This document shows, in pieces, positions 1 to 34,828 of a stretch of DNA of 34,828 bases (within the stretch, counting starts at the first letter, position 1; every line of letters starts with the position of its first letter). The notes beneath the pieces were generated by a model. That model made no database searches. It had not been told where the DNA came from and saw only the letters and a program-made list of their open reading frames with translations. The translations under genes and the position numbers were made by a program. Source of the stretch: Granulicella sp. L60. Lineage in GTDB: Bacteria; Acidobacteriota; Terriglobia; Terriglobales; Acidobacteriaceae. The stretch spans positions 716,474 to 751,301 of the forward strand of contig NZ_LMUR01000010.1 of NCBI RefSeq assembly GCF_009765825.1. The letters are read 5' to 3'.

Positions 1-1392
1 GTCCCGCTTGCCAATCGCGCTGACATGGAGAAGGCGGTCGCGGCGGCCGAAGCAGCTTTCCCGAGCTGGGCGGCTCAGCCTCCTTTGAGGCGCGCTCGTG
101 TTCTGTTTCGTTTTCGGGAGCTGTTTGAACAGCATCTGGATGAGTTTGCAGCGATCATCACGTCTGAGCATGGCAAGGTGCTCTCCGATGCAAAGGGTGA
201 GGCGACCCGTGGTCTTGAAGTTGTCGAATTTGCTACCGGTATTCCTCAGTTGCTCAAGGGAGAGTTCTCCGAGCAAGTAGGTCCAAACATTGATAGCTGG
301 TCGATGCGGCAGCCACTGGGTGTCGTAGCGGGCATCACCCCTTTCAACTTTCCCGCCATGGTTCCCATGTGGATGTTTCCCGTAGCCATTGCATGTGGCA
401 ACTGCTTCATCCTGAAGCCAAGCGAACGCGATCCAGGCGCTTCTATCCTGATCGCGGAGCTGTTGAAGAAAGCTGGTCTGCCGGATGGCGTCTTCAATAT
501 CGTTCACGGAGATAAAGAAGCCGTAGACCTCATACTGGAGCATCCCGCGATCAAGGCGGTCAGTTTCGTCGGTTCGACACCTATCGCAGAGTACGTCTAT
601 CAGCAGGGAACTGCGCACGGTAAACGCGTACAGGCGCTCGGCGGAGCCAAGAATCACATGATCGTGATGCCGGATGCCGATCTTGACCAGGCGGCTGATG
701 CGCTCGTCGGTGCCGCGTATGGATCGGCCGGGGAGCGTTGCATGGCGATTTCGGTTGCGGTCGTCGTGACCAACGCCGCCGCAGACGCTTTGATTGCGAA
801 GCTGACACCGAGAATTGCTGAGCTGAAGATCGCTGCTGGCACGGAGAGGGGCGCAGATCTTGGACCGTTGGTAACAAAGATCCATCTTGACCGCGTCAGG
901 GGCTATGTGGAATTGGGCAAGACTGAAGGCGCGGAGCTGCTTGTCGATGGACGCGAAAGCGTGCTGCCTAGGGGCGATGGATTCTTCCTCGGCGCCTGCC
1001 TCTTCGACCACGTCAAACCAGAGATGCGGATCTACAAGGAAGAGATCTTCGGACCGGTTCTGGGGATCGTGAGAGCACGGGACTTCAAGACTGCGATGGA
1101 GCTGATTAACACACATGAGTTCGGCAACGGCACTTCTATCTTTACTCGAGACGGCGATACCGCACGGGACTTTGCTCATAATGTGCAGGCTGGCATGGTC
1201 GGCGTGAATGTGCCGATTCCCGTGCCTATGGCCTTTCACAGCTTTGGCGGATGGAAGCGGTCTCTGTTTGGTGACCACGCGATGCACGGACCGGAGGGCG
1301 TTCGCTTTTACACACGCATCAAGACAGTGACGGCGCGCTGGCCAACCGGTATCCGGCTGGGTGTCGACACAAGCATGCCGACGCTGGGTTAG
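1..1392 (+). CDS. mmsA: Methylmalonate/malonate-semialdehyde dehydrogenase (CoA-acylating), 5'-truncated by the window edge
   Basis: The frame is open from base 1, so the true start lies upstream; 463 codons are visible against roughly 500 in the family. The product belongs to the aldehyde dehydrogenase superfamily. Visible hallmarks are [12 protein letters not shown] (the MmsA form of the cofactor-loop motif), [12 protein letters not shown], and [14 protein letters not shown] with the catalytic cysteine at bases 739-741. The closing segment [19 protein letters not shown] is also MmsA-like. These enzymes convert methylmalonate semialdehyde to propionyl-CoA, or malonate semialdehyde to acetyl-CoA, in valine, inositol or beta-alanine breakdown. 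The nearby omega-aminotransferase and P1-type hydrolase favour a beta-alanine-like substrate, which is inference. It converges tail-to-tail with the next gene, with only 6 nt between them. Confidence 0.93.
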
Positions 1393-1398
1393 CTGATT

Positions 1399-3081
1399 TT
1401 AGAGGTCATTTATGTGCAGTTCGACGCTGGCGTGACTCCACGCAGCGTCGAACTGCGTTTTGACCAGCGCTGCATCGGCATTTCGGTGTTCCAGCAGCAA
1501 ACTCTGCCACAGGCCAAATAAGGATCGACCATTGCCGGGATTGAGCTCCAGATCGCGGCGGAAGACAGCTTCTGCTTCGACGGGTTGATCGTCGCGCAGC
1601 AATGCGCCGCCCAGCGATTCGCGAACCGGATAGTACCAGTCAGCAGGTTCGTTATAGGCGAATCCATCGAGCAACGCGACCGCTCGCTTCCATAAAACAA
1701 CAGCCTGAGCGCGATCTCCGCGCGCCTCCGATATTCGGGCATCAAGAGCGGTCAGCGCAAGCTCAAGGGCGCTCTTCGCGGGATTGTTGAAGTCTGGAGG
1801 GGTATCCGCTGGTAGTGTCTTTATTGCATCGGCTAGCGCCTTTCGTTCGGTTGCTGCTTGCTGTGGATTGTTGGTAGCGGTATAGGCTGCTCCGCGGGCA
1901 TAGTGCCACATGGCACTCAGGATTGGCAGGCCGTCTGGTGGCGCAGGGTTCGCGAGGATCGTCTTCCACTCTCCAAAACGAACCAACATCCAAGGCTGTG
2001 TGGGCAGGAACCACTCCATCAGCCGATTTTGCGGAACCTCAGGCACCACGTGTGCGACCAGCTGCGCTGCGGCATCCTTGGTGCAGCGCGCATCTCCGCT
2101 CATACTGCAGGCAGAGGCGAGAAAGTGCATGTTGTGGGTGTAGTACATGCCGTCGTACATATTTGCAACGTCTTCGATATGTTGACTGCGAAAGTAGGCG
2201 CGGTCAGCATCCACGGCACGTACGTTTGCGATTGCAGAGTCGTTGAAGTCTCCGACGCGCTGATAGATGTGCGCGGGCATATGCACCAGGTGTCCAGCTG
2301 CGGGCGCGAGCGTCTCCAGCCGCTTTGCACTGGGTAGAGCGAGCGATGGATCGGACGAGGCCTCCACTGCATGAATAAGGAAGTGATTCGCACCGACGTG
2401 GTTCGGATCTCGCAGGAGAACGGACTGAAGCGTCAAGACGATCTCGCGGGTGCCCTCGACAGGTTGCCCATCCGAGATCCAGAGCTGCCACGGGTGGAGG
2501 TCCATCATGCTCTCTGCGTAGAGCGTAGCCGCGTCCAGATCGTCTGGATGTTTCGCGACCAGGGATTGCATCGCCTTGCTGTAGCGCAGGCCCAGAACAT
2601 GAAGATCGTGGTTTGCGTCTTGAGCGTAGCGCGTCGAAAGCGCTTCAATGTAATCGGCTTCGATGGCTGGTCCACCGGCTGCAAGCTGCTTTGCTTCGGT
2701 GATCGCCACGAACGCACGTTGCTCGCGAGCATGCCCGATATCGATATCGTTATAGTTTGGACCGACGGCGAGTGCCACGCCCCAGAGCGGCATCGATGCT
2801 TGTGGATCGATCTGTGCTGCTTGTGCAAAGGAGCGCGCGGCCTCTTCGTGATTGAATGCAAAGAGGTAGTTTATCCCCTGATTGAAGTATTGCTGTGCCT
2901 TTGGGCTGCTGGTGCGGATGACGTGATTGGCGTTACCCAGACCTTCGACGAGTGGCACAGGACGAGTATCCGGCGAAGCCGTCGCGTTCGCTGGAGCTGG
3001 CGGCATTGGCATCGTCATCTGCGCAGAGCAGAGGCAGGTACTAAATACGAAGAACAGAAGTCCTGCAGGATGCTTCATCAT
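1399..3081 (-). CDS. Secreted TPR-repeat protein of unknown function
   Basis: 560 aa with an N-terminal hydrophobic export signal (residues 5-20, ending CLCSA). A Met/Pro-rich linker follows. TPR-like helices are visible near residues 65-110 (YLFAFNHEEAARSFAQAAQIDP) and near the C-terminus (GALLRDDQPVEAEAVFRRDLELNPGN). The middle contains HMPAHIYQRVGDF, a repeat-like helical segment seen in large TPR proteins of soil bacteria. No catalytic motif is recognised. It lies 75 nt downstream of the aminotransferase on the same strand and may be co-transcribed. The start is uncertain by one codon because the protein begins Met-Met; the ribosome site is weak (AGG about 12 nt upstream). Export is inferred from the signal only. 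Confidence 0.8.
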   Translation of the reverse strand: MMKHPAGLLFFVFSTCLCSAQMTMPMPPAPANATASPDTRPVPLVEGLGNANHVIRTSSPKAQQYFNQGINYLFAFNHEEAARSFAQAAQIDPQASMPLWGVALAVGPNYNDIDIGHAREQRAFVAITEAKQLAAGGPAIEADYIEALSTRYAQDANHDLHVLGLRYSKAMQSLVAKHPDDLDAATLYAESMMDLHPWQLWISDGQPVEGTREIVLTLQSVLLRDPNHVGANHFLIHAVEASSDPSLALPSAKRLETLAPAAGHLVHMPAHIYQRVGDFNDSAIANVRAVDADRAYFRSQHIEDVANMYDGMYYTHNMHFLASACSMSGDARCTKDAAAQLVAHVVPEVPQNRLMEWFLPTQPWMLVRFGEWKTILANPAPPDGLPILSAMWHYARGAAYTATNNPQQAATERKALADAIKTLPADTPPDFNNPAKSALELALTALDARISEARGDRAQAVVLWKRAVALLDGFAYNEPADWYYPVRESLGGALLRDDQPVEAEAVFRRDLELNPGNGRSLFGLWQSLLLEHRNADAALVKTQFDAAWSHASVELHINDL

Positions 3082-3156
3082 TCACCATAGACCTGGTTTA
3101 GAAGCGCGGGGGAATTGCACCACGCAACTTCGCTTGGGATGTCGCCCGAACGAAGA

Positions 3157-4518
3157 CTACAACGTAGCCAGTTGTGGTTCGAGCAGGGCATCGGCAAGGG
3201 CAAGCGCCTCGTCCAGCGCGGACACGGCCTCGTCGATCTGCGCCCTTTCGACGATCAACGGAGGCGCAATGACGAAGTGACTCATCCATGCCTGCATCAC
3301 CACACCCTTCGCGAGCATCTTCGCCGCAATCTGTTCTACCACCATCGGCTTGCCATCCAGCTTGTCCTGCCAGCTGTTGAATGGAGTTTTTGCACGCTGA
3401 TCCGTCACAAGCTCGACCGCCCAGAAGAGCCCGAGGCCCCGGACCTCTCCGATGGCGGGATGCTTCGCCTTCAGCGCGTGTAGCTTCTCGCCGAGATAGG
3501 CTCCCATCTCGTTGGATCGTTCGACGAGCCCGAGCCGCTGCATCTCATGAATCGTCGCGACGGCGGGTCCGAGCGTCATTGGATGCGCCTCGTAGGTATG
3601 GCCGTGCGCAAAGTAGTTCTCCTCAAAGAAGTCTGCAATCTTCTCTGTCGTCGCGCACAGACCAAGCGGAACATAAGCAGAGGTAATTCCTTTTGCGGTC
3701 GTCAGAATATCTGGCTTCACACCCCAGTGATTCACGGCAAACCACTTGCCGGTTCTGCCCCAGCCGCTCATCACCTCGTCGGCGATGAGAAGAACTCCGT
3801 GGTCATCGCAGATGCGGCGTAGTTTCGGAAAGTACTCTGGTGGAGGAATGAGAACACCATTGGTTCCAACTACCGGCTCTACGAGAACGGCAGCGACGTC
3901 GCCTTCGTTGGCGATCATGTGTTCAAGATAGTCCGCGCAGGCGATGCCGCATCCTGGATACGTATGGCGGATCGGGCACTTGTAGCAGTTCACTTCAGGC
4001 GAAAAAATGACGCCCTGTCCCTTGCCGCCAGGCTCCATCGGCCAGCGGCGCGGATCGCCCGTCGCTGCGACTGAGCTCGATGTCGAGCCATGATAGGAGC
4101 GATAACGGGAGATGATCTTGGTCTTGCCCGTGTACATGCGGGCGATCTTGAAGGCGGCCTCGTTGGCGTCCGTGCCGGAAGTGGTGAAGAAGAACTTCGT
4201 CAGACCATCCGGCAGCACCTCAAGCAATAGCTTACTTAGCTCGGCACGTGCGGTCGTCGCATAGAACGGTGCGGCGTACGCTAAGGTCGCGGCCTGATCC
4301 TGAATTGATTTAATCACGGCCGCATTGTTATGGCCAAGGTTCATGCACATCAGTTGTGAGGAGAAGTCGAGGAAGCGCTTGCCGTTGCCATCTGTGAAGT
4401 AGCATCCATCAGCACTTGCGAGGTGAGCTGGGTTCCAGTTCTTCTGCTTACGCCAGGTCCCGTAGTTATGCTTCTTGGTGAGCGCGATGACTTCAGACGA
4501 GGTGAGCGGAGTGGACAT
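3157..4518 (-). CDS. Class III (omega) aminotransferase, beta-alanine/taurine-type
   Basis: 453-aa PLP-dependent fold-type I class III aminotransferase. It shows the substrate and cofactor loop TTSGTDANEAAFKIAR (112-127), the PLP-ring Asp in LLIADEVMSGWGRTG (D247) and the Schiff-base lysine in TTAKGITSAYVPLG (K276). A four-cysteine stretch, CYKCPIRHTYPGCGIAC (C178, C181, C190, C194), is unusual for the broad class and resembles taurine/beta-alanine-type members. It probably moves an amino group from an omega-amino acid (beta-alanine, taurine, GABA or similar) to pyruvate or 2-oxoglutarate, giving a semialdehyde that the neighbouring MmsA could oxidise; the exact substrate is not readable. A good AAGGAG sits 5 nt before the ATG. 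The GntR gene ends 48 nt upstream on the same strand, suggesting one operon. Confidence 0.88.
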   Translation of the reverse strand: MSTPLTSSEVIALTKKHNYGTWRKQKNWNPAHLASADGCYFTDGNGKRFLDFSSQLMCMNLGHNNAAVIKSIQDQAATLAYAAPFYATTARAELSKLLLEVLPDGLTKFFFTTSGTDANEAAFKIARMYTGKTKIISRYRSYHGSTSSSVAATGDPRRWPMEPGGKGQGVIFSPEVNCYKCPIRHTYPGCGIACADYLEHMIANEGDVAAVLVEPVVGTNGVLIPPPEYFPKLRRICDDHGVLLIADEVMSGWGRTGKWFAVNHWGVKPDILTTAKGITSAYVPLGLCATTEKIADFFEENYFAHGHTYEAHPMTLGPAVATIHEMQRLGLVERSNEMGAYLGEKLHALKAKHPAIGEVRGLGLFWAVELVTDQRAKTPFNSWQDKLDGKPMVVEQIAAKMLAKGVVMQAWMSHFVIAPPLIVERAQIDEAVSALDEALALADALLEPQLATL

Positions 4519-4566
4519 AGTTCTCCTTCAGTGCGGATGGATCTTCTGCAATGTGCTGCCTTCCGG

Positions 4567-5304
4567 TCAGGAGGCAGAGCCCTGGACGCGGCGAGTGCTG
4601 GTGCCAGACACCAAAGGCGAAATCTCATCTTCCGGAAGAACTTCGAAGACTGTCTCGCCGAACCGAATCGCACTCATGAGAAGGCTTCCGCTACGTTCGA
4701 CCGCCTTACGAATATGCTCGGCAGCCATGCGGCGAGCCTCTTCCGCATCGCGTTTTCTGATCGCTTCCACCAGGCTGATGTGCTCAGTCACGAGGGTGGG
4801 GCCGTACGGCTCGAAGGAGAGGCCCAGGTAGAAGAACCGCATCAGTCGAACGTGAATATTGCTGACCACCTCGGAGAGCCGCCGGTTCCGGGAAGCCTGC
4901 GCGATCAGGCTATGTAGTTGATAGTTCTTCTGCAGAAAGGCGCGATAGCTGCTTTTGTCGTTTACCCGGTACTCGTAGGTTGCAAGCTCCTGCATCTCGT
5001 CCAGTTCGGGTTGCGACGCGCGTTCGGCTGCAAAGGCGGCAGCGGAGGGTTCGAAGATCGATTGCATCTCCTGAAGATCGTGAAACTCTGAGATGGAAAG
5101 GGGGGCGATGGAGTACCCGCGAAACGGGATAATGCGGACAAGTCCTTCGTGCTCAAGGCGTCGACAGGCCTCCCGGACGGGGGTGCGACTGGCGTTGTAC
5201 ATTCGCCCGAGTTCAGCTTCGGAGAATGACTTGCCGGGAGTTAGTTCACACTCGACGATATCCTGCCGAACTCTGCGATACAGCGGTTCACCGATAGTTG
5301 CCAT
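4567..5304 (-). CDS. GntR-family transcriptional regulator, FCD (FadR) subfamily
   Basis: 245 aa from the chosen ATG at 5304. The winged-helix domain covers about residues 5-70: EPLYRRVRQDIVECELTPG, then SEAELGRMYNASRTPVREACRRLEHEGLV, a textbook GntR recognition helix and wing. An all-helical FCD ligand domain follows (about 80-215), with conserved acidic and histidine positions in LHSLIAQASRN and TEHISLVEAI. The frame stays open to an ATG at 5424, but that longer start would put the GGTATACC palindrome at 5415-5422 inside the gene and adds a tail with no GntR similarity, so the shorter start is preferred. It probably controls the aminotransferase downstream and perhaps the divergent hydrolase and amine oxidase genes, with a carboxylate or amino-acid intermediate as effector (inference). 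Confidence 0.87.
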   Translation of the reverse strand: MATIGEPLYRRVRQDIVECELTPGKSFSEAELGRMYNASRTPVREACRRLEHEGLVRIIPFRGYSIAPLSISEFHDLQEMQSIFEPSAAAFAAERASQPELDEMQELATYEYRVNDKSSYRAFLQKNYQLHSLIAQASRNRRLSEVVSNIHVRLMRFFYLGLSFEPYGPTLVTEHISLVEAIRKRDAEEARRMAAEHIRKAVERSGSLLMSAIRFGETVFEVLPEDEISPLVSGTSTRRVQGSAS

Positions 5305-5414
5305 GGCTTTAACAGAGAAATACCAGTCGTACACCAGCATGTCAATCACCGCGGCGATAAAGTTCCTCTTTAAACTGCTTTTGTGACGTAATTGCAAACG
5401 ATCCGCGAATAGTC

Positions 5415-5422
5415 GGTATACC
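5415..5422. promoter_or_regulatory. Candidate GntR/FCD operator (GGTATACC)
   Basis: Perfect 8-bp palindrome GGTATACC, flanked by matching outer T and A. Operators of FCD-type GntR regulators commonly have the form TGGTATACCA. It lies 111 nt before the GntR start codon and just upstream of the candidate forward promoter, so one site could serve autoregulation and control of the divergent hydrolase gene. The assignment is inference from motif and position. Confidence 0.55.
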
Positions 5423-5427
5423 AAATG

Positions 5428-5456
5428 TTGACGGCGTGCTAATTGTGAGATAAATT
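5428..5456 (+). promoter_or_regulatory. Candidate sigma-70 promoter for the P1-hydrolase gene
   Basis: TTGACG (5428-5433), a 17-nt spacer and TAAATT (5451-5456). The spacing is ideal, with 5/6 and 4/6 matches to consensus. It would give a leader of about 255 nt before the ATG at 5719, which is long and lowers confidence. Confidence 0.4.
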
Positions 5457-5718
5457 ACTTTCAATCGTTGACACAAAAGAGAATCGCCGGCATGCGTTTG
5501 CTCGGTAATTCCACTGAATCTTCTCGTTGGAGCATCGTTCGGACGAGTGTTCTGTTAGCCGATGCAGTCCTTCGCATTGGAGAAGCGGCCCTGTTTTCCT
5601 GAATAGGTGGCGTGTTTGGCGCCGATGTCCTGCAGCAAGTTGCTGATGACTTGTGCTTTCCTTATTAGTGCCGCACGTATGTCTCGACATCTCGCACTGT
5701 CTCGAAAGGTACTACTCT

Positions 5719-6810
5719 ATGCTCCGTCGTGAGTTCAATCGCAGCCTTCTCGGACTTCCTCTTGCCGCGGCAATACCCTCTCTCGCCTTCGGTGCGGTGG
5801 ACGTTGATCCTCGCTCTATGCCAGAGGGCGGTTCCATCACGGATGTTCCCGGCTTGAAGGTTGGCAACTACACTCTCACCGAGCGTCCCACTGGTTGCAC
5901 CGTCCTGATCTGCGAGTCTGGCGCAACAGCGGGAGTGGATGTGCGCGGATCGGCGCCAGGAACACGCGAGACCGATCTCCTCTCGCCCATCAATGCGGTG
6001 CAGCAGGTCAATGCCATCATGCTCTCCGGCGGCAGCGCCTATGGCCTCGATGCCGCAGGTGGCGTTATGCGCTATCTGGAAGAGAACAAGCTCGGCTACA
6101 AGATCGGTTCCCTCGGAGTTGTGCCGATCGTACCTGCAGCCATTTTGATGGACCTTGGCGTTGGCAACTTTAAGATTCGTCCAACGGCTGAGTCTGGCTA
6201 TCAGGCCTGCCTCGCGGCCAGTGCAGGGCCGGTTGCTGAGGGCAACGTAGGGGCAGGTGCAGGCGCGACCATCGGGAAGATGTTCGGTCCCAGCTTTATG
6301 ATGAAATCGGGTCTCGGCACTGCAAGCGTCAAGATCGGTGACACCGGCATCGTGGTTGGAGCTCTGGTTGCGGTGAACGCCGTGGGCGATGTGGTGCGGC
6401 CCGACACGGGCAAGATCGTCGCGGGGGCGCGCAGCGAAGACGGCAAAGGCTACCGGGACTCGATGGCAGCCATCATGGGTGGATACAATGTCGTCGCGCG
6501 CAAGGGTGCGAATACCACCATCGGCGTCGTCGCTACGAACGCCAAATTTACCAAGACGCAGATGACCAAGATCGCGCAGATGGCGCATGACGGCTACGCC
6601 CGCGCCATCAATCCCGTCCACACCATGTACGACGGCGATACGATCTTCTCGATGTCCACCGGCACCTCCGATGTGACGGCGGATGAGTCTGCAATCGGCG
6701 CTATCGCCGCTACAGTCATGGCGCGCGCCATCGTTCGTGCCGCCATGCAGGCCACCAGCATCCCGTCTCTCGGGCTACCCGCGTATCGCGACTATGCAAG
6801 ACGCGGCTGA
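5719..6810 (+). CDS. Tat-exported P1-family (DmpA/BapA/NylC-type) aminopeptidase/amidohydrolase
   Basis: 363 aa from the ATG at 5719, chosen because GAAAGG lies 9 nt upstream and because the protein then begins with a twin-arginine signal (LRREFNRSLLGLPLAAAIPSLAFGA). The mature part is a complete Ntn-fold P1/S58 protein: SITDVPGLKVGNYT at the front, MLSGGSAYGLDAAGGVMRYLEE in the middle, and KGANTTIGVVATNA at the autocleavage site. The Asn265-Thr266 junction corresponds to the self-cleavage point of NylC-like members, where the new N-terminal Thr (Ser in DmpA and BapA) becomes the nucleophile. Family members release N-terminal beta-alanine, D- or L-amino acids, or cleave 6-aminohexanoate oligomers. 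Export implies action in the periplasm, releasing amines or beta-amino acids. The copper amine oxidase gene follows 88 nt downstream. Confidence 0.9.
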   Translation: MLRREFNRSLLGLPLAAAIPSLAFGAVDVDPRSMPEGGSITDVPGLKVGNYTLTERPTGCTVLICESGATAGVDVRGSAPGTRETDLLSPINAVQQVNAIMLSGGSAYGLDAAGGVMRYLEENKLGYKIGSLGVVPIVPAAILMDLGVGNFKIRPTAESGYQACLAASAGPVAEGNVGAGAGATIGKMFGPSFMMKSGLGTASVKIGDTGIVVGALVAVNAVGDVVRPDTGKIVAGARSEDGKGYRDSMAAIMGGYNVVARKGANTTIGVVATNAKFTKTQMTKIAQMAHDGYARAINPVHTMYDGDTIFSMSTGTSDVTADESAIGAIAATVMARAIVRAAMQATSIPSLGLPAYRDYARRG

Positions 6811-6821
6811 AGCACACCGCA

Positions 6822-6833
6822 GCTAACGTTAGC
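6822..6833. promoter_or_regulatory. 12-bp perfect palindrome between hydrolase and amine oxidase genes
   Basis: GCTAACGTTAGC reads identically on both strands and has a central CG like many LacI-family operators. It sits 11 nt after the hydrolase stop and 65 nt before the amine oxidase start, a possible regulator site or weak hairpin. No partner regulator is known. Confidence 0.35.
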
Positions 6834-6898
6834 CAGTTCCCAGACGTTCCGTAGTTTTATCTCGAATGCTTGAACTCACTCTAGCTATTAGGAGACCC

Positions 6899-8875
6899 AT
6901 GCGAATTTTTAAGTGTTGTTCCTTAGGATTATTGGTTGCCTCTCTCACTTCTCCTCTCGCGCCGATGATCTTTGCACAGTCCAAAATCCCGCAGCATCCC
7001 CTCGACGGTTTGACTACAGATGAGTACTGGACGGTTCATGAGGTCCTACACAAGAGCGGACATGTCACGGAGAAGACCCTAACCTCCAGTCTTCTGCTTC
7101 ATGAGCCTGATAAGGACAAAGTCCTCAAATGGAAAGATGGCGATCCCATCTCCCGCGAGGCCGATGTGATCCTCGAAGATGAAGGCAAGACGATCGAGGC
7201 GCGCGTCGACATCTCCGCGAAGAAGCTTGAATCATGGAACGTCATTCCCGGTGTGCAGGCTCCCGTTACGGGCAGTGAATTTGCCGCCATGGGTGACGTC
7301 ATCAAACACGATCCCCGCGTGCTCGCCGCCCTCAAGGCACGCGACATTACCGACCTCACTACAGTCAACTGCGGAGCCGGTCCGCTTTCCTTTATTGTCT
7401 TCCCCGAGCAGGACGGCCACAGAATCGGCTGGGGCGAGTGCACCGACATTCGAGGTGCATACCATAGCTGGGGACGCACGGTAGAGGGGATCCACATCAT
7501 GGCTGACCTCACCACCAAGAAGGTATTGCAGGTCGTCGATACCGGCGTCGTTCCCGTTCCTACCGGACCCACCTCCTTCGAGGAGTCCGACAGCACACCG
7601 CGTGAAGGCTACACTCCCATCGTCGTCACCCAGCCGTTCGGTCCCGCCTACAAGATCACCAAGGGCGAGGTGAGCTGGCAGAACTGGCACTTCCGTTTTC
7701 GACTCGATCCTCGTGTTGGGCCTGTGCTTAATCTCGTTCGCTATCAGGACGGCGACAGGCTGCGCTCTGTAATGTATGAGGGCTCGCTCTCCGAGATGTA
7801 CGTACCCTATATGGATCCCGATGAGGGTTGGAACTCCCGTGCCTTCCTCGACGCAGGCGAGTTTCTGCTTGGCGGCCTCATCAAACCGCTCGGCCCCGAT
7901 GATTGTCCCGACACCGCCCAGTACTTCACCGGCTATGCGCCCTCCGACCACGCCGCTCCCATCCGCAAGCCGCAGGTCGCCTGCCTCTTCGAGCGCACCA
8001 CCGGCGACCCGGCGTGGCGCCACTTCGAAAACAATCTCATCAGCGGTCGTCCCAGCCGCGAACTGGTTCTTCGCACAGCAGCCGTCGTCGGCAACTACGA
8101 CTACCTCATGGACTGGATCTTTCAGCAGGACGGCACCATTAGCGTCGCTGTCGGCGCAACCGGAATCGTTGAGACCAAAAGTGTCAAGGAGACCTCTGTC
8201 ATGCCTGCGATGAAGGGTGATGATATGTCCAAACCCTCCTACGGCACGCTCGTCGCGCCAAACACCGTAGCCGTCAATCATGACCACTACTTCTCTTACC
8301 GTCTCGACCTAGACGTGGACGGGACAAATAACAGCTTCATGATTGACCACATGGTTGCTCAGCAGATCAAGGCCCGCACACGCACCAGCATCTGGGCTGT
8401 CGAATCCTCCACCGCACATACCGAGAAGGACGGCATCCTGGACATCGACCTGCGCAAGCCATCCATGTGGAACTTCGTCAGCACCACCCAGCACGGCAAG
8501 CTTGGCTATCCCACAGGCTACGAGATCATGCCCGGTGCAACCGCCGTCTCCTTCGTCTCGCCCGACGATCCCGCACAAAGAGTGGGTGCGTTCTCTGCTC
8601 ATCAGCTATGGGTGACGCCCTATAAGCCGGACGAACTCTACGCGGCCGGCGTCTACCTCACCAGTAGTAAAGGGCTCGAGGGTCTGCCCGCGTGGACCAA
8701 GGCCAACCGCTCGATTGAAAACACCGACATCGTTGCCTGGTACACCCTGGGCTTCCACCACGCTGTCCGCCTGGAAGACTGGCCTGTGATGCCCACCATG
8801 TGGCACGATTTTCTGATTCGACCAGTCAACTTCTTTGACGAAAATCCTGCGATGACTCTTCCCCACAAACCGTAA
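6899..8875 (+). CDS. Secreted copper-containing primary-amine oxidase (TPQ enzyme)
   Basis: 658 aa from the ATG at 6899, chosen over an in-frame ATG 33 nt upstream because GGAG (6890-6893) is well placed and the protein then opens with a clean export signal (MRIFKCCSLGLLVASL...IFAQ). It oxidises primary amines to aldehydes, ammonia and peroxide. All active-site elements are present: the topaquinone precursor Tyr400 in VVGNYDYLMDW, the catalytic base Asp318 in FLDAGEFLLGG, copper ligands His461 and His463 in NHDHYFSYRLD, and the third in FHHAVRLEDWPVMP (H620/H621). Length matches bacterial enzymes such as tyramine or phenylethylamine oxidases. Following the exported P1 hydrolase, it may oxidise amines which that enzyme releases (inference). 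A strong hairpin follows the stop. Confidence 0.95.
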   Translation: MRIFKCCSLGLLVASLTSPLAPMIFAQSKIPQHPLDGLTTDEYWTVHEVLHKSGHVTEKTLTSSLLLHEPDKDKVLKWKDGDPISREADVILEDEGKTIEARVDISAKKLESWNVIPGVQAPVTGSEFAAMGDVIKHDPRVLAALKARDITDLTTVNCGAGPLSFIVFPEQDGHRIGWGECTDIRGAYHSWGRTVEGIHIMADLTTKKVLQVVDTGVVPVPTGPTSFEESDSTPREGYTPIVVTQPFGPAYKITKGEVSWQNWHFRFRLDPRVGPVLNLVRYQDGDRLRSVMYEGSLSEMYVPYMDPDEGWNSRAFLDAGEFLLGGLIKPLGPDDCPDTAQYFTGYAPSDHAAPIRKPQVACLFERTTGDPAWRHFENNLISGRPSRELVLRTAAVVGNYDYLMDWIFQQDGTISVAVGATGIVETKSVKETSVMPAMKGDDMSKPSYGTLVAPNTVAVNHDHYFSYRLDLDVDGTNNSFMIDHMVAQQIKARTRTSIWAVESSTAHTEKDGILDIDLRKPSMWNFVSTTQHGKLGYPTGYEIMPGATAVSFVSPDDPAQRVGAFSAHQLWVTPYKPDELYAAGVYLTSSKGLEGLPAWTKANRSIENTDIVAWYTLGFHHAVRLEDWPVMPTMWHDFLIRPVNFFDENPAMTLPHKP

Positions 8876-8878
8876 TCA

Positions 8879-8906
8879 CCCTGCTAGTCCTATGGACTCG
8901 GCAGGG
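8879..8906 (+). terminator. Hairpin after the amine oxidase gene
   Basis: CCCTGC and AGTCC on the left pair with GGACT and GCAGGG on the right, with a TAT loop and a small internal loop. It starts 3 nt after the stop codon. There is no T-run, so it may act as a 3'-end stabiliser or a weak terminator between convergent genes. Confidence 0.5.
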
Positions 8907-8970
8907 ACCGAAGGTTCAATCGATCTCTGCTGAGTCCGCGCCCCAGCCATACTCCCCACTGAACCCAGCC

Positions 8971-10032
8971 CTAGCTCCGAATCTTTCTCCGCGACACAAT
9001 CTCCCGTGCCGCCGCCGTAGACTCGCGAATCACCAGTTCAGGATTTACCTGCACCAAATGCGGGACTTCCCCTACCGCCAGCTTCCTCAGCAATATCTGC
9101 GCCGCCGTGCTTCCCATCTGCTGCAGGGGCTGGCGAATCGTGGTCAGGCTCGGCACATGATATGCAGCCGATTGAATATCGTCGAAGCCTAAAACCGACA
9201 CATCCTCCGGAACTCTTAGGCCTGCCTCATGCAAGGCGCGTATACTTCCCATCGCCGACACGTCGTTGAAGCAGAGCACCGCCGTAAATCGTCGCCCGCT
9301 TCTGATCAATGCGCGGACTCCCGGATAGCTGATCTCCGGCGAATGTGAGTCCATCTCCAGCTGCACTGTCAGCTCCTCGGCGATCTCGATCCCCAACTTC
9401 GCGGCCGCACTCACCGTTGCGTCCCAGCGTATCGTGGAGTCGGCGCTGAACGGCTGGCCGCGAATGAATGCGATCCTGCTATGTCCCAGCCCATGTAGAT
9501 GCCCCAGCGCCAACTCAGCCGCACGCTCGTGGTCGAGGATCACATTCGTCACCCCTGGTAGCGTCGTATGTCCGGCAACCAGTACCGTAGGCAAGGGGAG
9601 CGCTGTTTCAAGATGAGTATCAATCGCCAAAATCCCATCTACTCCACGCGATCGCAGCAGATCCGGATAGCTCGAAATCATCTCTCTGCTGTGCCTGTGG
9701 TGGACCGTGAAATAAAAGTAGCCCTCGCGAATCAGTAGATCGCCCGCACCGCTCAGCACCTGCGAGTGATACCCTTCGCCCAGTTCCGGCAGCATCACCC
9801 CCACCGTATGCATGCGTTTTCCCTGCAGCGTGCGCGCAATCATGCTCGGCTTGTAGTTGAACTTTGCCGCCGCTGCCCGCACCCGCTCCCGCGTCGGCTC
9901 CGGAATCGATCTCCCTGGTGTGTCGTTCAGAACGAAGGAGATCGTCGATGGACTCAGGCCAAGATAGTCGGCAAGCGTCTTTAGGCTAACTGGACGTTGA
10001 ACATCCGGAGCGGACTTCGAGCTCTTACTCAT
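8971..10032 (-). CDS. LacI-family transcriptional regulator
   Basis: 353 aa. The N-terminal helix-turn-helix and hinge are clear: VSLKTLADYLGLSPSTISFVLN (from residue 15) and AAAKFNYKPSMIARTLQGKR. A periplasmic-binding-protein-like sugar domain follows (about 70-340), including VGVMLPE, LGHSRIAFIRGQ, AVLCFNDVSAMGSIRAL and VSVLGFDDI. It is divergent from the beta-glucosidase gene, and a LacI-type operator overlaps the start of that gene's candidate promoter, so local repression relieved by a sugar is the simplest model (inference). Residue preferences for a particular sugar cannot be read. It ends convergent with the amine oxidase gene. Confidence 0.92.
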   Translation of the reverse strand: MSKSSKSAPDVQRPVSLKTLADYLGLSPSTISFVLNDTPGRSIPEPTRERVRAAAAKFNYKPSMIARTLQGKRMHTVGVMLPELGEGYHSQVLSGAGDLLIREGYFYFTVHHRHSREMISSYPDLLRSRGVDGILAIDTHLETALPLPTVLVAGHTTLPGVTNVILDHERAAELALGHLHGLGHSRIAFIRGQPFSADSTIRWDATVSAAAKLGIEIAEELTVQLEMDSHSPEISYPGVRALIRSGRRFTAVLCFNDVSAMGSIRALHEAGLRVPEDVSVLGFDDIQSAAYHVPSLTTIRQPLQQMGSTAAQILLRKLAVGEVPHLVQVNPELVIRESTAAAREIVSRRKIRS

Positions 10033-10169
10033 TTACTTGGCCCATGGGTCGATCGTGCCGTAGGCGAAATCCAGGCTATCGAGCGTTTCTGTGAAAGTAT
10101 CTGGAACTTGTATTCTACGGCAGCGTCGCAGCCGGTTTACGCCTGTCTGTAGTGCAGACGAAAATAAAA

Positions 10170-10198
10170 TGGACAATAGACAATCGTTTGCCTACTAT
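10170..10198 (+). promoter_or_regulatory. Candidate promoter of the beta-glucosidase gene
   Basis: TGGACA (10170-10175), a 17-nt spacer and TACTAT (10193-10198) give 5/6 and 4/6 matches to consensus. Transcription would start near 10205, on the LacI-type palindrome, leaving a leader of about 85 nt. Confidence 0.5.
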
Positions 10199-10202
10199 GT
10201 GG

Positions 10203-10214
10203 TGAAACGTTTTA
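10203..10214. promoter_or_regulatory. Candidate LacI-family operator
   Basis: TGAAACGTTTTA contains the perfect palindrome AAACGTTT with the central CG typical of LacI/CcpA-type operators. It overlaps the predicted transcription start of the beta-glucosidase gene, a repressing position. An imperfect copy, AATCGTTT, lies 23 bp upstream at 10182-10189 inside the promoter spacer. Confidence 0.5.
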
Positions 10215-10288
10215 GGCAAGTCCGTCGAGCGGATCATCCGCTCGAATCCGCCTTTGTACCGGCAGCAGTTTATTCAGGGAGTTGTTCC

Positions 10289-12634
10289 ATGTCGCCAAAT
10301 TTTCTCGCAGATCGCCTGCACCTCTCCATCGCCCGTCATGCAGCCTACGGAGCGCTCTCGCTTTCTCTTCTCTTCGCCGCCGTGTCTCCGGCACACGCAC
10401 AGAGCTCATCCACGCTACCTCAGGCGAGCGTACCGGCAAATGATGCCGTCGCGCAGCAGTTTGTCGATAAGCTCCTGGCCCGAATGACTCAGGCAGAGAA
10501 GCTTGGACAGATCTCGCAGCTCTCACGCAAAGACTCTCCAGATGCCGATGTCGACGCACGCACACGCGCAGGTGAAGTCGGCTCCTTCCTCTTCGTCACC
10601 AATCCCAAGGAGATCAGTCGCCTGCAGCACATGGCTGTCGATGAGTCCCGTCTCCACATCCCGCTCATCTTTGGCTACGACGTCATCCATGGCCTTCGCA
10701 CCATCTATCCCGTACCGATCGCCATGGCCGCCTCGTGGGACCCACGCGTCCCCGAGAAGGCTCAGTCCATGGCCGCACGCGAGGCCAGCGCCGTTGGCAT
10801 TAACTGGACCTTCGCGCCCATGGTTGACATCGCGCGCGATCCTCGCTGGGGCCGCATCATGGAGGGCGCGGGCGAAGACCCGTATCTTGGCTCCCGTATG
10901 GCAGAGGCCCAAGTGCGAGGCTTTCAGGGCGACACCCTAGGAAGCCCCGACCATATCCTCGCCTGCGTCAAACACTTTGCAGGCTACGGCGCAGCCGACG
11001 GAGGCCGCGACTACGACTCCGCATACATCTCCGAAGATCAACTTCAGAACATCTATCTCCCACCCTTCCACGCTGCCGTCAAAGCTGGTGTAGGCTCTCT
11101 GATGAGCGCCTACATGGACCTCAACGACGTTCCGGCCACTGGAAATAAATTCCTCCTTCACGACACTCTCCGCGAGCAGTGGAAGTTCCAGGGCTTCGTC
11201 GTCAGCGATTGGGAGTCGGTCGGTAGCCTTACGACTCACGGCTTCGCCTCCGGTCCCGAAGACGCCGCCGCCCGCGCCATCAACGCCGGCGTCGACATGG
11301 AGATGGTCAGCCACGTCTACCGCGACGATCTGCCCAAGGCACTGAAGGATGGTTCCGTCCAGCAGGCCACCATCGATCAGGCCGTGCGCCGCATCCTGAT
11401 CACAAAATATCGTCTTGGCCTCTTTCAGCATCCCTACTCGTCGGTCCAGGATCCTGACTCGCAGCTCGTCACGCCGGAACAGCGTCAGGCCGCCCGCGCT
11501 GCTGCCCAGCGCACCGCCGTCCTCCTTCGCAACCAGGGCAACATACTTCCGCTACCGAAGGCCCCGGCCTCCATCGCGGTTATCGGCCCACTCGCCGACT
11601 CGCAGCCCGATACCCTCGGCTCCTGGAGTCTCGCCTCCCATCCTGCCGACACCATCACCATCCTGCAGGGCATTCGCAACCGCTTCTCCGCCGGCTCCGG
11701 CACCAACGTTGTCTCCACAAAAGGTGTCGAGATCGAACGCGTTCAACCCTCCATCTTCGATCCGCAGTTCACCAGCCCCAAACCCGTTCTCAAGACCGAG
11801 GCCGAACGCACCGCGGAGTTCAACCACGCCATCGATCTGATCAAGCAGGCAGAGGTCTCGGTACTCGTCCTGGGTGAGGCGCAGAGCATGAGCGGAGAGC
11901 GTGCCTCTCGCGCCACTCTCACCCTGCCCGGAGATCAGCAGCAGCTTCTCGAAGCCGCCGTCGCCACTGGCAAGCCTATCGTGCTCGTCCTGCTCAACGC
12001 CCGCCCGCTCGACATCACCTGGGCCTCGCAGCACGTTCCCGCCATCCTGGAAGTCTGGTATCCCGGCACTGAGGGAGGCAACGCCGTCGCCGATCTCCTC
12101 TTCGGCGATGCCAACCCCGGCGGCAAACTTCCGCTCAGTTGGCCACGCAGCGTAGGCCAGATTCCTATCTACTATGCCCACAACCTCACTCAGATTCCCA
12201 ATGATCCTGACACTCGCTACTGGGATAGTTCCAGCGCTCCGCTCTATCCCTTTGGCTACGGCCTCAGCTATACAAACTTCACGGTGGGCAAACCGAAACT
12301 CAGCGTTCCAACAGTCAACGCTGGCTCTTCCATGACGGTCTCGGTTGACGTCGAGAACACCGGCTCACGCGCAGGCGATCAGGTCATCGAGCTCTACACT
12401 CACCAACGCTCAGGTAGCGCCTCCCGGCCCGTGCGCGAGCTCAAGGGCTTCACTCGCGTCACGCTGCAGCCCGGCGAACATAGAGCTGTAATCCTCACGC
12501 TCGACACCAACGACCTCGGCTTCTGGAGTCCGCAGACGCATCATTGGTCGATCGAGCCCGGCCCCTTCGACCTCTGGACCGGCACAGACTCGAACGCCAC
12601 CGATCACGCTGAGTTCACCATCCTTCCCCACTAA
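10289..12634 (+). CDS. bglX: Secreted/periplasmic beta-glucosidase, glycoside hydrolase family 3 (BglX-like)
   Basis: 781 aa from the ATG at 10289, chosen because AGGGAG lies 7 nt upstream and a signal peptide follows (ALSLSLLFAAVSPAHAQ). The frame is open to 10091, but that extension has no similarity and would cover the promoter. The (beta/alpha)8 domain carries GYDVIHGLRTIYPVPIAMAA, PMVDIARDPRWGRIMEGAGEDPYL and KHFAGYGAADGGRDY; the nucleophile is Asp307 in VVSDWESVGSL. The alpha/beta sandwich (about 400-620) includes LLNARPLDITWA and EGGNAVADLLFGDANPGGKLPLSWPRSVGQIP. A C-terminal fibronectin-III-like domain (about 670-770) contains VSVDVENTGSRAGDQVIELY and RELKGFTRVTLQPGE. It should release glucose from beta-linked oligosaccharides. 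The stop codon lies in the loop of a hairpin. Confidence 0.94.
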   Translation: MSPNFLADRLHLSIARHAAYGALSLSLLFAAVSPAHAQSSSTLPQASVPANDAVAQQFVDKLLARMTQAEKLGQISQLSRKDSPDADVDARTRAGEVGSFLFVTNPKEISRLQHMAVDESRLHIPLIFGYDVIHGLRTIYPVPIAMAASWDPRVPEKAQSMAAREASAVGINWTFAPMVDIARDPRWGRIMEGAGEDPYLGSRMAEAQVRGFQGDTLGSPDHILACVKHFAGYGAADGGRDYDSAYISEDQLQNIYLPPFHAAVKAGVGSLMSAYMDLNDVPATGNKFLLHDTLREQWKFQGFVVSDWESVGSLTTHGFASGPEDAAARAINAGVDMEMVSHVYRDDLPKALKDGSVQQATIDQAVRRILITKYRLGLFQHPYSSVQDPDSQLVTPEQRQAARAAAQRTAVLLRNQGNILPLPKAPASIAVIGPLADSQPDTLGSWSLASHPADTITILQGIRNRFSAGSGTNVVSTKGVEIERVQPSIFDPQFTSPKPVLKTEAERTAEFNHAIDLIKQAEVSVLVLGEAQSMSGERASRATLTLPGDQQQLLEAAVATGKPIVLVLLNARPLDITWASQHVPAILEVWYPGTEGGNAVADLLFGDANPGGKLPLSWPRSVGQIPIYYAHNLTQIPNDPDTRYWDSSSAPLYPFGYGLSYTNFTVGKPKLSVPTVNAGSSMTVSVDVENTGSRAGDQVIELYTHQRSGSASRPVRELKGFTRVTLQPGEHRAVILTLDTNDLGFWSPQTHHWSIEPGPFDLWTGTDSNATDHAEFTILPH

Positions 12635-12647
12635 GTGGGAAGGATGG
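12618..12647 (+). terminator. Hairpin wrapping the beta-glucosidase stop codon
   Basis: CCATCCTTCCC pairs perfectly over 11 bp with GGGAAGGATGG; the 8-nt loop CACTAAGT contains the TAA stop. No T-run follows, so it may protect or end the transcript rather than act as a classical terminator. Confidence 0.5.
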
Positions 12648-12658
12648 TGCAGGATAGG

Positions 12659-12711
12659 GTCTGACGGACGGTCGCCCTACACGGGCAGCGATTACATCGT
12701 GACCCGTATAC
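12659..12711 (+). repeat. Palindromic intergenic repeat, copy E (degenerate)
   Basis: Aligns with the copies at 21673, 22904 and 23056: GTCTGACGGACGG..., CATCGTGACCCGTATAC. It ends inward in GTATAC and faces copy D across a 65-nt gap, forming an inverted pair. Confidence 0.55.
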
Positions 12712-12776
12712 CCTTTCGGTCGTTGCGTCGCCTAGTAAATCTTCTCCGCCGACCAGCGCGAGGCCCAGGCAAAGCA

Positions 12777-12830
12777 GTATACAAACCATGAAGTAGTCGC
12801 CCTCCGCGCAGGAGGCTCGTCCGGCGGGAC
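12777..12830 (-). repeat. Palindromic intergenic repeat, copy D (degenerate)
   Basis: Read on the minus strand: GTCCCGCCGGACGAGCC, then CCTGCGCGGAGGG, then CTACTTCATGGTTTGTATAC. It matches the element order of the better copies, in inverted orientation to copy E. Confidence 0.6.
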
Positions 12831-12833
12831 AAT

Positions 12834-12872
12834 GCGGTGTGGTTCGTCAGGGCACTAACGAATCCACACCGC
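12834..12872. repeat. 14-bp inverted repeat upstream of tRNA-Gly
   Basis: GCGGTGTGG+TTCGT pairs with ACGAA+T+CCACACCGC (one bulged T) around a 10-nt loop. It lies directly before the tRNA-Gly promoter and takes up its -35 region. It could be a terminator or boundary for upstream transcription, or a protein site. Confidence 0.5.
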
Positions 12873-12890
12873 GCAAATGGAATCGGCGAT

Positions 12891-12896
12891 TATAAT
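12891..12896 (+). promoter_or_regulatory. -10 element for tRNA-Gly(CCC)
   Basis: Perfect TATAAT 11 nt before the mature tRNA 5' end, implying a leader of only a few nucleotides. No good -35 is seen at the right distance. Confidence 0.5.
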
Positions 12897-12906
12897 CAGG
12901 CAAGAA

Positions 12907-12981
12907 GCGGGAGTAGCTCAATGGTAGAGTAGCGGCTTCCCAAGCCGTTGGTTGCGGGTTCGATCCCCGTCTCCCGCTCCA
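12907..12981 (+). tRNA. tRNA-Gly(CCC)
   Basis: 75 nt including encoded CCA. The acceptor stem GCGGGAG/CTCCCGC is perfect. The D arm is GCTC/GAGT. Anticodon stem GCGGC/GCCGT holds the loop TTCCCAA with anticodon CCC (12939-12941), reading GGG. The T loop GGTTCGATCC is canonical. A second Gly tRNA (TCC) lies at 34206. Confidence 0.97.
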
Positions 12982-12992
12982 GACATTCCAAC

Positions 12993-13042
12993 AAAAAGAA
13001 AACCGGCGCCAGGGCAATCTGCCCGACGCCGTTTTCTTTTTT
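12993..13042. terminator. Bidirectional intrinsic terminator between tRNA-Gly and the S41 protease
   Basis: AAAAAGAAAA-(C)-CGGCG pairs with CGCCG-TTTTCTTTTT, with an inner GGGC/GCCC hairpin. A-rich and T-rich arms give a T-run on both strands, suiting the two convergent genes. Confidence 0.85.
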
Positions 13043-13057
13043 GTATTCCGTAAAAAT

Positions 13058-14671
13058 TTAACGGCTAGCGGTATTAACCTTCTGAGGCGCCTTGCTGTGG
13101 TCTTCCAGCGTCTGCGCCTCGGGCAGGAAGCCTACTGCTTTGGCGACCTGCGGGTCCCACTCAGCGCGTACCTTCAGACCTTCCAGTTGCCCAAACTGCG
13201 ACGTGAATAGTTCGGTCTTAATGCTTGCCTTTACCCAGTCATTCACGTTCGCGATATCCGCATCCGTGTACTCGATCTGGTTGGTCTTCAGAAAGTCCTT
13301 GAACTGCTGCATCACAGCGTCGTCGACCACGAAATCCTTTGTCACGGTGTGGGTCGCAAGATAATGTCTGCTGAAGTTGAAGAACGCATAGTGAATCAGC
13401 AGGCTGTCCTGGAAGTGATTCGACTTCATATTGTCGATCTTCTCGTCCGGGGTGATTCCGCCGCCGCCGTACACCGTGCGTCCTGAATCCGTCAGCTTCA
13501 CCTCAAGATTCTTATTGTTCGTCTTGGCCGCATCGTCGCGCACATAATAGTAGTCGTAGAGCGAGACGTGATCGTAGTTCCGCTGGATCAGCCGTCCCGA
13601 TGGCGTGTAGTAGTGGTAGGTCGTCAGCGCCAGTCCGGTGTTCTCGGTAATCTGAAACACCGTCTGCACGAGACCCTTACCGAACGTCGTCTCTCCGACG
13701 ATCAGCGCGCGGTCATGGTCCTGCAGCGCACCCGAGACAATCTCTGCCGCCGAGGCCGTATTCCGGTTCACTAGTACCACGATCGGGAACTTCGGACCCT
13801 CTTCGCCACGCGTCGCGCGATATACCTGATCTGGGAACGCCCGTCCACGCTGCGAGACCACGATCTGACCCTTCTGCAGGAACTTATCCGAGGTGTTCAC
13901 AGCCTCATTCAGCAGTCCACCCGGATTCCCTCGCAGATCCAGAACCAGTCCATGCACATCACCGAACTGCTCCAGTGCATCTCCTACCTCGCGGCTGGTG
14001 GTCTCAATGAAGCTCGACACATGGATGTAGCCCACGCCAGGCCGGATCATAAATGCCAGATCCACCGAAGGCCGAGGGATCTCATCGCGCACCAGATCGA
14101 ACACCAGCGGTTTCGACGAGCCTTCGCGGGCCATCGTCACAGACACATGAGTTCCGCGCGCGCCCTTCAGCAGCGTCGCCACCGCGGTCGAGTCCATCCC
14201 CTCGGTCGACTTTCCGTCTACCGTCAGAATCTCGTCGCCCGGCCTGATGCCCGCCTTGTACGACGGTGTTCCCTCAAACGGATACAGCACCATGATCTTG
14301 GTCTTGCCGTTCGGTGTCGGCTGTGGCTGTATCGTCATGCCTACGCCGTAGTACTTGCCGTGCTGGTCCTCGCGCATCTGCGCAAAAGCCTTTGGATCGT
14401 AGAAGTTGGAGTGAGGATCCAACACGTGGAGCATACCCGGAATCGCGCCGTCGTAGATCGCCTTATCGGTTTTGTCGTTGGTCATCGGCTCGGCGTAGTT
14501 CTGCTCTACCAGCGAGTACACGTTCGTGAACGAGTGCAGGGAATCGCGCAGCGTAGACTCGTCGCTGGCAGACTGTGCCGCAACTTTCTGGTTGATCAGC
14601 GAGCCTGCGATGGCGCAGGTGGCGAGGAAGAGCGTAGCGGAAAAAAAGGCGCGGCGGGTGCGGGGAGCCAT
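13058..14671 (-). CDS. S41-family C-terminal processing peptidase (Ctp/Prc type)
   Basis: 537 aa with an N-terminal signal or anchor (FFSATLFLATCAIAGSLI). A PDZ domain spans about residues 106-185 (GVGMTIQ..., YKAGIRPGDEILTVDGK). The S41 protease core carries GLVLDLRGNPGGLLNEAV, the catalytic serine in NRNTASAAEIVSGALQD (S307) and the catalytic lysine in GETTFGKGLVQT (K332). Ctp proteases act outside the inner membrane, cleaving at C-termini of misfolded proteins, murein hydrolases or lipoproteins. The C-terminal 120 residues are helical and not recognised. It is divergent from a SurA-type isomerase, so both may serve envelope protein quality control (inference). An extended -10 lies about 75 nt upstream. 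Confidence 0.94.
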   Translation of the reverse strand: MAPRTRRAFFSATLFLATCAIAGSLINQKVAAQSASDESTLRDSLHSFTNVYSLVEQNYAEPMTNDKTDKAIYDGAIPGMLHVLDPHSNFYDPKAFAQMREDQHGKYYGVGMTIQPQPTPNGKTKIMVLYPFEGTPSYKAGIRPGDEILTVDGKSTEGMDSTAVATLLKGARGTHVSVTMAREGSSKPLVFDLVRDEIPRPSVDLAFMIRPGVGYIHVSSFIETTSREVGDALEQFGDVHGLVLDLRGNPGGLLNEAVNTSDKFLQKGQIVVSQRGRAFPDQVYRATRGEEGPKFPIVVLVNRNTASAAEIVSGALQDHDRALIVGETTFGKGLVQTVFQITENTGLALTTYHYYTPSGRLIQRNYDHVSLYDYYYVRDDAAKTNNKNLEVKLTDSGRTVYGGGGITPDEKIDNMKSNHFQDSLLIHYAFFNFSRHYLATHTVTKDFVVDDAVMQQFKDFLKTNQIEYTDADIANVNDWVKASIKTELFTSQFGQLEGLKVRAEWDPQVAKAVGFLPEAQTLEDHSKAPQKVNTASR

Positions 14672-14744
14672 GGGCGTGAGATAACCTCGAAAGGAACAAA
14701 ACGGCGCAGAATGCGCGCAGGAATATTCGTCCTACTTTGGACGG

Positions 14745-14753
14745 AGTATAGCA
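14745..14753 (-). promoter_or_regulatory. Extended -10 promoter for the S41 protease gene
   Basis: On the minus strand TGC-TATACT forms an extended -10 (TGn plus a 5/6 hexamer). The -35 is poor, as is common with extended -10 promoters. The predicted leader is about 65 nt. Confidence 0.45.
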
Positions 14754-14924
14754 TTCACAGGTGAGCCGGCGCTTCTCTCATAAAGAGGGATTCGCTTGTT
14801 CCGTCTATGACAGTTAGAATTGTGAACGGATACCGTCCAGACCTGTGGTGAGTCAAATTGCCAGGACGGCGAGCCGGGCGAGCGACGTTAAATCGCTGAA
14901 GCTGAACAAAGATAACGAGTGACG

Positions 14925-17027
14925 ATGACCTTCAGAATTTCGCAGTTTGCGGTGGTGTGCGGGCTTGGTTTGCTGGCGCTGCCGGGAGTGGTGCAAGCAC
15001 AGGCGCCGCGGTACCAGAGCCCGTTGTCCGTACCGAACGCCCCGCAACCGGTGTCCACGCTGCCGGTTACCCCGGCCATCACACCCAACGGTACCGTCGT
15101 TGAGGACGTGGTTGTGCACGTCAACGACCAGATCATCAGTCGCAGCGACGTCGAACGCGCCGAGCAGCAACTTACTCTGGAAGATCAGCAGACCAATGCC
15201 ACGGCCGCCGAGATTGCCGACCGCCAGAAGAACCTCCTGCGCGACATGATCGACAAGCAGCTTCTGCTCTCGCGCGGTAAAGAGCTCAGTATCAACGCTG
15301 ACGCCGAAGTCATCCGCCGTCTCGACGAGATCCGTAAGCAGAATCATCTCGACACGATGGAAGACCTGGAAAAAGCAGCCCGCCAGCAGGGCGTCTCCTT
15401 CGAGGACTTCAAGGCAGGTATCCGCGACACCGTCATCACCCAGCAGGTCGTGCGCGACGAGGTCGGCCGCCGCCTTCAGATGACCCAGGCTCAGGAGCAG
15501 GCGTACTACGACGCCCACAAGCAGGAGTACGCTCAGCCCGAGCAGATCAAGCTCAGCGAGATCCTCGTCCCAACACCCGCCGATGCCTCTGACACCATCG
15601 TTGCCCAGGCCAAAGCCAAGGCGGAAGACGTTGAAGCCAAACTCAAGGCCGGAGGCAACTTCGATGCACTCGCTAAAGCAAACTCCGGCGGTCCTACGGC
15701 AGACAAAGGCGGAGACCTCGGCATGTACAAGCGCGGAGCACTCGCCAAGGTGCTCGAAGACCAGACCTTTGATCTGAAGACCGGTGAGTGGACAGCGCCC
15801 ATCCGTACTCGTCAGGGATTTGTGATCCTCAAGGTGACAGATCATCAGGCCGCCGGCGTGCCGTCGCTCAAGGAGATTGAGCCACAGGTGCAGGAGGCCA
15901 TGTACTCCGACCAGATGCAGCCCGCCCTTCGCGCCTATCTCACCAAGTTGCGCGAAGATGCCTACATCGACATCCGCAACGGATACACCGACTCAGGAGC
16001 CAGCCCCAACCAAACCAAGCCGGTCAACACTGCTTATACGCCTCCTGTTGTCAAGAAGAAGAAGGTGCAGCAGAAGCAGCGCTTCGACCGCGGCACCAGT
16101 TTCTCGACAGCCAAATCTTCTCCGGTGGAGACCGCACCAGCACCCGTAGTTGCGACTGCACCTGAGACTACTGCTACCACGCCTGCTGTAGCGTCGAACC
16201 CATTAGCCCCTGCAACCGCCGGCGCAGCTCCAGCGTCAGCAAATGCAACGTCAGCTGCGGGAAGTACTGCAGCGACGGCCACAACGGCAAAGGCGGCTAC
16301 GGCCAAGGCTGTCAAAACCAGCACCGGCAAGACCAAAAAGCCTAAACGTGAGAAGGTGCGTTTCGGCCAGGCACCGCGAACCTCTCTCCCTGCAGGTCCG
16401 CAGGAGGTTGCCTCCGGAACCGATGCCGGCCTCGGTGCAGCATCGGCTTCTCAGGAGTCATCCGCAGCCTCAAATCCCGCTCCCGGAACAGCTATCGCGC
16501 CTATCGAAACAGCGCAGACGTTCTCCAGCTCTGGGTCTAACTCGGACGCGGACCCGCTCGCTCCTGTAAACGCAGCCAGCGGTAAGACCCGCTTCAGCGA
16601 TCGCGCCAAAACCTACAGTGCGACCAAGAAAGCAGTCAAGACCAAGAAGGTCAAAGAGAAGGTCATCGCTGCTGGAGCACCCATCACTCCCGAAGAACAG
16701 ACTGCTCAAAAGGTTCAGTCCGCTCCTCTTGGCTTGAACGGCGATACGGTGAAAAAGAAGAAGAAGACGAAGGTTAAGGGCGCGCCTAAGGAGCGTCTGC
16801 AGAACCAGGCTCCTGCTGCTCCAGCACCGCCGCCGCAAGAGACCCCATCGAAGGTTCCCAATCGCGGGACGCCTCTAGAAGGTACTCTGCCGCCGGCGAC
16901 GGCCCCGGCCAAAACCGATTCGACTACTGTTCCTCCAGTCAACACACCGCCGCCTGGAACTCCCGCTGGCGGTGGCGAACCACCCGCGACCCCTGGCCAG
17001 CCAATCCCGCTGCCTCCCCCTAACTAA
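14925..17027 (+). CDS. SurA-type peptidyl-prolyl cis-trans isomerase with a long Ala/Pro/Lys-rich tail
   Basis: 700 aa from the ATG at 14925; a GTG two codons earlier is also possible. A signal peptide (FAVVCGLGLLALPGVVQAQA) leads to a SurA_N-like helical domain (about 60-190: VVEDVVVHVNDQIISRSDVERAEQQL, then NLLRDMIDKQLLLSRGKEL). One parvulin domain follows (about 206-310: IKLSEILVPTP, GGNFDALAKANSGGP, GGDLGMYKRGAL, PIRTRQGFVILKVTD). SurA helps fold outer-membrane proteins in the periplasm. Normal SurA is about 430 aa with two parvulin domains; here there is one, and residues 370-700 are low-complexity Ala/Thr/Pro/Ser with Lys clusters (VKKKKVQQK, VKKKKKTK), ending in a Pro/Gly run. The tail may bind the wall or membrane surface (inference). 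A strong terminator follows. Confidence 0.9.
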   Translation: MTFRISQFAVVCGLGLLALPGVVQAQAPRYQSPLSVPNAPQPVSTLPVTPAITPNGTVVEDVVVHVNDQIISRSDVERAEQQLTLEDQQTNATAAEIADRQKNLLRDMIDKQLLLSRGKELSINADAEVIRRLDEIRKQNHLDTMEDLEKAARQQGVSFEDFKAGIRDTVITQQVVRDEVGRRLQMTQAQEQAYYDAHKQEYAQPEQIKLSEILVPTPADASDTIVAQAKAKAEDVEAKLKAGGNFDALAKANSGGPTADKGGDLGMYKRGALAKVLEDQTFDLKTGEWTAPIRTRQGFVILKVTDHQAAGVPSLKEIEPQVQEAMYSDQMQPALRAYLTKLREDAYIDIRNGYTDSGASPNQTKPVNTAYTPPVVKKKKVQQKQRFDRGTSFSTAKSSPVETAPAPVVATAPETTATTPAVASNPLAPATAGAAPASANATSAAGSTAATATTAKAATAKAVKTSTGKTKKPKREKVRFGQAPRTSLPAGPQEVASGTDAGLGAASASQESSAASNPAPGTAIAPIETAQTFSSSGSNSDADPLAPVNAASGKTRFSDRAKTYSATKKAVKTKKVKEKVIAAGAPITPEEQTAQKVQSAPLGLNGDTVKKKKKTKVKGAPKERLQNQAPAAPAPPPQETPSKVPNRGTPLEGTLPPATAPAKTDSTTVPPVNTPPPGTPAGGGEPPATPGQPIPLPPPN

Positions 17028-17040
17028 TATCGACAACGTA

Positions 17041-17079
17041 GCCGCGCAGAGGACATATATCTGCGCGGCGTTCTCTTTT
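17041..17079 (+). terminator. Intrinsic terminator after the SurA-type gene
   Basis: GCCGCGCAGA pairs perfectly over 10 bp with TCTGCGCGGC around a 9-nt loop, followed by GTTCTCTTTTG. It begins 14 nt after the stop codon. Confidence 0.85.
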
Positions 17080-17253
17080 GTTTGTCATCCACAGGATCCG
17101 CCGTTGTCTTTGCTTTAGCCAATAAAAGGCGCAGCGGCGACTCGCGCTCTCATCGTGAATCTGGCGCTTGTTGGACCTCGCAGTTCCGCTGATCCGCGCT
17201 CGCATGAAACAATAATGTGTCCGCCATAAAGAGCGGAGACAGGAGTACCGCTT

Positions 17254-18183
17254 TTGCTTCGATCCGCCTTTATCGCTCTCTCCAGGAATAAGTCCCTACG
17301 CGCATTCTCCGAGCGCTCGTCCGTGGGACGCAAGATGTCAGGTCGCTTCGTCGCCGGCATGTCCGTGCAGGAGGCGCTCGCAGCCTGCCAGCGCGTCAAC
17401 AGCGAAGGCATCGCTGTTAGTCTCGACTCGCTGGGCGAGAGTGTTACCACGGAACCCGAAGCTCAGAAGTCTGCCGCGATCTATCACCAGCTTTTGGACG
17501 CTATCGCTGAGCGCAGCCTCAACGCTAACGTCAGCGTAAAGCTCTCGCAGGTCGGCATGGACTTTGATCCTGCTCTCGCCGAACGCATCGTCGCGGAGAT
17601 GGTCGAGCACGCTGCTGCGGCCGATTCTTTCGTCCGTATCGACATGGAGGGCTCTCCGTATACGGAGGCTACGATCGCCATGACAGAACGGCTTGCTGCG
17701 CGGTTTCCTGGCGCTGTAGGTACGGTTCTCCAGGCCTATCTCTTTCGGACCGATACGGATACAGACCGCCTGCTGCGGCAGGGGATTCGCATCCGCCTTT
17801 GCAAAGGAGCTTACAAGGAAGGACCGGATGTAGCGTTCCCCGACAAGGCTGATGTCGATGCCAACTACGTTGATTTGATGAAGCGTATGGTCACGTTTTC
17901 CAAAGATGGGAAGGGCGTGTTCTGCGGCATCGCTACGCATGACGAGGCGATCGTTGAGCAGATGCGAACGTACGTGCGCGAGAAGGGAATCGACAAGCGG
18001 GCCTTTGAGTTTCAGATGCTTTATGGCGTTCGCCGCGATCTTCAGCGCCGCCTCGCGGCTGAGGGTTTCGGCGTTCGCGTCTACATTCCCTTCGGGCCGG
18101 AGTGGTATCCGTACTTCATGCGCCGTCTCGCTGAACGCCCTGCCAATGTTCTCTTTTTGGCGAAAAACTTCTTCAAAAACTAA
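17254..18183 (+). CDS. Proline dehydrogenase (monofunctional, FAD-dependent)
   Basis: 309 aa starting at TTG (17254). The start is set by GGAG (17242-17245) with an 8-nt gap and by the family's usual length of about 300 aa; the next ATG (17335) would remove conserved N-terminal residues. The enzyme oxidises proline to pyrroline-5-carboxylate and passes electrons to the quinone pool at the inner membrane face. PRODH barrel motifs are present: SVKLSQVGMD, RIDMEGSPYTEATI, LQAYLFRTDTD, RIRLCKGAYKE, GIATHDEAIVEQM and, at the C-terminus, VRVYIPFGPEWYPYFMRRLAERPAN with the substrate-binding arginines. No P5C dehydrogenase lies in the window. The gene stands alone, between the terminator at 17041 and an odd G/T-rich stretch. 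Confidence 0.93.
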   Translation: MLRSAFIALSRNKSLRAFSERSSVGRKMSGRFVAGMSVQEALAACQRVNSEGIAVSLDSLGESVTTEPEAQKSAAIYHQLLDAIAERSLNANVSVKLSQVGMDFDPALAERIVAEMVEHAAAADSFVRIDMEGSPYTEATIAMTERLAARFPGAVGTVLQAYLFRTDTDTDRLLRQGIRIRLCKGAYKEGPDVAFPDKADVDANYVDLMKRMVTFSKDGKGVFCGIATHDEAIVEQMRTYVREKGIDKRAFEFQMLYGVRRDLQRRLAAEGFGVRVYIPFGPEWYPYFMRRLAERPANVLFLAKNFFKN

Positions 18184-18405
18184 GCCGGACGCATGGAGCT
18201 GGAACCATCGCGGTTCTGCGATTCGCGAGGGGTGATTGCGCGCATTTTTTTGGTCCAAAGTTAGATTTTCGGTGTGCTTTTTTTCGGGTGTGGTGGATAG
18301 GCGTTTTTGCAGGGGTTTTTGGCAAAAAGCGTGTGCAAGACGTGGTTTCTTGCTGGTGAGTTGTGGTACTTAGCGTGGTGGAACGTGGTGCGCTGGCGGT
18401 CGCTT
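18184..18405. other. G/T-rich, T-tract-containing intergenic stretch
   Basis: No gene is supported. The plus strand is strongly G/T-biased, with several T-runs of 5-7 and repeated GTGGT words (five between about 18290 and 18395). There is a small hairpin TTTTT-GGC-AAAAA near 18316-18328. Composition differs sharply from the GC-rich genes either side. It may be a remnant of a dispersed non-coding repeat. Confidence 0.4.
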
Positions 18406-18435
18406 TTTGGCGTGAAAAAAATACGCCAAATTTTT
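18406..18435 (+). terminator. Candidate terminator downstream of proline dehydrogenase
   Basis: TTTGGCGT and ACGCCAAA form a perfect 8-bp stem around GAAAAAAAT, followed by TTTTT and further T-rich sequence. It lies about 220 nt past the proline dehydrogenase stop and also separates it from the convergent cysO operon. Confidence 0.55.
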
Positions 18436-18507
18436 CGACTTTATTTTGACTTTTTCAATTGATTGGGAAGGACTGGTTTCTGCGGGCGCAGAAGAGACTG
18501 TTGGGGG

Positions 18508-18825
18508 TCAACAGTTGGCGGGACAGAGGTCGTTGTATGAGGCGTTTGCGGAGGAGCCGCCGGCGATGGAGGGGATGATGGTGAGTTCGTCGGAGGATTG
18601 GACTGTGGTGGCTTCCTTGTTTTCGAGGTAGCGGATGTCGTCGTCGTTGAGGTAGACGTTGACGAAGGAGCGGAGCTTGCCCTCGGCGGTGAAGAGGTGT
18701 TGTTTTAGTTCGGGGTAGGTGATGGTGAGTTGTTGGAAGACCTCGGTGACGGTTGCGCCGGGGATGCTTACGGTCTCGAGGCCGCCGGTGTAGGCGCGCA
18801 ACGGGGTGGGGATGTGAATGTTCAT
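18508..18825 (-). CDS. cysO: Sulfur-carrier protein of the CysO/MoaD/ThiS type with a C-terminal extension past GG
   Basis: 105 aa. It has a ubiquitin-like beta-grasp pattern: MNIHIPTPLRAYTGG, VSIPGATVTEVFQQLTITYPELK, RSFVNVYLNDDDIRYL and DELTIIPSIAGG. In working sulfur carriers the di-glycine is the C-terminus and is adenylated, then thiocarboxylated. Here 15 residues follow it (SSANASYNDLCPANC, bases 18511-18555, two cysteines), so the tail should have to be removed first. The gene overlaps the JAMM protease gene by 4 nt (ATGA) and belongs to a cysM-mec-cysO operon. In Mycobacterium, CysO-thiocarboxylate gives sulfur to CysM, and Mec frees cysteine from CysO. QbsE/QbsD in Pseudomonas is a precedent for removing residues after GG. 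Function is inferred from family and context. Confidence 0.87.
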   Translation of the reverse strand: MNIHIPTPLRAYTGGLETVSIPGATVTEVFQQLTITYPELKQHLFTAEGKLRSFVNVYLNDDDIRYLENKEATTVQSSDELTIIPSIAGGSSANASYNDLCPANC

Positions 18826-19322
18826 TCCTGACCTTTCTGGTTGTGTTGCGCTGTTGCTGCGAGGCTGGGAGCGATGTCGATTTGAATCGCCTCATCCTCG
18901 AATTTTTTATCGTCCTCCGTGGTTCCGCTGAGCAGGAACGAGTTGGTGAGGACGGCTTTGCCCTGCTCTACGGCGGTGATGATGTAGGAGCAGCCGAGCC
19001 AGTGGGCCTCGGCGAAGTCGGTGGGGGACCACTGCGCGGGGTGGTCGGGGTGCGAGTGGTAGAAGCCAACGATGTCGAGCGAGAGGGCGCGGGCCTGGCG
19101 CTGGATCTTGATGAGCTCGCCGGGCGCGATGTTGTAGCGGTTGTGTGCGGAGTCGGTGCGGGTGTTGCCGGCGCGGACGATTTGATGGACGTGGTTTATC
19201 GCCTCGCTGTTATCTTCGCCGGGAGTGGTTTTGCCGAGGAGGACGCCGCAGCACTCGTGGGGATAGGTCTCCTGGCCGTGGGCGCGGAGGGCTTCGTAGT
19301 CGTCGAAGTGGATGCGAAGCAT
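18822..19322 (-). CDS. mec: JAMM/MPN+ metalloprotease, Mec type (CysO-cysteine peptidase)
   Basis: 166 aa from the ATG at 19322, 2 nt after the cysM stop, with CAGGAG inside the end of cysM. The frame is open much further upstream (to 20138), but there it is only the shadow of cysM. The JAMM zinc site is complete: Glu23 in PHECCGVLLG, His89 and His91 in FYHSHPDHP, and Asp102 in WSPTD. Mec enzymes hydrolyse the bond after the di-glycine of the sulfur carrier, freeing cysteine and recycling CysO. Here it may also trim the 15-residue tail of the neighbouring CysO (inference). The last codons overlap the cysO start, pointing to translational coupling. Confidence 0.92.
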   Translation of the reverse strand: MLRIHFDDYEALRAHGQETYPHECCGVLLGKTTPGEDNSEAINHVHQIVRAGNTRTDSAHNRYNIAPGELIKIQRQARALSLDIVGFYHSHPDHPAQWSPTDFAEAHWLGCSYIITAVEQGKAVLTNSFLLSGTTEDDKKFEDEAIQIDIAPSLAATAQHNQKGQE

Positions 19323-19324
19323 AT

Positions 19325-20260
19325 TTAGTTCTCCTGCCAGAAGCGTTCGCTCATGTACTTTTCGGCTGAGTCGCAGAGGATGGTGACGATGACGGCTTCG
19401 CGGCCTGCGGCGGCTTCGGCTTCGGCGATCCGGAGCGAGGCGGTGACGGCGGCTGCGGCGGAGATGCCGACGAGGAGACCATGGTTGCGGCCGAGATTCT
19501 TGACCATGGCGTAGGCGTCTTCGGTGGGCATGTCCAGATTTGCGTCGGCGAGGGCTGGGTCGTAGATGCGGGGAACGATGGCAGTGGCCATGTGCTTGAG
19601 GCCTTCGAGGCCGTTGAAGGGGGAGTCGGGCTGCATGGAGATGCAGCGGATGTTGGGGTTGAGCTCTTTGAGGCGGCGAGTGGTGCCCATGAAGGTGCCG
19701 CTGGTGCCGAGGCCGGCGACGAAGTGGGTGACCTGGCCTTCGGTCTGCTGCCAGATCTCGTTGGCGGTGGTGCGGTAGTGGGCGCGCCAGTTTTCGTCGT
19801 TGGAGTACTGGTCGGCGTAGAAGTAGCGGTCGGGCTGGGCGGCGGAGAGTTCGCGGGCTTTGCGGATGGCGCCGTCGGAGCCGTCGGCGGGGTTGGTCCA
19901 GATGACTTCGGCTCCGTAGGCGGCGAGGTAGCGTTTGCGCTCGGGGGAGACGTTGGAGGGCATGCAGAGGGTGACGGGGAAGTTGAGCGCGGCACCGAGC
20001 ATGGCGTAGGCGATGCCGGTGTTGCCGCTGGTGGCGTCGAGGAGGCCACGGGTGCCCGAGAGCAGGCCGCGGCGCTGGGCGTCGGCTACGATGGCGGAGG
20101 CGGCGCGGTCTTTGACGGAGCCGCCGGGGTTGGCCCACTCCGCTTTGCCGAGAATCTGGATGTTGGGCAGATGCGCGGTGAGGCGCTCGAGGCGGATGAG
20201 GGGCGTGTTGCCGACGCGTTCGAGGATGGTGGTGCCAAACGGTTTGAGGGATGTGATCAT
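19325..20260 (-). CDS. cysM: Cysteine synthase, CysM type (PLP fold-type II)
   Basis: 311 aa, normal for the family. The PLP lysine is K50 in NPGGSVKDRAA; the substrate loop is TSGNTGIAYAMLG (about 77-89); the PLP-phosphate loop is GLGTSGTFMGTTRRLKE. The C-terminus is LCDSAEKYMSERFWQEN. The enzyme forms cysteine from an activated serine (O-acetyl- or O-phosphoserine) and either sulfide or a sulfur-carrier thiocarboxylate. Being first in an operon with mec and cysO points to the thiocarboxylate route known from Mycobacterium CysM. No separate promoter was identified in the 104-nt gap to the divergent gene. Confidence 0.94.
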   Translation of the reverse strand: MITSLKPFGTTILERVGNTPLIRLERLTAHLPNIQILGKAEWANPGGSVKDRAASAIVADAQRRGLLSGTRGLLDATSGNTGIAYAMLGAALNFPVTLCMPSNVSPERKRYLAAYGAEVIWTNPADGSDGAIRKARELSAAQPDRYFYADQYSNDENWRAHYRTTANEIWQQTEGQVTHFVAGLGTSGTFMGTTRRLKELNPNIRCISMQPDSPFNGLEGLKHMATAIVPRIYDPALADANLDMPTEDAYAMVKNLGRNHGLLVGISAAAAVTASLRIAEAEAAAGREAVIVTILCDSAEKYMSERFWQEN

Positions 20261-20364
20261 GCGGTTTCCGGGTGAAACGTCTTCACTTCGATCTTCCGTT
20301 GGCCTGCAGTTTGAAGGACAGGGGCGGATGTGCGACAGTTAATCGAGTCTAACGTAAAGCACTT

Positions 20365-20778
20365 ATGGCAAAGAAGACCACACACCGTAGTTTCAACGAC
20401 GTGCTCGCCATCCTTGGCGGTCAGAAGTTTGATGTTGCACCGGCAAACGAGGGTGCAAAGCGTACACCAAATGCCTTTCAGGTAAGGAAGTACGGGTGCG
20501 CGGCAGAGATTGCGGCGGCTCCGGACGGCAGCGTGGAGATACTGGCGAGGCCGGGATGGGTGCTGAACGGTGAGATTGCGCGGCTGCTGGATCGCGGGTA
20601 TCAGAAGTTTTTCAAGACGAGCAAGCTGGAGATTCCGGCGAGCGCGGACCATCTGCGGGCGATTCATGACTTCAGTGAAGAGTTGAACGAGGCGACGGGT
20701 GGAACGACGCTTTACAACGAGTCGCTGGGCACGACGAGCAATGTTTACAACTACGATCGGGTGAAGGGCCAGAAGTAA
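20365..20778 (+). CDS. Conserved-looking small protein of unknown function
   Basis: 137 aa, soluble, no signal or membrane segment. It begins MAKKTTHRSFNDVLAILGGQKFDV and contains KYGCAAEIAAAPDGSVEILARPGWVLNGEIARLLDRGYQKFFKT, then a polar C-terminus ending YNYDRVKGQK. The charged, well-ordered composition and codon use match neighbouring genes, so it is probably real. It is divergent from cysM and convergent with rsmI, 33 nt away. The ribosome site is poor (TAAAG). No family is recognised. Confidence 0.75.
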   Translation: MAKKTTHRSFNDVLAILGGQKFDVAPANEGAKRTPNAFQVRKYGCAAEIAAAPDGSVEILARPGWVLNGEIARLLDRGYQKFFKTSKLEIPASADHLRAIHDFSEELNEATGGTTLYNESLGTTSNVYNYDRVKGQK

Positions 20779-20811
20779 CGGCTCGGGGCGGTCGAGCGAT
20801 TTATCAGAGGC

Positions 20812-21669
20812 TTAGCGGAGGCGGTTTTGCTCGCGCTGGAGTTCGCGGTAGGCTTCGCTCTTGCCGATGCCGCGTTCGCGGGCTACGCGTTTGAGAGCAT
20901 CTTTTTCGCTGAGGGCTTCGGCTTTCATGAGGGTAGCTACTTCGGTGGCGATACTGGAGCGTTTTTCTGCGGAAGTGCTCTCGGGCTTGGTGGGAGCGAG
21001 CATGAGGACGATCTCGCCGCGTACGCTTGCGCGTTCGGCTAACTGGGAGCGGAGTTCGCTGGTGAGACCGCGGAGGAACTCTTCGTGGAGCTTGGTTAGT
21101 TCGCGGGCGACGACGACGTGCTGGGTGGGTCCGAAGACGGCTTCGATGTCGGCGAGGGTGTCGACGATGCGGTGGGGGGCTTCGTAGAAGATGTGTGTGG
21201 TGCCGTCACGGAGCAGCTCTTCGAGTGCGGTCTTGCGCTGGCCGGCTTTGGCGGGGAGGAAGCCGTGAAAGGTGAAGCGTTCGGTGGAGAGGCCGCTGGC
21301 GATGAGGCCGCTGATGGCGGCGTTGGCTCCGGGGATGGGGAAGACGTCGATGCCTGCGGCGATGGCGGCGGTGGCGATCTGGCCGCCTGGGTCGGCGATT
21401 CCGGGGGTACCGGCGTCGCTGACGACGGCGATGCGTGCGCCGTCTTTGAGCTGGGCTAAGAGCTCTTCGGTGCGCGAGCCCTCGTTGTGCATGTGGTAGC
21501 TGACGGTGGGGGTGCGGATCTCGAAGTGGTTGAGGAGCTTTTGGGTCTGGCGGGTGTCTTCGCAGGCGATGCGGTCGGCTTCGCGGAGGATGCGGAGGGC
21601 GCGGAGGGTGATGTCTTCGAGGTTGCCGATGGGGGTGGCGACGAGATAGAGGCCGGGGGCTAGGGACAT
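20812..21669 (-). CDS. rsmI: 16S rRNA (cytidine1402-2'-O)-methyltransferase
   Basis: 285 aa from the ATG at 21669, preceded by CAGGAC 6-7 nt upstream. The frame is open to 21933, but that extension is the translated repeat copy A plus the end of the preceding gene. Tetrapyrrole-methylase fold motifs are clear: LYLVATPIGNLEDITLRA at the N-terminus, EADRIACEDTRQTQKLLNHF, VSDAGTPGIADPG, PIPGANAAISGLIASGL, FHGFLPAKAGQR and FYEAPHRI. RsmI methylates the ribose of C1402 in the decoding centre. The C-terminal helical domain (SEKDALKRVARERGIGKSEAYRE) is complete. It follows the site-2-protease-like gene on the same strand, with a palindromic repeat in the 94-nt gap. Confidence 0.96.
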   Translation of the reverse strand: MSLAPGLYLVATPIGNLEDITLRALRILREADRIACEDTRQTQKLLNHFEIRTPTVSYHMHNEGSRTEELLAQLKDGARIAVVSDAGTPGIADPGGQIATAAIAAGIDVFPIPGANAAISGLIASGLSTERFTFHGFLPAKAGQRKTALEELLRDGTTHIFYEAPHRIVDTLADIEAVFGPTQHVVVARELTKLHEEFLRGLTSELRSQLAERASVRGEIVLMLAPTKPESTSAEKRSSIATEVATLMKAEALSEKDALKRVARERGIGKSEAYRELQREQNRLR

Positions 21670-21672
21670 GTT

Positions 21673-21726
21673 GTCCTGCCGGACGGGCCGACTGCTCGGC
21701 GAGAGGTCACTTCGTGACTTGTATAC
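21673..21726 (+). repeat. Palindromic intergenic repeat, copy A
   Basis: Starts GTCCTGCCGGAC, continues GGGCCGACTGCTCGGCGAG, then the hairpin GTCAC-TTC-GTGAC, and ends TTGTATAC. It lies directly before the rsmI start codon, supplying that gene's ribosome-binding AGGAC on the minus strand. Confidence 0.8.
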
Positions 21727-21763
21727 CCCTGCGGGTGGCCCTCCCGTTGGTCGGGATTGGGAT

Positions 21764-22885
21764 TCATGCTTGTTCCTGTTGCCGTAGCTTGCGGCGCTGG
21801 TTGAGCAGGCCCATGGAGTGGGCGAGGTTCTGCGGGGTGATGATGCCGACGATGCGGTCGCCCTGAAGGACGGGGACCAGCTGGGCGCCCTGGCCGGCCA
21901 TGATGCGGCGAAGGGTTTTGACCAGGGAGTCATCGGGCTGTGCGGTCTGGAAGGAGCGCGTCATGACGCCCTGGACGTAGCCGTTGCCGCTGGTCTGGAG
22001 CGCATCGACGATGCTCTGGCGGGAGACTGCGCCGACGAGATTGGCTCCGCGGATGACGGGGAAGACGTCCTGCAGGGTGTGAACGGAGCGTTGCAGCGCG
22101 TCTTCGAGCGTGTCGGATGCGGAGAGCATACTGAACTGGGTGAGCATGACGTCGCTCATCTTGATGGCGTCGGCGTCGTTCTGTAGGAGGAGGCCTTGGT
22201 CTTCCATCTGCGCGCCGATGAGGACGAATCCGCCGATCATGATGAGCCACATGTTGGGTACAAGGATGCCCGCGATCATGAGGCCGATGGCGATGATCTT
22301 GCCGAGTCCTGCGGAGGCGCGTGTGCTCTTGAGGGCGCCTTTGGTCTTGGCGAATTCGCCACGGAAGACGCGGCCACCGTCGAGCGGCGATGCAGGTAGG
22401 AGGTTGACCAAGCCGAGCAGGAGGTTGACCCATACTGTGGCGCGGAGCAGGTGAGAGGGGGCCATCCATGGGCGCTCGAAGAGGTTGACCTCGGGCGCGA
22501 AGGTGAGTGCCATGGCGGCGATCAGAAGGCCGAAGAGGATGTTGGCGATGGGGCCGATGACGGCCATGCGCTTCTGCATCGCTGGGGTTGCGGCCTTTTC
22601 GGTTGCTTCGGTGTTGGCGTAGGTGAAGAGGCCGCCGGTGGGGAGCAGGAGGATGCTGCGCAGGTCCAGGCCGAACCATGCTGCGCCTACGCAGCGGGCG
22701 ACTTCGCGGACGACGACGGCGAGCAGAAGGAGCAGCCAGAGGGCGAAGCCACGGCCACCGGTGGATCCGGACAGGGAGGCGTAGCTGATCGAGAGCCCCA
22801 GCAGAACGAGGAAGAAGGTGTGAATGCGAACATCCACGCCGAGAAAGCTGCCGATCGGAAAAGACCACCCACGCATGAGTTCCAT
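21764..22885 (-). CDS. Site-2-protease (M50)-like membrane protein with CBS pair; zinc-binding HExxH degenerate
   Basis: 373 aa. The N-terminal half (about 1-225) has several membrane segments arranged as in M50 site-2 proteases, beginning GWSFPIGSFLGVDVRIHTFFLVLL. The C-terminal half holds two CBS motifs (about 240-300 and 305-360: MLTQFSMLSASDTLEDAL and VMTRSFQTAQPDDSLVKTL). The second metal-site motif survives as NLLPASPLDGGRVFRG (D169). The HExxH motif, normally LLHELGHA, reads VVREVARCVGA: both histidines are Arg (R60, R64) and only Glu61 remains. It should not bind zinc normally and may be a pseudoprotease that binds nucleotides or partners (inference). The start is either this ATG or one three codons later; neither has a clear ribosome site. 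Confidence 0.88.
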   Translation of the reverse strand: MELMRGWSFPIGSFLGVDVRIHTFFLVLLGLSISYASLSGSTGGRGFALWLLLLLAVVVREVARCVGAAWFGLDLRSILLLPTGGLFTYANTEATEKAATPAMQKRMAVIGPIANILFGLLIAAMALTFAPEVNLFERPWMAPSHLLRATVWVNLLLGLVNLLPASPLDGGRVFRGEFAKTKGALKSTRASAGLGKIIAIGLMIAGILVPNMWLIMIGGFVLIGAQMEDQGLLLQNDADAIKMSDVMLTQFSMLSASDTLEDALQRSVHTLQDVFPVIRGANLVGAVSRQSIVDALQTSGNGYVQGVMTRSFQTAQPDDSLVKTLRRIMAGQGAQLVPVLQGDRIVGIITPQNLAHSMGLLNQRRKLRQQEQA

Positions 22886-22903
22886 TGTATGCGCTGGAGG
22901 ATA

Positions 22904-22956
22904 TCCTGCCGGACGGGCCGCCTGCTCGGCGGGAGGTCACTTCGTGACTTTTGTAC
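22904..22956 (+). repeat. Palindromic intergenic repeat, copy B
   Basis: TCCTGCCGGACGGGCCG, CCTGCTCGGCGGGAG, then GTCACTTCGTGAC and TTTTGTAC. It is nearly identical to copy A and faces copy C. Confidence 0.8.
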
Positions 22957-23055
22957 TGGTCGGGGGAATGCGAGCGGCTTGGGGCCTCGCGTTGCTCGGC
23001 GGAGGATGATTCCGACCGGCGGGAGGAGCTTTGCTGCTGATTTGGTCACGACAAG

Positions 23056-23109
23056 GTATACACGTCACGAAGTGACCTCCCGCTGAGTAAGCGGCCAGTC
23101 CGGCAGGAC
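23056..23109 (-). repeat. Palindromic intergenic repeat, copy C
   Basis: On the minus strand: GTCCTGCCGGACTGGCCGC, CAGCGGGAG, GTCACTTCGTGAC, GTGTATAC. Inverted relative to copy B across a 99-nt gap, which itself contains shorter echoes such as GCTCGGCGGAGG (about 22995-23006). Confidence 0.8.
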
Positions 23110-23135
23110 ATCGGTTTTACCTATAACTTAAAGAC

Positions 23136-23735
23136 ATGCGTGTCATTGCTGGAACATTTCGTTCACGTCAGTTGGTTGCACCGCGTGGTATGCAGACTCG
23201 TCCTACGAGCGACCGGCTGCGCGAGACGCTTTTCAATATTCTTGCGGCGCGGCTGGTTGGGTGCCGCTTCGTCGATCTCTACGCGGGCACTGGCGCGGTC
23301 GGCATCGAGGCGATCAGCAGGGGAGCGGAGCATGTGTGGTTTGCGGAGAATGCAGAGCCTGCGCTGGAGTCGCTGCGGCAGAACCTCTCTGCGCTGAAGA
23401 TCAGCCAGGGTTATACGCTGGAAGATCGCGGCGTCGGGGCGATGTTGCAGCGTCTCGGGAAGCTGACGCAGCCGGTCGATCTTGTTTATGTGGATCCTCC
23501 GTATGACTCTGATACGGAGTACTCCGGCACGCTGAACTTTTTCGGCAGTGCGCGGGGGCGGGAGATTCTTGGGCCGAATGCTCTTGTCATCGCGGAGCAC
23601 AGCAGCAAGGCCAAGCTGGCGGCGCGGTATGGTGCGCTGGAGCATATACGCCTGTTGAAGCAGGGGGATGCGGCGATCAGCTTCTTTACCTCGGCGGAGG
23701 TTGAGCAAAGCCTCCACCCTGATGAAGGCCAGTAA
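23136..23735 (+). CDS. rsmD: 16S rRNA (guanine966-N2)-methyltransferase
   Basis: 199 aa, normal length. It has the RsmD N-terminus MRVIAGTFRSRQLVAP...TRPTSDRLRETLFNIL, the SAM-binding motif DLYAGTGAVGIEAISRGA (47-64) and the catalytic DPPY (120-123) in LVYVDPPYDSD. It methylates G966 of 16S rRNA in the small-subunit assembly pathway. The gene starts 27 nt after repeat copy C. Its last 50 nt overlap, tail to tail, the end of the minus-strand gene that follows, so the two transcripts would be complementary at their 3' ends. Confidence 0.96.
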   Translation: MRVIAGTFRSRQLVAPRGMQTRPTSDRLRETLFNILAARLVGCRFVDLYAGTGAVGIEAISRGAEHVWFAENAEPALESLRQNLSALKISQGYTLEDRGVGAMLQRLGKLTQPVDLVYVDPPYDSDTEYSGTLNFFGSARGREILGPNALVIAEHSSKAKLAARYGALEHIRLLKQGDAAISFFTSAEVEQSLHPDEGQ

Positions 23736-24315
23736 GAAGGTCGAGGGTGAACGGAACCTCGCGGTCGGTGAGGAGATTCCATCCGGTGCCGTGCAAGGTG
23801 TTGGCTTCGATGCCGGTGATGCGGAGGCCCTCCCAGCTTAGGCGAGCGGACTCCCACGCGAGGCCGCCGCGGCCCCAGGCGAGGATGGAGTGGAAGCCGG
23901 CGAACAGGAGCAGTTGGTGGGTGGGCAGCGAACGTACTTCGACGACGGGCTTCATCGCGAGGAGGGTGCAGTGCTCCGGCTCGGCGGTGTCGATGAGGTA
24001 CACGTAGCCTCCGGCGACGGCGCATAGCTCCTGCGGATTGGGAGAGGCGAAGACGCCGGTGGGCATCGCGGGGTTGGTGAAGCCTAAGGCGCAGGTGGCA
24101 AGAAACGTTCCTCCGATTGAAGGCTTGACGATTAGCTGCAGGGCGCCGCGAGCGAGGGCGTCTTCTTCGCCGGGAATCTGTTGCGGGTAGGTGAACTGGC
24201 GCGCCGGTGCGATGAGCGGAGGCGACTTCAGGATCTCGGCGCTCCAGTTTTGCGGGAACGCTTCGATGGGTCTGGATGAGTCGGCCGGGTCTGTCCTCTT
24301 TGTCATCTCTGTCAT
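23686..24315 (-). CDS. Unknown protein translationally coupled to the cystathionine lyase-type gene
   Basis: 209 aa from the ATG at 24315, which overlaps the upstream gene's stop by one base (TGATG); an ATG three codons later is an alternative. No signal or membrane helix. The middle reads like a beta-rich fold (GGTFLATCALGFTNPAMPTGVFASP, AVAGGYVYLIDT, HQLLLFAGFHSILAWGRGGLAWES, LSWEGLRITGIEANTLHGTGWNL), perhaps a propeller-like or Gly-rich beta protein. No catalytic motif is recognised. The frame is open upstream to 24762, but there it is only the shadow of the lyase gene. Confidence 0.75.
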   Translation of the reverse strand: MTEMTKRTDPADSSRPIEAFPQNWSAEILKSPPLIAPARQFTYPQQIPGEEDALARGALQLIVKPSIGGTFLATCALGFTNPAMPTGVFASPNPQELCAVAGGYVYLIDTAEPEHCTLLAMKPVVEVRSLPTHQLLLFAGFHSILAWGRGGLAWESARLSWEGLRITGIEANTLHGTGWNLLTDREVPFTLDLLTGLHQGGGFAQPPPR

Positions 24316-25448
24316 CAGATTGCGTCCAGCGCCTGAGCCATGTCTTCGATGAGGTCTTCGATGGCCTCGCAGCCTGCGCTGAGACGGATGAAGCCCTCGC
24401 CGATGGCATCGCCACCCCAGCGTGCGCGGCGTTCGGCAGTGGTTGATATGCCTCCGAAGCTGGTGGCCTCGGTGAGCAGTGTTGCCTTTTCGAGAAAGGT
24501 CTCTGCGGCGGACTTGTCGCGCAGGATAAAGCTCAGGACAGGGCCGAAGAATCGCATCTGTCTGGCTGCGATGTCGTGGCCGGGATGAGTGGGCAGGCCG
24601 GGGTACATAACGCTGACGACCTCTTTGCGCGTGGCGAGGAACTCTGCGATGCGCTGGGCGTTCTGGCAGGCGCGTTCGAGCCGCAGGGGAAGGGTTGCGA
24701 TGGAGCGGAGGGCGAGCCACGCCTCCATGGGGCCGAGGACGCCTCCGGTGAGGGTGCGCCACTGGTCGACCTTCGCGTGAAGCTCCAGGTCGCGCGTGGC
24801 GACGTGGCCGATGAGGAGATCGCTGTGTCCGGTCATGGCTTTGGTGTCGGAGGCGACGGAGAAGTCCGCGCCGAGGGCGAGTGGAAGCTGGCCGAGTGGC
24901 GTGGGGGTGGTGTTGTCGACGGCGACGAGGACGCCTGCGCGATGGGCGGCTTCGCTGAGCAGGGCGATGTCGCAGATCTCCATGCCGGGATTGCTGGGCG
25001 ACTCCAGCCAGAGGAGGCGTGCGCCTTCGAGGAGCTGTGCTTGTGCGTTGTTTGCTGTGGGCGCCATGCGCAGGACGACGCCCATCTGCGCGAAGTACTC
25101 CTGCAACAGGATGCGGGCGGTGTAGTAGGCGTTGGAGGGAAGAACGACGACGTCGCCGGGACGCAGCACGGCTCCGAAGACGGCGGCACAGGCGGCCATG
25201 CCGGAGGCGAAGACGAGCGCGTGGGCACGGTAGCTTTCGCCGGAGGGGAACTGGCCGGACTCCATCTGTGCGATGGAACGTTCGAGCGAGGTCCAGGTGG
25301 GGTTGTGCGAACGAGCGTAGGTGTAGGGAGTGTCCGACGGGTCGCCGGGGGTGTGGTAGGGCGCGGCGAAGACTGGGCCGGCGTGGAGGGGTTCGCCGGG
25401 AACGGTGCGGCTGAGCGTGGAACGGATGATTTTAGTGGCGTCGCGCAT
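24315..25448 (-). CDS. Cys/Met-metabolism PLP enzyme (cystathionine gamma-lyase/synthase type)
   Basis: 377 aa, normal for the family. Visible motifs are TYARSHNPTWTSLERSIAQME near the N-terminus, FASGMAACAAVFGAVLRPGD, LLWLESPSNPGMEICDI, VAVDNTTPTPLGQLPLALGADFSVASDTKAMTGHSDLLIG with the PLP lysine K203, and GVLGPMEAWLALRSIATLPLRLER. It should act on cystathionine or an O-activated homoserine in transsulfuration; lyase and synthase cannot be told apart by eye. The cysteine-forming cysM operon is 4 kb away on the same strand, making sulfur amino acid metabolism a local theme. The downstream unknown gene is coupled through TGATG. Confidence 0.9.
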   Translation of the reverse strand: MRDATKIIRSTLSRTVPGEPLHAGPVFAAPYHTPGDPSDTPYTYARSHNPTWTSLERSIAQMESGQFPSGESYRAHALVFASGMAACAAVFGAVLRPGDVVVLPSNAYYTARILLQEYFAQMGVVLRMAPTANNAQAQLLEGARLLWLESPSNPGMEICDIALLSEAAHRAGVLVAVDNTTPTPLGQLPLALGADFSVASDTKAMTGHSDLLIGHVATRDLELHAKVDQWRTLTGGVLGPMEAWLALRSIATLPLRLERACQNAQRIAEFLATRKEVVSVMYPGLPTHPGHDIAARQMRFFGPVLSFILRDKSAAETFLEKATLLTEATSFGGISTTAERRARWGGDAIGEGFIRLSAGCEAIEDLIEDMAQALDAI

Positions 25449-25524
25449 GGTGTTTGGATGAGCCTGGGGGATCGAAGCTATGGGCTGCGACGGATTCCGG
25501 CAGATTCGATTGATGGTAGCAGGC

Positions 25525-26625
25525 TCAGCGCGTGGTTTTTCTCGTCGGCTTCGTGGGTTTGGAGAAGTGCTCCCAGCCGCCCGGCTCTAACGGTGTTCGC
25601 GTGTCGTCCGGTGCGATCAGAGTAATGAGGGGTTGGTTTGCGCGCTTGCGTGTGATGCTGCCGATGGGTGTGATCGGAACTCCGGCGAGTGATGAGGGTA
25701 TGCGAGTGGAGGCGGGTGCGGTGAAGAGTAGTTCGTAGTCTTCGCCGCCGTGCAGGATGGCGTGGAGAGCGGCCGCTGGTGAGAGCTTGCGCGCCTGGGG
25801 GTGTATGGGGATGGCGGCTTGTTCAATCTCGGCGCAGACGTTGGAGGCTCGGCAGAGGTGGGCGAGGTCGGTGGAGAGACCGTCGCTGAGATCGAGGCAG
25901 GCGGTGGCGAGGCTGCGGCGCTGGAGGGCTTCGCCTACGTCGAGACGCGGCTCCGGGAAGAGGTGGGGATGGTTTTCGAAGGTGCGGACTTTGAGGACTT
26001 TGCTGGTGGTCTTGCTGGCGGGCTTGGTGCGGACTTTCAACAGGGAGGTCAGTTCGGCGTGGGCTCCGCCTAGATGTCCGGTGACGTAGAGGAGGTCGCC
26101 GGGCGAGGCTCCGGAGCGGCGCAGGGCCTTGCCTTTTGGTGCGGAGCCGATGAGGACTATGTCGGCGAGGATGTTGGCGTGGCTGCCTCCGGGGGACTCG
26201 GAGGTGTCGCCGCCGGCGAGGGGTACGCTGTGCAGCTCGGCGAGTGCGCGGAGGCCGTCGAAGAAGCGTGCGACCCAGATTCGACCTGCGGGGCTGGAGA
26301 GCATGGCGGCGGGAAGCGCGAGGGAGAGAAAGGCGGCGATCGGCTCTGCGCCCATTGCGGCGAGATCGCTGAGGCCACGGGCGAGGCAGCGGTGGCCTAC
26401 CGACTCGGGAGGGTGCAGGTCGCGTCGGAAGTGACGGCCTTCAAGGGTGAAGTCGGTGGTGACGAGGACTTCGCAGCCGGATGGCGGACGGAGGATGGCG
26501 CAGTCGTCGCCGATGCCGAGGGTGACTGCCTTGCTGGTGGCGGGGAAGGTTTGGCGGATCTGCTCGATCAGGCCGAGTTCGCCGGTTGGGGAGGGTGGTG
26601 TTTTCACGCTGAAGGCAGCATACAT
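25525..26625 (-). CDS. thiL: Thiamine-monophosphate kinase
   Basis: 366 aa from the ATG at 26625; the frame is open to another ATG at 26655, and neither has a good ribosome site. ThiL phosphorylates thiamine monophosphate to the active diphosphate. Family motifs: GELGLIEQIRQTF, GIGDDCAILRPP (metal/ATP loop), TTDFTLEGRHFRRDLHPPESVGHRCLARGLSDLAAMGAEP, PLAGGDTSES, LSDGLSTDLAHLC and LHGGEDYELLFT. The segment TSLLKVRTKPASKTTSKVLKVRTFENHP is an insert with a repeated KVRT unit, not seen in typical ThiL. The C-terminus ends in a basic Lys/Thr tail. It is divergent from the M23 peptidase gene. Confidence 0.94.
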   Translation of the reverse strand: MYAAFSVKTPPSPTGELGLIEQIRQTFPATSKAVTLGIGDDCAILRPPSGCEVLVTTDFTLEGRHFRRDLHPPESVGHRCLARGLSDLAAMGAEPIAAFLSLALPAAMLSSPAGRIWVARFFDGLRALAELHSVPLAGGDTSESPGGSHANILADIVLIGSAPKGKALRRSGASPGDLLYVTGHLGGAHAELTSLLKVRTKPASKTTSKVLKVRTFENHPHLFPEPRLDVGEALQRRSLATACLDLSDGLSTDLAHLCRASNVCAEIEQAAIPIHPQARKLSPAAALHAILHGGEDYELLFTAPASTRIPSSLAGVPITPIGSITRKRANQPLITLIAPDDTRTPLEPGGWEHFSKPTKPTRKTTR

Positions 26626-26744
26626 GGAGCACGTTACGTTCCATTTGTGACCCATTTGTGGTACGCGGATCGTGAATTCCGAGTCGTGCGAGGTTGCGCC
26701 GGGGTACCCCGTTTGTTACGCTTGTAGAGGAAGCTCGCGATAGA

Positions 26745-26759
26745 ATTCCAGTCTGGAAT
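26745..26759. promoter_or_regulatory. Perfect inverted repeat in the thiL/M23 divergent region
   Basis: ATTCCAG-T-CTGGAAT, seven perfect pairs around one base, overlapping a -10-like TAGAAT (26741-26746). It could be an operator for the M23 gene; a loop of one base is too short for a hairpin. No regulator can be named. Confidence 0.35.
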
Positions 26760-26860
26760 GGTAATTGGCGAAGTTGATATTGCTTTCGTGATTTGCGCCG
26801 ATAACGTACTCTCCGGGCCGCGGCTTGATTCGCGGACAACTTTCGGGTCAGGATCTGTGC

Positions 26861-27880
26861 TTGAAGCTTAAAAAGCGTTATTACATAATGTTCGTCAGCC
26901 GCGACGAAGATGGTCACCTAAACAAGGTGCCAGTGCCTCTTCACTATGCGTATGTTTTCGTTGCTGCTGCAGTGATCGGTATGTTCACGATTACGGGGCT
27001 GGCAGGATCGTACTCGCGGATGCTGATTAAAACGGCACGCTTCAACCAGCTTCGGCAGGATCACAACTCCCTTCAAAAGGACTATGCGCATCTCGAACTG
27101 GCTGCGCATGAGAAGGACGTGGAGGCGGCGTCGCTGGGCTCTCTGGCAAGCGAGGTGTCCGCGCTGTACGGCCTGACGGCGAGCAAGCTGGCGACGCCCA
27201 TGGGCAAGCTGACCGATAGACGCCACGGCAAGTCTGCGGGTGTGGCTGAGGTTGCTACGACGCCTCTGGCGGGAACGTCGACGGATCTGACCAATGACGG
27301 GTATTACAAGTCGCTGGACTCTTTCTATGCGCTGCGCAGCTCGGCGATGAGCGGAATGGCTTCGCGAGCGATCTCGAATCTTGGTACGCCCGGCTATAGC
27401 TCCGGCGATGTCTTCGGCAATGGGATGGGAAATCTGGACGCTGCTTATGTGCCTACGCTTTGGCCGATCATGGGACCGATCACGAGCAGCTTTGGCCAGC
27501 GTGAGGATCCTATTTTGGGTAATGGCGAGGGTGAGTTCCATACGGGTATTGATATCTCTGCGCCGAACGGCGTTCCTATTCGGGCTACGGGCGATGGCAC
27601 GGTGAAGCAGGCTGAGATGGCGAACGGCTATGGACGCGAGGTTGTGATCGACCACGGACATGGCGTTGAGACGGTGTATGGCCATATGTCAGGCTTTGCC
27701 GTGATCGCGGGACAGACGGTGGTGCGCGGTGAGGTGATCGGGTATGTCGGACACAGCGGACGCACGACGGGCTCGCATCTGCACTATGAGGTTCGGATTC
27801 ACAACACACCGGTGAACCCGCACAAGTATCTGCGGACGACGCTGGCGGATCTGGGCAGCGAACAGACGGCCGGTCAGTAA
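26861..27880 (+). CDS. M23-family (LytM-type) membrane-anchored metallopeptidase
   Basis: 339 aa starting at TTG (26861), set by AGGA (26850-26853) with a 7-nt gap and by the N-terminus LKLKKRYYIMFVSRDEDGHLNKVPVP, which matches this family. The frame is open to another TTG at 26825, and an ATG at 26888 lacks a ribosome site. One membrane helix (YAYVFVAAAVIGMFTITGL) is followed by a coiled-coil stretch (FNQLRQDHNSLQKDYAHLELAAHEKD) and a linker. The C-terminal LytM domain has the zinc motifs FHTGIDISAP (H227, D231) and GSHLHYEVRIH (H306, H308). It should cut peptidoglycan cross-bridges or regulate other hydrolases during wall growth. A strong terminator follows. Confidence 0.93.
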   Translation: MKLKKRYYIMFVSRDEDGHLNKVPVPLHYAYVFVAAAVIGMFTITGLAGSYSRMLIKTARFNQLRQDHNSLQKDYAHLELAAHEKDVEAASLGSLASEVSALYGLTASKLATPMGKLTDRRHGKSAGVAEVATTPLAGTSTDLTNDGYYKSLDSFYALRSSAMSGMASRAISNLGTPGYSSGDVFGNGMGNLDAAYVPTLWPIMGPITSSFGQREDPILGNGEGEFHTGIDISAPNGVPIRATGDGTVKQAEMANGYGREVVIDHGHGVETVYGHMSGFAVIAGQTVVRGEVIGYVGHSGRTTGSHLHYEVRIHNTPVNPHKYLRTTLADLGSEQTAGQ

Positions 27881-27929
27881 CGCATCACTATCACAGGCTA
27901 GTAGAAGATTGAGTGAGTGGGTAGGACGA

Positions 27930-27964
27930 CAGGGATGACCGATAAGGTCATCCCTGAGTTTTTT
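27930..27964 (+). terminator. Intrinsic terminator after the M23 peptidase gene
   Basis: CAGGGATGACC pairs perfectly over 11 bp with GGTCATCCCTG around a GATAA loop, then AG and six T. Confidence 0.92.
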
Positions 27965-28164
27965 GTGGTGGAAGGCATCTCGGCGAATGCGGCGTGTGGC
28001 CATTCCCGTATCGGACCTTGTGATCTTCGCTGCATCTTTCGGGGCATATGCCTGCCGCCATGGTGGCCGATATATTTCTCAGAGCGTCGTAAGCCGCCAG
28101 CATGGAGCTACGAGCCATCCTCCAGAGAGTTCTTCCTCTGGATCTATGAAGGAACGAGATTCGC

Positions 28165-29634
28165 ATGGTTCAGACCTCCGCTTCCTTCCAGCAGGGCGAA
28201 CAGGATCAAGACGGCTCCATCTCCCTCTCCGAGATCATCTCTGCGCTGTCCTACGCGCTGGACCTGACCGAAGGAGCTGTTCACGGGCATGCACTGCGTA
28301 GCTGTCTGCTGGGTATGCGCATTGCCGAGGAGGCGAAGCTACCCTCCGACCAGACCAGCAGCCTTTACTTTGCACTTCTGTTGAAGGATATCGGCTGCAG
28401 CAGCAACGCGAGCCGCATGTGCGAGATTATCGGCGGGGACGACCGAGCGGTGAAGGCGGGCGTGAAGTTCGAAGACTGGACCAAGGTGGGCCGACCGACG
28501 GTATCGTCGCTGAAGCTGCTGTGGAAGAACGTTCTTCCGCACTCGGGCACGGCGGCAAGGATCGGCCGGATACTTCATCTCGGAGCCAATCAGCATAAGA
28601 ATAATGAAGAGATGATCGCTCTGCGCTGCGACCGTGGTGCGAGCATCATCAGCAAGCTCGGCATGGGGCAGTTGGCGGCGGGTGCTGTTCGCAGCCTGGA
28701 CGAGCACTGGGACGGCAGCGGCTATCCGGACAGTGTGAAGGGTGAGCAGATTCCGCTGCTCGCACGTATCTGTTCGATCGCACAACATCTGGATGTCTTC
28801 TCCGCAGGACGCGGAACCCGGCAGGCCATCGAGACTCTTCAGGATCGCAGCGGGACGTGGTTCGATCCGTCGCTGGTCCGCATCGCCATGTCGCTCGATC
28901 GTCGCGGCGCCTTGTGGACGCATTGCCTTCCGGGCGACTGCGAGGAAGATACGCGGCAGGCTGTTCTGGACCTCGATGGCGACCGGCGACGGAAGCTGGA
29001 CCCGGGCCAGATCGATCAGATCTGCGAGGCGTTCGCGGATGTAGTTGATGCCAAGTCACACTTTACCTTCCGTCATTCGGTGGGTGTGGCGGACGCTGCG
29101 TTCGGGATCGCTAACAATCTTGGACTGTCGCCGGACCGCGTGCAACTGGTTCGCCGTGCGGCTCTTCTGCATGACGTCGGCAAGCTGGGCGTGTCGAACA
29201 CCGTTCTCGACAAGAAGAGTGCGCTGAACTCTGCTGAGTGGGAGGCGGTCTACGAGCATCCCACGATGACGCGCCGCATTCTGGAGCGCGTCGGGCCGTT
29301 TCGAGAGATGGCGGTGATCGCGGGCGAGCATCACGAGAAGCTGGATGGCTCGGGTTATCCCAATCATCTGATCGAGCCCGATCTCTCGCTGGAGTCCCGC
29401 ATTATCGCGGTGGCGGATGTGTACGGCGCTCTGTCTGAGGATCGTCCGTATCGTGCAGGCATCAATCTCGACCAGACGATATCGATCATGAAGAAGCTGG
29501 TGCCCAAACAACTGGATGCGGAGTGCTTTGAGGCGATGGTCACCCTGGCCACCGGCCGGCGTGACGTGGCATACGTGCCGGAGCTTAAGTTGTCGGATGC
29601 AGATCTGATGTATGCATTCGAGTCTGCTATCTAA
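28165..29634 (+). CDS. Tandem HD-GYP-type protein; first domain degenerate, second intact
   Basis: 489 aa, no membrane segment. The C-terminal half is a complete HD-GYP phosphodiesterase domain: H304, the HD pair in ALLHDVGKLGV (H336-D337), EHPTMTRRIL (H365), GEHHEKLDGSGYP (H389-H390, GYP) and IIAVADVYGALSEDRPYR (D418). Such domains hydrolyse cyclic di-GMP. The N-terminal half repeats the plan (HGHALRSCLLGMRIAEEAKL, FALLLKDIGC, SLDEHWDGSGYP, ICSIAQHLDVFSA), but HD is replaced by KD (K74-D75) and the double histidine is lost, so it is probably non-catalytic, perhaps for dimerisation or ligand sensing. AAGGA lies 11 nt before the start. The gene stands alone between two strong terminators. Confidence 0.92.
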   Translation: MVQTSASFQQGEQDQDGSISLSEIISALSYALDLTEGAVHGHALRSCLLGMRIAEEAKLPSDQTSSLYFALLLKDIGCSSNASRMCEIIGGDDRAVKAGVKFEDWTKVGRPTVSSLKLLWKNVLPHSGTAARIGRILHLGANQHKNNEEMIALRCDRGASIISKLGMGQLAAGAVRSLDEHWDGSGYPDSVKGEQIPLLARICSIAQHLDVFSAGRGTRQAIETLQDRSGTWFDPSLVRIAMSLDRRGALWTHCLPGDCEEDTRQAVLDLDGDRRRKLDPGQIDQICEAFADVVDAKSHFTFRHSVGVADAAFGIANNLGLSPDRVQLVRRAALLHDVGKLGVSNTVLDKKSALNSAEWEAVYEHPTMTRRILERVGPFREMAVIAGEHHEKLDGSGYPNHLIEPDLSLESRIIAVADVYGALSEDRPYRAGINLDQTISIMKKLVPKQLDAECFEAMVTLATGRRDVAYVPELKLSDADLMYAFESAI

Positions 29635-29661
29635 CAGAGCTGTACAGATCGCAGAACAGAA

Positions 29662-29703
29662 AGAGGAGCGGCCATTGCTCCCGTGCCGCTCCTCTATTTT
29701 TTT
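29662..29703 (+). terminator. Intrinsic terminator after the HD-GYP gene
   Basis: AGAGGAGCGGC pairs perfectly over 11 bp with GCCGCTCCTCT around a 12-nt loop, followed by A and seven T. Confidence 0.92.
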
Positions 29704-29720
29704 CCTGCATTACTTCCGTT

Positions 29721-31040
29721 TTATTTTCCTGTGTAGATGACGTGCCAGATGGTCTTCGTTCCATCGTCGGAGACGAAGAGCGAGCCGTCATTGCCTGTGG
29801 TTACGCCGACTGGCCGTCCCCAGACCTTGCCATCCGGCGTAACGAAGCCGGTGAGAAAGTCCTCGTACTCGCCGGTGGCGTGGCCGTTACGCATGGGAAC
29901 GAGGATGACCTCGTAGCCGGCGCGCTTGGACTTGTTCCACGAGCCGTGTTCGGCGGCAAAGGCATCGCCTGTGAACGAGGACGGGAACTGCTTGCCGTTG
30001 TAGAAGACCATCTCGAGCGAGGCGAAGTGCGGCTGCAGGAGGACGTCGGGCGTGATGACCTTGTCCTTCAGCTCCGGGTGCGTTCCCATCAGGCGTGGGT
30101 CCTGGTGGCCGCCCATGTAGTACCAGGGCCATCCGTAGAAGCCGTCTTCCTTGACGCTGGTGATGTAGTCGGGGACGAGGTTGTTGCCCAGCCGGTCGCG
30201 CTCGTTGGTGGAGCACCAGAGCTGGCCGGTGGTTGGGTTGATGGCCTCGCCCACGCAGTTGCGGATGCCGCTGGCGTAGACCTTGAGGAACTTGCCCTCG
30301 GGGGTGAACTCGAGCACGTCAGCGCGGTGAAACTCGTTGGGATGGGTGTCTGGATCGTCGACGTTGGAGGCAGAGCCGACAGAGACCAACATCTTTGTGC
30401 CGTCGGGGGAGAAGACGACGTCGCGCGTCCAGTGGCCGCCGCCGCGAAGCTGGGCGAAGCCGGGGAGCTGGGCGACGATGGTCTCGGGCGCGCCGGTTGC
30501 GACGAGGTCGCCGGACTTGTACGGGAAGCGGACTACGGTCCTGGTGTTGCCGACGTAGACCCACTTGGGATTCGGTCCGCTGGGATAGAAGGCGATGCCG
30601 AATGGAAGGTCGAGGCCAGTTGCGAAGGTGGAGACCTGCTTCGCCTTGCCGTCGGGGCCTACGCCGCGCAGGACCATAATTTTGTCGCCGTGGGAGTCGG
30701 CGAGGAAGATATCGCCGTTGGGTGCTGTGCGCATCAGGCGTGGCTCGGTGAAGCCCTGGGCGTAGATCTCGACCTTGAAGCCCTTGGGTGCGACGGGCCA
30801 TGCGCCTTCGGGCCGCGGGATGAGGCTGGCGCCGTTATCGGTGGACTGGTCTTCCTTGGGTTCGGGCAGGTCGGCGAGGGTGATCTTACGGCGGACGCCG
30901 GGGTGCTCCTGCGAGTAGTCGGTGAAGGCGTCCTGGCCGGTGATGACGCCGCCGGACTGAGCGAAGACCGCGGCGGGCAGCACTGAAGCGACGGAGGCCA
31001 GGGCCAGGATGCGAAGAGCAGGAATAGAAAATCTATGCAT
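29721..31040 (-). CDS. Exported PQQ-type sugar (sorbosone) dehydrogenase-like beta-propeller protein
   Basis: 439 aa from the ATG at 31040. This start is chosen because GGAG lies 8 nt upstream and a signal peptide follows (ALRILALASVASVLPAAVFAQ); the frame is open to 31232, but that part translates tandem repeats. The mature protein is a propeller of the L-sorbosone/soluble glucose dehydrogenase group: GFKVEIYAQGFTEPRLMRTAPNGDIFLADSHGDKI, GLDLPFGIAFYP, GGGHWTRDVVFSPDGTKMLVSVGS, YASGIRNCVGEAINPTTGQLWCSTNERD, AAEHGSWNKSKRAGYEV and GSLFVSDDGTKTIWHV. Members oxidise sugars or alcohols with PQQ in the periplasm; many relatives have no tested substrate. Three tandem 16-18-nt repeats lie just upstream of its ribosome site. 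Confidence 0.9.
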   Translation of the reverse strand: MHRFSIPALRILALASVASVLPAAVFAQSGGVITGQDAFTDYSQEHPGVRRKITLADLPEPKEDQSTDNGASLIPRPEGAWPVAPKGFKVEIYAQGFTEPRLMRTAPNGDIFLADSHGDKIMVLRGVGPDGKAKQVSTFATGLDLPFGIAFYPSGPNPKWVYVGNTRTVVRFPYKSGDLVATGAPETIVAQLPGFAQLRGGGHWTRDVVFSPDGTKMLVSVGSASNVDDPDTHPNEFHRADVLEFTPEGKFLKVYASGIRNCVGEAINPTTGQLWCSTNERDRLGNNLVPDYITSVKEDGFYGWPWYYMGGHQDPRLMGTHPELKDKVITPDVLLQPHFASLEMVFYNGKQFPSSFTGDAFAAEHGSWNKSKRAGYEVILVPMRNGHATGEYEDFLTGFVTPDGKVWGRPVGVTTGNDGSLFVSDDGTKTIWHVIYTGK

Positions 31041-31052
31041 AACCATCTCTCC

Positions 31053-31101
31053 TTGGAGCATGAAAAACTTGGAGCGTGAAAAAAAGTTGGAGCGTGAAAA
31101 A
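31053..31101. repeat. Three tandem imperfect direct repeats upstream of the sorbosone dehydrogenase-like gene
   Basis: TTGGAGC(A/G)TGAAAAA occurs at 31053, 31069 and 31087, with 16- and 18-nt periods. On the coding (minus) strand the unit reads TTTTTCACGCTCCAA, and the last copy supplies the ribosome-binding sequence. They could be slippage products or binding sites in the leader. Confidence 0.75.
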
Positions 31102-31344
31102 GAATAGGGATGTGAGAAGAATCGGAGTGCGAACAAAAGCTTACGATTCGTTGGATGCTTTGGCCGCCTGCTCGAATCAGCTTGCGATTTGACGATGTGA
31201 AAGGCTCGATCACTTTGACGAATGGGACGCAATTAAAGTTTGACGCAAGAAGAACCGTGCGCGTGCGCTGGTGTGGCTCTCAGCGGTAGAGGATCGTTTG
31301 TTCTCTTTGATTTGGCGATGGAACGGTGAATGGAGGGTAAAGAT
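31102..31344. other. Intergenic stretch without recognised features
   Basis: The rest of the 304-nt gap between the sorbosone dehydrogenase-like gene and the next minus-strand gene. No convincing promoter, hairpin or small gene was found. Confidence 0.4.
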
Positions 31345-32355
31345 CTACTGCTGTGGAGCGGACGCCGGGGAGCCAAGTTGCTTGATGAGTTCGAGCGGGA
31401 TATTCGCGGTGAGCACGGCCCGATCTTTGTGCTGCTCGATCTTTGAAGAGTCGATGAGATCGCGAAAGGATGCGTTGGAGGCGGCGTTCTGCTGCAACTG
31501 CGCCTGGGCCTGCTGGACGGTTTTGAGGAGGGTGAGCAGCGTGGTCAGGGTTTCGGTTGCGTGGGCCGCCTCGGCTTCGGTGGGGGTGATCTGCTCGATG
31601 CGCATGTGAAGCGTGCCCAGATAACGAAGGCTGGCGACGAAGGTGGTGTCCTCGGGCAGAGGCAGTTGCAGGCCGAAGACGCTGATGTAGCCGCGATCGG
31701 AGAAGGGAAGTCCGATGTGGCCGATGGCCCAGGCGCTGGAGAAGGCGGGCACGTCGCGGTAGCGTGCGGAGAGCAGCGAGGAGCCGGAGAAGGGCGAGGC
31801 TGCGGCGCGGTTGCGGTCGAGGATGGAGTGGATTTGCTCGACGGTCGGCATGTTCGAGGCGGCGATGGTGTCGTAGCCGAGCTGCGCGATGCGAAGAGGC
31901 CGCGTGATGTGGCCGTCGCCGACGGGGACGGTGAAGATCTCGTGGCCGGCGTAGGTCTCTTTTGCAGTGGCGATGGAGGTGAGATAGCGGGTGAGGCGCT
32001 CGCCGTCGAAGCGGCCTTCGAAGACTTCGGAGTAGCCGACCGGGCCGTTGGGTCCGTTGGGGTCGTCCATGCGGTGCAGGGCGAAGGCGGCTGCGTCGAG
32101 GTCGCGCTCAGGTACGATGCCGGTGGCATCGATGAACTGCTGGTACTCGGGGCTGCGTACGACAGGGGAGCGATCGAAGTGGGTCGCGGCGCGGAGAGGC
32201 TTCAGGTTGGCGTAGACGATGGCGTCGGACTCCGGCAGAAGGCGTGCGGCCTCGGGTGGAGCGGCCTTTCGCAGCACGAGGGCGACGACCAGCGCAGCCA
32301 TCAGCGCCAGCATCAGCAGCAGGGAGTAACGTGTGCGCTTACGCATCAGGAGCAT
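31345..32355 (-). CDS. Membrane-anchored protein of unknown function
   Basis: 336 aa. One N-terminal membrane helix (SLLLMLALMAALVVALVLR), then an extracytoplasmic domain. That domain begins ARLLPESDAIVYANLKPLRAATHFDRSPVVRSPEYQQFIDATGIVPERDLDAAAFALHRMDDP, a form seen in anchored proteins that assess 'level of' quantities; no enzymatic motif is recognised. A later segment has regular Ala/Gln/Leu helices (ATETLTTLLTLLKTVQQAQAQLQQNAA), possibly coiled coil. The start may be the fourth codon (another ATG); neither has a good ribosome site. Codon use matches neighbours. Confidence 0.78.
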   Translation of the reverse strand: MLLMRKRTRYSLLLMLALMAALVVALVLRKAAPPEAARLLPESDAIVYANLKPLRAATHFDRSPVVRSPEYQQFIDATGIVPERDLDAAAFALHRMDDPNGPNGPVGYSEVFEGRFDGERLTRYLTSIATAKETYAGHEIFTVPVGDGHITRPLRIAQLGYDTIAASNMPTVEQIHSILDRNRAAASPFSGSSLLSARYRDVPAFSSAWAIGHIGLPFSDRGYISVFGLQLPLPEDTTFVASLRYLGTLHMRIEQITPTEAEAAHATETLTTLLTLLKTVQQAQAQLQQNAASNASFRDLIDSSKIEQHKDRAVLTANIPLELIKQLGSPASAPQQ

Positions 32356-32486
32356 GGCCGGTCAGGCGAGATATCTGCATGGTCAGTACGAAGCCTCGAC
32401 TTCGGGGCTTCCACAGATAAGCATAGACTATCGCCGGTCGTTTATGGCCTCGCGTCGCGTCGTCTCCGCCTGGCATCTGTCCAGAG

Positions 32487-33266
32487 CTATTCAAGAACCT
32501 TGAAGGTGTAGATCTTTCCGCCGCTCGCTGCGTTTGACGAGGTAATCGCGCCCGGTGGCAAGATGCCATACTCTCCAGGAGTCGCGCTGGTGGGTAAAGT
32601 CACCTGATACATGCGCGTCGCAACCTTGGTAGCGGTGAATTCAATATCATCGCGGCTGGCTCCGGTAGAGTTGTGGATCACGCCGCCAGTCTGAGAGCGA
32701 AATTCACGGCTCTTGCCATTGCTTGGACGCAGCTTCAGCAACTGATACTCGGCAGGCGCCGTGCCCTCGGTAACATAAAGCAGAAAGTCCACAGGCTTTG
32801 TGACGGCGAGCTTCGCGGAGTCTCCTTCAATGTGGCCGTTTTTATCCTGCTTGATGATGCCTTGGCTTGCAAAGCTCTTCAGCACGCCGCCGGACTTGTA
32901 ATTGACGATCTCCGGCGCCATTGCCACCCAGCTGCCGTTCCGGTCTTTGTAGTAGACGCCGACCTCGTCTATACCGGCGATGGCAGGAGTAGCGCCGCCA
33001 GCGACTGGCGCGGCTGGGGCATTTGCCTTCGCGATCATCGCGGCAATCACCTTGTCCGATACGCCCTGTTTCTTGAGGGACATCATGTCGTCGGTGGTCA
33101 GGGAGTACGTTCCAGGCTGGGCATTGACGGTGGCGACTACGAGGTCATCCCCTATACCCGACTTTGCAAGCTTCACGACAGCGTCGTTGTTGAGCGCCTG
33201 TTGCGCGAGCGTCACAGCAGAGGTTAGTGCGAATAGGCACACAGCGATTGAGCGCAAACGGAACAT
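32487..33266 (-). CDS. Exported protein of unknown function with an acidobacterial-type N-terminal repeat domain
   Basis: 259 aa with GGAGG 9 nt before the ATG. A signal peptide (SIAVCLFALTSAVTLAQ) is followed by NDAVVKLAKSGIGDDLVVATVNAQPGTYSLTTDDMMSLKKQGVSDKVIAAMIAKA, a small helical module I recognise as common in Acidobacteriota exported proteins. After an Ala/Pro linker comes a beta-rich domain (VGVYYKDRNGSWVAMAPEIVNYKSGG..., ATRMYQVTLPTSATPGEYGILPPGAI), resembling a periplasmic beta-sandwich. No enzymatic function can be assigned. It is the last gene before the tRNA-tuf cluster, on the opposite strand. Confidence 0.82.
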   Translation of the reverse strand: MFRLRSIAVCLFALTSAVTLAQQALNNDAVVKLAKSGIGDDLVVATVNAQPGTYSLTTDDMMSLKKQGVSDKVIAAMIAKANAPAAPVAGGATPAIAGIDEVGVYYKDRNGSWVAMAPEIVNYKSGGVLKSFASQGIIKQDKNGHIEGDSAKLAVTKPVDFLLYVTEGTAPAEYQLLKLRPSNGKSREFRSQTGGVIHNSTGASRDDIEFTATKVATRMYQVTLPTSATPGEYGILPPGAITSSNAASGGKIYTFKVLE

Positions 33267-33482
33267 CGAAGGACGCCTCCAGGGATTAGAGAGAAGTTAG
33301 AAGATAGGCCTGAGAACGCAAATATCGTAGCATGACCGAAGAAGAGGATAGTTACTGCAGTGAGGGATAAGGGGTCATTGCTACGACGCCCGCGCTATGC
33401 TAAAGTTACCTCTGCGGCGCACTCTGCGCGGGCACTGCTGCGCGTCGGGCGGCTGAGCTTACAGAGAGCAAATGTTGTGTGG

Positions 33483-33558
33483 GCTGGCGTAGCTCAGCTG
33501 GTAGAGCATCTGATTTGTAATCAGAGGGTCGGGGGTTCAAGTCCCTTCGCCAGCTCCA
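33483..33558 (+). tRNA. tRNA-Thr(TGT)
   Basis: 76 nt including CCA. Acceptor GCTGGCG/CGCCAGC is perfect. Anticodon stem TCTGA/TCAGA holds the loop TTTGTAA, anticodon TGT (33516-33518), reading ACA. First tRNA of the tuf cluster. Confidence 0.97.
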
Positions 33559-33731
33559 GTTCCACATAGCGGAACAAGAAAGACGGATTTGGTTGTACTG
33601 CTTGCCGTTCTGGTGTTGCAGACCTCCGGTCATTCCTTCAAGGTGATGTACCCGCTCGATTCGCGGTCAGGATCGGCTGCGGGCTTGATAGGTTTGGTTG
33701 TGGGCTGTGCGCTGGAGTTCAAGCAGGGTGT

Positions 33732-33818
33732 GCACAGGTGGCCGAGTGGTTAATGGCAGCAGACTGTAAATCTGCCACTCTTCGAGTTACGGAGGTTCGA
33801 ATCCTCCCCTGTGCACCA
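33732..33818 (+). tRNA. tRNA-Tyr(GTA)
   Basis: 87 nt including CCA, with a long variable arm as expected for bacterial tRNA-Tyr. Acceptor GCACAGG/CCTGTGC is perfect. Anticodon stem CAGA/TCTG with loop CTGTAAA gives GTA (33766-33768). Confidence 0.97.
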
Positions 33819-33906
33819 TAATTTTGTAGTTGTTTTTCGAAGTTGCAAGTGGAACGTTGCAGTACTGGTGAGTGTTTTGGATCTAAGCCCTGCAGGCAGC
33901 GGAAGG

Positions 33907-34050
33907 ATGTGGATTGCGCTGGCTATCCTGGGGGTGTTGGCGATGGCTGTCTGGCAGACGATGGAGCCAGGCAAGTTTCAATCGCTGACATGGGTCTTGT
34001 TAGGATTTTTTGCCTTCCGTGTCATACTCGGACGGCTTCGTTCGCGGTAG
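33907..34050 (+). CDS. Small (47 aa) predicted membrane protein within the tRNA cluster
   Basis: Begins MWIALAILGVLAMAVWQTMEPG and continues SLTWVLLGFFAFRVILGRLRSR. Two hydrophobic helices are separated by a short polar turn, with a basic C-terminus, typical of a small inner-membrane protein. GGAAGG abuts the ATG, so a slightly earlier GTG or ATG start (frame open to 33811) cannot be excluded. It sits between tRNA-Tyr and tRNA-Thr(GGT) on the same strand and is probably carried on the same transcript. Function unknown. Confidence 0.6.
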   Translation: MWIALAILGVLAMAVWQTMEPGKFQSLTWVLLGFFAFRVILGRLRSR

Positions 34051-34098
34051 GATTGTAAGGTAAAGATTTTCAAGAGTTTTGTTTTCAGGTTTTGTCAT

Positions 34099-34173
<75 letters not shown>

Positions 34174-34205
34174 GATTTTTGTTCCGCCTAGATTTTGGCA
34201 GGTAA

Positions 34206-34280
34206 GCGGGAGTAACTCAGTGGTAGAGTCACAGCCTTCCAAGCTGTTGGTCGCGGGTCCGATTCCCGTCTCCCGCTCCA
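34206..34280 (+). tRNA. tRNA-Gly(TCC)
   Basis: 75 nt including CCA. Acceptor GCGGGAG/CTCCCGC, the same as the CCC isoacceptor at 12907. Anticodon stem ACAGC/GCTGT, loop CTTCCAA, anticodon TCC (34238-34240). Position 10 is A (ACTC/GAGT), a small difference from the other Gly tRNA. Confidence 0.97.
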
Positions 34281-34326
34281 AAGATTTAGAACGCGGCTTT
34301 GACGTCGAAGGCCGCAGGAGAGTGTG

Positions 34327-34644
34327 TTGAGTAGTCTGTATCAGCAACCTGTACTTACCGTCTCCGATCCGGAGACCTTCAACGCGGTGAAGGCGGCAGT
34401 TGAAGGATCTTTCTCTTCAGGACGCGTAGCGGATTTTCTGAAGTCTCTGGAGCGCTCGAAGCTGCGTATCCGCGACTTTGAAACGGTCCTTAGCAAAGGG
34501 TATCTGGGAGCGTCCACGGCTGCGGAGTACGGCAGGCTGGGCAACTCCGACCAGGGCCAGATTCGCGAGCTGTATCTCGCCAGCCTGGAACGCGTCGCAC
34601 CGGAGCTGCGGGAGACGTTCTTCAAGCTGTACGCGTACTACTGA
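34327..34644 (+). CDS. 105-aa protein of unknown function between tRNA-Gly and tuf
   Basis: Start TTG at 34327, with GGAG (34317-34320) 6 nt upstream; a GTG one codon earlier is also possible. The protein is soluble and helical: QPVLTVSDPETFNAVKAAVEGSFSSGRVADFLKSLERSKLRIRDFETVL, GYLGASTAAEYGRLGNSDQGQIRELYLASLERVAPELRETFFKLYAYY. No membrane or signal segment and no family recognised. It lies in the tuf operon position, 118 nt before the tuf start, so it should be transcribed at high level if it shares that transcript (inference). Confidence 0.7.
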   Translation: MSSLYQQPVLTVSDPETFNAVKAAVEGSFSSGRVADFLKSLERSKLRIRDFETVLSKGYLGASTAAEYGRLGNSDQGQIRELYLASLERVAPELRETFFKLYAYY

Positions 34645-34685
34645 TCGATATCCTGATCGGCACGCTTCGCCACAGAGTTTTAGTT

Positions 34686-34715
34686 TTGCAAGTTTAGTTT
34701 CGTTTGAAGTATTTA
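34686..34715 (+). promoter_or_regulatory. Weak candidate promoter before tuf
   Basis: TTGCAA (34686-34691), 18 nt, TATTTA (34710-34715) in an A/T-rich leader. Matches are partial; tuf may equally be read through from the tRNAs. Confidence 0.25.
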
Positions 34716-34762
34716 CCTGAACCCCGGTGCACGCGCCGGCCAACACGAGGAGACGAGCAGTC

Positions 34763-34828
34763 ATGGGCAAGGAAAAGTTTGACCGGTCAAAGCCGCACGT
34801 AAACATCGGAACGATCGGGCACATCGAT
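34763..34828 (+). CDS. tuf: Translation elongation factor Tu, 3'-truncated by the window edge
   Basis: The first 22 codons read [22 protein letters not shown], the universally conserved EF-Tu opening just before the GTP-binding P-loop GHVDHGKT. GAGGAG (34747-34752) is a strong ribosome site 10 nt before the ATG. EF-Tu delivers aminoacyl-tRNA to the ribosome. Its position behind a Thr-Tyr-Thr-Gly tRNA set matches the tufB-type operon. Confidence 0.97.

Follow-up and report, generated by a model that had tools for sequence, protein, structure and literature searches.

A CysO-type sulfur carrier of Granulicella with a C-terminal tail beyond its di-glycine and an adjoining JAMM protease as its probable processor

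A CysO-type sulfur carrier encoded by Granulicella sp. L60 is read with 15 residues beyond its di-glycine (...IIPSIAGG followed by SSANASYNDLCPANC), and its gene neighbourhood and relatives make it very likely that the adjoining JAMM protease cuts the protein after GG, allowing it to be thiocarboxylated and to feed a CysM-like enzyme. Textbook sulfur carriers, CysO included, are translated with a terminal GG ready for activation. The genes lie in a window of 34,828 nucleotides (the whole stretch of DNA analysed; contig NZ_LMUR01000010.1, positions 716,474 to 751,301), in which a minus-strand trio starts with the CysM-like synthase, continues with the JAMM gene and ends with the ThiS-family carrier (Table 1). 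The JAMM stop and the carrier start overlap by 4 nt, and the C-terminus of the carrier reads ...DELTIIPSIAGG and then SSANASYNDLCPANC, before TGA. A preliminary description of this DNA had placed a buried di-glycine and a 15-residue tail in the open reading frame 18508-18825; that reading was confirmed, and the strand (minus) was added. The gene that comes after cysO is convergent with it. Just 3′ of the carrier stop is an inverted repeat (TTCTGCG/CGCAGAA, window positions 18478-18493) without a T run, which is possibly the end of the transcript. Divergent from cysM, a 137-aa open reading frame (20365-20778, plus strand) gave no match in Pfam or NCBIfam.

Table 1. Features of the carrier operon in the window
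Feature	Position	Strand	Size or extent	Basis
CysO/ThiS-type carrier ORF	18508-18825	minus	105 aa	
Carrier body, GG-terminated (GG codons 18556-18561)	18556..18825	minus	residues 1-90	Pfam ThiS, PDB sequence match
Tail SSANASYNDLCPANC, predicted propeptide	18511..18555	minus	residues 91-105	reading frame; predicted disordered
Carrier stop codon TGA	18508..18510	minus		final codons AAC TGT plus TGA same as in relative L013
JAMM/Prok-JAB metalloprotease, predicted maturase	18822..19322	minus	166 aa	HSHP-x6-S-xx-D motif found
CysM-like cysteine synthase	19325..20260	minus	311 aa	best NCBIfam model cysM, under that model's cut-off

Pfam ThiS matched residues 3-90 of the carrier (E 7e-12), the domain ending exactly at the GG. 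The PDB sequences closest to the carrier were 4n6e_B (E 2e-16) and 3dwg_C (E 8.5e-16), both of them GG-terminated chains; the second, named cfp10A in its PDB entry, we take to be CysO of M. tuberculosis. The ThiS fold, the GG and the 3dwg_C match thus mark the carrier as a relative of CysO. The locus also resembles the CysO-CysM-Mec+ system in that a JAMM protein with its catalytic motif and a CysM-type synthase adjoin the carrier, and the genome encodes a rhodanese-bearing activating enzyme (L005, see below); it departs from that system in the carrier itself, which as translated runs 15 residues past the GG. In the AlphaFold2 model of the carrier, pLDDT was 84-91 in ten-residue blocks up to residue 80 and below 50 for residues 87-101 (numbering without the first Met), which predicts a disordered tail. 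The nearest solved relatives of the JAMM protein by sequence were 2kcq and 2kks, and the catalytic motif was kept in all 120 JAMM homologues listed.

Some tail followed the GG in each of the 120 carrier homologues listed (of 7,999 matches), and the body was strongly conserved up to and including the GG. Tails of 3 residues were found in 57 of these homologues, of 5 in 35 and of 6 in 10, the longest having 44; the closest named ones among those listed belonged to Edaphobacter, Granulicella and Tunturibacter. Edaphobacter is a genus of Terriglobales, the order of the window's genome. The exact 15-residue tail occurred in a single listed homologue (P0001, 99% identical, possibly the window's own protein), and P0002 (97% identical) had it with two substitutions. 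A survey of the order Terriglobales covered 200 genomes, of which 195 had a JAMM match and 177 a carrier match (the weak ones perhaps to another carrier). When the best carrier locus was read in 90 of these 177, mainly the higher-scoring ones, 82 CysO-like carriers were tailed, 8 were fused to an activating enzyme (E1) and none stopped at GG; in 76 of the 90 the JAMM gene immediately preceded the carrier gene, in the same orientation. The tails were hypervariable (1-31 residues, 65 distinct sequences among 82). Among the homologues, whose comparison the preliminary description had proposed, the presence of a tail is conserved; its sequence and its number of cysteines are not. Homologues all ending at GG, which that description had named as the outcome that would count against it, were not what was found. 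The rarity of the exact tail, limited to one listed homologue that may be the window's own plus one close variant, might have pointed to a stop loss, a sequencing artefact or a non-functional carrier; the tails of all 120 listed homologues, the residues beyond GG in all 90 order loci and the conservation of the body through GG rule out an artefact or a recent stop loss, and leave this explanation with practically no probability. The tail of one CysO-like carrier (L039) repeats the end of the body, PSIAGG being followed by SPSIAGG and then CCCNL; this is apparently a tandem duplication, and it yields two possible GG sites. A similar repeat was seen in a locus from another phylum (L268: PAIAGG, then SDARRFCAPAIAGG, then KD).

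Burial of the GG was not confined to CysO. A Pfam ThiS search of the window's genome found four carriers, all four with a buried GG. ThiS, which scored 66.7 bits with TIGR01683 (cut-off 37.45), ends with VHFVGGG followed by CGSE; the carrier directly behind threonine synthase (TIGR00260, 280.9 against a cut-off of 167.1) ends with IPSIAGG followed by SL. The fourth, MoaD, continues after PPVSGG into MoaE in one fusion protein (Pfam ThiS, then MoaE). A tail peculiar to CysO was thereby ruled out. In seven further order genomes, picked for their few contigs and known JAMM and with carrier types assigned by likeness, 28 of 28 carriers were buried; in the eight genomes where all four carrier types were read, the GG of every carrier was thus followed by a tail or by an entire enzyme. 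The tail noted originally is real, but its scope had been drawn too narrowly, since it is a family-wide trait that, in the order genomes examined whole, affects every carrier type, and it often takes the form of an entire E1. A carrier of another genome (L171, G082), similar to the ThrC-linked one, has a 26-residue tail (CPDDCSARRPVLRCCSYCGQEDCTCY) whose seven cysteines recall a small zinc-binding motif.

In the eight fused loci of the order, one frame holds the GG, a linker, a ThiF/MoeB domain and a rhodanese domain (domains checked for L054). Forty further JAMM loci were fetched, 38 from outside the order and two from inside it (L122, L151; no carrier in the stretch). Thirty-five of the 40 held 36 carriers (25 E1 fusions, 10 with tails, 1 GG-ending), so the ThiF-rhodanese fusion is the most frequent arrangement of the carrier where JAMM loci occur in the rest of the phylum. 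A protein search that used just the carrier end of one fusion matched 6,725 of 8,000 scored candidates, and the GG, a short linker and an E1 start were present in 115 of the 120 fusion proteins listed. Several of these carrier-E1 proteins (in Terriglobus and Acidipila) are annotated merely as MoeB, and a pro-carrier would explain what they are. The window's genome has instead a standalone E1-rhodanese (L005, 418 aa) on another contig, which matched over its full length a profile built from the fused forms (Pfam ThiF, E 3e-80). Its start, ...LTEELVELPKLTNDEIARYSRHL, closely resembles the stretch of the fused L054 that spans the linker and the beginning of the E1, ...GTATELPKLTNDEIARYSRHL, and because of this resemblance the sequences suggest that the tailed carrier may have arisen by splitting of a carrier-activator fusion. 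An apparent JAMM-carrier-E1 protein (P0203) is truncated and seems to have been joined by a frameshift; it was set aside. Locus L117 (G207) has two CysO-type carriers within 10 kb, at 2593-2857 and 5757-6021, one ending exactly at GG and the other running on into the E1, next to JAMM. Two further frames of the window's genome, L007 and L008 (G000:C1:392-1600 and G000:C20:25664-26815), each combine ThiF and JAB matches; these E1-JAB fusions are probably different systems.

Residues beyond the GG and a JAMM gene occur together in the window's genome, and the association was followed across genomes. Twelve order genomes in which JAMM was clear had 38 of 38 carriers buried; this count includes six of six in the order genomes that keep JAMM and have no CysO match (G002, G048, G051, G078). 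In the phylum, 128 of 297 genomes matched the window's JAMM and 169 did not; 13 of the latter were examined, two of which had no carrier, and G200 was moved out, its PF14464 match being a real JAB, yet its one carrier ends exactly at GG. In the ten that remained, 19 of 19 carriers ended exactly at GG, including the CysO-type L182; six of these genomes count as JAMM-less only if weak PF14464 matches are discounted, the one in G216 lying just above the Pfam cut-off. PF14464 gave either no match in these genomes or a weak one (E 2e-5 to 7e-4, in frames of 223-290 aa that we suspect to be RadC), and five TGS-domain-like frames (L195, L196, L200, L203, L204; RelA- or ThrRS-like by eye) had been dropped. 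Five order genomes had no JAMM match. Of these, G127 has a ThiS ending exactly at GG, G190 and G191 had no carrier match, and G023 (73% complete) was left out; G093 (98% complete) has a GG-ending ThiS and a MoaD-MoaE that is still fused, with an internal GG (L212), so that either a gap in the assembly hides JAMM or MoaD-MoaE is processed by a different protease. One of the three carriers of these genomes was thus buried. In G062 and G064, order genomes with a divergent JAMM, ThiS is GG-ending and MoaD-MoaE is fused.

Eight JAMM-bearing genomes from outside the order, chosen from JAMM loci already read and hence with their JAMM-linked CysO known beforehand, had 16 of 27 carriers buried and 11 GG-ending, after L245, L246 and L247 had been dropped. 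The 16 comprised all eight JAMM-linked CysO-type carriers, five MoaD and three ThiS. L247 (G322) and L246 (G278) have ThiS-like domains inside larger frames, one with a GG and ∼480 further residues, the other as the ThiS-like C-terminus of a 646-residue frame. When pooled, carriers were 56 buried and 14 exact with JAMM versus 1 and 21 without it (Fisher P = 1.4e-10, kinship uncorrected); the association among the named genomes alone was weak (P = 0.054). These data support the conclusion that burial of the GG tracks the JAMM gene across genomes, with exceptions, and agree with the earlier proposal of a pro-protein whose putative processor is the adjacent JAMM. The GG-ending carriers of JAMM-bearing genomes rule out that JAMM implies a tail; it is chiefly the tail that implies a JAMM.

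When named genomes were scanned with a CysO alignment, the best 80 of 579 relatives were kept; they came from Actinomycetota, Chloroflexota, Nitrospirota, Zetaproteobacteria, Planctomycetota and others. Of these 80, 58 were tailed, mostly by 1-3 residues, 21 ended at GG and one was cut by a contig end. Among these best 80, JAMM lay within 5 kb of 44 of the 58 tailed carriers versus 15 of the 21 GG-ending ones. Twelve of the 14 tailed loci without a nearby JAMM were searched as whole genomes (L268 and L324 were left out), and 11 had a strong Prok-JAB, so that a JAMM, near or elsewhere in the genome, was found for 55 of the 58; for the tailed L249, none was found in its 1.6 Mb assembly. For the six GG-ending carriers without a nearby JAMM, five genomes were searched, two having a strong JAB and three weak matches only. 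JAMM does not imply a tail, then, because many GG-ending carriers coexist with it, the textbook CysO among them. Since short CysO tails are widespread in other phyla, the pro-carrier idea in its basic form extends beyond this lineage; and since many JAMM-accompanied CysO relatives are tailed, the GG end may define the M. tuberculosis protein and not the family.

The composition of the tails raises a question separate from that of burial. Cysteine made up 21.9% of the residues of order CysO tails (137 of 627, in 61 of 82 tails) and none of the 8,100 residues of the bodies; 21 tails of the 82 lacked it, as did all ten CysO tails from elsewhere in the phylum. Of the order tails, 61 of 82 began with C, S, T or A; of those from other phyla, 35 of 57 did, M also being frequent there (10), after L253 and L283 had been dropped from this comparison. 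Single-residue tails were Cys in 5 of 10 cases in the order and in 10 of 19 in other phyla, many of the latter close relatives. The tail cysteines of the order are encoded by TGT 117 times and by TGC 20 times, against 109 and 1,177 in the JAMM, CysM and E1 genes of the same loci. With bodies clustered at 80%, TGT led in 16 clusters and TGC in 9, with 2 ties; and nine order loci that share the peptide CCSCC had an identical TGTTGTAGCTGTTGT, despite sharing only 14 of 65 residue-invariant body codons. Rare TGT codons therefore point to a constraint at the nucleotide level as much as at the protein level, and the tail might be mainly a nucleic-acid or translational element, the rare UGU at the 3′ end of cysO causing ribosomes to pause under cysteine scarcity or acting as an RNA signal, with the peptide as a by-product; this could coexist with processing. 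Mycobacteria have short polycysteine ORFs that serve as attenuators (PMC9094748), so a translational cysteine sensor would be a guess backed by precedent. The position of the codons fits such a role poorly, as it is the trio's final gene that carries them, at its 3′ end and next to a convergent gene, and less carrier during a cysteine shortage would be a response of the wrong sign. A conserved RNA fold was not seen in the 15 of 82 TGT-rich ends folded, the Rfam search around the window's operon gave no relevant family (best E 0.37) and the eight fused genes of the order showed no TGT motif at their 3′ ends. The tails of other phyla, moreover, use TGC (11 of 11 Cys), as do most ThrC-linked tails, and a quarter or so of the order tails have no cysteine to encode. 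A mainly translational role is on balance unlikely, though it deserves consideration.

The enrichment of cysteine in the tails and its absence from the bodies could also speak for the redox-sensitive lock that the preliminary description had suggested for the two tail cysteines; in such a redox- or metal-sensitive lock, tail cysteines would bind zinc or form disulfides and keep the carrier uncut until conditions change. The JAMM protein does have an invariant Cys pair beside a conserved Glu (14 sequences), but neither the number nor the spacing of tail cysteines is conserved, and the Cys-free tails counted above leave the lock without specific support; we consider it very improbable. A better case can be made for neutral drift, by which a JAMM present anyway for cysteine release trims whatever lies past the GG and stop codons are free to wander. 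The hypervariable length and sequence of the tails favour it, the tail of L079 resembles (by eye) the translation of sequence found downstream of other loci, and JAMM-less genomes of the phylum retain an exact GG. Against drift stand the 90 order CysO loci, none of which stops at GG, and the Cys and TGT biases. It is a serious possibility, if somewhat short of an even one.

In the reading preferred here, the carrier would be translated as a pro-protein with an internal GG and a C-terminal tail, and JAMM would cut it after the di-glycine; the trimmed carrier would be adenylated and thiocarboxylated and would pass its sulfur to the neighbouring CysM-like enzyme for cysteine formation, after which JAMM may release cysteine from CysO-Cys, as Mec+ does. 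The same JAMM may also mature ThiS, MoaD and the ThrC-linked carrier. A GG-Cys junction is the same linkage as that of the CysO-cysteine adduct, so tails that begin with Cys would fit the existing specificity of the protease; such a tail would mimic the adduct, and the pro-form may enter the cycle at its last step. More tentatively, and with somewhat less than even confidence, it may be proposed that in Terriglobales all ThiS-family carriers (those for cysteine, thiamin, molybdopterin and a ThrC-linked pathway) are precursors, that a single JAMM is their obligatory maturase and that the UGU-encoded Cys tail of CysO responds to cysteine. If so, one proteolytic event would control the flow of sulfur to cysteine, thiamin and the molybdenum cofactor, and a small protease that databases call 'proteasome lid subunit RPN8/RPN11' would likely be essential for several cofactors at once. 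These carrier precursors parallel the ubiquitin precursors and polyproteins of eukaryotes. The pro-carrier concept is already known; what is new is burial across the whole genome, together with the polyproteins of carrier and activator and the Cys tails encoded by TGT.

Residues after a carrier GG are removed by a JAMM protease in the QbsE/QbsD system of Pseudomonas and the HcyS/HcyD system of Wolinella, where the tails have one or two residues and belong to one carrier in one pathway. The window's carrier resembles QbsE and HcyS in having residues beyond the GG together with a JAMM that may cut them off; it differs in that here 1-31 residues or a whole enzyme are appended, and to all four carriers of the genome. 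CysO-CysM-Mec+ is a cysteine pathway of M. tuberculosis in which Mec+ hydrolyses the CysO-cysteine adduct (PMC3227635, as far as available). The window has the same trio of carrier, cysteine synthase and JAMM, with the rhodanese E1 elsewhere, but its carrier is tailed while the 3dwg_C chain is GG-terminated. The carrier also scores with SAMP1 (NCBIfam, 56.2 bits, cut-off 60) and JAMM with desampylase (78.5 bits, cut-off 130), both below cut-off; in contrast to SAMP1/HvJAMM1, as presented in the available part of PMC4443979, the genes here give no sign of protein conjugation. In the literature searched, mostly outside subscription journals and in part as excerpts, no order-wide carrier tails and nothing on Terriglobus sulfur carriers were found. 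According to the portions accessible, DRJAMM cuts a MoaD-MoaE fusion in Deinococcus radiodurans (PMC8832034) and MoaX is cut between Gly82 and Ser83 by a protease then unidentified (PMC4326299). In these too the GG is internal to a fusion, and cleavage after it is needed for activity; in relatives of the window's carrier, by contrast, what follows the GG is that carrier's own E1 or just a short tail, and ThiS and CysO are affected as well. Operon class 4c of Iyer 2006 (ThiS/MoaD, E1-Rhd, JAB and cysteine synthase, with an acidobacterium included) is identical in kind to the gene set of the window, and its authors suggested a possible role for JAB in releasing carriers from fusions with other proteins (PMC1779556, in the part available). 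Relative to what that part covers, the tails, the carrier-E1 fusion and the genome-wide pattern go beyond class 4c.
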